A stretch of 64,000 nt of DNA from positions 2,356,001 to 2,420,000 of the forward strand of contig NW_025408671.1 of NCBI RefSeq assembly GCF_020360975.1, written 5' to 3'. The notes beneath the pieces are model-generated. The model worked only from the letters and a program-made list of their open reading frames with translations. It had not been told where the DNA came from and did no database searches. Shown here piece by piece: positions 1 through 64,000 of the stretch. How positions within the stretch are numbered: the stretch's first letter is position 1; every line of letters begins with the position of its first letter. The stretch is from Hirsutella rhossiliensis. Lineage: Eukaryota > Ascomycota > Sordariomycetes > Hypocreales > Ophiocordycipitaceae. The position numbers and the translations under genes were made by a program.

Positions 1-3000
1 ATTTTAATATAGCTAGCTAGTTTTCTAATTAATTAGTAGGTTACTCTCCTATAGCTATAGAAGCCTTAATATAAGGTTATATTCTTTAATATCTATAATA
101 TTAAAGTTAACTTATTCGTTATAGCCCTAAATATTAATATTAAGGTAATTAATCTCTATATTAATAATTCCGTTATTATAGTTAAAAGCCTCTCCTTTAA
201 TATTCGTAAGTTTATATAGATCTTTCTTATATCTTTATATAAGTTAGTAACGATTAACGACTTTAAGTAAAACGTAATTACCTATTATACTATAGTTTAA
301 AAGTATACGCGCGTAATATCCTACGATTTAAATATCTAATACTATTTAGTTACTATAGCTTACTATTACTATATATAAGGTCCTTAGATCTTATTATATC
401 GTGCTAGTCTATAGCCCTTTTATAGATAGTATACCTTATTTTTTACTTAGTCCTTATTTATTTTATTTAAGTATTCTTCTTTAATTTATTATTAATATCG
501 TTTCTTTATATTTTTATTATATAGTATTATATTAGGGCTTAAGAGACTAATTTCTTATAGCTAATTAAAGATTTTTTATTTCTCGATACTATATCGTTTA
601 TATTATATTACTTTATAGTTAATTATATACTATACTTTATAATTTTATTTATTTTTATACTAAAGGTTAAGTTTTTATTTAGTATCTTTTTATTTTTTAT
701 ATAGTATTTCCTTATCGATTCTTCCTTAGTCGAATATAGCTTATAGCCTTTATATATATCGCTAATAATCTTTTAATATACCGTTATATTATTTATACTA
801 TACTTATACTTTTTTATATTTATAAACTCTATAGTTTAAGTATATATATTTATTATAATCTTCTTTATTATATTTAACTTATTATATAAGTCTTTAAAAG
901 ATTAAGGGTTTAGATACCTTAAAGTAAGTAGCGTTATACTATTCCTTTATTTTAGTATATTTATAAATTTTATATATCTCTAAAAGATATCTTATTAATA
1001 ATCTATAATTATCGCGGTATTTAAGTAGCGTACTATAATCGGGTTTTAATAATATAACTTAGTTATTTAAGTAGCGTTAATCGATTTTCTAGTAGTTTAG
1101 TTCTATACTTAAGTAGGGTTTTAAAAGTACTTATCCCTTAAACTTAACTAAGAAAGCGTTATATTATACCTTTATCTAAAAGTATATTATATAATCTAGG
1201 TAGATATATAATATCTATAAAATATACTTATAGTACTTATAAGTAAGTAGTATTTATATATCGTCTTTAAATTCTCCTTATAGTTACTATTTTTATTATA
1301 AAGCTATAAAGGTATTAATTATAGTAATAGCTATAGTATAGTCTCCTTTATATAGTATTAGTTAATATTAAATTAGTATAGCTTATTAGTTTTCTATAAG
1401 AATTTAAGGTATTTATTAGGTTTTAATTTTAAGTATTTCTTTAAATTCTTTAAAGTATAAAGCGTGTTCTTTAATCGTAGTATTTTCCTTTAATAGCGAG
1501 GGTAGTAGTATAAGTTCGTTCTTATTTTCTATTTCTCTAAGTATTTCTTATTCTTTAAAGCTTATATTATTAATACTTTATTATTCCTCTTTAGGTTACT
1601 ATTTAAGTTTTATAAGTATAAAGGCTATATTTATATCTTCTTTATTATATTATTTATAGACTACCTATTATTATTATCGATTTTTATTTTATATATCTTC
1701 TTAGAATTATTTACTATTCTTTTTAATTTAGTCTTAAGAAACTCCTTTAAGATAAGAGTATTTTAGTTCTATAAATTTAACTTATTTCTATATTTTAGGA
1801 TCCCTTTATTATATTATTATAAGGGTCTTCTTTAGTAGCTTTAAAAACTATCTAATACCGTTCTTATCGCTTAAGTATACTATATATTCGTTATTATAGT
1901 ATATAGTTTAATTAAGGAGTTTATACTTTAGTTCTTATTTATTAATAGCGTTTAGGTATTTCTTACCTTTTAAAGCTAGTACTTAGTAGGTTTTCTTTTC
2001 CTTATAAGGTTATCTATATTCTTTAAAGTAATATTTAAGTTTCTTATAGCTAAAATACTTTCCTTTACTTTTTTATATTATATTTAGATCTATCCTACCT
2101 AGGTTAGTTATATAGGTATAGGTAATAGGAGTTTCGCGCTTCTTTTTATAGTTAGCGCGTTAGTTAAAGTTATTCTTATAAGAAGGGTTTTAGTTTCCTC
2201 TTCCTTATTTCTTTTCTTAGCGTTATATATACTATCTATCGTCGATTTATACTACTATAGTAATATAGTTTAAGAGGCTATTAGGTCGATCTTCTTTATA
2301 AAGTTCGTCCTTAACTTCTTCCTTAAGTCTATTATAGAATTATAATATAAGGGGTTTATTATCCTATTTAAGTTTTAAGGTAACTTAATAGAATTTAGTA
2401 GTATAGTTTAATACTAAGGTCCTTTATTAAAGTTCTCGAAGTTTCTATTTAGCTTCTTATTCTTTATTAGTTATTTTAAATACCTTAGTAATAGCTTCTT
2501 TAAATCCTTAAAAACTAGTAAAGACTTTATCTATTTCGCTATTTTATTATACTAGTTAGTTATTAAGATAGTCCTTTATAATAGGTCTAAACTAAGCGAG
2601 TATTATTTTAGATAGATAATTTCCTATATAAAGTACCTTTTTAACTAAGTTCGAAAGTTTCGTTAGGTAAAACTAATAGTAGGCCTTAAGATAAGTAAGA
2701 AAGTCTTAAAAAGTACTATAAGTACTATTAAATAGTCCTAGCTACTTTAATTTAACTACTTCTCTAAGGTCCTTAACTTATCTATTACCTCCTTTATTCC
2801 TAAGTAACTATACCTCTTATTAAAAGGTAATAATCTCGCGTATTATATCCTAAGGCGATATAGTAGCTCTAGAGTTAGTTAATCTAGTTTACTATATAGG
2901 TATATTAATAGTTATAATATTACTTAGAGTAATATAGTATTATACTAAATAAGAGCTTTTAACGTATTATAACTAGTATTATTCCTAAGGGATAAACCTA

Positions 3001-3400
3001 TTAAAGGGTTTATATTAGTAGATATAATAAGGCGTAGTCTAAGTAATAATAAGTATATTATATTAGTAATAAGTTAAATATTATAGACCGTAGACTATAA
3101 CTAAGTAATTAAAATTAAAGATAGAATTATAATAAACATCTATATTAAAAGCTAGAGAGCTATTTATTTAAAGGAGTAAAAGTAGGTAGCTATATATACT
3201 TATAAAGACTATCTTTAGATTATAGGCCTAGCTATAATCCCTAACGTTAGATCGTATAGAGCGTAGTAATCTTATTAATCTTAGATTACTTAGATCTCTA
3301 CGATCCCCTTAATCCTATATTTATTAGATAGTTATACTAACTATTTATCTATTAGACTATATTACGTGCTTAACGCGGTCGACTATTAGCGGCTTAGTAG
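1..3400 (-). mobile_element. RIP-degraded Ty3/gypsy retrotransposon relic (gag recognisable)
   Basis: This tract is AT-rich, full of TpA and nearly free of TpG and CpA. On the minus strand, between about 2750 and 2100, the translation still resembles a gypsy gag: a stretch of the type FRxITLxLxWDxNPLYYxFYxxL, then a region like KEEVKDELYKEDRP and IDDRQYIRRQEKK, all broken by stops of the kind made by TGG to TAG and CAA to TAA changes. Near 2010-2060 a zinc-knuckle-like segment survives with its Cys codons turned to Tyr and its His to Tyr, as RIP predicts. Positions 1-2000 would hold pol on the same strand, but I could not pick out protease or reverse transcriptase motifs with confidence. No LTRs were recognised and the left end runs off the window. 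The gag call is fairly safe; the extent is an estimate. Confidence 0.6.
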
Positions 3401-3409
3401 CTATAGTCG

Positions 3410-4866
3410 TAATATAGGTATAGCTAAGGGGACCGCTAATAAGGTAATAAAAGCAGTGTCCTTAGTACTAAGAGAGTTAGTAGTAAAAGTAAAAGAGCTA
3501 AAAAAAAAGAACTTACTTAAGGATAAGGCCCTAGCGCTTAAAGGCATAGAAATTATAGTAAGCGGTAGTAGTAGTAGTAAAGCGCTTCTTAGTAGCCCCC
3601 TATACTTACCTATATACGCTAGCCTTTTAAGCTAATACTATAGTAAGTAAGATAAGAGGCGCCGCTTTATAAGCGCGGCTAGTATATATATACTAGTAAT
3701 AACTACCGTTATAGTAGCGCCTAACTTAGTTAGCGTAAGGGAGCTCCTATAATATATACTATATATAAGGGGCTATATAGGTAGCTCTAGCTTATACTTA
3801 GCGCTTATACTTTAAGAAGTTAGTAGAAAATAGCTACTATACTTACTAAGTAGCGGACTTATAGGGGTAGTAGAGGCGGAGGTAAAGGTAGAGGGGCTAG
3901 GTATTTTAAGCGGCGGCGGGGATAGCGTTATTACTTAAAAGGGCGATATAAGGGCGGCTAGCATAGTAAAGGTAAAGGCGGCGATAGTAAGCGCGGTTAT
4001 AGGGGCATAGCTTAGAGTAGCGGTAGTAGTAAAGCTATTATCGGCTATACTTAGTATAGTATTAATAAATAACTCTATATACTTTATAAAAGAGAAGGTA
4101 AGGGAGGGGAAAGTAGATATATTTATCGCGGAAGTTAGTATTATAGATTATAACCTCCTACTCTATAGGGTTAAGAACTTACTAGTTAAAGTTATTATTA
4201 TTATTAAGGCTATTATTATTATTATAGCTATTACTATAAGTATATATTAATAAAGCGGCTTATATAGCTAGGAATAAACTAATACTTTAAGTAAAGTAAA
4301 ACTTACTTATTACTACTACTACTATAGTTAAAAAAGGAAGAAAAGGAAGGGAAGAAAGAAAAAAGGGATACTACTTTATATACCCCTTAATAAAGGAAGC
4401 TATCTAAAGCTAAGGGGATAAGTAACCTAAGGCTTATATAAGTTTAAGCTAGCTACTAGCTACCTAAGGGCGTATAAAATAAGTTATACCCTTATTTAAA
4501 TAGCTAGCCGGCTAATAAGTATAAAGCTAGGTTCTAGCTACTTAAGCTAATAAGCGCGGGGATAATAGGGCTAGTAGGGCTAGTATAATTAATAGGAAAG
4601 GGTAAGGTAGAGCTAGCGGTATAGGCCTAATAGTATAGAAGCTATTAATAAAGTAGCGCTGCGCTATACTTAAGCGAGGGTATTATATAAAAGTCTTTAA
4701 TTATTATAGGTTATAGGCTTAGACTATAGCTTAAGCTATATAGTTATATATAAAGGGTTAGATCCTATATATATATATATAAGCTAGCTATATATAAAAA
4801 AGCTTTATATAGCTTATTAATATTATCTTATAAATAGTACTTATATATATACCTTTACTTACTTTA
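3410..4866 (+). repeat. Dispersed repeat R1, copy a (unclassified, RIP-degraded)
   Basis: About 1.45 kb recurs as two separated blocks at 5600-5945 and 9222-11036. The plus-strand translation gives long semi-open stretches, including a Leu/Lys-rich probable coiled coil near 3440-3560 and a hydrophobic Ile/Val-rich tail near 4060-4250 that is also visible in the other copy. I see no transposase, polymerase or LTR signature. The repeat is probably a transposon of unknown class whose coding capacity RIP has destroyed. Right of it, 4867-5599 is AT-rich with no feature I can identify; a short ATT trinucleotide run lies near 5435. Confidence 0.5.
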
Positions 4867-5599
4867 TAATAGTTAGTATAGTTAAAAAAGAAGCTTAACT
4901 AGCTATATATAAAGTTTATAATATAAAGGGTTATTAGCCTATAAGTTATAAAGCTTAATAGTCTCTTAATAAAGGTTTATAATAAGATTAATATAGACTT
5001 TTTTTATAAAGCCTTATTTAACTTATTACTTAGATAAGAAGTAGTAGATACTTAACTACTTATAATTAAAGTAAAGGGAAAGGATAAGTTTAAGGTTAAA
5101 GAGATATAGGCCGCGCGCTAGAAAAAGGTTAGTAAGGGGAAACGCTAGGAGGTCCTTATTAAGTAGTATAAGTATCTTAACCTTATATAGGAACCTATAT
5201 ATAAGTTTATAAGAGCTATAGCCCTTAATAAGTTTAAGGCCTTATTTAAGATAGTAAATAAGAATAATAAACTAGTAGACTACTAATAATAGCTTAAGCT
5301 AGGACTATAAAGTAAGTAAAGTAAAGTAGGTATTTATAATAATATAAGCGTAATAATATAAGTAAAGATAAAAATAGTGTTTATTTTAAGGTAGAGCCTT
5401 TAAACTACTTAGACTTACTTTTATCCTTATTATTATTATTATCTTTATCCTTATAATCCTTCTTTACTTTATTAGTAGTAGCGGCGCTCTTTAAAGCGCT
5501 TAAGCGGCCCTTTAAGCCTACGAGCTAGTTAGTAGTAGTAGCGGCTCTAAGGGCTTTAAGGGTAAGGGGGGCCTAGCTAGTAGTAGTAATAAGGGCGGC

Positions 5600-5945
5600 G
5601 GTAAGTATAGCTAAGGGGACCGCTAATAAGGTAATAAAAGTAATATCCTTAGTACTAAGGGAGTTAATAGTAAAAGTAAAAGAGCTAAAAGAAAGGAACT
5701 TACTTAGGGATAAGGCCTTAGCGCTTAAGGGTATAGAGATTATAGTAAGTAGTAGTAGCGGCGGTAAGGCACTTCTTAGTAGCCCCCTATACCTACCTAT
5801 ACGCGCTAGCCTTTTAAGCTAACGTTATAGCGAGTAAGATAAAAGGCGCCGCCTTATAAGCGCGGCTAGTATATATATACTAGTAATAACTACCGCTATA
5901 ATAGTACCTAACTTAGTCGGTATAAAGGAGCTCCTATAATATATA
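5600..5945 (+). repeat. Dispersed repeat R1, copy b, left block
   Basis: This block matches 3415-3760 of copy a almost base for base, starting near the motif TATAGCTAAGGGGACCGCTA. The match stops near 5945 and resumes at 9222, so about 3.3 kb, including the Mutator-like element, lies within this copy. The sequence at the break (TATATATAAGG on the left, CTATATATAAGG on the right) could be a short target duplication. Confidence 0.6.
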
Positions 5946-5974
5946 TATAAGGAATAGTATTTTCCTATTATAAA

Positions 5975-8664
5975 TAGGCCCTAACTAACTAGTATATAGC
6001 TCTAGCTATTTAGTATATAGAAAAAGTAGGTAGTATAGTTAGTTAAGGTATAGCGCTAATACTATAAATTTAAGTATATATATTCCTTATACCTACCTTA
6101 CGTACTACTTAGATAGAATTTATATATTACTAATAATATTAATTAAAGCTATTTATATTGCCCTTTTTATAATAAGCTACTATTATAATAAAGTCTCTCT
6201 TAAGCTAGACCTTTCCCTCCTTTTAAGAGGCCTAAGCCGCCTATAATATAATAGTACGAGCGTATAGCTTTGCTCTTACTATAGCTATAAAGAGGCCTAA
6301 TATAGCTACGCTTATCTATATTAACCTTTATTACTTAAAGGGCCGGAAATATATAGACTATAGTAATAAGGCTATTATTAAACGCCGCTAAATAAGTATA
6401 TAGATAACTTAATATCCTTTTTATTTAGTTATTAAGTTAAACTAACTCTAAGGTACTTAGTCGGTTATATACCCTTTTAATAGCGCTTATAATTACCCCT
6501 TTATTAAGCTAATAGTATAAGCTAAGTATTAAGGGGAGGTTATATTAAAATACGCCTTTAAGATCGTTCGGCTATATAATAATAGCCTACGGCCCGTTTA
6601 TATTATAATATAACTTTGATTACGCTTAAATAAAGACCCTAACCTTATAGGCGTTAGTATTAAGTAAATATATAACGCCCTTACCCGATATCGTTAATAC
6701 GAGCTTACTAGGCGTATGCCGCTTTAATTCTTTTATAATAAGCTAAATAAATCTAACTTCTTTATATATAACGCTTACGATCTAGCTAGCTAACTCTCTA
6801 CGCTCTTTTTAGCCTTAAAAAGCGGCCTCGAGCTACTTCGTTAGTTCCTAGCTATCTAGTAACTAGACTATATATATAAGACTAACCGATTTTATATACC
6901 CCTTTTAAATATATATAGTATTACGTATATAAAGAAAACCTTTTTAATAGCCTTAGTCTTCCTCTTTAGTAAGGGTAAAGCTTAATACTATTAAGCGATC
7001 TTAGCCTTACTTATAGCAGCTATATTAATAGGAATTCTACCTTTATAAGTTATTATTATAGACCGCGAATTAGCTCTTATTAATACCCTTATAAGCTTTA
7101 AAGAGCCAGAGAATATAGTCCTATTACTCTACCGCTAGTACGTAAATAAGAACGTCCTTACTTAGATAAAGGCATACTTCCCTAAGGCTATAAGGGACGC
7201 TTAAGGCCGGACCTAATAAGTACTAAGCTTTAAGCTTTTCCTTTAAGAGTAGGGTGCCCTTATTAGCTTAAAGGATATAAATAGCTTCGAATAATACCTT
7301 TATCTCTTTAAGTAGCCTAGGCGGCACCCGCTAATAGCTATACGCTATACGCTTTAAATATAGCTCGACTATTAAAAGGAATAGCTTATTACTTACTTCG
7401 TCGATTAATATCGTTACTTTAGGTATATAATAACCTTTACTATTAAAGGACTATATTCCTTAATAAAGAGGTTCCTTTAGTCCTTAACTAGTAACCTCTT
7501 ATATATCTTCTAGAAGTTTAACGCCTTCTAGGCTTATTAGGCCTTTAAAATTAAGGCTATTTATCTTTACGATATATATAAGATATTCTCTTTTACCCTT
7601 AAAAGCCTCTACCTCCTTATTTATAAAAAGGTCTCTTTAAAGGCCCTTAAGCTTATAGTTAAGTAGTATAGTATAATTCGAATAAACCTATAGATAAAGA
7701 AGCTAGTAAAGCCCTTAGGCTACTACCCCTATAGCTTTACTATAAGTATAGGCTTACTATACTAGTATATTATCTTTTAATAGCTTAAAGAGATAAAGCT
7801 AGCGTTATAACTTAATAACTTTAACCCCTTTTAGTATATATAGGCGATATAAGCTATTTTAACTAGCCTTACGGCGCCCTATAAGCCGCTCGTTATACGA
7901 GGTAAAGGTAGGCCTAAGGGCGCCCTTAATCTCGAGAAAATATATAGGATAAGGTAAGACCTATTAGTATACGAGATTATAAAAAGCATCTAACGTAGTA
8001 AGGCTATAAGGCCGCTGCCGCCGCTGCCTTTAATAGCGCCGCCGGTACTAATAACTACTAAAGAGTTAGCCGCTATAGTAATAAAGTAAGGGATACAATA
8101 CCTTTAAGAATACGGCGATATATACGAGCCGGGTATATGCTTATAGCGGGCCTATTAATAGGCTACTTACTATACGCTAGTCTCTAATAATAAGCTTACT
8201 AGCGATCCTTAAGTCGGCTCGTTATAATACTAGCTAGTAGACTATATATAGGAAGAAATATAGGTCGCGATACCCTTATAGGCGCCCTTATATACGCTCT
8301 TACGGGAGTTTATATAAGACGATATCTATATTATAATACCTTTATACGAGCTAGCTATATAGTAAGATAAGGTTAAAGAAGCCGTTTAAGATAAAGGAGA
8401 GGTATAGCGAGATTTATATAGGGAGGGCCTATATTAAAGACGTAACTATTATAATACCGCTAGGCGTATAATTAACTATTTCCTATATATTATAATAACC
8501 TTACTTTCCTTAGTATAGGCGGCTCTTATTATAATATATAAGGTAGGCGCGGGGAATATATATACTTAAATTTACGGTATCGGCGCTATACCTTAACTAG
8601 CTATACTACCTACTTTTTCTATATACCGAATAGCTAGAGCTATATACCGGTTAGTTAGGGCCTA
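5975..8664 (+). mobile_element. Mutator-like DNA transposon (MULE, Hop-type), RIP-degraded
   Basis: Imperfect terminal inverted repeats of at least 120 bp bound the element: the left end begins near ATAGGCCCTAACTAACTAGT and the right end finishes with its complement near 8664, with outward-facing GTATATAGCTCTAGCTATT blocks. Between them, on the plus strand, the translation near 6930-7200 matches the MULE transposase core: a segment like FLIALVF, then VIIIDRELALINTL (the D-E/L catalytic region, original DREL), then a segment derived from LLCRWHVNKNVL in which Cys and Trp have become Tyr and stop. These changes fit RIP. The MULE call rests on these motifs and the long TIRs. The target duplication was not resolved. 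The element is non-functional. Confidence 0.75.
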
Positions 8665-9221
8665 TAAATAAAGTAGCTATAATATACTCTCCTAATTATA
8701 TAAGCTAATAAGTAGTATATTAATTATAGATAAAATCTTATTATATAGAGTAAGAATAGTTTATTATTTTATATATTATTATATATTAAACGGGTTACTA
8801 GTTATTATATAATTAGGAATCGAAGGAATAAAGCTAGCTTAGAATACTAGCTAAGACCTCTTAAGACCTCTTAAGAATACCGGCACGATTAACCTCCTTA
8901 AAATATAAATATTAATAGAACTAAGATACGTCTAAATATACTTAAGGTATTACGGAATTTCTTAGTCTTAGGGCTATACGGCAGCTTAAATCTAGTCCTA
9001 AAAGGTTCTTTTATTTAGCTATAATTATCTATATAAGATAGTATATCCGCTAGTAGATAGAGATAGAATTATTAACTTTAATACCTCTTTTATATACTAA
9101 TATACTACTAATAAATTCTATGAAAAATCCTACCTTATACTCCTTCTTCCCCTCTATTATATAGTCTTATATAATTCCTTAATTTCTTAAAATTCCGCTT
9201 TTACTTATATACCTTAAGAGT
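8665..9221. other. AT-rich unassigned segment between the MULE and repeat R1
   Basis: This 557-bp stretch carries RIP-type composition. A 13-bp inverted pair (TCCTAATTATATA near 8692 and its complement near 8805) hints at the ends of a small element, but no coding motif or second copy was found. It may belong to a larger element that also contains the MULE. Confidence 0.3.
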
Positions 9222-11036
9222 ATACTATATATAAGGGGCTATATAGGCGGCTCTAGCTTATACTTAGCGCTTATACTTTAAGAAGTTAGTAAAAAATAGC
9301 TATTATGCTTACTAGGTAGCGGACTTATAAGGGTAGTAGAGGCAGAAGTAAGGGTAGAGGGGCCGGGCGTTATAGGCAGCGGTAAGTATAAGAAGGTATA
9401 AGCAATAAGCGTAGAATTAGGTAATCGATAACGTAAGCGGAAAGATCGGTCGAAGGAGTATAGGGTAGGATTTCGTCTGGAATTTATAACGAGCATATAA
9501 GGGGCTAAATAATATATTAAAAGAATAGCGTTATAAAAGATACTTACGAACTTACTTATTCTATCTACTACTCCTAGGGAAATCCTTCGTCTTTTATAGA
9601 CTATTGCTCGCCTACTAGTAGACTAATTAGTTAGCTTTCTAGCATATTCTATAGTGCTTAAAAAGCTCTATCTATAGTATATCTTCCTAACTTAGTAGGT
9701 GGTCTAATTATGGCGTGATGGTTAACGTAAGACTATGGGTTCTGGTATAAGTAGTGGATTTAACTAGAATGTTCTATGCCCTACCTATTCTCGTATCGCG
9801 GATATCTTCGGAACCGCCAGGCTAAAATAGGCAATAGGGTATCCGTTCTGCTCGTAATTAACTTATGCATTTTATGTATATTTTTATTTGTAAGGATAGG
9901 CTTATCCTGACCCGCTTTTCCTAGAGGAAGGTATAGATATTTAGTAGAGGTCTTTATCTTTTAAGGGTTATTCCCTTAGACTATATTATAGAGCCTCTTT
10001 TTACTAGCTTATTCTATAAAGCCTCCCTATGCCTATTATTTCTTTATAATAGTAAAATAGGAATATAAGAGTATATTCTTATAGTAAGGATAGTATTATT
10101 ACTTAGAAGGGTAATATAAAGGTAGCTAGCGTAGTAAAGGTAAAAGTAGCGGCGGTATATATAGTCGCGGGGGCGTAGGTAGGAGTAGCGGTAGTAGTAG
10201 AGCTATCGTTAGCCGTGCTTAGTATAGCGTTAATAAATAACTCTATATACTTTAAGAAAGAGGAGGTAAGGGAGGGGAAGGTAGATATATCTATTATAGA
10301 AGTTAGTATTATAAATTATAGTCTCTTACTTTATAAAGTAAGGAACTTACTAATTAAAGTTATTATTATTATTAGGGCTATTATTACTACTATAGCTATT
10401 ACTATAAGTATATATTAATAAAGCAGCCTATATAGCTAGGAACGAACTAATACCTTAGGTAAAGTAGAACTTACTTATTACTACTATTATTATAGTTAAA
10501 GAAGGAAGAAAAGAAAGGGAAGGAGGAAAGGGAGGATACCGCTTTATATACCCCTTAGTAAAGGAGGCTGCTTAAAGCCGAGGGGACTAGTAACCTAAGG
10601 CTTATATAGGTCCGGGCCGGCCGCTAGCTACTTAAGGGCGTATATAATAAGTTACGCCCTTATTTAAACGGCTAGCTAGCTAATAAGTATAAAGCTAGGT
10701 TCCGTTTACTTAAGCTAATAAGTATAGGGATAATAGGGCTAGTAGGGCTAATATAATTAATAAGAAAGGGTAGTATAGAGCTAGCGGTATAGGCCTAATA
10801 ATATAAAAGCTATTAATAAGGTAGCGCCGCGCTACGCTTAAAAGGAGGTATTATATAAAAGTCTTTAATTATTATAGGTTATAGGCTTAGGCTATAGTAT
10901 AAGCTATATAGTTATATATAAAGGGCTAGATCCTATATATATATATATAAGCTAGCTATATATAAAAGAGCTCTATATAGCTTATTAATATTATCTTATA
11001 AATAGTACTTATATATATGCCTCTACTTACTTTATA
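9222..11036 (+). repeat. Dispersed repeat R1, copy b, right block
   Basis: It continues the homology to copy a (from about 3765 to 4866) and is itself interrupted by the solo LTR at 9387-10083. Sequences on both sides of that LTR join to the uninterrupted order in copy a. It ends at 11036, where copia sequence begins. A 67-codon open frame at 10215-10418 lies inside and is also present, slightly altered, in copy a; it is repeat sequence, not a host gene. Confidence 0.6.
9387..10083 (+). repeat. Solo LTR, copy 1, with 5-bp target duplication
   Basis: The 697-bp block starts TATAAGAAGG and ends TATTCTTATA, which reads as a RIP-altered TGTAAGAA...TTCTTACA. It is flanked by GTAAG on both sides (9382-9386 and 10084-10088). 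The same block recurs at 14484-15177 and, inverted, at 20698-21393. There is no internal coding region, so these are solo LTRs left by LTR-LTR recombination. The parent element is not in the window. Confidence 0.85.
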
Positions 11037-12346
11037 ATACTCTTACTCTTATAATGTTAGCTAATTTAAAAGATCTAAATTCCCCCTTCTTAATAGTCTT
11101 AAAAAGAGGTCTTAAATAAAAAAAATAGAAAAAGAAACTAATGTTAAAGTAGTTAAAGATAATACTAACTTTAAAGAAAAAGAGGAAGAAGCTATTAAAT
11201 TAAATAATCTAAATGAAGAAAGAGATTATAAGAAAGCGGTAGAGCTAAAATATACCTACCTACCTACGCCTTATCTTATAAAATAAAAAGAAGATCTAAA
11301 AGTAGCTTTTTCTATTAGTCTTTTTATCTTAACCCCTTAAGAGGGTAGGAAAAGCACCTCTTTTAAAAGATTACCTAGCTGCCTTTTTATCTTTACTTTA
11401 AAAAGTAAAGGAAGGTATAGAGCCTAATATAGTTACTAAAGAAAACTAACCTCTCTCTTATTTTAATTATTATTCTAACTTCTATTTAATACTTATAAAA
11501 GACGGTTCCTATAAAGTATTTATAGTAGGCTAGCTCTTTAAGCTATAGCTATTTCTAAGGAAGGTATATAAAATAAACCTCCTAGACCTACTAGTATACT
11601 AAAAGTAGCTAGAAAAACACCCCTTTAAAGACTAGTTTTTCTAGGCCTAGAAAGACTACTTAGCTTTATATAAAGAGATAAGGTCTTTTAAAAAGGTTCT
11701 TAAGGAAAAGGTAAGAGGAAAATAGGTCCTTAGCTATAAGTAAGTCTTTATTTATAAGACTAATAAATATAGCTTCCTTTAAAAGTATAAGGCCTAGCTA
11801 GTTATTTATAGGAACTAATAGGAAAAGGGGGATCTACTTACTAAGGTAACTACCTTAATAAGGATATCTTTTTAGACCCTTATAGCTATAGTAGTAGAAT
11901 TTAACCTTAAACTTAATTAAATAAATACCGTTAATACCTTTATTAACTACCCTTTTAAGAAAAAAGAAGTTATCTATATATACTTTTTACTTAGTTTTTA
12001 ATAACTAAGAAAGGTTTTATAGCTTAAGAAAGCTTTATATAGACTATAAAGATTACCCTTTCTTTAGTAATAGTATTTAATAGGTTCCTTTAATGCCCTA
12101 AGCTTTAAGAAAGTCTTTTAAGAACTATATATAATATAAAAAGGTAAAATTATAGTCTTCTTTTATATTAATAATATTATCTAAGCTTACTTAAAAGAGA
12201 AAGAAGTAACTACTAAGGAGGCTATATAAGGCCTATAATAAAAGTATAAGATAACTAAGCTAAGGGAGCTAAAGTAGTTCTTAGGGATATAAATCCTTTA
12301 AAATAGGTCTTAATAAACTATCTAGCTTACTTAAGACGCTTATATT
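11037..12346 (+). mobile_element. Ty1/copia element A, 5' remnant with reverse transcriptase
   Basis: This is plus-strand copia pol. Near 12155-12200 the translation reads FFYINNII followed by AYLKEKE: the YVDD box of the reverse transcriptase with both Asp codons turned to Asn by G-to-A change. Near 12285-12340 is LKxFLGI...TIWLTQDAYI of the copia RT, also with RIP stops. The element lacks its 5' LTR and gag compared with element B and begins abruptly at 11037. Element B is inserted at 12347, duplicating ATATT (12342-12346 and 27146-27150). The coding sequence resumes at 27151. Confidence 0.8.
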
Positions 12347-12832
12347 TCTTATAAAGAAAGATATAAGAAGTATATATAAAATATATAAAGGTAAAAGTAA
12401 AAGTAAGGGGATAGATAGGTAAGGTAGAGATATTTAAATCTTATAGGGGTAGTAATTATAGTAAGGGAGTAATTATTATATTGCCTTAATTCTCTTTCTT
12501 TCCTTTACTTAATATACCTCTTTATACTTATTTAATATCTTAATTAATAAAGAAAATCCTACTTAAAGAAGCTACTAATATCCTTTTAACTACTAAGCTT
12601 TTTATTAGTTTTTCTCTTCCTTTTTAGCCGTTACTAGTATATCTATCTTCTCTCTTACTACCTTTATAGGAAGCTATCGCTACTTATACTTCCCCTTATA
12701 CCCCTACCTTCCTTTTTATACTTCTTTTTAGCTCTTTCTTCCTTTTTTTATACTAAGTGTTTTTAGCTTCCTTAGTCCCTCTTACTAAGGGATATCTCTA
12801 AGAACTATAAAATTAAGCTACGCTTTATAATA
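12347..12832 (-). repeat. 3' LTR of copia element B
   Basis: The 486-bp repeat is near-identical to 26661-27145 and to 28303-28788 (opposite orientation). On the element strand it starts TATTATAAAGC (originally TGTTATAAAGC) and ends CTTTATAAGA. It is preceded on that strand by the polypurine tract. Confidence 0.85.
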
Positions 12833-14483
12833 TACCCCCTTAGCTATAGCTTACCCTTTAAGGGCATAGCTAATATAGCTTTAGGCTAGTAAGTATATAA
12901 AGGAGGTTCTTAGCTTTATACTTCTCTCTTTACTTAAGGAAAGTAAAAGCCCTTTTAAGTCCCTAGGCTCTTTTAGACTTACTTAAGGAATAAGGGCCTA
13001 AAAAGGGGAAAGTCTTATAAGAAAGGGGGCCTTCTTAAAAGGGAAAAACCTAATTAAATAGGGAGCCCTTTAAAAAGAAAAACCTCTTCCTTCTTCTTTA
13101 GCTATAGATATTACCTTCTTATATAAGCTATTATCTCCTCTTATAGACTTTTAAGGCGGGCCTCTAAGGATAGCTTTTCTTAAACGTCTTCTAGCTTAAT
13201 TTACTATAAAAAGATAGCTAGCTTTTACTTTAATAAGGGCTTTATAAGACTATTAGCTTTTATCGATACTATTAAAACCTAACGGACTATAATAAGTCCC
13301 TTTTAGACCTCTTAATATAACTAATACTAATAGATATTAATATATTATAGCTAGGTTAATAGCTTTATATTTTCTATAAGAATTTATATAGTCTATATAT
13401 TATCGTATTATATAGTTAATAGGGTTAGAATCTATAGTTATAGAGATATTAATAGCTAGCTAAGGAAAATCGCTTTTTTTAATACTTTTAAAAGAGCTAG
13501 TAGCTCTACCTTTATACTAAAAGTTATAATAGTAGCTTACTTTAAAGCTCTCTAAGTAATAGTTCCTTTAAAAAGGGATATAATATACCCTTATAAGCTC
13601 TTTTTATATAATAAATTATCTATAAAAGATAAATTACTTAAATAAAGGAAGATTTTAGTAGCTAATTTCTTCCTTTCCTACCCTTTTAAGTATAAACTAT
13701 ATAATCTTATTAAATAAAGATAAAGGATAGCTTTATCTACTACTTCTTAATACCTAGGGCTAGGATTCTAGTTATACCTAGCTAGCTAGGAGACCGTAAA
13801 AGAGATATCCGGTTTAGTAAAAATAGCTAAAAAAAAAGTAAGGAGCTTACCTTTTATTAATATTAGTATTTTTCTTACTCCTTAGCTTAAAAGGACGGAT
13901 TAAGTAAAAGCTCTTCGTTTAATATAAGTATAAAGGGAAGCTTCTTATTAAGGGAATTAAGGAGGAATTTATAAGCGACCTTATCGATATAGGCATCTTA
14001 AGTAAGCTAGATAGTCTATTAGGACCTATTTTAAAGGATTTATATTCCTAGGAACTACTTTAGCTCCCTTAGCTTAGTTATCTTATACTTTTATTATAAG
14101 CCTTTTATAGCCTCCTTAGTAGTTACTTCTTCCTCTTTTAAGTAGGCCTAGATAATATCGTCGACGTAAAAAAAGACTATAATTTTACCCTTTTATATTA
14201 TATACGGTTCTTAAGGGACTTTCTTAAAGCCTAGGGCTTTAAAGGAACCTATTAAATACTATTACTAAAGAAGGGGTAATCTTCGTAGTCTATATAGAGC
14301 TTTCCTAAGCTATAGAACCTTTCCTAGCTATTAAAAGCTTAGTAGAGGGCATATATAAATAACTTCTTCTTTCTTAAGAGGGTAGTTAATAAAGGCGTTA
14401 ACTATATTTATTTAATCGAGCTCGAGGTCGAAATTCTACTACTATAGCTATAAGGGTCTAAAAAGACATCCCTATTAAGGTAG

Positions 14484-15177
14484 TATAAGAAGGTATAAGC
14501 AATAAGCGTAAAATCGAGTAATCGATAATATAAGTAGAAAGATCGGTTAAAGGAGTATAGGGAAGTACTTCGTCCGGAATTTATAATAGGTATATAAGGG
14601 GCTAAATAATATATTAAAAGAATAGCGTTATAAAGGATACTTATAAACTTACTTATTTTATCTACTACTCCTAGGGAAATCCTTTGTCTTTTATAGACTA
14701 TTGCTCGCCTACTAGTAGACTAATTAGTTAGCTTTATAGTATATTCTATAGTGCTTAAAAAGCTCTATCTATAGTATGTCTTTCTAACTTAGTAGGTGGT
14801 CTAATTATAGCGTGATAGTTAACGTAAGACTATAGGTTCTAGTATAAGTAGTAGATTTAACTAGAATGTTCTATGCCCTACCTATTCTCGTATCGTGATA
14901 TCCCGGAACTACTAGGCTAAAATAGGCAATAGGGTATCCGTTCTACTCGTAATTAACTTATGCATTTTATATATATTTTTGTTTATAAGGATAGGCTTAT
15001 CCTAACCCGCTTTTCCTAGAGGAAGGTATAGATATCTAGTAGAGGTCTTTGTTTTTAAGGGTTATTCCCTTAGACTATATTATAGAGCCTCTTTTTACTA
15101 GCTTATTCTATAAGGCCTCCCTATGCCTATTATTTCTTTATAATAGTAAAATAAGAATATAAGGGTATATTCTTATA
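14484..15177 (+). repeat. Solo LTR, copy 2
   Basis: It belongs to the same family as 9387-10083. It is flanked by GGTAG (14479-14483) and AGTAG (15178-15182), a 5-bp duplication with one RIP-type G-to-A difference. It lies exactly at the junction between copia B and the 3' tail of the LINE. Confidence 0.85.
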
Positions 15178-18100
15178 AGTAGTTTTTTTTATTATTATTA
15201 TTATTACTTATATATAGCCTCTAGGGCTATAGCGAGGCTAGTAGGGGCCTAGGCCCTTATTAGTAGTCCTAGCTAGCTATAGATCCTAGGGGCTTATAAC
15301 TAATTAAGGAAAGGGTAGCTATAAAGGTAATAATAAAGGAAAGGTTAGTTTAGTTCCTCTTACGTAGTAATTTTCCCCCTTAAGGGCCCTAGGGCCCCTA
15401 GGTTACTCCTTTTTAAGCTACTTAGCTATCCCTATCTCTATTTTAGCTAAGAAGGTTAGAAGGGCTTCCCTTCCTTCCTTAGAGCTATAGAGAATAGGTA
15501 GGCTAAGGGCCCCCTTTTATTTCTTAGAGGTCCGGTAAAGGACCTCTCTTTCCCTCCTATAGTTTAGGCACCTTAGGATAAGGTGCCTAGCTATATACCT
15601 TCCTTAGCTATAGCGGTAGTTATCTCGGTCTACCTTATTAGTCCTTTTTAGGAAGGAAAATAAGAAGCTAGCCTTAAAGAAGAGCTAATAGAAGGCTAAG
15701 AGGGTCGGCCTAGGCCTCCCTATAAGGTCCTTTTCTAGGCTAAGGGCTAGGTAGGGGGTCTTTTAAATAGACGTATAGTACTTACCTAGGCCCTCTTTTA
15801 GCTAGCTAGTTAGCTAGCTAGTTACTAAAGATCCCTAGGTAGCTAGGGCACTAGTATAGCTATATATTATAAAAGGCTTCTAAGCTAAATAAGAGCCTTT
15901 TAATATATATAGCTAGGTCTAAGAAACCTATAACCTTCTTTATAGCGGCTTAGCTATCTATAAAGATATAGGTATTTATAAGGGGGTTAAGAGGGCTAAG
16001 CTTTAAGGGCCGAGGCCTCTTAGCTAGGTCCTCTAGGACCCTTAGTATCGCGAATAGCTCTACGTTAGCTACTTTAATCGAGGGCCCTAGGTTCTTATAG
16101 TATACTTTAATAGGCCTATTTTCTAGGCCTATTTTATAGAAAAAGTAAGCATTAGTCTCTATAGGGGACCCCTTAATATACCCCTTAGAGCCGTTAGTAT
16201 AAAAGGCTAGGGGCCGTAACCTAAAGTCTTTTAGGCTAGCTAAGCTAGCTAAGAGGCGTTAGTATTACTTCTTAGCTAAGGGCTTAGGGGCCTTTATTAT
16301 CGTAATAAAGGCCTTAGGCTCTAGGGCCTATAAGGGCTCCTAGCTAGCTTTCCTTCTTTCTAAGTTATAATTAAGTCTTATAAGGGCTACTAGGCCTTTA
16401 AGGAGGTAGAATAGCTATATATATAGCTTAATATAGCTTAAGGCCCTTAGATTAGAGCCTAAGTTAGCGAGGTTATCTTATATAGCTAGGTCGTAAGCTT
16501 ACCTTATAGGGTAACTAGGTAAGAAGTATAGGGTCTAGAAGGCATAGGAGAGGTATACCCTTTTAAATTATACCTCTAGTAGCGGTAGGGCCGCTTTAGC
16601 TTCTAAAGCCTTAATAGGGGATCCTTTAAAGGCCCTTAAAACCTTTAAAAGGGCCTAGTTTTATAGCCTTTAAAAAGGCTTTATAAGGCTCTTAAGGGTC
16701 TTAGGCCTCCTATACTAAAGTTAGGCCCTATAGTCTATTATAGAGGTTACATAGGCTTAGTAGAGCTATTTAAAGGCTCTAAATAATAGGCCTTTTTATA
16801 TAGAGGTTAAGCGGGATAGGCCTTTAAAGGCAGCTTATATAGATACTACTATCTTCTTAATATATTATTTAAATAGGAGCCTAGAATTAAAGAAGACCCT
16901 TAGCTACTATACTAAGGGCTTTACCTCGAAAAATAGGCCTCCTACTATTATACCCTTTAAAATATACTACGGTTGCTTATTAAAGTAGATAAGTTCTATC
17001 TTTAAGGGGTCGAAGTAGACCCCTTAGTCTTTAGCTTATTTAAATAGGTTAGTAGCTATTGCTTCTAGCTACCGAACGTTCTTCTTAGCTAAGGTCGACG
17101 TTATAAAGATACTAAAGTTATCTATATAAGACAGCTAGTATCCCTTAGCCGCTAGTATCCCCCTTACGTATAAGAGGAATAAAATAGGGCTAATAGGGGA
17201 CCCTTAGGGCACCCTTATTACTAGGTCTATAAGGGGCTAGACTTACCTTTTAAAGGCTAGCTAGATCTTCCTTTCGGTAAGGAAGTAGTCTACCTAGCTT
17301 ATAAGGGCCTTAGGGAGGTTTAATTCCCTTAGGACCCTTATAAGCTATTCCTTCGATATAAAATCGAAGGCGCCCTTTATATTTAATAAGAGAGTACTAG
17401 TAATAGCCTTCTTATTAGACTCCCGCTTCTTTTAGATATAGTATAGAAGGAGGAAGGCCGTGTCTATAGCTAACCACTATTTTCGTCCCCCTAGCTATAT
17501 AGGGTTTAAAAGCCCGGCCGTATTAGCTAAATAGCTTAGCTAGGTAGTATATAGCTTTTCGAGGACCTTTCCTAAGTAGTTAAATAGACTTATAACCCTA
17601 TAGGCCTTAGGGATAGTATAGTCTAGCTTATTTTACTTAGGAAGTATAATTCCTATAGCTTCCTTCTATGCCTTAAGGTAGTATCCTTAGTTAAATAGAG
17701 CTTTATAGGCCCTATTAAAGACTATAGGGATAGCCTTATACGCGTATTAAATAGGGAGGAAGCTAAGGGAGTCTAGGCTAAGGGCTTTCTTATTAAAAGA
17801 GCTAAAAATAGCCCTCTTAATCTTAGGGTTCTTTAGCTCTAGCTAGTCCTACTTAACTATGCCCTTACTACTTATATAGCCCGGGGGCTCTTCTTTTTCT
17901 AGGCTCTAAGGGGGGCTAAAGGGAGGGCTAGGGCTAGGGTCTAAGGTCGGAAAAAGGGTTATTAGGAAGGCCTCGTATTTTTCCGTAAAGGTATTAGCTT
18001 TTACCTCTATCCCTTCTTTTATATATAAGATACTAAGGAGGGTAAGGTTAGCTCTAGCCTTAGTATAAGAAAAGGCTATAAAGATATCCTTTCCTACTAC

Positions 18101-18665
18101 TTCTATTAAGAAGCTCTCTTAGTATTACTTTTTAGTAGCTTTAATAGTATACTTAAAGCTATTTCGGGCTTTTATAAAGCTCTTCTAGCTCTCCTTATCC
18201 TAGGCTAGCCTATAAGCCTATTAGGCTAGGCTTAGGGCTTTTTAAAGGTAGGTTAGCTCGTCGGTCTACTAAGGCTTAGATCCTTTATAAGGCCTCTTTT
18301 TTAGTATCGCTACGTTTAAGGCCTCTATAAGGGTTCTTATTAAAAGGGAAGCTATCCCTTTTAAGTCGTCTTTTTTTATAGCCCTCTCTATAGCTATAAG
18401 GAGGTTTTATTCCTTCTTAGCTAGGTATTTTAAGAATACCTTTTAGTTTACTTTCCTATAATTATAGGTAGTAGGCCTAGCTAGTAGTAGCCTATTAGGG
18501 CTACTTAAGCTAGCTTTAAAGGCTATAGGCTTATAATCTAAGCCTATAGCTTCTAGGAAGTAAAAGTTAGCCTAGGTTAGCTATTTAAAGGGGCTATAAA
18601 AAGCAAGGTCTATAACTAAGGCCCCTTTTAAGCCTTTCCTTTAATAGGTGCCTTCTAAATTAGTA

Positions 18666-20502
18666 CCCTTAGCTTCTAGCACCCCTTACTTCCGGCACCC
18701 TTCGTAGTACTAAGGTAGGTATATTCTAAACGCAATTAAAGCCGTATTTTAATATTACGATAATTAAATTTAGTGTTTCTAGCTACTCTAGCTGCTAGCT
18801 ATTGCAAAGAGCTTTAAATCCTACGTTCTAATTAGCTATAGCGGCGGCAGCTAGCTTAAGCGTGCGCTCGAGCTATTTCTTTGTCTTTATAACTTATTTA
18901 ATTTATACGAACCGCCTATTAGGGTCCTAAGGGACCTTTTTCTATTTTTAAGGCTATAGACGATATAATTAATACTCTAGCTACTATATTCGAAGTTAGG
19001 AGGCTATAAGCTACTAATTTTACTTATTAAGGCTACGGCTAACCTTACTAAAGAGTAGTCGGATCGTACGGTTAACTTAACCGCGGTTTTCTAGCCCTAT
19101 AATAAGGCGACGGACTTCTTATAATCGTTTAGGCGTTTTAAGGGCATTATAAATAGCTAGGGTACTAGAATTCTTTCTTTTTAATAGCGTTAATAGCGTT
19201 AACGGCTATAGTAAGACGAACCGGCTTAGTAAGGGCTTTACTATATTAACTAGCTATAGTCCTAACCTATGCTACCCGCCCTTAATATTCTTTTCGGTTA
19301 GACCGGCCTACCGGGCCTAATAATATGCTTAGAGGAAGGTAGCTTTATTAATTAGCGCTATATCGTCGAAAGATATAATTTTTTTAAGTTAACGTCGGTA
19401 GGTAGCCTTAATTAGCGAGAAAACCGAGATATTAAGAGGTTAGAGGACGTAGGAGGAGTATACTAGTAGAAAAAGAAGATAAATGCGATTCTTAAAGTAT
19501 TTATATATAAAATCGTCGGTCTAATAGCTCCTATAGCTATTAACGATAAGGAGAACGTTCCCTTATAGGTAGCGCCTTATTTAAGGGATAAACACCTACT
19601 TAAGCTATTAAATAGCGATAGAATCGCTTATTTAGCCCTTTAGGGAAGTAACGAAGTCCTAATCCTTTAGAAAATCGAGTTTATTAGGGAACTATTACTA
19701 TTAAAGGTCCTAGCCCTTAAAGATTATAAGGGGGGTTAAGGCCTAGCCCGTTATAGAGACGTATTCGATAATTATAGTTTAATAACGCGATTTAAGCCGC
19801 TTCTTAATAGCCTCCTTCTTTTCTAAGCTCCCTAGTACTAGCCCGTTATAGCTAAGGCCCTCGAGGATGCCTATTTCGTCTATATTAAAGCGTGATTCCG
19901 GTAGGATTGCCTATATAGCCGGTAGCTTAAGCAATTAGAACTATTCCTTAATCCCGCTAATAGAGGCGCCGTTAATACGGGCAGAATTAAGAGATTTACC
20001 TTTAATCGTGCTAATCTTTAGGTTTCGGGCTAAAAAGCTCGAAACCTAGTGTTTTCTAAGTAGGCGGGGGTCTCTACTAGCTACGATAATACGGCCGGCG
20101 AATTCCCTAAGTTGATAATACGTTAGAGGCAGCCTAAGGGCCGCTTAGGCAAGAACCTATTTATAGAGGTGTTTTTCCTGCTCTTAACTAAGCCTTTAAG
20201 ATACCTCTTTTGCCTCCTTTATAGGTAGGGCTCCTTTAAGACGCGTTTAAAGGGTTGTTCTTAGAATACCCTACTTACGACTAGCTTAGAGCTAAGGTAT
20301 ACTATTATTAATAGCTTTAAGCGCTTCTTAGAGCTAGTTTTCGGTATATTTAGAAAGACGAGGTATCGCTAATTCGAATAATATTTATTTTATAATTATT
20401 AAATAAGAGATATACGAGAAAACGCGGTCACGATATAGTAGGTAGTTAACGCGATAGTAATATAAGGAGGTGCCGGAAGTAGGGGGTGCCGGAAGCTAGG
20501 GG
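18666..20502 (-). mobile_element. pogo/Fot-type DNA transposon, RIP-degraded
   Basis: This 1837-bp element is flanked by TA on both sides (18664-18665 and 20503-20504) and has roughly 33-bp terminal inverted repeats of the type CCCYTAGCTTCYRGCACCCC continuing YTACTTCCGGCACC. On the minus strand near 19870-19890 the translation FNIDEIGILEGL, followed by VLGS, then KKRLKSRY and IIEYVSITGQAL, matches the DDE domain of pogo-class Tc1/mariner transposases, where NxDExG holds the first catalytic Asp. Size, TA target and TIRs agree with the family. Joining the LINE sequence on both sides restores continuity. Confidence 0.8.
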
Positions 20503-20697
20503 TACTAACTTATAGCTACCTTAAGGTCTATTAGTAAGGAAGCCTTATAGCGGTCGAGCTAGCTAATAAGGGCTTCTGCCTTATAGGCCTTAGAGGGTTC
20601 TATAGAAGGGTTCTAATAAGGGTAGTATAAGTTAAAGTCCTTTATTAATAGGAAGGGCTACTATAAGAGCTAGGCTATTAGTAGTAGCCTTTCTATT

Positions 20698-21393
20698 TAT
20701 AAGAATATACCCTTATATTCCTATTTTACTATTATAAAGAAATAATAGGCATAGGGAGGCCTTATAGAATAAGCTAGTAAAAAGAGGCTCTATAATATAG
20801 TCTAAGGGAATAACCCTTAAAAATAAAGACCTTTACTAGATATCTATACCTTCCTCTAGGAAAAGCGGGTTAAGATAAGCCTATCCTTATAAATAAAAAT
20901 ATATATAGAATGCATAAGTTAATTACGAGTAGAACGGATACCCTATTGCCTATTTTAGCCTAGTAGTTCTAAAGATATCCGTAATACGAGAATAGGTAGG
21001 GCATAGAATATTCTAGTTAAATCTACTACTTATACTAGAACCTATAGTCTTACGTTAACTATTACGCTATAATTAGACCACCTACTAAGTTAGGAAGATA
21101 TACTATAGATAGAGCTTTTTAAGCACTATAGAATATACTAGAAAGCTAACTAATTAGTCTACTAGTAGGCGAGCAATAGTCTATAAAAGACAAAGGATTT
21201 CCCTAGGAGTAGTAGAGAGAATAAGTAAGTTTATAAGTATCCTTTATAACGCTATTCTTTTAATATATTATTTAGCCCCTTATATACTCGTTATAAATTC
21301 CGGACGAAATCTTACCTTATACTCCTTCGACTAATCTTTCCGCTTACGTTATTAATTACCTAATTCTACGCTTATTGCTTATACCTTCTTATA
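20698..21393 (-). repeat. Solo LTR, copy 3 (inverted)
   Basis: This is the reverse complement of 9387-10083 over its whole length, flanked by exact CTATT duplications (20693-20697 and 21394-21398). It lies in the LINE between the pogo element and ORF1. Confidence 0.9.
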
Positions 21394-24300
21394 CTATTAT
21401 AAGGGGCCCTTACCGGCCTTAGCTAGCTAAGGCCTCTTTAACCTCTTTTTTATTATATAGGTTAATAAGGGTAAATAGCTCGGCGCCTTCTACCCTTATA
21501 GCCTATATATTAGGATCGTAAAAGAGGTCGAAGCTAAGGCTAGCTTCTATCTAAGCTTCCTTCCTCTTATAAGCTATAACCCTAGGCCTCTTAGTAAGCT
21601 TAAGAAAGTTAGTAAAGGGGATAGGGGTTATAACGTTATAGGCTAGATACTATATAGGGATATAGCTATTATCGATCTTATAGAGGTAAGGCTCTTATAA
21701 TAAGATAAGGTCCGCTCTTATTTCTAGGGCCTACTTTAAGATTAATAGGTTAGCTATTTCCTACCTATTAGTATTATACTATATAATACTAATAGGGTTA
21801 TAGTTAGGCCTAAGGGGCCTAAGAGGCTTTAAGGGCCCTATAAGTATAAGGGGGCTAAGGCTATTAGGTATTAGTTATTCCTTTATAGACTCTATATTAT
21901 ACTTTATTAGTTATAAGGTACTCTCCCTTATAGTTATAGTATTAGACCTTAAAGTAAGAGCAGCCTTAGCTAGCCTTATAGCTAGGGTAGTTATAGTCCT
22001 TAGTTAGGTGCTTTTCTAAGTAAAAGGTATACCTAATAGGCTACTAGTAAGTCTAAGGGTTATAGCCGAAGGAAAGGCACCTATAGTACTATATATATAT
22101 AGTATATTCCTTATAGGCCTCGACTTAAATCTATAGACCTACTATATAAAGGCCTTCTTTCTAGTATTTAGCCCCTATAGCCTTTAAAGGGACTATAAAG
22201 ATAACCGATCCTACCTTCTACGTTAGGCCTAGGGTGCTTAGCTACCTAAGCTGCCCTAGGATATCGATCCCGCTAAAGGTTTTAGCTTCTATAGCGAAGA
22301 TATTAAGGATAGGGGTCTTTAAGAGGTTAGGGACGCTCTAGGCTACTAGCTTAGTCTAGCTAATAGGAAGGTCGGCCGATTTAATAGGTAGCTCCTTAAG
22401 GTATAAGGACTACTTCTCTAGCTACTTTAGAAGCTTCTTTACCGTATATAGGGCCTTTATCGTTATAACTATATTACCTCTATTCGAGGTTAATAGAGCT
22501 AATATAGCTAGTTCCCCTATAGCCTTATTAAGCTCGTTACGAAGTATAATAAGGTTAATAGTCGGCGTTAGCGATTCCTTTTTTAGCTTTAAGATAAGTT
22601 AAAAGTCCTCTTTTACGTTCCTCTTAGCTAGGGCCTTAGCTAGGGTCTTAGCTAGGGCTTTCGCCGGAGCCTTAGCCAGGGCCTTAGCCGGGGCCTTAGG
22701 CGCTTTCTTTATAGTAACCTTAGCCTATAAGCTCGCTTTAAGGTTTCCTTAGGTAGCCCTAGGCTACTAGGCGGCCTTAGGCTAGTATAGGGGCTATTAT
22801 AGGGGCTATTAGCGGTCTAGGGTCCTTATAGCTACCTTCTTAAGCCCTTTTATAAGGGTCTTATAGAAGGGTTCGATTTTTTAGGCTTCTTTAAGGGCCT
22901 AGAGGGCCTACTAAAGGAAGCCCTAGGCCCGGTCCCTAGGGAAGGGGTGCTAAGGCTAGGTCTTATAGGTAGTTACCTTAGTAAGTAGATCCCCTTTTTC
23001 CTATTAATTCTTATAGATAACTAGCTAAGCCTTATACTTTTAAAGGAAGCTATATTTATTAGTCTTATAAATAAAAACCTACTTATAGCTAAGGACCTAT
23101 TTTCTTCTTACCTTTTCCTTAAGGACCTCTTAAAAGACCCTATCTCTTTATATAAAGCTAGGTAGTCTTTCTAGGCCTAGAAAAACTAGTCTTTAAAGGG
23201 GTGTTTTTCTAGCTACTTTTAGTTTACTAGTAGGTCTAGGAGGTCTCTTTTATATACCTTCCTTACTAATAGCTATAGCTTAAAAAGCTAGCTTACTATA
23301 AACGCTTTATAGGAACTATCTTCTATAAGCGTTAAATAAAAGTTAGAAAAATAATCGAAATAAAAAAGAAATTAGTCTTCTTTAGTATCGGGCCCTATAC
23401 CTTCCTTTACTTCTTAAAGTAAGGATAAAAAGGCAGCTAGGTAATCCTTTAAGAGAGGTGCCTTTCTTACCCTTTTAAGGGTTAAGATAGAAAGACTAAC
23501 CGAAAAAACTACTTTTAGATCTTCTTCTTATTTTATAAGAGGAGGTATAGGAAGGTAAGCGTATTTTAGCTCTACCGCTTTCTTATAGTCTCCTTCTTTA
23601 TCTAGATTATCTAATTTAGTAGCTTCCTTTTCTTCGAAGTTAGCGTTATCTTTAACTACTTTAACGTTAGTTTCTTTTTTTATTTCCTTATCTAAGACCT
23701 CTTCTTTAAACTATTAAGAAGGGGGGATTTAGATCTTTTAAATTAGCTAACGTTATAAGAGTAAGAGGGGCTATTAATCCCTCTTTTTATTTAAGAAGCT
23801 AGATTTATCGAAAATTATATCCTTAATCGAAATAACCTTCTATAAAAAAGGAATCTAGATCTAGAAGATATTTATAGAATTATAACTAATAAGGTAGCTA
23901 ATAAAGGCTCTAAGATTAAGCTTTCTTTTCTTCTTCCTTTTTAGCTATATATTAGTAGTTATATTATATACCTTATAGCTATAGGCTCGAAGGTAGGCTA
24001 GCAAGGCCCTCTTCTTTATAAAGAGCTTAAAGGGGGACTTTTAGTCTATTTCTTAGTTTAGTTCCCTAAGGTCCTTAGGGTCCCTAGGGGTCTAGTTCTA
24101 AAGGTAATAAGCAGTCTTAACGACTTCCCTTTAAAGGTTATAGGGAAGCTTTATAGTAAGTCTTATTATATAGGCCCTTTCTATTATACTACCCCTTAAT
24201 CTTTCTACCCCTCCGTTTTAAGCCTAGGTATTTAGTGCTAATAGGAGGGGTAAAATGCCCCTTTTTCGAAGCTAATTTAAGATATCCTTTATAATTAGCT

Positions 24301-26660
24301 CTCCGTTAAACCGTATCTTCTTTACCTTATAGCTAAAGTAGGATTTTATCTAGTTAATAACGTCCTAAAGGGTAAACTAGTTATATATACTTAGGTAGGT
24401 CTATAAGAAATAAGGGAAAACTATCCTTAAAAAAGCGTCTATAAAAAATATTACCCTAACGAAGCTTTCCTAGTCCTTAGAGACGTTAGTTTAGTCGACT
24501 TAAATTTCCTTATATAGCTAGTCTAGCTATAAAAGGGTTCGTCTAAAAATTCGTCTCTTAGCCTTTCCTTAGCTATAGTATTTATATTCGACGGTCTTTA
24601 GGCCCTTTATTTAAACGCCCTATTATAGGCCTAGCTTATATAAAGCTAGGGGGCCTAGGTAACTAAGTTATACGTACTAAAAAAGACCGTCTCCTTAGGC
24701 TATTAAAAGAGGGTCCTTTATAATAGACCTATTCCTCTTAGTAGGGAAAGCTAACTTCTTAAGTAGTTCCTTCTTATAAATAGGTTAGAATTCGAGAATA
24801 AATTAACCGAATTTTTCCTTAATAAGCCTAATAGTCTAATTCTTCTAGACTAGCCTTATAGGCTTAGACGTTATATCCTAGAAGATTCCTTCCTCTTAAA
24901 GAAAGCGGAAGGAAATTAAGCTTATTAAAAATTAAGGGTAAAAAGCTACCCTTTTTCGTCGAAGAATTTATATAGACCTATTAAGTAATTTTATCGTAAA
25001 TTTAACCCTTCTATATCCCTCTATCTATATAGTTAATTCCCTAGTAATAAGGTATTCCCTTTATACCTTCTTAAAGGACCGGAATTATAAGAGTATATTA
25101 TAGATATTAAGTAAAGTACTAAAGTTAAGGATAGCTAATTTTCGTAGGGGATAATCGGAGGGTCCTAATAGGTAGTCTTACTAATCTATAGGGAAGACGA
25201 ATACCGGATTTACTATACTAATGATTTTAATTAAATTTTTAGTAGCAGCGTTAGTTACTATTTCCTAGTAACCTAAATCTCGTCTATCTTCTTCTATAAT
25301 AAAGGGTCCTCTTTAAGAGACTATTATATTATTTCTTATAGCCTCTTTAAAGGGTTAAATTCTTTAGGTTAGTTTTCCTTAAAGACTTACTAGTAGTCTT
25401 CTAGCTAATAGGGCTTTTTATATACTTAGTAAGTAGGTCGATTCCTTCTTATACGTTGTTTCTTTATAGAGTCCTTATCCGTTTCTAGAAGGTCTACTTA
25501 AAAAACCCCCCTTTTTTACCCCTTATTACTACTTTTAATAAAGAGGTTCGATTTCGACTAGTTCCTTAATTTTTCGACTAATAGACTAAAAGGTCTATTA
25601 AGGGACTAGTCGGGCCGGTCTAACTAACGGGACCGGGGCCGGGCCTAGAGCAAGAGGTAGAGCTAGGGCCGGAGCTATAGCTATAGTTAAAGACAACGTT
25701 AAGGCTCTCAAGGGAAAAGGAGCTAAAGGAGTAATAGCTATAGTAGTAGTAGCGGGGGCCGTAGTAATAGGGGCTATAGTAGCTATAGGTCGAACTATCT
25801 AGGTCGAGTACTAGCTATAAAGGAATAAAACTACTTACTATTATACTTTAATAGCCTCTTTATTTAGTTCCTAGCTAGCTTCTTAAAAGATAGTTAAGTA
25901 ACTATTACTAATTAGCTTTATTAGTAGAAATATATCCTATAGCTACTAGCTAGAAAGAGCTTTTATTAGGAAGTATTAGTTAGCTTCCTTAAGGATTTCT
26001 TCCTACTTAGCTAGCTACAAAGAAGCTAGTAGGTTCCTAGTAGAAAAGGCTCCTAGGTAGGCTATATAGGTCTTCTTAATATAGTTAGTTATATAGCCCC
26101 TTAAGGGAGCTATTAAGGTCTTAAGCTTTAAAAGCTATTACCTAAGAGTCTCTTCCTCTTAAAGTAAGATTAGCTTTATAGTACTAATAGATTCCGTTAT
26201 TACTATATAAGTAGTAGTTAGTAGCTTCGTTTTATAGAGGTACTCCTTACGGTAACTCTTATAGTTACCTAAGGTAGTAGAAAAAGCTCTCTATTATATA
26301 GAGGTTAGCTTAGAGAAGAGGGAAGCTCCCTCTATAAAATCCGTTGCCTTAGGATAAAGAGGGGGCTTAAGAGGGTCCTACTTATTAAAGAAGACTAAAT
26401 TATAAATAGTTTTATTTATACGAGCTTATAGCTCCTTTACCTACTTATTTTAATCTTAGGGCTCTATAAGAATTATCTTATAGACTATAAGGGCGGTAAA
26501 GGAGTTATTTTTCGATATTATTATAAGGAAGGGTAGAAAAGTTAGTTAAAAATCGGCTTTTCTAGTAAGAGGGGTAAAAGGAAGCTATAAGGGATATAAG
26601 AAAGGTGCCTTTTATAGTAGCCGAAAGGTATAGGAATACTATTCTTCCTAGGCTTATAAC

Positions 26661-27145
26661 TCTTATAAAGAGAGATATAAGAAGTATATATAAAATATAT
26701 AAAGGTAAAAGTAAAAGTAAGGGGATAGATAGGTAAGGCAGAGATATTTAAATCTTATAGGGGTAGTAATTACGGTAGGGGAGTAATTATTATATTGCCT
26801 TAATTCTCCTTCTTTCCTCTATCTAACGCCCCTCTTTATACCTATCTAATATCTTAATTAATAAAGAAGATCCTACTTAAAGAAGCTACTAATATCCTTT
26901 TAACTACCGAGCTTTTTACCGGTTTTTCCCCTCCTTTTTAGCCGTTACTAGTATATCCGTCTTATCTCTCGCTACCTTTATAAGAAGCTATCGCTACTTA
27001 TACTTCCCCTTATACCCTTACCTTCCTTTCTATACCTCTTTTAGCTCCTTCTTCCTTCTTTTATACCGGGTATTTTTAGCTTCCTTAGTTCCTCTTACTA
27101 AGGGATATCTCTAAGAACTACGAAATTAAGCTACGCTTTATAATA
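26661..27145 (-). repeat. 5' LTR of copia element B
   Basis: This 485-bp LTR is followed on the element strand by the primer-binding-like GTTATAAGCC at 26651-26660. Its outer end is flanked by the ATATT duplication at 27146-27150. Confidence 0.85.
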
Positions 27146-27150
27146 ATATT

Positions 27151-28788
27151 AATAAGGTCGCTTATAAATTCCTCTTTAATTTCCTTAAAAAGAAGCTTCC
27201 TTTTACGCCTATATTAAATAAAGAGCTTTTACTTAATCCGTCCTTTTAAGCTAAGGAGTAAGAGAAATACCTATACTAATAAAAGGTAGGCTCCTTACTT
27301 TTTTTAGCTATTTTTACTAGACCGGATATCTCTTTTATAGTCTCTTAGCTAGCTAGGTATAACTAGAATCCTAGCCCTAGGTACTAAGAAGTAGTAGATA
27401 AAGCTATCTATTATTTCTATTTAACGAGATTATATAGTTTACGCTTAAGAAGGTAGGGAAGAAAGAAATTAGCTACTAAAATCTTCCTTTATATAAGCGA
27501 TTTATCCTTTATAGATAATTCCTTAAATAAAAAGAGCTTATAAGGGTATATTATATCCTTTTTTAGAGGAACTATTACTTAGAAAGCTTTAAAGTAAGCT
27601 ACTATTATAACTTTAAGTATAAAAGTAAAGCTACTAGCTCTTTTAAAAGCTTTAAAGGAAGCTATTTTCCTTAGCTAGCTACTAATATCTCTATAACTAT
27701 AAATTCTAACCCTATTAGCTATAAAATATAATAATATATAGACTATATAAATTCTAACGGAAAATATAAAGCTATCGACCTAGCTATAGTATATCGATAT
27801 CTACTAGTATTAGTTATACTAAGAGGTCTAAAAAGTACTTATTTCTATTTATTAGGTTTTAATAGTATCGATAAAATTAAATAGTCTTATAAAGCCCTTA
27901 CTAAAGTAAAAGCTAGCTATCCTTTTATAGTAAATTAAGCTAGAAAACGTCCGTAAGAAGCTATCCTTAAAGGCTCGCCTTAATAGTTTATAAAAGGAGC
28001 TAATAGCCTATATAAGAAAGTAACGTCTATAGCTAAAGAAGAAGGAAGAGGTTTTCCCTTTAAAGGGCCCCTTATTTTAATTATATTTCTCTTTTTTAAG
28101 AAGGCCCCCTTTCTTATAAGACTTTTTCCTCTTTAGGCCCCTATTCTATAAGTAGGTTTAAAAGAGCCTAGGGACCTAAAAGGGCCCTTATTTTCCTTAA
28201 GTAAAGGGATAAGTATAGAGCTAAGAAACTCCTTTATACGCTTACTAGCCTAATTATTTAGCTTTACCCTTTCTATAAGGGTAGGCTATAGCTAAGGGGG
28301 TATATTATAAAGCATAGCTTAATTTTATAGTTCTTAGAGATGTCCCTTAGTAAGAGGGACTAAGGAAGCTAAAGACACCTAGTATAAAAAAAGGAAGAAG
28401 GAGCTAAAAAGAGGTATAGAAAGAAGGGTAAGGGTATAAGGGGAAGTAGAAGTAGCGATAGCTTCCTATAGAGTTAGCGAGAGATAAGACGGATATACTA
28501 GTAACGGCTAGAAAGGAGGGGAAAACCTAGTAAAAAGCTCGGTAGTTATAAGGATATTAGTAGCTTCTTTAAGTAGGATCTTCTTTATTAATTAAGATAC
28601 TAAATAGGTATAAAGAGGGGCGTTAGATAAAGGAAAGAAGGATAATTAAGGTAATATAATAATTATCCCCTTATTATAATTACTGCCCCTATAAAAATTA
28701 AATATCTTTACTTTACCTATCTAACCCCTTACTTTTAATTTTACCTTTATATATTTTATATATAGTTCTTATATCTCTCTTTATAAGA
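27151..28788 (+). mobile_element. Ty1/copia element A, 3' remnant with 3' LTR
   Basis: Plus-strand pol continues directly from 12341 once element B and one ATATT are removed; the joined order agrees with the uninterrupted order in B (reverse complement of 14060-13960). It carries the end of RT and the RNase H region, then a polypurine tract GCTAAGGGGG at 28291-28300. The 3' LTR 28303-28788 starts TATTATAAAGC and ends CTTTATAAGA. Confidence 0.8.
28303..28788 (+). repeat. 3' LTR of copia element A
   Basis: It is the same LTR family as in element B but in opposite orientation. This shows that A and B are two members of one family inserted head to head. Confidence 0.85.
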
Positions 28789-30415
28789 AAGTTATAAATT
28801 AATTTATTAGTAAGTAATAGCGTTCCTTTAATAGCTATATTTACCTTAGATAGAGTAACTATATTAATAGTCTTTCTTAACCTATTATTACTAATAATAG
28901 TATTTACTAGTTCTTTTCCTTTAAGGTAGGAATTAAGGGTCTAGGCTATATACTTTACTTTCTCGTTTAAATAGTCCTTTACCTATTTTTCGATATTTTA
29001 TTTAGCTAGATTACTATATTTCTAGCTTAATAAGGGCTTCTTATTATATATTACTTATAGTAAGTAGTAATTCTCCTACTAGCTTATTAAGCTATTAATA
29101 TACTATTTATAGCTAATATATTAGCTTTTAGCTTAGGTATCTACCTTCCTAGAGATTTAATTAGCGCTTCCCTTTTTTATAGGTAGTTATAACTTCTTCC
29201 TATAAGTATATTCTTATTTAAAGTTAGTAATTAAGTTTCTTAAGAGAATTTAATCTTTACTATATTTTTTATTATAAAGGTTAAGAGCCCTTATTATTAT
29301 AGACTAATATAGGTCTTACTTATTTACCTCTATAAGAAAATCCTATTTAATTCTTATATCGTTAAGTATATTAACCTTAAGGTCTTATAAATTTATAATA
29401 ATTTAGTTAAGCTATTCCGCCTAAGATTTCTAGTCTTAAGCGCCTCTTTTATTAATAAAGGTTATATATCTTTTATAAATTAGCTTTTTCTCCTCTACCC
29501 CTAAGGGCAAGGCTTACTTCTTTAATTCCCTACTTTTCTCTCTTAGGCTATTATATATAAAGGTTGCCCCTTAAAGCCCTTTACTAACTATTTTCTTAAT
29601 TAATTCTTTAAGTACGATTAAGGCTTTTTACTAGACCTTATAGCGATCGAATTATAGCTAGAACCTTTTCTTAAGGTTATAAATAAAGTCCTTTATATCT
29701 TAGTATCGTCTATTATAGCCTATTTACCTTATAAGGAATATAGCCTTAGCTTTATCTTCTTATTAAGTAGGTCTCCCTTTAAGATTTATAATAAATTGCT
29801 CTTAGTCTAGCTATTAAGGCTATTTAAGCTCCTTTATACCGTCTAGGTTAGTATATTCCTAAATCTTATAAGTTTAAGCCTACGATTTAATCCCCTTAAT
29901 CTATATAGTCTAATTAAGGCTTTCCCTTAATCTTATAATATAATTATCCCCTTTTACTTCCTTTAATATTATCTTAGGAAAATTAAGGGTTCTAGCTTAA
30001 TTAGTAATATCCTTCTTTAAGGGATATATAATTATATATAATTCGTATATTTCTAGTAGTACCCCTTAGTATAGCTAGGTTCCTTACCTTAATACTAGAA
30101 TTTAAGTATTATAACGGCGTTAATAGCTTATAAATAGCTTTAAAGGTAATATCGATAGGTAAAATATAATCTAGTTATATAGACCGGGCTTATAACTCTT
30201 AAGTAGAGGCTTAAGAGTATAGTAAAAGAAATAAGGGCATAGAAAGGTAAATTTAGTAATATATATCTTAGTCTATCTATTAAGATAAGAGAGGGGCTTA
30301 TATAGGTATAGTAACTATATATAGCTAGCTAAAAGGGGGTATTATAATATTCCTATACCTAAGTTAGGCCTATATAATATCCTTAGGCTAGGGGAGTTAT
30401 ATTGCTTATATAGGC
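28789..30415. other. RIP-degraded unclassified repeat-like DNA
   Basis: AT-rich sequence of RIP character. The minus-strand translation has moderately long stretches interrupted only by stops of Gln/Trp origin, so it was probably a transposon coding region, but no family motif was found. The RIP composition stops sharply near 30415. Confidence 0.35.
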
Positions 30416-30486
30416 TCCCTTATGCATAACTATTAGGTCTACTAGGGATGACTGTGGCCTCTTATGCCCACTCTCCTTAACAGCTA

Positions 30487-30612
30487 CGTAGGCGCGGGGA
30501 ATATGCGCACCTAATTGTGCGGTATCGGCGCTGCGCCTTAACAAGCCACACTACCCCACTTATTTTGTATGCTCCCTATCCATACGTGTATGCTCTCTAG
30601 TCAGGGCCTATC
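30487..30612 (+). repeat. Non-RIPed terminal repeat related to the MULE at 5975-8664
   Basis: The sequence from GCGCGGGGAATATGCGCACC to GTCAGGGCCTAT aligns along its length with the right TIR of the MULE (8547-8664, GCGCGGGGAATATATATACT ... GTTAGGGCCTAT). The differences are mostly C/G here against T/A there, as if this copy escaped RIP. No transposase flanks it, so it is a lone terminal fragment or the end of an element whose body was lost. Confidence 0.6.
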
Positions 30613-30779
30613 TAAAGAGCAAGAAGAGAGTGAACAAGCTCACGAAACTCTGCAGCTCTTTATACGCAAATAAAAGGTCCATTGCAAGATTACGCTATAG
30701 CTGTTCATCGTTGGAAGGGCCTAGTATCTTAGTATACAGAGCATTGGGTTTATGTTAACCTAGTGAGTCCTAGAGTAAT

Positions 30780-31063
30780 TCTCAGCAAGCTGAGAGCGCG
30801 GGCGGAAGGATAAGGGCAGGCACAATTGAGTCCAAACGATGATGCATGTTTTTTATCTATCTGTGCGACATTGAGGGGGTATTTATACGAATAGATACCA
30901 ATCTGGGACCCGTGGTGGCCCTGAATCAGTGCCACCCGTGTATCCCGATTAGGCAATGTTCCTCTACTGTATCGATACCTGACTCAAGTCCTTGTGTCTG
31001 ACCTGCCTCTTTCACCGGAGTTTATACGTGTGCGGATTAGACCGTCAGTCTGCTCCTCTGACA
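30780..31063 (-). repeat. 3' LTR of copia element C
   Basis: It pairs with 36320-36606. The two LTRs differ mainly by small length changes (homopolymer runs of T, G and C, and a short difference near 30931 versus 36470); I saw almost no base substitutions. On the element strand the LTR starts TGTCAGAG and ends GCTGAGA. Confidence 0.9.
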
Positions 31064-31623
31064 CACCCCTTTGCCTCGGTCTCACTGGGTGAGTGAGGCA
31101 AACAAGCAAAAGAGACAGACGAATCATCCAATCTTATCAAATATCCAGCGAGTGAGGCTACTACCGTTGAGGGAGATGCTCTTCATGATGTCTTCCTTGG
31201 TGTTGTGACCAGGAGCATTTTAACAAGTCAATACCAGCAAAATGATGGGTCCATCCTGTGCCTGGGTGATGCTCGAGAGCATCTATATCTCTCTGGGTGG
31301 TGATACTGTCGAAACTGTCCTCCGGCGCATCGGCTTCAATTGGTGCCACCGGTCTCCTTGCATCCCTAGCTGCTTGACAAAAGCTTCGTGCTTTTGCTGG
31401 GGAAGGGCCTTTGTCATTCCATCAGCGGGATTCTCCGTAGACTTGATCCATGTGATCTGGAGTCTTTCTTCCTGAACCTCCTGTCGAAGCCAGTGACGAT
31501 GGATATCGATGTGCTTAAGGTTCGTCTTGAGCTTTGCGCTTAGTTCAGTCAGGAGCCTGATGGTCTGCAGGTTATCGCACCATAGCTCATTGGTGCCTTC
31601 TACCTTGATGTCAAGCTCTTTAA

Positions 31624-34600
31624 TTAGCCGGAAAATTGCATTTGCTCCTTCGCCGCGCTTGACAGGGCCAGCAATTCGGCCTCTGTGGACGACGTCGTCA
31701 CAGTCGCTTGTTTCGTAGCCTTCCAGTCAACGGGTCCGCCTAGAAACAAGAAGACATATCCCTGTGAGGATTTTCGAGTCTCCGGGTTGTCTGCAAAGGA
31801 TGAATCAGAAGCGCAGAGGAACCTGCGTTCAGCTTCTTTGACTGAGAAGCAGATGCAGCGATCTCTCGTGTGATAGAGGTATGCCAGGCATCTCCTGGCC
31901 TCTCCTATGCTTCGGGCCCGGGTTATGGCTGAATTGTGCCAGTTTTCCAACCGGGAACGCACCGTCGGGTCTGGTGTGAATCGCTGGGTGAAGAATTGAG
32001 CCAATTAGAGAGAGATATTGATGAACCTCGTCCCTAGTAGCCGTCTTCTCGTATGGCTTGAGCTCTTCGGTCGTTATCGGGATCTGGGGCACGCCAAGGA
32101 TCTGATCATCGTCCTCAATGTGGAATTTCTTGGCCATCTTCGAGAGATACGAGGCTTGAGCGAGCCAAAGCTTCTTCTGGGCCCTATCCTGATGACTTCA
32201 ATCCCTAGGAACCAGCGAAGTTCCCCATGTGGTTGATGGTATATTCCTTCATAATGGCAGCGTGAAGTTCTTCCCATTCGGCCTTCTTTTCTTTTGGATA
32301 CATCATCACGATGTCATCCACAAAGAAGAAGATGATGACTCCTTTATAAGTCATCACGCAGGCATCTTCGACGAGTTGTTGAGCGCCCAGCTTCTTGAAG
32401 AAGCCCGAGAGCTCCTCAAACCACAGCCTTGGAGCGATTCGAAGCCCGTATAGTCCCTTGAGAAGCTTCAAGCATAGCCCAGGCTCAAGGTAGCCTGGTG
32501 GCATCTGACAATAGATGGCATGCTTGAGCTTATTATACAGAAACGCTGTTTTCACATCGTACTGTTCTGTTTCAAGGTCTTCAAGACAGCAGAGGGCCAT
32601 TAACACTCTGAAGGTTCTTGCTCGTAGTGTGGCCGCGTATGTGTCCTCGTTGTCTTCCGGCTGCTGGTCTCCACGGACCACAAGTCGGGCTTTAAAGCGA
32701 GTGACGTAGCCCTGCTCATCCAGTTTATATGCATATACCCATCGCAACGGGATTATGAAGTGGCCGGCTTCTTCAACCATCTTTCTGGCCACCTTGGTCC
32801 ACGTTTCGAGCTTCATCTGGTCCTCAATTTCACGCCCCATCCCCATTATCCATTGGGAGGCGTATTCCGAAGCCATCGCGGCTTTAAAGGAGGTTGGCAC
32901 AGGAGGCATATCCTCAACGTGAAGCCTGTGCTTCGAGGCATTAGCAATGATGTTATTGATGAAGGCCTTCTTCGGCTTCCTCTGTCTCTTGCCCTCAAGC
33001 ACATTGGCGGGGTTTATCCCCTGAGACTTGTCCTCGCCTTGCGGGGTCGTTTTCGGGTTGTGATTGTGACTCTGGGGTCGGGCTCTCCCCAACCCCCAGA
33101 GACAGCTCCTCGAATTCTGACCATTGTGGCTCGTCGAGCGCACCACCCCCCGGATCGACAGGTGGCTCATTCAATCCGTCTAGGATCGGCGTGCCTAGTG
33201 ATACCTGAGGCTCCCGGTCGGTCCGCGTAGGGCTCGAGATAATGTTTGAGTTTTCCACCTCCGGGTCCTCACTCCGTAGTGGGTGACCTCCTGCGGGGTC
33301 ACGCTAGTGGTGACAGAGCTTGGTGGGGAGGGTGAGGTTTCTTCCTCCACCCTACTGTTTGAAGTGCTTGGAGGCGAAATATAGGCACTGTCCGTTGTAG
33401 TCCTCATCGAAGTCTTCAAATTCGGTGCTTCTTGTGTCGCCTCGTCTGCAGAGGGTGCCGCAATTGACTCCGAGGTGTACGGCGTCATTCCGTCATCTGT
33501 CTCATCATCGGAGTAATTGCGCACTCCTGCTTCCTCTATGTCTTCGTCGTCAGGGACGTCTATCGCCACCATTTGACGAAGAACATCGTATGTATAGACC
33601 TGGAAGGCTTCCGCGTCTTCTTCCCTCTTCGGATCGTACATTGTTGACTCATCAAATTGTACATTCGCCGAGACCATCAGTTTGGTCTGGCGGATCGAGG
33701 GTATCCACACGACATATTGATGGGTCGATCTGTAGCCCACCAGGTAACCGATATGAGCTCTCTGCTCAAGCGGGGACTGCGTCTTATGTGACTTTACATG
33801 CTCCAACGCAGTGATTGTCATTGGGTAGGCCACACAGCCGAAGACACGCAGGTGATTTATGCTCGGCTGGACTCGCTTGCTGTGGCCGTATAGAGGGTTG
33901 TGGTCCCTCATATAGGTCCACCATCGTTCGTGTGGGCTTCTCCAGCTATGATCAGATCCTTTAAGTGGCGTACGGTTGAGCAAATACACTGCTGTTCGGT
34001 AGGTCTCGGTCCAGAGCTCCTCCGGGAGGCGGGAGTCCAGGTTCATAAGCCGGGCCCTTTCTTTGACCACGGCCCCGGACCTTTCTGCATGCCCATTCTG
34101 TGTGGGCGTGGATGGAGCTGACTGGAAGACCCGAATGCCCAATCCTTCGATGAATTTGACTAGCTCCTTTGTTAAAAGGGCTTTTCTCCGTCAGTAGCCA
34201 GGTTGATCAGTTTTATCCCGTACTGGGTTTCTAGCATTGATGTCAGCTTCTTGAAGGCATCTCGACCTCGGTTTTGCTCTTCAATGCGTAATAAAACCTC
34301 ATCCTGGTCGTTATGCATGTGAATAGCGCAAAGTACTTTTCACCCCGAATCCGGCCACCGGGCCTGGGTGTAAGTCGAAGCTAAATTGAGCTCCGGCCCT
34401 CTGGGTCGTAAAGTGGGCTCTCACGGGAGACCTGCCTCTTTGCCTTGCCTGTTGCGCAGACCTCGCATTCACACGTGGCCGGTCCCCCCATCTTGGTTAG
34501 GTGGCTAAGGGGTTCTGGCCCCGGATGTCCTAGCCGTCTGTGCCAAAGGTCTGCTTGCCCACCCATTGGTGGCTTAGGAGCCCTGCTTGTGACAAAGACG

Positions 34601-36225
34601 CTGTGTTGGGGCCGCTTTGAGAGGCTTGCAATAACGTATTGGTCTTCAATTTCTTGCAGACTGACCAGAGTGCGCCCTGTGGGCTCATGGTAGAGTGTGC
34701 CGTTAACCTGGTTCCAATAGATCTTCGCAACAATCCCTGACGAGCTGAGAACACACTTGTTGGCATCTCTGGGATGTAGTAGCTGCTCTCAAGCTTCAAA
34801 TTGATCCCGTTTTTCACTGGGATAACGGCCATGCCTACCCCCTTGACTTGGAGGAGTTTTCCTGCCCGGACTTCTTCTGACGATCCCCAGGTGAAGGTAT
34901 CCTCATCGAACCATCGTAGGTCGTTAAAGACATGTACGCTAGCCCCTGAATCATAGATGGCCTTGTCCTCGAGAGAGTCTTCACTGTATTAGTGCTATGC
35001 ACGTGCGACACTGTATTAGCCTGTTTGCTCGAGTTGTTGTTATTCTGCGGGACTGTGATGTCTTTGGCTTTTGGCTTCCACTCCATGGCTTTGGTCTTGT
35101 CCAAGGGTTCTCCTTAAGGTGCTGGTTGATGGCCTCCTTAAGGTGGTCCCTGGGAATCCATCCTTCGGGGGTCTTTCTGGAACATCGCTCTAAAGGTCCA
35201 GCAGCTTTCCCACCACTCATCCTTTTGACCCAGTGTTGCTTACATGCCGGGCACTTGTGTGACCCTCTGGGCCATTCCTAGTCCTCTGATCAGATGATCT
35301 TGGAGCGTTGTTTGCGTTGTTGACCCTGGGGTCTTCTGAGGTTTCCTTTCTTCCTGAATCCAACCTCCTTTTAAAGTCGGCAATCAGGGTGCGCAAAGGG
35401 GTTGCTGGGAGTCCTGTTCTCTCCAGGAGTGCGTCCAGCAGCCTAATCGTCATGGGCCAGCTAGGGTCCCATTCTTCGGTCCCTTTGAGGAAGTCCTGAC
35501 GAATCTTTGTGTCATTAATAGTCGAGACCGCTAGGTCTCTTGAATCCAGGATGACTTGGTCCAGCTGCTCTGCCCAGGCCTTCCAGTCCCGGGTTCCTTT
35601 CTTGTTGATGATTTGATGATACCTTTCATCGATAAGGTTCTTTTCTTCCTCCGCTGAGGGAGAACCTTCTGTTTGAGTTCTTTGATCTTGTCCCGGGCGT
35701 CAGCTGTATCAGGGTCTCGCCCTGGAGCCCTCACTGATGGACTTCTTGATCACCTCCTCGATCTGCATCATGGCTTTTCTCTAGCCTTGAAGCGGTCCAA
35801 TTGATCCTGGAAGGTCTTCTCTTTGTACCTAAAGAGGTCCTTGGCATCTTGAAGCTTCTCATTGAAGTCTTCCTTGCTGCCTTATACTTATTTTCTTCGT
35901 TGGGAAAGCTTCCTCGGTGGGGCCTCTGCCCTACCTTCTCGAGTAGCTCTTCCCAGCTAGGCCTCAGGGGCTCCTCGAGCACCACGGTCCCTTTGGGTTA
36001 ACGTACTCCCAGATGTGGTGCGTTTGAGCCCATGATTTGATACCCTAATCCATGGGGTCCAGTCAAGGCTTTCCTTGAGTGTGGTGATGTACACCTCCCC
36101 TTCTGATATTGGGGCCTAGTGTCATCGTGTGTTTTACCTCCTGCGAGGGATGCACGCGTCACGTTGACTCTGCGTAGTTGTGGGTGTTGCCCTGAATTTT
36201 GCTCTCTTCCTCGCGTCAACCCCAA
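31624..36225 (-). pseudogene. gag-pol of copia element C, broken by frameshifts
   Basis: Gag occupies about 36225-35000 in several overlapping frames. The aspartic protease motif DSGAS lies near 34943-34965 and is followed by VHVFNDLRWF. The integrase zinc-binding segment LWHRRLGHPG ... CEVCATGKAKR is at 34566-34381. The integrase core and C-terminal part is at 34142-33195 (315 codons, PTQNGHAERSG near its start). Reverse transcriptase is at 33170-32205 (321 codons) with PLRWVYAYKLDEQG, DVKTAFLYN and FFVDDIVMM. RNase H is at 32004-31624 with CASDSSFADN, SSQGYVF and STEAELLAL. At least seven frame changes are needed to connect these parts, so the element cannot make an intact polyprotein as sequenced. 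Confidence 0.85.
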
Positions 36226-36319
36226 GGGTGAAGGATATATGGTGCGTTGAGATTCGTGATAGCCTCACAGTTGGTAGAGGAATGCGAAGGATAAAGAGCA
36301 CCGCAAACTGGCTCATAAC

Positions 36320-36606
36320 TCTCAGCAAGCTGAGAGCGCGGGCGGAAGGATAAGGGCAGGCACAATTGAGTCCAAACGATGATGCATGTTTTTATCTATC
36401 TGTGCGACATTGAGGGGTATTTATACGAATAGATACCAATCTGGGACCCGTGGTGGCCCTGAATCAGTGCCAATTCCCGTGTATCCCGATTAGGGCAATG
36501 TTCCTCTACTGTATCGATACCTGACTCAAGTCCTTGTGTCTGACCTGCCTCTTTCACCGGAGTTTATACGTGTGCGGATTAGACCGTCAGTCTGCTCCCT
36601 CTGACA
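36320..36606 (-). repeat. 5' LTR of copia element C
   Basis: This 287-bp LTR is flanked outside by GTAAT at 36607-36611 and inside by the initiator-Met primer site at 36310-36319 (minus strand). Confidence 0.9.
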
Positions 36607-36611
36607 GTAAT

Positions 36612-37072
36612 GCAACAAGATATTCTAATAGGGAAAGTTGGCGATTTGGCATCGTAAGAGGGCGCGAAAGACTTGAAAGTCTTGGGATGGCGTTGGATAA
36701 AATGCGCGAGACTGTCGCAGTCAAGCGATGGTACTAAACCTTCTAGATATCAACGTGGCATGCTAAATCGACCTCAGTGGCAACATGCCACGCCAAGGCA
36801 ACAACACAACTACGAGAAGCCAACTTCGTATCATCATCCAGAAAATCGAGCAATCATCCTTCCATCCACATGACTAGTCCGTAATAACTGACATATTGTG
36901 GACGGAGTGTCAGTGTTCTGCGTGTAGGCAGGCTCGGGGGAGGGAGATTCGCCAGAGCCAGGCAGCAACTTGGTACCGCTCGATATATGGCTTCCAGGTG
37001 ACTGAGATCCCTGCTTGCATCGATCGAAAGGAGCAGTCAATTTCATCCTGGCTATCATAGAGCAGGCACCAA
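36612..37072. other. Intergenic, nothing recognised
   Basis: About 460 bp between copia C and the 3' end of the MACPF gene. It probably contains the 3' UTR of that gene; no other feature is seen. Confidence 0.5.
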
Positions 37073-40000
37073 CTAAGAATATTTCATAACCAACTTCAAG
37101 GCCGGGGGAAGCGTCCCAGAGTCCGTCGTCCTCTTCACACACAAGTATGCGTTCCGCTTATCCTCAACTATGACGTGAACATAGCCACTCGACTCCAGAG
37201 GGTTATCATACTTGAAGAAGTGCAGTGTTACCGTGCCGCCATCCGGGACAACTCCAGAGCCTTCATTGCCAGCGCCGTCTTTAAACATCAGCAAATCAGT
37301 TGTCGCACGGAGAGGGTTTGCAAATGGAAAGCGCCACTTGATCTCCGCCCAATCCAGGTACAAACCCGTGCTCTTGTTCTTTACGCGATATTTGGTTCCG
37401 TATTTGATCTGAACTTGTTATCAAACCGCCGAACCCCAGGTTTCACGCAATAGCTCGACATACCTCAGTAGCCGGATCGCCGTTCGCGGATTCGGCCTCG
37501 TAAAGTAACAGTTCCTGCCTAAGCTCCACTTTCTTGGGCCCCAAGAGAACACAGCCACGAGACTGGACATTTGAGTCCACTGGTATTGATACTATATTAG
37601 CGGACTTGAGAGCATTTACTGTCGCAGCTATAAAGGCCTTTGGTTAGCATATAGCTATCTGCATACGGAATACGCGGGTCATACATAGGTCGTAGGCGTC
37701 TGCGGGGTAAGCCAAGAGAAACCTGCCGGTCGGGCAATCTTCCGCATTCAACGTGAATGTGTTGGACTGTTTGGGCGGCTTAGGTTTGGCTCGGAGGATC
37801 TCGAGAGGTGTTTTGACGCCCCATCTTTCCGCTTCCGCTGCCAGTCCTTCCATGCCACGAAGCTGTGCTATCGAGTCAAGGAGGCCAGCGATTTTGTCTT
37901 GCTATGGGTCATGTCAGATGCGAAGCTGGACGTCAGAAGGGGGGGGGGGGCAAACCTTAGTGATTCTCCAATTCCAATGATGTGCGACGGTTGGAGCCCA
38001 TTGCGTTGGGCTTGACGTTTGTTAGCAAAGCATATACTGCAGCGTGTTTGATGAAGCTTACTGATTACACAAGAGTGTGTCTCCGCCGTTGGCTTGCCAG
38101 GTGAGGCTCATAGTGGCGCTTCTCGTAGAGCCTGACTGCGATGCCTTCGATTCTTGCCCATGTGACGCCGAGACTGATGCCGAAGCACCCCAGCCACTGA
38201 ACGAGGCGGAAGCTGCAGCTTTCATCGCCGAAACCACCTCACGGCTACTACTAGAGGCGGACGATGCGACGTCTTCTGTGGCGAAGAGACGTCCGCCAAG
38301 TTGGACTCTGCTGCTAAAGAACTCGCCTACGACTCATGTTAGCAGAGCGATAGGTAAGAATTTACCATCCCGGGCAGAACCCACCGTATTCGTCTTGGAA
38401 TTTTCTGAGGCTGGCTGCGTCCGTAACCAAAGCCAAGGCAGCGCTACACTCTGGCGTCAATTCCAAGCTACGTTCGTCCAAGAAAATGGTAACTCGAGGA
38501 AACTTCAATATCGCCACGTCAGCCTTTGCCACCAATACCTCCCGTTTGCAATGCACATTCCGCGACTTACGTTATAGGCGATTGTTACTTTTTTGCTCTT
38601 CTTGGTCGATTCGCTACTATCCTTCGCCGAGCTCGATTGACTATAGCTTGCGGAGACCTCCAGTGAGAAGCCAAAGACGGATCCACCGCTGCCATTGAAC
38701 TCGTAAGCAAAGGTCAAGTGCTATTGCGGAACAGAAGACGGAGACAAACCCCGCTGCCGAGACGTCCGTCTCGGAAAAGGACGAACTGGCCATTGACGCC
38801 TGGATCTCAGTCTCAGTCTCGTATGTCGCGACATACGACCTGTCGTCTATGATGTAATCAGGCACCCGAAGATCGAGCTATAAATCCATGAATCAATAGG
38901 TGTTCCGTGGCCGAGCTTGCGTCCGCATCCCACTGCGAAGAGCAACTGACTTTCACACCCCTGATGCTTGAGTTGGGGAGAGCATCCGAGTAAATTGTCC
39001 TCTTTCTCAGACGGAAGGCTGCCCAAATGCTTGATTCAGCAAGAAAAGCATAAAGGCGGTTCGGAAGCTGGGTCTTACCTGGATACCGAGCTCTCTCAAG
39101 CGCAACCGGCACGCCCCTGTCCTCCTCCGTAGATCCCGGTGCCGGCGTCTTTTTTGGTGTATTTTCATCGGTTTTTTTCTTTTCCCAAATGACGCGAATG
39201 CCATAACAGAGGGCGTTACTTTCGCTCACCACTGCCCAGTCTCGTTCTTCCAGCTCAGGCACGTATCTAGCGTATTGTCAGGCTTTACTCATGGTAGGTA
39301 TAAATACCACAGCGGATAGGCTTACTTGAAGGCGGGTCCGGTCGCAGCTTCATTCACTGTTTATTTTTGGCCGGGTCAGCTCTGCTATCAGCATCAATGA
39401 CGTGACTCATACCAACAGCTGCTTCAGACTACGATCAATTAGCAATTGCATTTGAGGGGCTTCTAAGACGGAATCATACCGAATCCTTTGGCTTCGCAAT
39501 TTCTTCATCTCTCATATACACATCAAGAGTAGTAGCCTCTTCAACATTTGTCTATTAAGGTATTAAGCGAGAGGAAGCGTCACTTCAGGAGGTGTTGTAC
39601 TTGCCCCAAGACAGTCTGTCAGGTACTCCTGGACCGAGAATGTGTCTGGTACACAGGCACCCTTTTTCCCACAGAAAGGATGATGCGAGCTATTGGATTG
39701 GTAAGCAAGGGTCTGTCATGATCTAAATCCATTCTTCTCACATCTCAATACTGCCAGTCAAACCAGCAATGTTCGCTCGAAGGTCGGACAATGTTTCATC
39801 GGCAAGGCTTGACTTGAGCAGCTTCAAATAGAAGGCTTCTTTCTCGGTGGTACCATCCGTGAAATGGACGACAGTTGGAACCGTCTCTAGTAGTTCCATA
39901 AGCAACCATCTTGTTTCTTAACATGTGACGAGTCTGACGAGAATCGCCGCTTGTCTACGTGGGGATCGTTAAGCTTACCCTCTTTTGCCTGAGCCAGCTT

Positions 40001-40171
40001 AACCGTGGGGTTATCTGCTTTGAGCGGCGTAGCGGTGGAAGGTTTTCCTGCCATGATCTGATCCACGAGATAGCCAGCTGGGGTTTCGAGTGTTGATTCC
40101 AATGTTTGATGGGAAGTTGTCGGCTGGATGACTTTGAAGTAATGCTCAGCATCTACGGCAGGTGGTCCCAA
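37073..40171 (-). CDS. MACPF (membrane attack complex/perforin) domain protein, multi-exon
   Basis: MACPF proteins assemble into membrane pores or act as non-lytic membrane-binding proteins; the target here is unknown. The core is at about 38700-37680. Secure C-terminal exons (minus strand) are 38571 down to about 38699, 38502-38385, 38326-38062, 38010-37956, 37901-37685, 37627-37464 and 37408-37073, all in matching phase with GT-AG introns and CTRAY branch points. Motifs include Y-N followed by FPRVTIFLD, LTPEC, then a segment like FFSSRVQLGGRL after an Ala/Ser-rich stretch, and NWRITK. N-terminal exons reach at least 40171 (an open frame starting MGPPAVDAEHYF, then TVPTVVHFTDG at about 39895), but their joins near 38700-38750, 38877-39083 and 39480-39760 are not settled; a frameshift near 38725 cannot be excluded. 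No signal peptide is seen at the proposed start. The C-terminal part (37408-37073) resembles no domain I can name. Confidence 0.75.
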
Positions 40172-42850
40172 TATATAGAGCGCCGGCCATGGCTAGCCGG
40201 CCGCTGAACTTAGAGCAGATGTCTACATTTGATGTTGGAAAATCCCGCCCGAAACGTCACGCTTGCGTTTGACACATCGACAGCTCAGGACAGCAGCGGG
40301 GAATCGTCTAGGCCATCCACGCCGTCCCATCTGCCGAACTTTGGCTGTAACTTCTCGCAATGCAGTATATAAAGCAACCATGCACGCCTTGCCCACCACG
40401 GCTAGTACTCAGGACGCCACTTTGGATCATCAGGAGCTGAGGCTATGCGGCATGTTATCTTGCTGCAGCTAGATTATTCAAGCATCTATAGACATAGACA
40501 GTGCACATGAGCAGCGTGGGAAGCAGGGTGCAATGCAGTCAATAGGGGCGGAGGGGGGGTTATCCACCCACCCAAAAGCGTTGTGGTTCTTCAACTCATA
40601 AAAGATTACATGGCCAATAGGGGGTACAGGTATATATAGGATGCGTAGGTTAATGAACATGAGTCTGTCATGATTTATCGTGATATCTTTGGCAGCAGAT
40701 AATGCCGAATGGAAATACTGCTCCGTGCCATTTTCACCTCTGTATCTAGTTTTGCTAGAAATGAGCGAAAGAAACAGGCGGAAGATATATACATTTTATG
40801 AAAATCATTGGGAAAGTGCAACTGCGACTTTTATTTTAGCGAATAGGTGTGTCACGCTTGCTCACCACTTGACCAATAAGACAAGCGTCGAATGCAAGTG
40901 TTCGAAAGCTGATCCCAAAAGTCCTTCAGCTGGGATGGCCAAGAGTAGCCCGCTCCCCTCCCCCCGCGCCGTGTAATTAATATCTTTCTCTTCTCTACCC
41001 AGAGCATCCCGCTTCCCGTTATACCCAATTAATCACCCCGCGCTCAGCTTCGTCCGTCGGACTTGGCCCCGATTGGTCGCTGCTATCGCCAAGCTTTTGT
41101 TTCTGTCATTTCTGGCCGTTCGTTGGTCGGATCTGAGCCGCTCCATCCCCAGCCGCGCCTCGTTACATTGGCTTATGGCCGCATGTGTGGACCGGGGCTA
41201 GAACAACGGCCCAGTCTCTGGAAGCGAGCTGCAAGCGCGCCTCAGTGCCTTGAGAAACGAAAGGCGTTCTAGACGCAGGGCCGGCACCTGTGCCGCCCCC
41301 TGCAAACTTCACCCCTCAAATCCGCCGCTTCTCTTGCATCTAGGAACCTGTCCTAGAGCAGGGACGTATCTCTTCCTCGCCAAGGACACCGTTGCTTATA
41401 ATGTTTCCATTAAGATAGAAGATCATGATGACCATGGGCTCTAGCATCTCCCGAAGATCGAATACTTGCATGACCTTGGGCTGGCTATGACGATAGACCG
41501 CATCCCTTGAGTAGAAAGGACAAGAGCTCCCAGTCCTTTAAGATCAATGCCAACTACTTATAATCCTGCTCCAGTATTACTGGCGCGAGCAACCTCTCGA
41601 CTGTCAATTATGAGCCTTTCGGCCATAACACCAATAGTTATGCGGAACCACTTGGGGTTATGCGGGGGTAATGACTATGCGCGCCGAACTACTTTGCTAG
41701 GGACTCCGCCTTACGGACGCCCGTTTGACTGACCCCCTAAGTCTGACATGAATGCATTCCACTGTCATGCACCGTGCCCCTTCAGTGCACGGCTGGTTTT
41801 CGTTCTAAGTATTACTTCCCTAGCCATTTCTTCTAGCTAGAAAAGGTGGATGATTATATTTCTATCGACGTAGCTATCTATATTACAGAATTTCGAGTCC
41901 TCTTTGTTTCAATAATACTCAGAATAGCGATATGACACGTGATTATCCTGTCTCCTAGCGACGGCTTGACGCACATATCCCATGCTCGGTTTAACCCTAG
42001 GCTTTACTACAACGACAATGACGCCTTATACAATCTGTTTGCGACATAGCCTAGAAACTACTTTGGTAGTCTGCCTAAGTCGCAGGGCGATCGTAGAGTC
42101 GATGTGCCGTATTACGAATTGCAGCAGTTACGAATCTTCTTGGATGGCTGTTTCCGCAGCTGCGGCGCTGTGGGGTTATTTACTCTAGTAATTCTAGGCC
42201 CCGACAAGCTTGAGAGAGAGCGCTTGCGCGAGCAGATGGAGTCGAAAGATACCGACAATTACATCGGAAGCACCGTCCGCTTCTAGTCCGCTTTGTATTT
42301 CGCTCAAATGTAACGCACCAGCTGAATCAGGCTTTAGAGTTTCAGTTGAAAAGCCGAATGAAGTCGCAGAGCTTAAACCAGCCAAGCCTAGGCTGAGGTT
42401 CTCGATGTGGGCGAACATGGCATCCGCCTCTTTGTATTATTAATCCTCCTTCCATGTCCCTTCCACTTTGAACGGCTCCATGTCTTGGCCGTTGTATTAC
42501 TGGACCGACCTGAACAGTTGGAACTATCAGAGCCTGTAGCATCATCATATATCGATACGCATTCATCTCAGGCTTGCGATCCTGCCGCCTCCATGACATC
42601 CACGTCAGACGTCTTCTTTTTTTCCCTTTGTCTTTCTGTCGGAACCACCGTTGCACCATGCAAAACAGATACGCGCACCTGGGTTACAGATACACTGTGT
42701 TGTTGTTCCTGATATGCGCTGTTCTGACAGGATCCCACTCGCTTCTTATCACCCGCTTCAAACAAAGGGACCTCTTATATAGACATAGCTGGCAGGGATC
42801 GACATGACCATGAAGCTTGCCAGAGGCAATCGGTCTCTTCTAACAGCTTC
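40172..42850. other. Gene-poor intergenic region
   Basis: This 2.7-kb stretch shows no convincing gene. A plus-strand segment near 42060-42285 stays open for about 75 codons and continues upstream after a TAG; it could be an old gene fragment of unknown identity. The left part probably contains the MACPF promoter. Composition is normal, not RIPed. Confidence 0.4.
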
Positions 42851-42861
42851 TTTCGTCTTTT

Positions 42862-44923
42862 TTTTTAGTTATATTACGCCCGGAGGGTTCCCCTATAGGG
42901 CCACTACGCTAAGCTACGGACCTGCTATATATTGTTCTATCTTACCCTAAGCCCCACGCTTCTTTTTATCTATTTCTAGCCTCGTTCGCTGTGACATAAT
43001 AGGCCTACTTAAAGGTTAGTTTCTCTAAGTGTTCAGCGTCCTACCTTTAGCGACTAAAGCGCGGTCTGCTAAGTTAAAGGCTATTATATTAGTATAATTT
43101 TCTCTTAATTAGTATATAGCCTATTAACGGTCTATACTAAAGCGTTTTATCGCTAATATAAACTATATCGTCGTATATACCGCCCTAATATTAGGCTACT
43201 ACTTATTATCGTCTAACTCTAACCTACCTCCTAGGAAGAAAGATAGGTCTCTTACCTTTCCGCGAGCATATCGTAGTATAATCTCTCGTTATACTATCTA
43301 TCTTCTATATCGAAAGAGGAAATGCTCTACCGTTTCTATAGACTACCTATAAGTATACTTACTTAATTCTACTACCCCGATTTTATAAAGGTAGTTATTT
43401 AACCGTAATTTACTAGTTTAAAGTTATACTAATACTTTAGATTCCTTTTTAGTTAGCTCGTCGTATATCTTATAGGTATACTTACCCGGTAATACTTTAT
43501 CGATACGCTTTAAGTGCTTTTTAACCCCTTTTAAGATCTAACGATCGCGAGTATATTCGTTAAGTAGTAGTTATAACGTTATTACTTTTACCTAAAACGT
43601 TACTAGTTTAGCGATATATTTATCTCGCGTCGCTCTTTTCGCTTATATTTTAGCTAATAGCCTAAGGGTAAACTTCTTATTCTTTATAGGCACCTAACGA
43701 AGTCTAACTTTATAGCCTCTTTTTATAAGATACTTAATAGATCTATATATCGCCTATATTATATACTAACTAGACTACTACCGCGGTCGCTTAATAACTT
43801 ATAGGATAGAGCGGTTGCTTATTATAACTATAAGCTCTCGGTTATAAAGACCTAGAGGCATATACCTTAGGGCTATAGCGATTGCCTCGAGTCCTACTAT
43901 ATAGACATTCTGCTTATTACTAGAGCTAAAGGTAACGGAGTAGCTTACTAGTACCTTATCTACGTTATTACGGGAAGTATCCCGAACGACGCCTCCTAAC
44001 CTAACCTTACTTTTCCTTTACGAGCTAGACGTCGCGATAGTTATATCCTCTAAGTTATCCGACTTTAGCACCTCCGCTCGGTCTATCTCGTACGTTAGCT
44101 ATACTTATTCGTCCTACGGCGCTAGTGCGAACTCGTAGATAACTTCTAGGCGCTTAGATCTAGTCTTCCTATTACCGAGGTAAGCTTCTATATTAGCGAC
44201 GTATATCTCCTATTTAGCTTAAGCCTCAACGATATTAGAGGATGCGTCTTCGGGAGCGTCCGCATCCTTATCTAGAATTTCGCTGCCGCTTAAGCATGCC
44301 GTTCTCGGAACGATTGCACGCCGGCCTCGGCCTCGGCCACTGCCGTTGCCACTATGCGAAAGCCTCCCGTGACAGCCTGGGCTCCGATTCGCTGGGCCCT
44401 GCCAATCCACGCCGCTTCTTTTACCCCGCACGCGTGCGACCATACGTTTGAGGCATAGTCTATGGCTGGCGCCACCGTCGCAACGAATAGTTGCCTCGCT
44501 ATCCGTGGCGAAGCCACCTTTAGTCGTTTTAAATATATAGCCGCGGCTAGCCCCTTAGCGGCTGCTCTAGCGATATTCTCTTTAAAGCGAAGCGCCTTAT
44601 CTATGATGACTCCTAATAGCTTTACGTTGCTCTTTAGCTTGATATTGTTTCCTTTGATAATAAGAGGTAGGTCGCTATCGCGCTCCGCGATGCGTGTAAA
44701 GTAGATGATAGATATCTTCTCTGCTTTAAATGTAGCGCCGCTGCGCTTCTCCCAATCAAGCGCATCATCGATAATCGATTAAATACTATCTCTGTTTGAC
44801 TCTGCCGTTGGCCCCGTGACCTAGGCAGAGTAATCGTCCACGAAGGCGATGGAGCCGCCGTTGTTACTGATCCGTCTTTGCACCAGGTCTACATTGAAGA
44901 AAAGAAAAGCCACTAGCGACAGA
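42862..44923 (-). mobile_element. 5'-truncated Tad-like LINE with target duplication
   Basis: TTTCGTCTTTT occurs at both ends (42851-42861 and 44924-44934), the target duplication. Just inside the left copy is a T-run (an A tail on the minus strand), so the 3' end is at low coordinates. On the minus strand, SIAFVDDYSA near 44820-44853 is the RT catalytic box, and 44517-44290 is the conserved post-RT region of fungal LINEs (RQLFVATVAPAIDYASNVW, then RAQRIGAQAVTGGFR). The part from 42862 to about 44220 is strongly RIPed and holds remnants of RNase H, while 44220-44923 is far less mutated. The 5' end is truncated inside RT, typical of LINE insertion. Confidence 0.8.
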
Positions 44924-44934
44924 TTTCGTCTTTT

Positions 44935-45400
44935 AGATTGCGATCGTTTTGTAAAGTGTGAAAAGTGGTTCCGGCAATGCGACTCTTATGGAATGCATCT
45001 ACACCTCTTTTAGCGATCGCTCTGAAGATCTTGTGGCATTGTTCCCGCTTTAATGTATCTCTCACTTGCACTAGACATTTTAATTTGCCTGGTCAAGAAT
45101 AACAAAACTATCAGACCACTCTTCTCCCCGAGGAACCGATTGATTGCTGGTAACTGATTAGTTGTCATTACGTTCTTCATGTGGCCATCTGAAGATTTAC
45201 AACAGACACGACGTTATAGAGGCCAATGTCTTCAATTTTGGGGGCTTCAATTCTGAAATTTTCAGAACTACGGCCATTCAAGGACAGGAACCCGCTGACG
45301 ATCGGCCGAGCTTAAACTCCAGTGGAGAACTCCATACAACGATCGAAAGCTTCAACCACCCACCATGTACCCATCGTAGCGAGCCAAGACCACCCGATCG
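44935..45400. other. 3' flank of the knottin gene
   Basis: This is 466 bp between the LINE insertion and the stop codon of the knottin gene. It is probably 3' UTR and downstream sequence. No other feature is seen. Confidence 0.4.
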
Positions 45401-47951
45401 TCACTGAAATTGCCGGTTATATAATCATATCGGCAGCAATCAGATTTCTCGTAAACCACGGGCAGATACTTACAGGCTAGAGAATGCTATATCAGCACAG
45501 TGCCTGAGATCAGATCCTTCATTTATTATGAATAAATACTCACTTTCTGGCGTTTTCCAGCTGCGTTAGGGTATTGCTAATAGTTAGGGCTCTTATCGGT
45601 TATAGACGAATACTTACCCGCTGGAGTTTACCAGTCAACTTGGTGTCCTCGTTAATTAGAGGCGGATACGTACACACTAATATTACCAGCTATATTAGCA
45701 TGTCTTTGGAAACCAGATTGCATATTATCGATACTGTTGGAAAACCGCCATGGCGTGCAGCCAAAAGTGAAGTGCACACTCCAGCAAGTATACTGCACGT
45801 GGATCCTATAACTCATGGAGTTGCTGGTGGCAGCTGGCAAATACTTACTGTCTAGAATTTTATATTAGCATGTTGATTATATTTGGATTTACCATCAGTG
45901 ATAGATACTTACTTTCTAGAATTCGCCGGCCATTAGTATGATGCCATCAATTAGATTCCTTAGGTACTTACGGACTAGAATTTCCCAGTTAAATTAGCAT
46001 CTTACTATAATTGAACTCTTTGTTAATTAAATACTTACACCCTAAGATTTGCTTGCCATATTAGCATCTCGCTAAATATTAGATTTCTTGTTAATTATAG
46101 GCAGCTACTTACAACCTAGAATTTGCCGATTATATTAGTATATTGCTAGCAATTCGATAACCCGTTCATAAGCTAGAGATACTTACTCCCTAGGGTTTGC
46201 CAGCTATTAGCATATTGCTTGAAATCATATATCTCGTTAGCAGGTAAATACTTACTTTCTAAAGTTTACCAGTTATATTAGCATACTAGGAGGAATGAAT
46301 TCTTTAATATTGGCAGACACCTACGCACTAATCGCACCAGTTATATTAGCATATTGCGGTTAATTAACTCGCTTCTTAATTATAAGTAGGTACTTACAAT
46401 CTGGAGTTTGCCAGCTGTATTAGATTACTGCTAATAATTAACCCTCTTATCAACTATAAGCGAACACTTACAAGCTAGAATTTCCCAGTCAAATTAGCAT
46501 ATTATGTTACTAGCAACCAGACTAATTTTTTATTAGACAGATACCTACTCCCTAAGATTCGCTAGTATATTAGCATATTGCCTGTAGTTAAAATCCTGAT
46601 AAATTACTAGAAGTACTTACTTTCTAAATTTTAATAGCTATATTAGCACTCTACTAGCAGTTTACTTCCTTGCTATAGAATATACTTACACACTAACATA
46701 AACAGCTATATTAATATATCGCCAGCTAATAGATTCCGTAACGGTCACGGATAAATACTTACACACTAATATTGCCAGATATATCAGCATGTCGGGCTTT
46801 TCATAAACCGCAAATAGATACTTACAGGCTATAGTTTTAGCAATATTAGCATGCCGCTAGCAACCCAACTTTTCGTTGAATATAAGTAGACACTTACGGG
46901 CTAGAGTTTGCAAGCTATATTAGCATTACGCTCGAAGTTAGATTTATTGCAGGCGGACACTTACAATCTAACATTCGCCAGCTATATTAGCCTATAGGCA
47001 CCGATTACGTTTGTTAATAGTAGTAAGCACTTACACGCTAGAGTTGGTTAGATCAATTAACTTACTTATCAAAAGGCGGATGGATACTCACAAACTAGAT
47101 TTTGCCAGGTATATAAGCGTGCTGCAAATAACTGGCTTTCTCTTCGACTTTAAGCTATACTTACACCCTAAATTTTGCCGGCTATTTTAGTATATCGCCA
47201 ACAACCGGATTATTTCTTAATCGCGGGAAGATGCCTACACACTAGCGTCACAAGCAATGTCAGCATAACGTTAGCAGTTAAGATTCTTATTATAAGCAGA
47301 TGCTTACTTTCTAGAGTTTGCAAGCTATATTAGCATGCTACCAGTGATTGAGTTCCTCGTTAATTATAGGCAGATTCTTACTTGCTAGAATTTGCCGGCT
47401 GCATTAATGGTCCGCTAGCAATCAACTTCTTCGGGAGCCATGGAATACTTACAAACTAGAATTTGTCACGTCAGTATTATGCCAGTGATCAAATTCGTCG
47501 TCAATCACCAGTAGGTACTTACAATCTAAGGTTTACCAGCTATGTCAGTATACATACAGCCAGCGATCAGATCCCTTCTCGATGGGCAGATACGTACGGG
47601 CTAAAGTTTTCCAATTATATCAGCATGCTGCGAGGGATTTGATACCTGACCAATTCCGGGTAGACACTTACAGTCTGTATTTGCCAGTTGTATCAGGACA
47701 CTGCTAGCAAACGGACCGGTCATTGATTTCAGAATTTCGCTTACACACTGTAATGTGAATTGGATCAGCGCTGGAGAAACATTCACTGTTGTACCAAAAG
47801 TTATGATCTTACGGCCTATGCCAAGAGGCAGCGTCAGTACTGCTCGCAGCACTTCCGTTGGCTTCTCTCTTACTTGTCTTCTTTCGTTTATCGCGGGGTT
47901 CGCCATTCCCAGTCCAACCAGGACAGCAACAAGGGCAATTGAAAGTTGCAT
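45401..47951 (-). CDS. Secreted cystine-knot (knottin) precursor encoded by 33 single-codon exons
   Basis: Predicted product: a 59-residue secreted precursor. Exon 1 (47951-47874, 26 codons, start ATG at 47951) encodes a signal peptide beginning MQLSIALVAVLVG, a short propeptide NPAINERR ending in a Kex2-type dibasic site, and Gln. The next 33 exons are three bases each, all phase 0. The stop codon TGA (45403-45401) directly follows the last acceptor. The mature peptide (34 residues if Kex2 cleaves) has six Cys in the pattern C-x6-C-x6-C-C-x4-C-x7-C, the inhibitor cystine-knot framework, with seven basic and no acidic residues. Cys exons start at 47747, 47241, 46765, 46692, 46327 and 45676. 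Knottins in other organisms serve as antimicrobials, inhibitors or toxins; the role here is unknown. An ATG-less open frame at 47984-47601 reads through the first three introns and is not the product. The signal, cleavage site, framework and stop agree independently; transcription is not shown. Confidence 0.88.
45404..47873 (-). repeat. Tandem array of 34 homologous introns separating one-codon exons
   Basis: Three-base exons, high coordinate first: 47815-13, 47747-45, 47674-72, 47600-598, 47525-23, 47455-53, 47384-82, 47310-08, 47241-39, 47167-65, 47094-92, 47037-35, 46967-65, 46900-898, 46828-26, 46765-63, 46692-90, 46623-21, 46551-49, 46474-72, 46400-398, 46327-25, 46258-56, 46189-87, 46115-13, 46041-39, 45974-72, 45915-13, 45851-49, 45676-74, 45620-18, 45546-44, 45476-74; stop 45403-01. 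Introns are 53-74 nt except one of 172 nt (45677-45848). Donors: 22 GTAAGT, 3 GTAAGA, 2 GTAAGC, 2 GTAGGT, 1 GTAGGC, 2 GTACGT, 2 GTGAGT. Acceptors are TAG (28) or CAG (6). Most introns share GTAAGTATCTGCC near the start and a GCTAATATAGCTGGCAAA block before TTCTAG; the branch site usually fits CTRAY. The first two introns are less like the rest. Confidence 0.88.
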
Positions 47952-50900
47952 ATTGACAAGAGGTATACGATTAATAATGAACACCAGGTAGGTTTGTGCT
48001 CAACCTCGGGGAGGACTTTTGGGGAGGGGTGCTCAGCCGCTTTAGTACTCCTCGGTTTCAAGACTTGATCCGTCCTGAAGTGAGGAATAACTGAGGAGGG
48101 CTCGGGCTGCTGTCATGTTATGTCAAGTGGTGGAAGCCGTTACATGATTCTTACTCAACTGACCTGTCAAATTGGCATGACAAGCCATACCAGCCGTTCT
48201 TGCAGCAGCAACTATCGGAGCATGCATAGGTCATTGCAACATGGCCATGACAGTTTGCAGCATATTTAAGACGCCATAATCTTGCTTTATTATGTAACTG
48301 ACGAGCACAGTCAATACATGTACAGTACCCTCACCTAAGATCGCGTCACACTGCCACAAACGCACCTTCACACACACTATAGGAGCTACCTGCTGTACAC
48401 ATGTTGGAGTGATCATTTTTTTCAGCATGCTAGAATGGTTTTTCAACAGGTTGTTGGGGCAAGACGGGGCTAGGTACCTTGTGTAGGAAATTGACGGCAC
48501 CAGGATCATACGGTTACGGAACACGGGATGGAAACGCGGGCCCCGATCTGCTCTGCATATATTGGCAGCCCCAGGTCATGCTTTCACCGCTCGGGGATCT
48601 CAAGGTGACCACTTCCCATGTATGTGGATGAATGGCGGGAGGGCAGCTGATTGATTCTCTTCTTCGGCCGTGCCTACTGCAAGCACCTCAAACGGGACGT
48701 GAACTTGAGCGCCTTTCTGTCAACATTTAGCTGAATAGTGAATGGCCCTATCCCGCCGCCTCATGCATGCCCCTCCCGTGTGACACGTGGCATGCTGCTC
48801 AATGGTCTAGACTGCATGTTGCTGGCGCTACATGTAGGAAAGGGAATCCTTGAGCTGAGGCTCGCCTACATGTGAGCTGAATGGTGTTGTAACGAGGTGC
48901 GGCTGAGGTGAACTTCCATTTTGCGGAGTCGTAGGTTATAGGCACAGCCAGGGCGAGCCCGTAACGGTTATCCGGTCGAGCCCGGCACTGTGTATCAAGT
49001 AGAGTGGTTTTAATTTCTAGCAGTGAGTACAGTATATAGCGAGTTCACCTAACAGGGAAAGGCGTATTAAATGTAGCTTGTATCTAGTACATCAACAGGT
49101 ATAGCTTTTCTATTTCATATGATCTTTAACAGCTTAAGTCAGGGTAGGTTAGTTTTTAAGCGGTTCGGTTAGGATCAGGGGTGAATACCTTACTGGAAAT
49201 ATCCGAAAAAAGTAAAGATTCAAGTTGTACAAGACTCTCTGTCCTATGCACCACAGCCTCCCCACTCTTCGTGTGCCAGTAAGGCAGGCTCGTGTGCCGG
49301 ATAGTCTGCCCCTAAGGTTCTGCAAGTAAAGCCAGGATACCCCGGTGATATTTCTGGGCAGACCAATGGAAAATGCCCGATCAAGAAGTATGTAACAATA
49401 CATTATATAGCATCTAGTATAGAGGTTGGCACTGTCTGAAGGCTGCATGGCTTGCCCGATCTGTCCAGATGCAGCTGCACCTTGTGACAAGTAGCAAATA
49501 TCCAGTACAGTGAGTGCTGGAGCTCTACGCGAGCCATTTTTGCCACAGCCCATGAGCTTCCTAAACTGCTGGGCAGGCGGACACAGTTACCGGGTGAAGG
49601 CTATGGCGCGACGAAGCTGGGTTGTCTCGGGCCGCTCCGAACAGGCCAAGCTAACTATGTATGTACATGGGCGCTTTGGCAAACCGGGTATTGATTGGGC
49701 TACCGCGGGGAGCATGGGGTGGGAACGGGAACGGGTCTAGGGGCTAGAATTGGTGGCCATTACGACGGGTAAGAAATTCACAACACAGCAGCTAAGCGTA
49801 CTGCTGAGTGCCGTCCTTTTTTTGGCCCTGCCTGCTTAGACGAGCCGCGCTCACTGTGCGGCGCTAACGCAAATCGCCTCGAATAATGGAAGAGTGGTCG
49901 GAACGTGATGTAGGTCAAGAGCGTTGGTAGGGTTTCTTATCGGCAGAGCAGCCGTCTCTTGCTCGTTAGACGCCCGTGGGTTAGGCAATATGGAGGCACT
50001 GCATGTCTCGAAGGCCATGCATTTCATCAAGACCGCGGCAAGCTGATCGCCGGTGCTACGCGAAATGAGGGGGTAGAGGGAAACGGCACACTTTTGTGCC
50101 CATTTGTGTTTTAATCTAGTTTACTGAAAATGTAGATCATTTCCCCCCATGTTATTCATTATAGGCCGAGACTCCTTCAAGTTTCCATAAATGACTGCCT
50201 AAAAAGACCTTCTCCAGCTGTTAAAGTGATCGGGAAATAGCACTGGTATATCGGAGCTAGAGATGGCCGCAGCGGTATAGCCAGCAACCACAATTGCTTA
50301 GGGACTGTGAAACAGGATAATGTATAAATTACAGTAGCATTTGTAAAGCTTTGGGCCCCGTTCCTGTGGAATTGTTGTAGATCAACGTCTACACGTAGCT
50401 GGAAGTTGCGTGCAAATCAGCCGAGTAACGGGATCCGGCAGATCACCGATAAATCCCTTAAGCGTGTACTCATTGTTGCCGTGTAATATTTCTTAGTTCG
50501 AGAAGCATACCGGTGCTATAACTCAGGGATGGCCTCTAGTATCGACAACGACCGAGTACGCATAAACGGGCCATCCTACTGCGACTTAAGGGTAGGGATC
50601 TGAGGTTTTCTTTCTAACGAGGACTAAAAGCGGACAGCGCACGGCACGGCACGGCACGGCGCAGCATGGCACGGCACGGCACGGCATGTTGAAATTTTTA
50701 CCACACGTAGAACCATCCCTTCCGAGTCTTTGTAGGTGACTTCTTGTTCCCCGCATCACCCAACAACCTACGTTGACTTCGTGACTGAGACTGCCCAGCT
50801 TTAAAGCCCTGACGAGCAACGCAAAGCGACCCTTTTGACCAAGGGACACGAGAATTCTGTGGACACGGAGTGGACGTAAATACATCGCCGGCTTGAAACT

Positions 50901-51977
50901 TTTCTCGTGAGACGCCGTCTTTGCTGTAAGTTGTAAAAATCTCCTTTACAAGCAGCCGCTGCCAGTCGCGTTAGTTACTTGCCTTCCTCTCCCTCAGCTG
51001 CCCGCGAAGCTGCAAAATGAAGCTATTCACAAGAGCAGTCTGAAGGAGAAAAGACCGCATGATTACCCGCCAATTTCCCCTATAAATGCAGTGCTTGAGT
51101 CCCTCGCTTGCTCTTAGCCGTTCACCAACATTCAAGCCCCCTTTGCCAGCTCTTGGGTTCTCTGGGCTTTGCTCTCCTTGGCAGTAACCAACAGCAATTT
51201 TCGGAGCAGCATGGAACTTTTGGCTCCAGGCCATCTTTTCACCGACGACTCCGAGACCCCGCGTCTCCCACCTTCCCTTACCCCTCCGTCTTCTCTCCAG
51301 CTGTACCTATTGTCGCTTTCAACAGCAGCATTCGAGTTGTGGTGAAATCGAAGTCGAGCGAAGCGAGGACGAAATGAACGTAATTCACTGAGCGTCAGCA
51401 TTCTGCCGTTTACGCCGAGACCAATCGACTCTCTGGCCAGCATAAGGAATGCGAAGCCGAGATCTGTTCCAATCAGCATAAAAGTACATACGACATATTG
51501 GTCAATGCATCAGCGCACCTATTGGAGTGTGCATTTCATTTTTGCCTGGTGCAGCGGTATGCGACAAGACCTAAAGACTGCAAGACCAAATCAGCAGGCA
51601 GAAGCTTGAGAGAATACACGCCCGTATTGGTGTTAATGATGCAACGGAAGGCATAGACAGGCTAAATAGGGTCATCGCAGGTTTGAGGTGACAACTCAGG
51701 AAGGCTGAAGAAAGAGAAAAAAGAGAAACGAAAATTAGCAAGGAGCTAGAAGCAAGTCGTACATGGAAGCGTGATTTAGGCTATCGGCGCGACGGACTCA
51801 CCACAACCGTCCGCTGAAACCACAGTGTGCGCTAATAGTCCTCTTAATGGTTCACACTATTGGGAACGCTGATCGAGGAGCCATCCGTCAGAAGTCAATC
51901 GTATCAATGTTGCTCACCCTCAGGAAAAAGATATATCGCGAAAAAGCATTCTCGTGAAGCTGGCCCAAGCTGTCACT
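47952..51977. other. Gene-poor region upstream of the knottin gene
   Basis: About 4 kb, presumably with the knottin promoter near 47952-48300. Open frames such as 48524-48231, 49553-49149 and 51479-51132 (all minus) have no recognisable domain and I do not call them genes. The only repeat seen is the GGCAC run listed separately. Confidence 0.4.
50638..50686. repeat. GGCAC pentanucleotide microsatellite
   Basis: About nine imperfect tandem copies of GGCAC lie near 50638-50686, with one GCGCAGCAT interruption in the middle. Confidence 0.85.
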
Positions 51978-53030
51978 TTAAGACCAGTTGTGTGGGTCTT
52001 GATTTAGTCTAAATGGACATTCGCAATGTGTTCTTATTTGTGAGAAAACTATAGCCCATTCTTTGTCAATGTTTGAGCCCGTCGAGATAAAACTAAGGGT
52101 AATTAAAAGCATCTCCCTGGCTATAGGACGCCTTGTCGGATCATAGACAAAGATCTTTAACAAGATTCATAGAGCAGGGCAGCTTCGTGCTCTAGTATCT
52201 TAGGCAGAGCCTCCAGCAGCATGCGCCACTCGTCGTTATAGCCGGACAGATAATTAGACATTGTCTACCTTGATGGCCCTTAGGTTCCACACCATATCGG
52301 AGAAGTACCGGGGAAAATGTTGGTGCTCATGCTCACGCCAAAAACTTCCGCTCCGACTTCAGGGTGCCGGTCTAGACAATACGGTTCTTTGGTTCATCCT
52401 ATACGTTATAAACCACGTCTCGCAAGAAGTATTCGTCACTATCCCACCACTGTTCATATAGCTTTCCCTTGCTTGCATCCTTTGTCGGTTGCCCCTGAGG
52501 GTCCCATATGGTACTGTCAAGCTGGTATAATACCGCTACACCATGCAAAATGAGGGCACCCCCAATAGAGGTGTTACTAACGCGTATTATAGGCCCTTTC
52601 TTGTCCTGACAGGTACTATCCTGCCACTTACGCGACATATCTTCCCCCAAAGTATGGAGTTTGAGCTTAGGGCGGATGATATCCGATGGAGTGGATAGGA
52701 AGTCTACGCTCTACTCTATATATCGTGGCGCCTTATGACCGGGTGATATCCCGGACTCGGTCTCCAGCACTCCCGCAGCCGGCCGGCCAAACAGGCGGTA
52801 GATGTCGCCTTCCTCATAGCGACTGAGGACACTCTTTTTTAGCAGTCGAAGCGGAATGCTCAGCATCAACAATTTTCAGAGCTACCTACTTTTCCTCGTT
52901 CTCGTCTCGTGCAAGCTAAACGGTGGAAACCCCACCGGCGCCGAGCTTGTATACAATTCTATAGCGCCCGACATTATACCTGTTACCTAGATGAATAGGA
53001 TGAAACCTCCCGGGCTTGTATCTCTCTATG
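51978..53030 (-). pseudogene. SRPK-type serine/threonine protein kinase pseudogene
   Basis: On the minus strand near 53010-52870 the translation reads ERYKPGRFHPIHLG, then GRYRIVYKLGAGGVSTV-stop-LARD, then K-stop-VALKIV. This is the N-lobe start of fungal SRPK-like kinases with the Gly-rich loop and the ATP-binding Lys; both stops replace Trp (TGG to TAG). DIYRLFGRPAAG follows at about 52800, immediately after the N-lobe, so the helix C to catalytic-loop segment is missing. Near 52163-51978 is LKIFVYDPTRRPIAREML, the end of the C-lobe, reached only after a frame change. Stops, a missing catalytic segment and frame changes make this a dead gene. The TGG to TAG changes are of RIP type (CpA to TpA on the other strand). 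Confidence 0.7.
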
Positions 53031-54147
53031 TCTCCCGTGTTTCCGACACCTTGGGGGAGGAGAAAGCGTGACAAGGTCTCCCTCAAGGTACGACATGTTC
53101 AAAGGATGCCAAAAAGCTGGACTGCCAAGCGTAATGGATATGGAGAGAGGGGAGAGCAGCGATCATACAAAAGGGGCCTGACCAACTGGCCAGCCTTTCA
53201 GCGGGGAAGTGTGACTTGAAGCGAGAGATAGGAGACGCGTTGTGGACAGTGTTGCAGCCTCGCGATGTGTGGTGTTTGACTGTTTGTGGTGTTGTAGGCG
53301 GCGTCGTTGCAGGCGCCGTGTTATTGGCTGTGCGTGGCGACGGCCGGTACGCGTGTACGCCTATTAATTGCGCCTGCATCGAGGTTCTATACGGCTATAG
53401 CTGCATCTACGTCTAATGCGGCTAGATACAGGGCGGATAGACAGGGCGCACAGGGTGCCTAGGGGTCAGGATCACCGCAGATGATGTCCTAGTAGAGATA
53501 CTATGTAGTTCTCATTTGCTTCCCCGAAACAGGTAATGAGTCATGAAGCGTTGCCATGCATTGCGGTACGCATGTTGCCTCGATCTGCCTAATACATCTT
53601 GCCTCGTATAAAGTCTGATTTTTACCAGCTCCCACTTGATAAAGTCCTGCCACCCTCGACTTTTGACCACTTAGAAAGATCTCGCCTCCTGTATTATAAT
53701 TGATATGGGCAGTTGTTAGTTGCCAACATCAAGTTTCGTTTTTTTTAGGGAGAGAAGGGTCTAGAAGTACAATAGCCTCAACCAGCCAGTACGCCTTTCA
53801 TGCGAGTGTTGGTTGATACGGTGCCTCGGCGAGCAAGGCCCGGGTACAGCAAGAACCCGAGATATATAGATGCGTCACGATGACGTTTGGCAGGCTTCGC
53901 GGCGTAGCTCTCCTTGCTTGCACTACAGACGCGCTGCTGCCTGCACAGCAAAAGAGACGACACATTTCCTTCCATCACCAGCGGCCCGTGGCACGCTTGA
54001 GACAATCATGGACAGTCCATGTCACTCAGCAAGAAGGCGGACCTGAACGGCCACCAGACTATTCATCAAACACGACGGATGAAAGGTCACGCCACCGCTA
54101 TGCCCAAAAGAACGTCAAGTACCTAAAGACAGTGAGACAGGCATCCA
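53031..54147. other. Intergenic, nothing recognised
   Basis: About 1.1 kb between the kinase pseudogene and the catalase stop codon. The right end should contain the catalase 3' UTR. No convincing coding region. Confidence 0.4.
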
Positions 54148-56646
54148 TTATTTCGCTCCGTCGTCCGTGGCAAACCGATCCGTAAACTTGAACACGGCCA
54201 GTCCTTCCCGGAAGCCCTCGACAATGGCGTCGACTTTGCTGGCGGCGTATACGCCCTCTCCGTCCCCGACGCCGGCCACCTTGCCCACCTTTTGCGCGGT
54301 GCCCAGGAAGCCAACCGGCTTGCCCCAGTTGTACCCGTCGGTGATGATCTGGGTCGGCCGCCTGGGTGGGTACAGCGTCGACGTGCTGTTGCTGCCAAAA
54401 AGCTTCTCGGCGCCGCTGGTCACAATGATTCCGTCAAAGCCCGTCGCGCTCGCCGCCGAGTATGTCATGTCCACGCCCTCTGCGAGCGTCTCGGCGACGG
54501 TGACAACCGTGACCTTGTCCGCCTCAAAGGCAGCCTTGAGAGCTTTGGCCTGCGAGAGCGAGTCGTTCGCGCCGATCGAGGCGAGTACCCCGACCTTCAA
54601 GGTGGCAATTGTGGGCAGCTTCTCACCCAGGATGCTGATGCCCTTGGTCTTGTTGTTGTGGTAAAATGTCGGGTCCGCGGCGGGGGCCTCCATGCCCAGG
54701 GCTACCCCGACGCGGACGGCAACGTCATGGCTAATCTTGTTGAGCTGCGCGAGCACATTTTTTTGCACCGGAGCCGCGACCTGGCTCGTCTCGAAGCGGA
54801 TGGCATCGATGAGGAACTGCTGCTCGACCTTGGTCAATGAGTTGTAGAACAACCGCGGTTGACTCCAGTGATCCGCAAACGTCGCGCTCCTCTCGCGCAC
54901 TAGGAACCCAGAGGCCTTGCGGCCTGGCGCGGTGAAGAACCCCTTGCCCTCTTTCTGGTCTGCCTGCGCGGGGGAGCCTTTATTCAGAGTGTTGGGTGAG
55001 TCTGGCTCAGCCATGGTGTATTAGCATCGACACGTGCATCAAACGGTCCTTGCTGGGCGTCCATTTTGACTCACAGGCAGCGGTATTCTTGTGGATGAAG
55101 TTTTGAGCGGCGCCGTCTCGGTTGTTGTTGTGGACAGGAACCACGGGACGGTTGATGGGCAGCTGCTCAAAGTTGGGGCCGCCGTGGCGGTTAATCTGGG
55201 TATCAAGGTACGAGAAGATGCGACCCTGCAGCAAGGGGTCTTCAGTGAAGTCGATGCCTCGTACAATGTGGCCCGGTTGGAACTACGGCCGCATGAGTTA
55301 GCATGGCCGACGCGCACTTTCCGTCCACTTTGGACGATTCAGGTTCGCACCGACTCACCATGATCTGCTCCGTCTCGGCAAAATAGTTGACCGGGTTCAC
55401 GTCAAGCTTCATCACGCCGACCTTGCGCAGGGGCGCGAGCTCCTCCGGAATAATCTTGGTCGGGTCGAGAACGTCGAAGCCGAAATCAAGGGCCTGCTTC
55501 TCGTCGATGATTTGCACGTTGAGCTCCCACTCGGGAAAGTTGCCGGAATTGATAGCGTCCCATAGATCTTGACGATGGAAGTCGGCGTTTTTGCCAGCAA
55601 TGTTCTGCGCCTCGTCCCAAACCAGGCTGGCCTTGCCCTGCATCGTCTTCCAGTGCCACTTGATGAGCTTGGATTCGCCCTCGTCGTTGACAAAACGAAA
55701 GGTATGAACACCGAAGCCGTCCTAGTGGAGAAGTCTGTCAGTTGCCATTATCCACCGCTCCGTGGGTGCGTGCGCCCAGGTTGAGATCGACATACCATGT
55801 GCCTGAAACTCCTGGGAATCCCGTATCCCGCCATGGCCCAGAAGAGGGTGTGCAGTGTCGACGTCTGCTGGCTGAAAAAGTCCCAGGCCGAGTCGTGGGC
55901 CGTCGCGGCCTGGGGGATTTCATTGTCGGGCTTGGGCTTGACAGCGTGGATAAGGTCGGGAAACTGAATGGCATCCTGGATGAAGAAGACGGGGATATTG
56001 TTACCGACAATGTCAAAATTGCCCTCGTCGGTATAGCTACGCTGGTCAGCAAGAGAAAACCCGTCGCGACAGGGATACGCACAATCTGGTGGCGAAGCCG
56101 TGGACGTCGCGAACGGTGTCGGCGCTTCCCCGGGATCCGGCTACGGTCGAGAATCGGACAAAAGTCGGCGTCTTTTTCCCCTTTGCGCTCAGGAAGGAGG
56201 CGGCCGTGATGTTCCTGAAATCGCCGTAGCTGGTAAAGGTGCCATAGGCACCGGCTCCGCGGGCGTGAACAGCTCGTTCGGGGACCTGAAGGACGTGACA
56301 TGTCAGAGGAGGGGATTCAGGAGCGAAGAGAAGCTTTGGCGAGCGAGGCAAGGCTTACACGCTCATGGTCGAAGCGGGTGATTTTCTGGCGGAAGATGAA
56401 GTCCTCGAGGAGAGTGGAGCCGCGCTCGCCAGCCTTGAGGCTCTGCTGGTCCTCTATGGGACCGCCGACGTCGCTGGTGAGGTAGACCTTGCCATCGTCG
56501 ACATCGAACTGGGCTACGTGCTCGCGAGAGCTGCTGGCGTCGGCCCTGGCGGCCAGAGTGTGGGACTGTGGATCGGTCCAAGGGCACGAGGCACGAGCGA
56601 CGGCGGCGAGGGCCACCGAAGCGGCGGCGAAGGTGGCGCGAACCAT
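54148..56646 (-). CDS. Secreted large-subunit catalase, six exons
   Basis: It decomposes hydrogen peroxide using heme. Exons (minus): 56646-56359, 56285-56083, 56036-55796, 55721-55359, 55282-55075, 55001-54148; all junctions are GT-AG and in phase, giving 718 residues, the usual size of large-subunit fungal catalases. An N-terminal hydrophobic segment ([19 protein letters not shown]) predicts secretion. Heme-pocket His103 lies in [10 protein letters not shown], Arg140 in VRFSTVAG and Asn176 in VGNN; the heme-ligand Tyr390 is in RIFSYLDTQ. The last exon carries the C-terminal flavodoxin-like domain typical of this class ([12 protein letters not shown], then [11 protein letters not shown]). 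Two residues are unusual: His158 in VRDVHGFA, where Arg is normal, and Tyr110 where GAGAHG is common. The nearest neighbours are unrelated. The start was chosen because it opens the signal peptide; an in-frame ATG at 56778 would add 44 residues without one. Confidence 0.93.
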
Positions 56647-59066
56647 GGCGGAGGCGTGACTGGAGAATAGCTTCGCTTGAGTCGTCTTAAACTCTTGCGT
56701 GTCTCTGATGGCTGATTCTTGGCGAGGGCTACCAGCGCGAGGGAGATGTGACGACCTTTTATACTCGAGACGTGTCACACACAGCTTACACGGGACCGGG
56801 GGGCGGGTGGCCCTGGGGGATGTCCCATGGGTCTATGAGGCCGGGGGCAGGCGAGGGACCCTGCACAAGGAGAGTCCGGGGTTTGCTCGCGATGGCCCAA
56901 CGAGGAGAGGAAGCGTGGCTGGGGGCAGGACGTGATTCGCCGGGCGTGGAAAGCGGGCCGAGGAGCGCATGCAGGCGAAGGGTGGTACATATGCGAAGAG
57001 GTGTTCGTCGAATACATATGTATGTATGATTGATGCTCTGAGCAGAGGCGGGAGGCGAGGAGGGATGGAGGAGCTTCTGCTGTGTCTGTACGACTCCCAT
57101 CCATCGTTATGAATGTGCCTCATCGCGGTCTATAGCATCTGTGAGACAGCGTGTTTGTCTAGTCAGTCTGTGACGAGGCCAGGCAATGAACCATCCAGCA
57201 CCTCGTCACGCACGCATCTGTAGAAGGTAAATGGAAAGGTCTCCGGCAACTGGTTCCTGTCTTGGAATGCCGGTCAAGGAGGGTAAGGCTGGCTCCCAGA
57301 GACGGCCACGGCGCCGGCATGGAGAATGGTCACGTCAGCGTGCCAAGCCCGATGACGACGACAGGTCTTGATTGGTCTGGTTCGGTTGGCGTCGACGAGG
57401 CCAGGAGAGAGACAGCTGAGATAGGAAAGGGTTGGGGCTGTCCGCCCTTGGACCCGGTCTAAGTTTCGCTCTGTTTGTCTCTCCGAGAGTACTTGGTTCA
57501 TCTCGTTTTTGGAATCATGCTTCTTTTTTGGAACCGGGTTACCAAGCAGCTTGTTCTCCCCTCCGCACAACGTTTATGCAGACACGCATGGCTACTCACA
57601 GGGCAATCTCCGAAAGGGGAGGAGCCCCGAAGAACGGCGTGGAGAGGGGGGGTGCCGAGAAAGACGAGGCAAGGTAGCCCTGGCGCACCGTTTAGAATGG
57701 GTCGACGCCGATTGGGCGGTCCTTGTTTGTTGGGCCGATGACGCATAGCTTCCGTAGCTACCGTAGCTTCTTCTGTATGCACGAATGGTACGCAGCTCGA
57801 GCCATCACACGGGCCCGCATAGAGGCAAGCTGCAGTTGGCGAGTCTCGGTGTAATCCACGCAGTCGTGTTCCGTAGGGAGTACGGCGCTTGCATGTCCTC
57901 GACGGCCCAGCGCAAGTATCAGTAGACTCGGGCGTTGCTGTACGTAGGCGTGCAAGAATGTGAGCAGCAAAAACAGGAACCACTCACCTCAGCTCCCTGG
58001 GTGGAGAAGACAGCAGTCACATTACGCATATGCAACTAACGGGCCCGGGAAATGAAACGCGGGGTCGAGGAGCTTGGAAAAAGCCCGTCGCCAATTGGCC
58101 ATGTCCTGCGCCGAGTACAGTGCAGTAAGTTACAGTACAGTCTTCGTTCCGTACAGAACTGAACTTCGTGTCCGGCCGTTGCCCTCTCACTCTTGACTCC
58201 CTCCAACTCTCTCTGCCGAGCCTGGGGGCCTGGCATGAAATCCATGTCTCAAAAGCTTATCCTCACCCTCGCCCCATTACCCTACCAACTTACGACATCA
58301 TGGGGGTGACCGAGTAGCGGCGGCACTTGTCCGAGCCCAACGAAAAGCCTGGCCCCCAAGAGATGGGTCGCGGCTGGTCCGTCGGCAGACCTTTCGTGCG
58401 GGCGAGGGGCAGGGAGTGAGGTCGATGCAAGGGTCGGAACAGAAACTTGCCGCCCGTCTGCATGCCGGCCGCTGCCCGCATGGCTCATCACCTTGTGCCA
58501 ATCGAGCCAAGAACAAGCATCCCGATCCTTCCATGTCCCCCAGGTAGCACAATGGGACGAAAATAAGGCAAACCTTGCAGTAGATACTACGATACGTGGG
58601 CAGACACTTGGGTATAAATAGAATGCAGCTCGCGGTGCTTCGACGGCATCTCAACCCAATCAGAGAGGAAATGCTAAAATCGCCACTCTCTTCTCAGCAC
58701 CCATGAGAGAAGTCGAAGCTAGCTACGTATTGCGCCTCAACTGCCTAACATCGCGTATGCCGTCTTCTCTTCCCCGGCACTCACCTTTGCCACTAAGAAT
58801 GCCCGACAAGCATCACCCTCCAGGGTACGATCCAAGTTGTACAGTGCTCTGTAGTCTGCATGGTACACACCCAGCATCACATGCCACCGGGATGGCCTGC
58901 ATTCAAAGCTCGCGCAATAATACAACATACACGGATCCTCTTCGTTCCGCCTTGCAGTCCATCTGCTCCGCAACCAGTGAAACGCAAACAGCCTTTCGTT
59001 GGCGTCCAAGCCTGCCTACATACACGCGGACAGTGTGCAGCACATGCCCCACACGTGACGCCCTCC
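56647..59066. other. Intergenic region between catalase and the HET gene
   Basis: About 2.4 kb. The left part is the catalase promoter and 5' UTR; the right end is the 3' flank of the HET gene. Several open frames on both strands overlap each other and show no domain or splice logic, so none is called. Composition is GC-rich and normal. Confidence 0.45.
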
Positions 59067-61019
59067 TCATCCCAGCAAAACCTCAACCTCGTCCAACGCC
59101 TCGGCCTCCCATGCCTTTTGCAGGACGTGCCCAATGCCCCGCCGGTACGCGATGCCGGCAATCTTCTCGATCCACAGCACGTTGACAATGTCGATGATCT
59201 CGTCCTCGTCCATGTTTTCCTCAAACTTGTCCGCGCTGAACACGTACGACCCTCGGCGCTCCATGGCTGTCGAAATGGCCACAAACTCGAGTCTCTCGTC
59301 CCCGTCGTAGTTGGACGACTGCACCCCCAGCCACGCATCGTGTGCTCTAAACTCGCCGATCCATCGGTTACCTCTGCTCCAGATATTGCCCACCGCAACG
59401 GGCGGGTTGGGCTTGTCGCGGGGAGCCATGGATATCGCATAGTTGACCTCGAAGAAGCCGCATGTAGTCTTGAATGACAGCAGCGTCCCCGGGTGAGGAT
59501 CCGCACCCGGCTGGGCTTCGTAGTCGCCCGCTTCCGGGGGATCTTCGACCGGAATGGGGTATCGAAAGACGGTCAGCTCATCGCTATCGTGTCGGAACTG
59601 AGAGCCATTGCGCGACCAACCGGGCGGCAGCGTGGCGCTGTGGTTCCTGCGCGACCTCAGCTTCCGATATTGCAGTCCATTGTTGGCCACGTGAACCCCA
59701 TGGGTCCTGTTTGTGAGAGTCCACGCCACCGTGGGTCGAATTCGAAAAGAGTGGGAGGCCTGGAACCGCTTGGATCCCCGCCCCCGTTTCGCAGCGAGCG
59801 TCTCTTCGACATAGTCGGCCGCCGCCCTCCACAGACTGAGGTCGACCGAGACGCCATCAAACCACCAGCCCATCCACGACCACGACGGGATAAAGGGCGG
59901 GCGCGACGGGGCTCTCCATCGAATCGTAGCCTGCGGTCGCCAGAGTAGGGCAATGTCGAGAAACAAGAGTGGCATGCCGTAGACGAAGCCGCCGGCGAAG
60001 ACGCGGGAGAGAACGTGTGTGATGCCCGCAAAGGCCGGGAGTGTGTCGTCGACGAGCGTGAGCCGCCGACAGCTGTAGTCCATGCAAATGCGCGCGTACT
60101 CGTCCAGATCGGGCCACGGCGAATGCTGGAAGCCAAAGGCGGCAGGAGAGATGCGATTGGCGCATTCGTGCCGCCTCCTGCGCGTCGCCTGAGTGGCGCC
60201 CGTCGTGTTGCCCTGCCAGAGATCGCAGTGGCACTCCCAGGTGACAGCATCCTCGAAGAGGAAGACAGCGCGGCGCGAGTACAGGAGTTCCTGGAGCGTC
60301 CAGCCCCGCGTGTTCCATCTCGCGGCGAGGAGAAGATCGTTGTGGTCCTTGGCGCCCTCCCGAGCGCTACGTGACGGCCGTCGCGGGTCCAGGGAGAGCA
60401 GGCCGGTGTTGGCGTCTCCGTGCGCCGCGACAATGGTGAGATGGGCATTGGCGAAGACAAAGGCCATATGCTGGACGTGGTCGGCCCTGTCCTGCTCGTC
60501 GTCCTGGACAATGCACAGCCTATCCACCCAGAGGTAGCGGAGTCTTAGCTTCTTGGCAAGCCAGATGGCATCGAGAATGGTCCGGGGGATGTCCGTGTCG
60601 GGCAGGGACAGTTGGAAAGCATCGAGGTTGGTGCTGAGCAGCTGGGCAGCCGTCTCGGGCCCGTTGCGCGGCGGCGCGACACCCCAGACGTAGCTCAGGG
60701 CAGCATACCTGTCTCTCGGCTTCGCAGGGACCAGGCGGCGCTCGAACGTGTCAACAAGGCGGAGCGGGCGCCAGGTAAGGTTGTCGTCGTCGAGGTCGGC
60801 GCAGCAGTGGAACCCATGCTCGGCCTTGCACGACTCGAGCCACTGCATGATGCGCGGAATGGGCGACTGGCCCGTCGACGACGAGGATGCGCGACGCTGG
60901 GGCGAGGCAGCCGTGTCCTTGCGAGCCTGGCCAAAGGTTCCGAGGATGCGGTCGGTGATGCTGTGCCGCTTACTCTGGGGCTGCGGATCGCGGTCTCGGG
61001 ACCAGGGCGACCCGGGCAT
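59067..61019 (-). CDS. Heterokaryon-incompatibility (HET) domain protein
   Basis: A single-exon frame of 650 residues. HET domains act as cytoplasmic signalling modules in allorecognition and cell death in filamentous ascomycetes. The three conserved blocks are present: YAALSYVWG (residues 105-113), LRYLWVDRLCIVQDD (160-174, with AHLTIVAAHGDANTG following at 192-206) and RGWTLQELLYSRR (238-250). The N-terminal 55 residues are Ser/Arg/Gln-rich and probably disordered. The C-terminal 400 residues have no domain I recognise; there is no NACHT, NB-ARC, WD40 or ankyrin partner, so it is a stand-alone HET gene. No signal peptide or membrane segment is seen. Start at 61019 (MPGSPWSRD) is the first Met of the frame. 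The partner or recognition specificity cannot be read from the sequence. Confidence 0.9.
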   Translation of the reverse strand: MPGSPWSRDRDPQPQSKRHSITDRILGTFGQARKDTAASPQRRASSSSTGQSPIPRIMQWLESCKAEHGFHCCADLDDDNLTWRPLRLVDTFERRLVPAKPRDRYAALSYVWGVAPPRNGPETAAQLLSTNLDAFQLSLPDTDIPRTILDAIWLAKKLRLRYLWVDRLCIVQDDEQDRADHVQHMAFVFANAHLTIVAAHGDANTGLLSLDPRRPSRSAREGAKDHNDLLLAARWNTRGWTLQELLYSRRAVFLFEDAVTWECHCDLWQGNTTGATQATRRRRHECANRISPAAFGFQHSPWPDLDEYARICMDYSCRRLTLVDDTLPAFAGITHVLSRVFAGGFVYGMPLLFLDIALLWRPQATIRWRAPSRPPFIPSWSWMGWWFDGVSVDLSLWRAAADYVEETLAAKRGRGSKRFQASHSFRIRPTVAWTLTNRTHGVHVANNGLQYRKLRSRRNHSATLPPGWSRNGSQFRHDSDELTVFRYPIPVEDPPEAGDYEAQPGADPHPGTLLSFKTTCGFFEVNYAISMAPRDKPNPPVAVGNIWSRGNRWIGEFRAHDAWLGVQSSNYDGDERLEFVAISTAMERRGSYVFSADKFEENMDEDEIIDIVNVLWIEKIAGIAYRRGIGHVLQKAWEAEALDEVEVLLG

Positions 61020-62102
61020 GGTTGCGGGCGGACGCGTCGTCCTGTTGCCGGCAAATGTCTAGCAGGCTCCGGGTCCGCCAGCACGACGGCCATGCTCTGG
61101 GAGAAGGTGATTGTTGACGTTGGCGACATGGTGTCGCACCAACTTCGGACAGACGAGGCAGCCGGGTCTGCGCCGAACGCTGACGCGCCCTCTCATGCGT
61201 GTGTGTGGTACGAGGCCATGTACTTTGTATATCCTGCCCTGTCTCTTGTCGGTGGGCGCATTCGCAAACGAGCAGAGGGAGGCAGAGTCGGACATGTTTG
61301 TAGAGCTCAAGCTTGCACCGCGGGCGGGATGAGGATGGAATTTTGCTTTTTTCCTCTTCAGGAGTAAATTCGTTGTTCCTTCCTGTGCTTGCTCTCGGGT
61401 TGTGCAGATGGCAGGCACCATGGCGGATGAGCTGCCTCTCAAGTTTTGGTAGGTGCTGTTAATTACCCTGTACCTACGAGCCGCGGTCCATACAGCGACG
61501 ATAAGGCCTCGATATGTTCCCGTCTCGCCCCACCCGGCGCCGCCCCTCGCTGTTTGTCCACCGCGATCTTCTTCGTTGAATCCCTCCGAATGAGCATTCT
61601 TCATCGTACATGTACGCAAGGGAGTGCCGCGCTGATCAGCAGGCATCCCTTTGCCGTGAATGGCCAGGGCAGCGGCTGAGAACCCCCTGTACCGTGTCTT
61701 TGATGGCTTATCGTTCAATAGCCTCTTCTCTTGCCTGGTTGGGGTAATTACTTCTACCTCCCACCTAGCCTCTCCTTTGACCTAACCGTGGCTCCCCTGA
61801 CCAACCGTCCGCCATCGACTTCAAACCACCTGACGCTGCCTCCTCTCCAACCCGCAGCTCCGTCACGCGCCCCACCTCTCTCCTTAGAGATGGAATAAAG
61901 AACGGATTCCAGTCCGACGCCGTCGCCTCCTCCCTTCATTTCCAAGCGCGGCCCCCTCCAGGCCGACTATCATCCCGTATCGCCAACACCGTTCCTCGGC
62001 CTCAGCGTGAGAAACCCTCCAATCTACGGCTCGACGCGACCTACTCGGGCTTTTCGACGGGCCGCAACTCGCATCGTGGCTGCCGGATTGGAGACAGACG
62101 GC
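61020..62102. promoter_or_regulatory. Divergent promoter region between the HET and ENT genes
   Basis: About 1.1 kb separates two divergently transcribed genes. Pyrimidine-rich stretches near 61740-61900 (plus strand) are typical of a fungal transcription start region for the transporter. No specific binding site was identified. An in-frame upstream ATG at 62007 could extend the transporter by 32 residues. Confidence 0.4.
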
Positions 62103-63556
62103 ATGGATCGCGCCAGGAGGGCCTTGGCACGCACGCCGCCCGCCAGCATCGCCGAATACGAACCCCTTACCGGCGCCGATGACGCCGAGTCCCCAGCGCT
62201 CGAGCGCTCCGCCGTCCTCGACCATGATGCCGACGCCGGCTTCTCGTGGTTTGAATACGCCATCTTTGCCTTTCTCGGCGTGGCCATGCTCTGGGCCTGG
62301 TACGCGCACCCCCCCCCCCATCTTCCTCTCTGCCCCTTCATCCGCTGACGGCGTCTTTACTCGCCCCCAGGAACATGTTCCTCGCCGCGGCGCCCTACTT
62401 CGCCTCTCGCTTCGCCGCAGATCCGTGGATCTCGGCAAACTTCCAATCCGCCATCCTCACCGTCTCCACCCTCACCAACCTCGGCACCCTCGTCGTCCTC
62501 ACCTCCATGCAGCGCTCCGCCTCGTACCCCTTCCGCATCAACCTCGCTCTCGTCATCAACAGCCTCGTCTTCGCCCTCCTCACCTGCTCCACCGCCCTCT
62601 TCCTTGACGCCGCGCCGGGCCTCTACCTCGCCTTTCTGCTCGCCATGGTTGCCCTGACCTCGTGGGCCACGGGTCTGATACAGAACGGCGCCTTTGCCTT
62701 CGCCGCTAGCTTCGCACAGCCCGAGTACACGCAGGCCCTAATGGCGGGTCAGGGCGTTGCTGGCGTCCTGCCCGCCGTCGCCCAGGTCGCCACCGTCCTC
62801 CTCTTCCCGCCCCACGATGACCCCTCCTCCCGAGTCGACGGCCCCGCCGGCCAGGGCGAGACGTCGGCCTTTGTCTACTTCCTCACCGCCGTGGCCATCT
62901 CCGTCGCCGCCGTCGCCGCCCTCATACCCCTCGTTCGGAGGTACCACTGCATCGTGGAGAATCGCGTGCCCGAGGGCATGACGGCGTCCATGGCGAGCGT
63001 CCACGACGCCGAACGCGCCACCCGCAAGGTCAGCTCGCTGTGGTGCCTCTTTGCCAAGCTCCGTTGGCTCGCCCTCGGCGTTGCCCTCACCTTTACCGTC
63101 ACCATGTTCTTCCCCGTCTTCACCGCCAAGATTGTCTCGGTGCAGCAGGATGCCGGCTCTCTCTTCCGCCCCGCTGCCTTCATCCCGCTCGGTTTTCTCT
63201 TCTGGAACCTCGGCGATCTCGGCGGCAGGGTCGCCACTGCCTTGCCCTTCTCCCTCAGGCACAGGCCCGCCGTGCTCTTCCTGCTTTCCATTGTCCGCAT
63301 CGCCCAGCTCCCGCTTTACTTTCTTTGCAACATTGGCGGCCGCGGCGCCGCCGTCTCGAGCGACTTCTTCTACTTATTCGTTGTCCAACTGCTGTTCGGA
63401 CTATCCAATGGCTGGCTGGGCTCTAGCTTCATGATGGCCTCTGGCGAGTGGGTGGACCCGGGCGAGCGCGAGGCCACTGGTGGCTTCATGGGCCTATTCC
63501 TGGTTATAGGCCTCACTGTGGGTAGCCTGCTGAGCTTCACCGTGTCAGACATATAG
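62103..63556 (+). CDS. Equilibrative nucleoside transporter (SLC29/Fun26 family)
   Basis: Predicted nucleoside transporter of the ENT family, which in fungi often sits in the vacuolar membrane. Two exons, 62103-62299 and 62371-63556, are joined by a 71-nt GT-AG intron containing a run of eleven C; the join restores ...MLWAW then NMFLAAAPYF, the hallmark of ENT helix 1. The product is 460 residues, the family size, with about ten to eleven hydrophobic segments. The cytoplasmic N-terminus (SIAEYEPLTG) and a central loop around the sixth segment boundary (CIVENRVPEGMTASM onward) are hydrophilic. The C-terminal part has NGWLGSSFMM and EREATGGFMGLFLVIGLTVG, typical of the last helices. Start at 62103 was preferred for fit to family length; 62007 is an alternative in the same frame. 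Intact, with no odd residues noticed. Confidence 0.93.
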
Positions 63557-64000
63557 ATCGCGCCCATTTGCTAGTGTACGCATGCACGTCTTGGCGTTGG
63601 GGCTTATGATATCTTGGTTATAGAAAGCGGTCGTTCAATGGGCCGAAGAAATGGTTGGCATTCAATAGACGAGGGCGTTTACAGACGCACTTTCGAGAAG
63701 TAGTAAACATAATTTCATTGCATGACGAGCGCCGTTTTGTTGTATGGTGCTGTCGGCCACTTCCTAAATGTCCCCTTTGCACCGCTCGTCCCACCAACGC
63801 CAGTGTTGCATGACCAAGAGACGCCAGTGTACTCCGGGTTCATGTCTCTGTAAAGTATGCCACGCCCCCATTATCCCGACAGTATTCTCAAGTACTCGAA
63901 GCCAGAGAAACAAAACACAGTTGGGGTAGATGGAACCACACAAGAGCGGACTACCCCGGAGACAAGCTCAAACGCTCACGAAGGGCCGCAGCCAGGTCGC
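63557..64000. other. 3' flank of the transporter gene
   Basis: 444 bp to the window end, probably 3' UTR and downstream sequence; a TAGTAAACATAATTTCATTG stretch near 63705 is AT-rich as expected around a fungal poly(A) site. No other feature is seen. Confidence 0.4.

Follow-up and report, generated by a model that had tools for sequence, protein, structure and literature searches.

Very short exons and multiplied introns are each represented among the described systems closest to the gene reported here. The micro-exon genes (MEG) of Schistosoma, with exons of 3-81 bp and introns of up to 5 kbp, resemble it in producing variable secreted parasite proteins from very short exons; they differ in that MEG exons are of mixed sizes and their introns long, whereas the internal exons proposed here are of 3 nt and the introns, of about 70 nt, belong to one family (PMC10526429). 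Aphid bicycle genes offer a second likeness, being fast-evolving putative effectors recognised through the structure of the gene and not through its sequence (PMC9168663). Fungal introner-like elements are near-identical spliceosomal introns present at many genome sites, like those described below (PMC4457414, PMC9860276); their copies, however, lie in unrelated genes, and tandem duplication within a gene accounts for under 1% of single gains in Zymoseptoria tritici (a figure quoted in PMC4457414), whereas here the copies occupy every codon boundary of one gene. An ultra-small exon in a filamentous fungus, and an argument from an intronless relative, are shared with Fusarium CYP621A, whose 1-nt exon was inferred with the help of such a relative and confirmed by RNA reads (PMC12940212). 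CYP621A has one tiny exon in a normal gene, whereas 33-74 in series are proposed here; the read-supported Fusarium exon shows a fungus to be capable of splicing such exons singly (PMC12940212).

The locus considered here lies in a stretch of 64,000 nucleotides of Hirsutella rhossiliensis contig NW_025408671.1, which we call the window and to which all unprefixed positions refer. Bicycle gene exons are larger than those proposed for it, and no bicycle gene is known to have a run of single codons. An earlier note on this DNA had met no account of 33 three-base exons joined in series, and the literature searched, which took in few subscription journals, yielded none of single-codon exons in runs. 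We would rate the family as an extreme new variant of microexon genes and do not call it categorically new. We consider it highly probable that the window gene belongs to a fungal family in which a signal-peptide exon and a series of one-codon slots are joined, as predicted, by the ordinary spliceosome into a secreted peptide. Up to 75 consecutive introns with one codon between each pair would then be the limit of gene fragmentation, and splicing order and the lower limit of exon size would become directly testable. Such a gene class is probably invisible to present annotation, because 3-nt exons in series provide no open reading frame.

Layout and splice signals of the window gene

The gene is read on the minus strand. 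Exon 1 (47951-47874) comprises 26 codons, MQLSIALVAVLVGLGMANPAINERRQ, with a signal peptide judged by eye and a dibasic RR site, of the kind at which precursors are processed. It is followed by an intron 1 of 58 nt with ends GTAAGA..TAG (47816..47873) and by an array (45474..47815) of 33 putative single-codon exons with 32 introns of 53-172 nt between them. Given by the minus-strand position of their first base, the slots are GCC at 47815, TGT at 47747, ACT at 47674, CCC at 47600, ATT at 47525, TTT at 47455 and CAA at 47384; AAA at 47310, TGT at 47241, GGT at 47167, TTT at 47094, CGT at 47037, ATT at 46967 and CCC at 46900; CCT at 46828, TGT at 46765, TGT at 46692, AAA at 46623, GGA at 46551, CTT at 46474 and ATT at 46400; TGC at 46327, AAA at 46258, GGA at 46189, GTT at 46115, GGT at 46041, TCC at 45974 and AAA at 45915; and ACA at 45851, TGT at 45676, CGG at 45620, AAA at 45546 and CCT at 45476. 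The sole long intron of the array, of 172 nt (45677..45848), separates ACA from TGT; it exceeds the introns on either side by about 100 nt and has GT..YAG ends and a branch-like CTAAT. A last intron of 70 nt (45404..45473) leads to a TGA stop codon that adjoins its acceptor (45401..45403), and the 3' flank contains a conserved hairpin, a predicted 3' UTR RNA structure, at 45296..45345 (one of 27 genome matches). The gene thus has 34 introns in all, of 53-74 nt apart from the one of 172 nt.

The slots, which conform to YAG-NNN-GTRNGN and run from 47815 to 45474, spell ACTPIFQKCGFRIPPCCKGLICKGVGSKTCRKP, whose cysteine framework is C-x6-C-x6-CC-x4-C-x7-C; as the slots are fixed, no residue was open to choice in reading the peptide. 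Counted again, the three-base slots of the earlier note proved to be 33, against a mean of 0.78 and a maximum of 5 in 300 dinucleotide shuffles, and its 26-codon leader exon with dibasic site, its cysteine spacing and its TGA right behind the acceptor of the 34th intron were all found as it had claimed. When slot length was varied from 0 to 12 nt over the window region, 33 slots of 3 nt and two of 12 nt were obtained and none of any other length, the expectation from 100 shuffles being about 0.6-0.9 per length. The branch motif CTRAY, which formed no part of the slot search criteria, is present near the 3' end of 30 of the 34 introns (YTRAY in 32 of 34). U2-type GT..YAG ends occur in 34 of 34, partly by construction, since slots were selected via YAG and GT, a point that applies to all counts of retained splice sites. 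A free-length dynamic-programming parse of this diverged array covered 11 of the 34 introns and gave exons of 3 nt in nine of ten cases (one of 13 nt) in one run and in ten of ten in another; given this coverage, the statement that the window exons are exactly 3 nt long rests mainly on the slot pattern. Elsewhere, the same kind of parse takes in the greater part of an array. Tandem Repeats Finder reported nothing on the window array.

Arrays of the same build elsewhere in the genome

The other array loci were first located by a branch-point pattern taken from the window array, as clusters on other contigs; the loci L013, L014 and L042-L045 contributed nothing to the results given here. At least five further loci of the same build are present in the genome, with 18-74 slots, each having its own codons between look-alike introns. 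The C3 array (C3:2696.9-2698.1 kb) has 18 slots, CFDNCRCPCPNTCCGCCD, followed by a weak slot (TTA, left out of slot counts) and, at the end, an exon several codons long. The C6 array (C6:3950.7-3956.4 kb) has 74 slots with TAA adjoining the last acceptor. In the C8 array (C8:1040.8-1052 kb) two insertions divide the 62 slots into three segments, and TAG follows. L016 (C8:677.1-679.6 kb) consists of 33 slots and L019 (C13:2393-2397 kb) of 43, each followed by TAA; L020, on C10, is a near copy of the L019 array of which the 3' part is seen. Partial or decayed arrays are found at L017, L018, L023, L030 and L035, and the partly decayed L018 has no stop directly behind its last acceptor. Among the six counted arrays the stop adjoins the last acceptor in five (C5, which is the window array, C6, L016, L019 and C8) and not in C3. 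Taken together, the six comprise 263 slots without a single stop; by chance this would happen with a probability of 0.006 if bases are drawn at the frequencies seen in the slots, and of 3e-6 if all four are equally frequent.

Exon 1 is, by eye, a signal-peptide exon in C3, C6, C8, L019 and the window gene, and leaders similar to window exon 1 open the other four arrays; exon 1 of C6, C8 and L019 terminates in KR or one codon past KR. The mature parts of the family are hypervariable and often cysteine-rich. Weak junctions occur at the exon-1 donor, which reads GTATCC or GTATCT in C6 and L019 and GCAAGT in C3.

With exon length left free (0-30 nt, length unscored, with signal scores trained on 3-nt slots), 195 of 201 internal exons measured 3 nt in the 12 of 17 parsed loci that gave at least two introns. 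By locus, the 3-nt exons amounted to 71/71 in C6, 41/41 in L019, 16/16 in C3, 31/32 in L016, 14/14 in L020, 10/10 in C5, 5/6 in L018, 4/4 in L035, 1/1 in L017, 2/4 in L037, and 0/1 in both L033 and L036; in C3, C6 and C8 this parse skips weak slots, giving introns of 136-149 nt. A BLAST search with one intron at C8:677237-679503 (L016) gave 31 full-length copies separated by 30 gaps, 29 of them of 3 nt and one of 11 nt. Across the 43 units of L019 the first and second slot bases vary by 1.76 and 1.87 bits, while no variation is seen in 21 of the 23 columns preceding the slot or in any of the nine that come next (for AG and GT, a consequence of how slots were selected). A 15-base junction pattern with a TGT slot, one mismatch allowed, matched the genome 60 times as compared with five for a reversed control, and 58 of the 60 matches fall in named loci, suggesting that few arrays with TGT-type junctions were overlooked; arrays with other signals could be missed.

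Intron-free relatives and the history of the introns

With three shared 5-residue words as the requirement, protein searches gave no candidate for the spliced product of the window gene or of L019, and no intron-free relative of either gene was found. The C6 array has intron-free paralogues in the tandem pair L024 and L025 and in L026, whose leader is the same and whose frame runs on unbroken. Spliced C6 and L026 agree in 35 of 73 aligned codons and 44 of 73 residues, spliced C6 and L024 in 29 of 62 codons and 37 of 62 residues, and the DNA of C6 and L026 is 79% identical over 437 nt, a stretch whose upstream end lies some 325 nt before the start codon. L049 is an intermediate that retains the last three introns only, its exons of 303, 33 and 3 nt being followed by TAA. 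Its identity with C6 is 86% across 442 nt (exon 1 and some 335 nt of upstream DNA) and 90% across another 282 nt that lie farther upstream. Since the intron-free and three-intron paralogues share with C6 the upstream flank, the signal exon and the order of the codons, the C6-type slots are best understood as exons. The proposal of a gene of single-codon exons finds support both in these paralogues of one array, nearly or wholly intron-free with similar codons in order, and in the other arrays with different codons. Removal of such U2-type introns from RNA would thereby be supported indirectly, and a natural series from 75 through 3 to 0 introns in one gene family would be at hand for studying intron loss and gain. 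The sole match of L026 in the protein collection at E values up to 1 is HRG_012392 of Hirsutella rhossiliensis, residues 1-90 of which are identical to L025; its next 31 residues are translated 3' flank, an annotation error.

The slots also differ from exon 1 in their third bases. In five arrays pooled (L016 left out), 185 of 230 slot codons end in a pyrimidine versus 53 of 151 codons of exon 1 (p 3e-19); in the window array alone the figures are 23 of 33 versus 11 of 26 (p 0.06, not significant). The same switch is present in intron-free copies, where the third base is a pyrimidine in 65 of 66 codons after KR versus 11 of 32 before it in L024 (p 2e-12) and in 77 of 85 versus 10 of 32 in L026 (p 5e-10), and it is taken here as a remnant of earlier single-codon exons. 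A shortened intron 1 donor (GTATCY) is found in both C6 and L019. In a tree built from the leader together with the DNA upstream of it (supports 93, 93, 87 and 55), the intron-free copies stand between array genes; the node joining L049 and L026 has the support of 55, and the outgroup, C8, sits on a long branch. Because of the pyrimidine trace, the common donor and the tree position of the intron-free copies, intron loss would be the simpler history, and we favour it over gain as simpler, not as proven. The intron-free members would have arisen at least twice, through recombination with spliced cDNA.

The opposite history, in which intron-free ancestors were struck by a burst of intron copies invading every codon boundary, independently in several genes, is possible if on the unlikely side. 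It would accommodate the young look of the L016 introns, which are 92% alike and hardly occur outside that gene (34 of 35 matches lie inside it), the presence of further family copies in L050 and L051, genes whose exons are longer, and the fact that intron similarity is independent of the codon in C6, L016 and C5. It has more difficulty with intron-free copies that bear the pyrimidine-third signature of slots, with a shortened donor common to C6 and L019, and with a tree that would require at least two complete invasions.

The introns would belong to a single family multiplied by copying, with duplication of units or gene conversion keeping those of an array similar. Units repeat every ~73 nt, and mean intron identity within arrays ranges from 59 to 94%. 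A single intron finds 182 genome matches when of C6 type and 119 when of C8 type, all of them, among the matches listed, in arrays, remnants or paralogues; C3-, L016- and C5-type introns find 12, 35 and 6, with a few copies in other genes. Copies outside arrays lie at C19:662992 (in L049, the C6 paralogue), C6:3594526, C7:3762354, C7:3706706, C8:396314 and C2:3621214. In C8, which holds three near-identical GGC units, introns flanking identical codons resemble one another (upstream 0 of 500 shuffles, downstream 3 and 39 of 500), so that units are seen to have been duplicated there, adding residues. The similarity is confined to the downstream side in L019 (13 and 6 of 500 shuffles), and in C3 the effect is at most weak (29 of 500 shuffles downstream, neighbours included; otherwise 104-109). 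In C6, L016 and C5, introns of same-codon units are no more alike than with shuffled labels, and growth of every array through duplication of codon-intron cassettes was rejected, the effect being absent from these three. L050 and L051 are candidates for other secreted genes with family introns and longer exons.

Predicted splicing, products and the 3' hairpin

That the window copy should be a decaying pseudogene of the family, no longer spliced or translated, appears improbable to us. In none of the other five arrays have the introns diverged as far (mean identity 59%), and one intron of the window array is 172 nt long, as decay would have it; yet no stop has appeared among its 33 slots, the cysteine-knot spacing is intact, and the stop and the 3' hairpin are in place. 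Only one of the 34 introns, that of 172 nt, is long enough to conceal a unit with lost signals, and the near-absence of hidden lost units in so diverged an array would be as expected under selection for splicing.

Acceptors and donors 3 nt apart are like recursive-splicing points, and the slots might on this ground not be mRNA exons at all, the array being one long intron removed stepwise or else retained, with its codons never joined. The resemblance of YAG-NNN-GTAAGT points to ratchets, and the fact that omission of any one unit would preserve the frame, would suit such a reading, which we hold to be very improbable: ratchet points require no conserved codon, yet the 263 slots are free of stops, the stop adjoins the last acceptor in five of six arrays, and intron-free paralogues spell a similar protein, with L049 and its three introns as an intermediate. 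It is barely conceivable that the arrays are non-coding, a tandem repeat whose triplet is hypervariable and whose codon readings are due to chance, units being indeed alike within arrays (59-94%) with a period of ~73 nt, when the triplet of L019 and L016 varies between near-invariant flanks, the codon order of C6 is common to intron-free genes (which contradicts this reading for C6) and third bases turn to pyrimidines at the border of exon 1.

Returning to the preferred reading, that of one-codon exons joined in series, we infer that all 34 introns of the window gene would be spliced from one transcript. Each intron of ~70 nt (GTAAGT, CTRAY, TAG) would be recognised across itself, by intron definition. 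A donor 3 nt after an acceptor is expected to present the spliceosome with a steric conflict. As such a donor leaves scant room for binding both sites, neighbouring introns would not be engaged together but excised one after another, each step fusing a codon to a longer exon.

The product of the window gene is likely to be a secreted, knottin-like peptide. Once spliced, it scores 18.9 bits against Pfam Toxin_12 (PF07740; E 0.0024), short of the curated threshold of 21, and among PDB entries it resembles inhibitor-cystine-knot chains, 2i1t_A giving the best match (E 0.0059); the two matches, which fall under or close to the cut-offs, lend weak but independent support to the knottin reading of this member. 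Its likeness to the inhibitor-cystine-knot peptides of PF07740 lies in the cysteine spacing and a PPCCKG..C core; it differs from them in scoring under the Pfam cut-off and in being fungal. The designation of knottin gene in the earlier note can accordingly be kept for the window member and is unfit for the family, other members of which encode different peptides. The mature peptides would act extracellularly, plausibly on the animal hosts of the fungus. That one-codon cassettes allow the fungus to use its spliceosome as a residue-by-residue peptide generator, to attack these hosts or evade them, is a speculative and rather doubtful idea; if it were true, duplication, loss or splice-skipping of one intron-codon unit would add or remove exactly one residue and be neutral to the frame.

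The element of the 3' flank follows the stop and has its 27 genome matches at six array loci (L015, L016, L019, L020, L028, L034), five partial or decayed arrays (L017, L018, L023, L030, L035), nine frames that begin like the leader and have few introns or none (L024, L025, L026, L027, L031, L032, L033, L039, L040) and seven further places (L021, L022, L029, L036, L037, L038, L041); the C3 array is not among them. A search of Rfam with six of the 27 loci returned no match at E values up to 1. Covariation was assessed on an alignment of 23 of the 27 rows, 22 of them distinct (L020, L025 and L035 being omitted as near copies and L040 for an insertion), with columns 19 and 48 counted as unpaired. 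By one of five covariation measures, further pair types, the hairpin was not above shuffles (262 of 500); 16 cells show two-sided changes, compared with 5.6 in shuffles, and both sides have changed in four of the six pairs of the outer helix. Most family members have in common the leader and this covarying 3' hairpin, and the combination of a conserved leader and 3' end with a hypervariable middle is reminiscent of conotoxin genes.

Codon choice in arrays and intron-free copies

Within several of the array genes, the predicted single-codon exons use approximately one codon per amino acid, and their third bases are mostly pyrimidines. The same near-single-codon usage, again with mostly pyrimidine third bases, is found after the dibasic KR site in L024 and L026, two intron-free paralogues of the 74-slot array on contig C6. 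Both features set in where exon 1 ends, intron-free copies included.

A hairpin in the 3' flank

The predicted hairpin downstream of the window gene (45296-45345, minus strand) recurs at 26 further genomic places (L016-L041), is common to array genes and intron-free secreted-peptide genes, and displays covariation in its outer helix. An Rfam search with six of the hairpin loci returned no matches. In HRG_012392 (P0001), a related public protein from H. rhossiliensis, the coding region continues into the translated hairpin, which it apparently reaches by way of a false intron.

Insertions, related introns and surroundings

Two long insertions break the array on contig C8 (C8:1036000-1055500; L011, L012). 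Inspected by eye, both lie within introns and are bounded by terminal inverted repeats, whose first bases read CAGGGTGGCGATC and CAATTGATATACGGGCC respectively; the first insertion appears, on the same by-eye reading, to have an 8-bp duplication, CCGGTAAT. Introns of the array family also occur close to the 3' ends of two other genes, L050 (C8:394800-398300) and L051 (C7:3760600-3764000), whose products, judging from a motif, presumably resemble secreted enterotoxin-A-type proteins.

In the window, an AT-rich block (1-30000; GC 0.21-0.39) adjoining GC-normal sequence looks like a putative product of repeat-induced point mutation. Copia-type retroelement frames lie at 32205-34142 and 9.6 tandem copies of GCACG at 50639-50686; neighbouring genes encode a catalase C-terminal part (54148-55014), a HET domain protein (59067-61019) and a nucleoside transporter (62375-63556).
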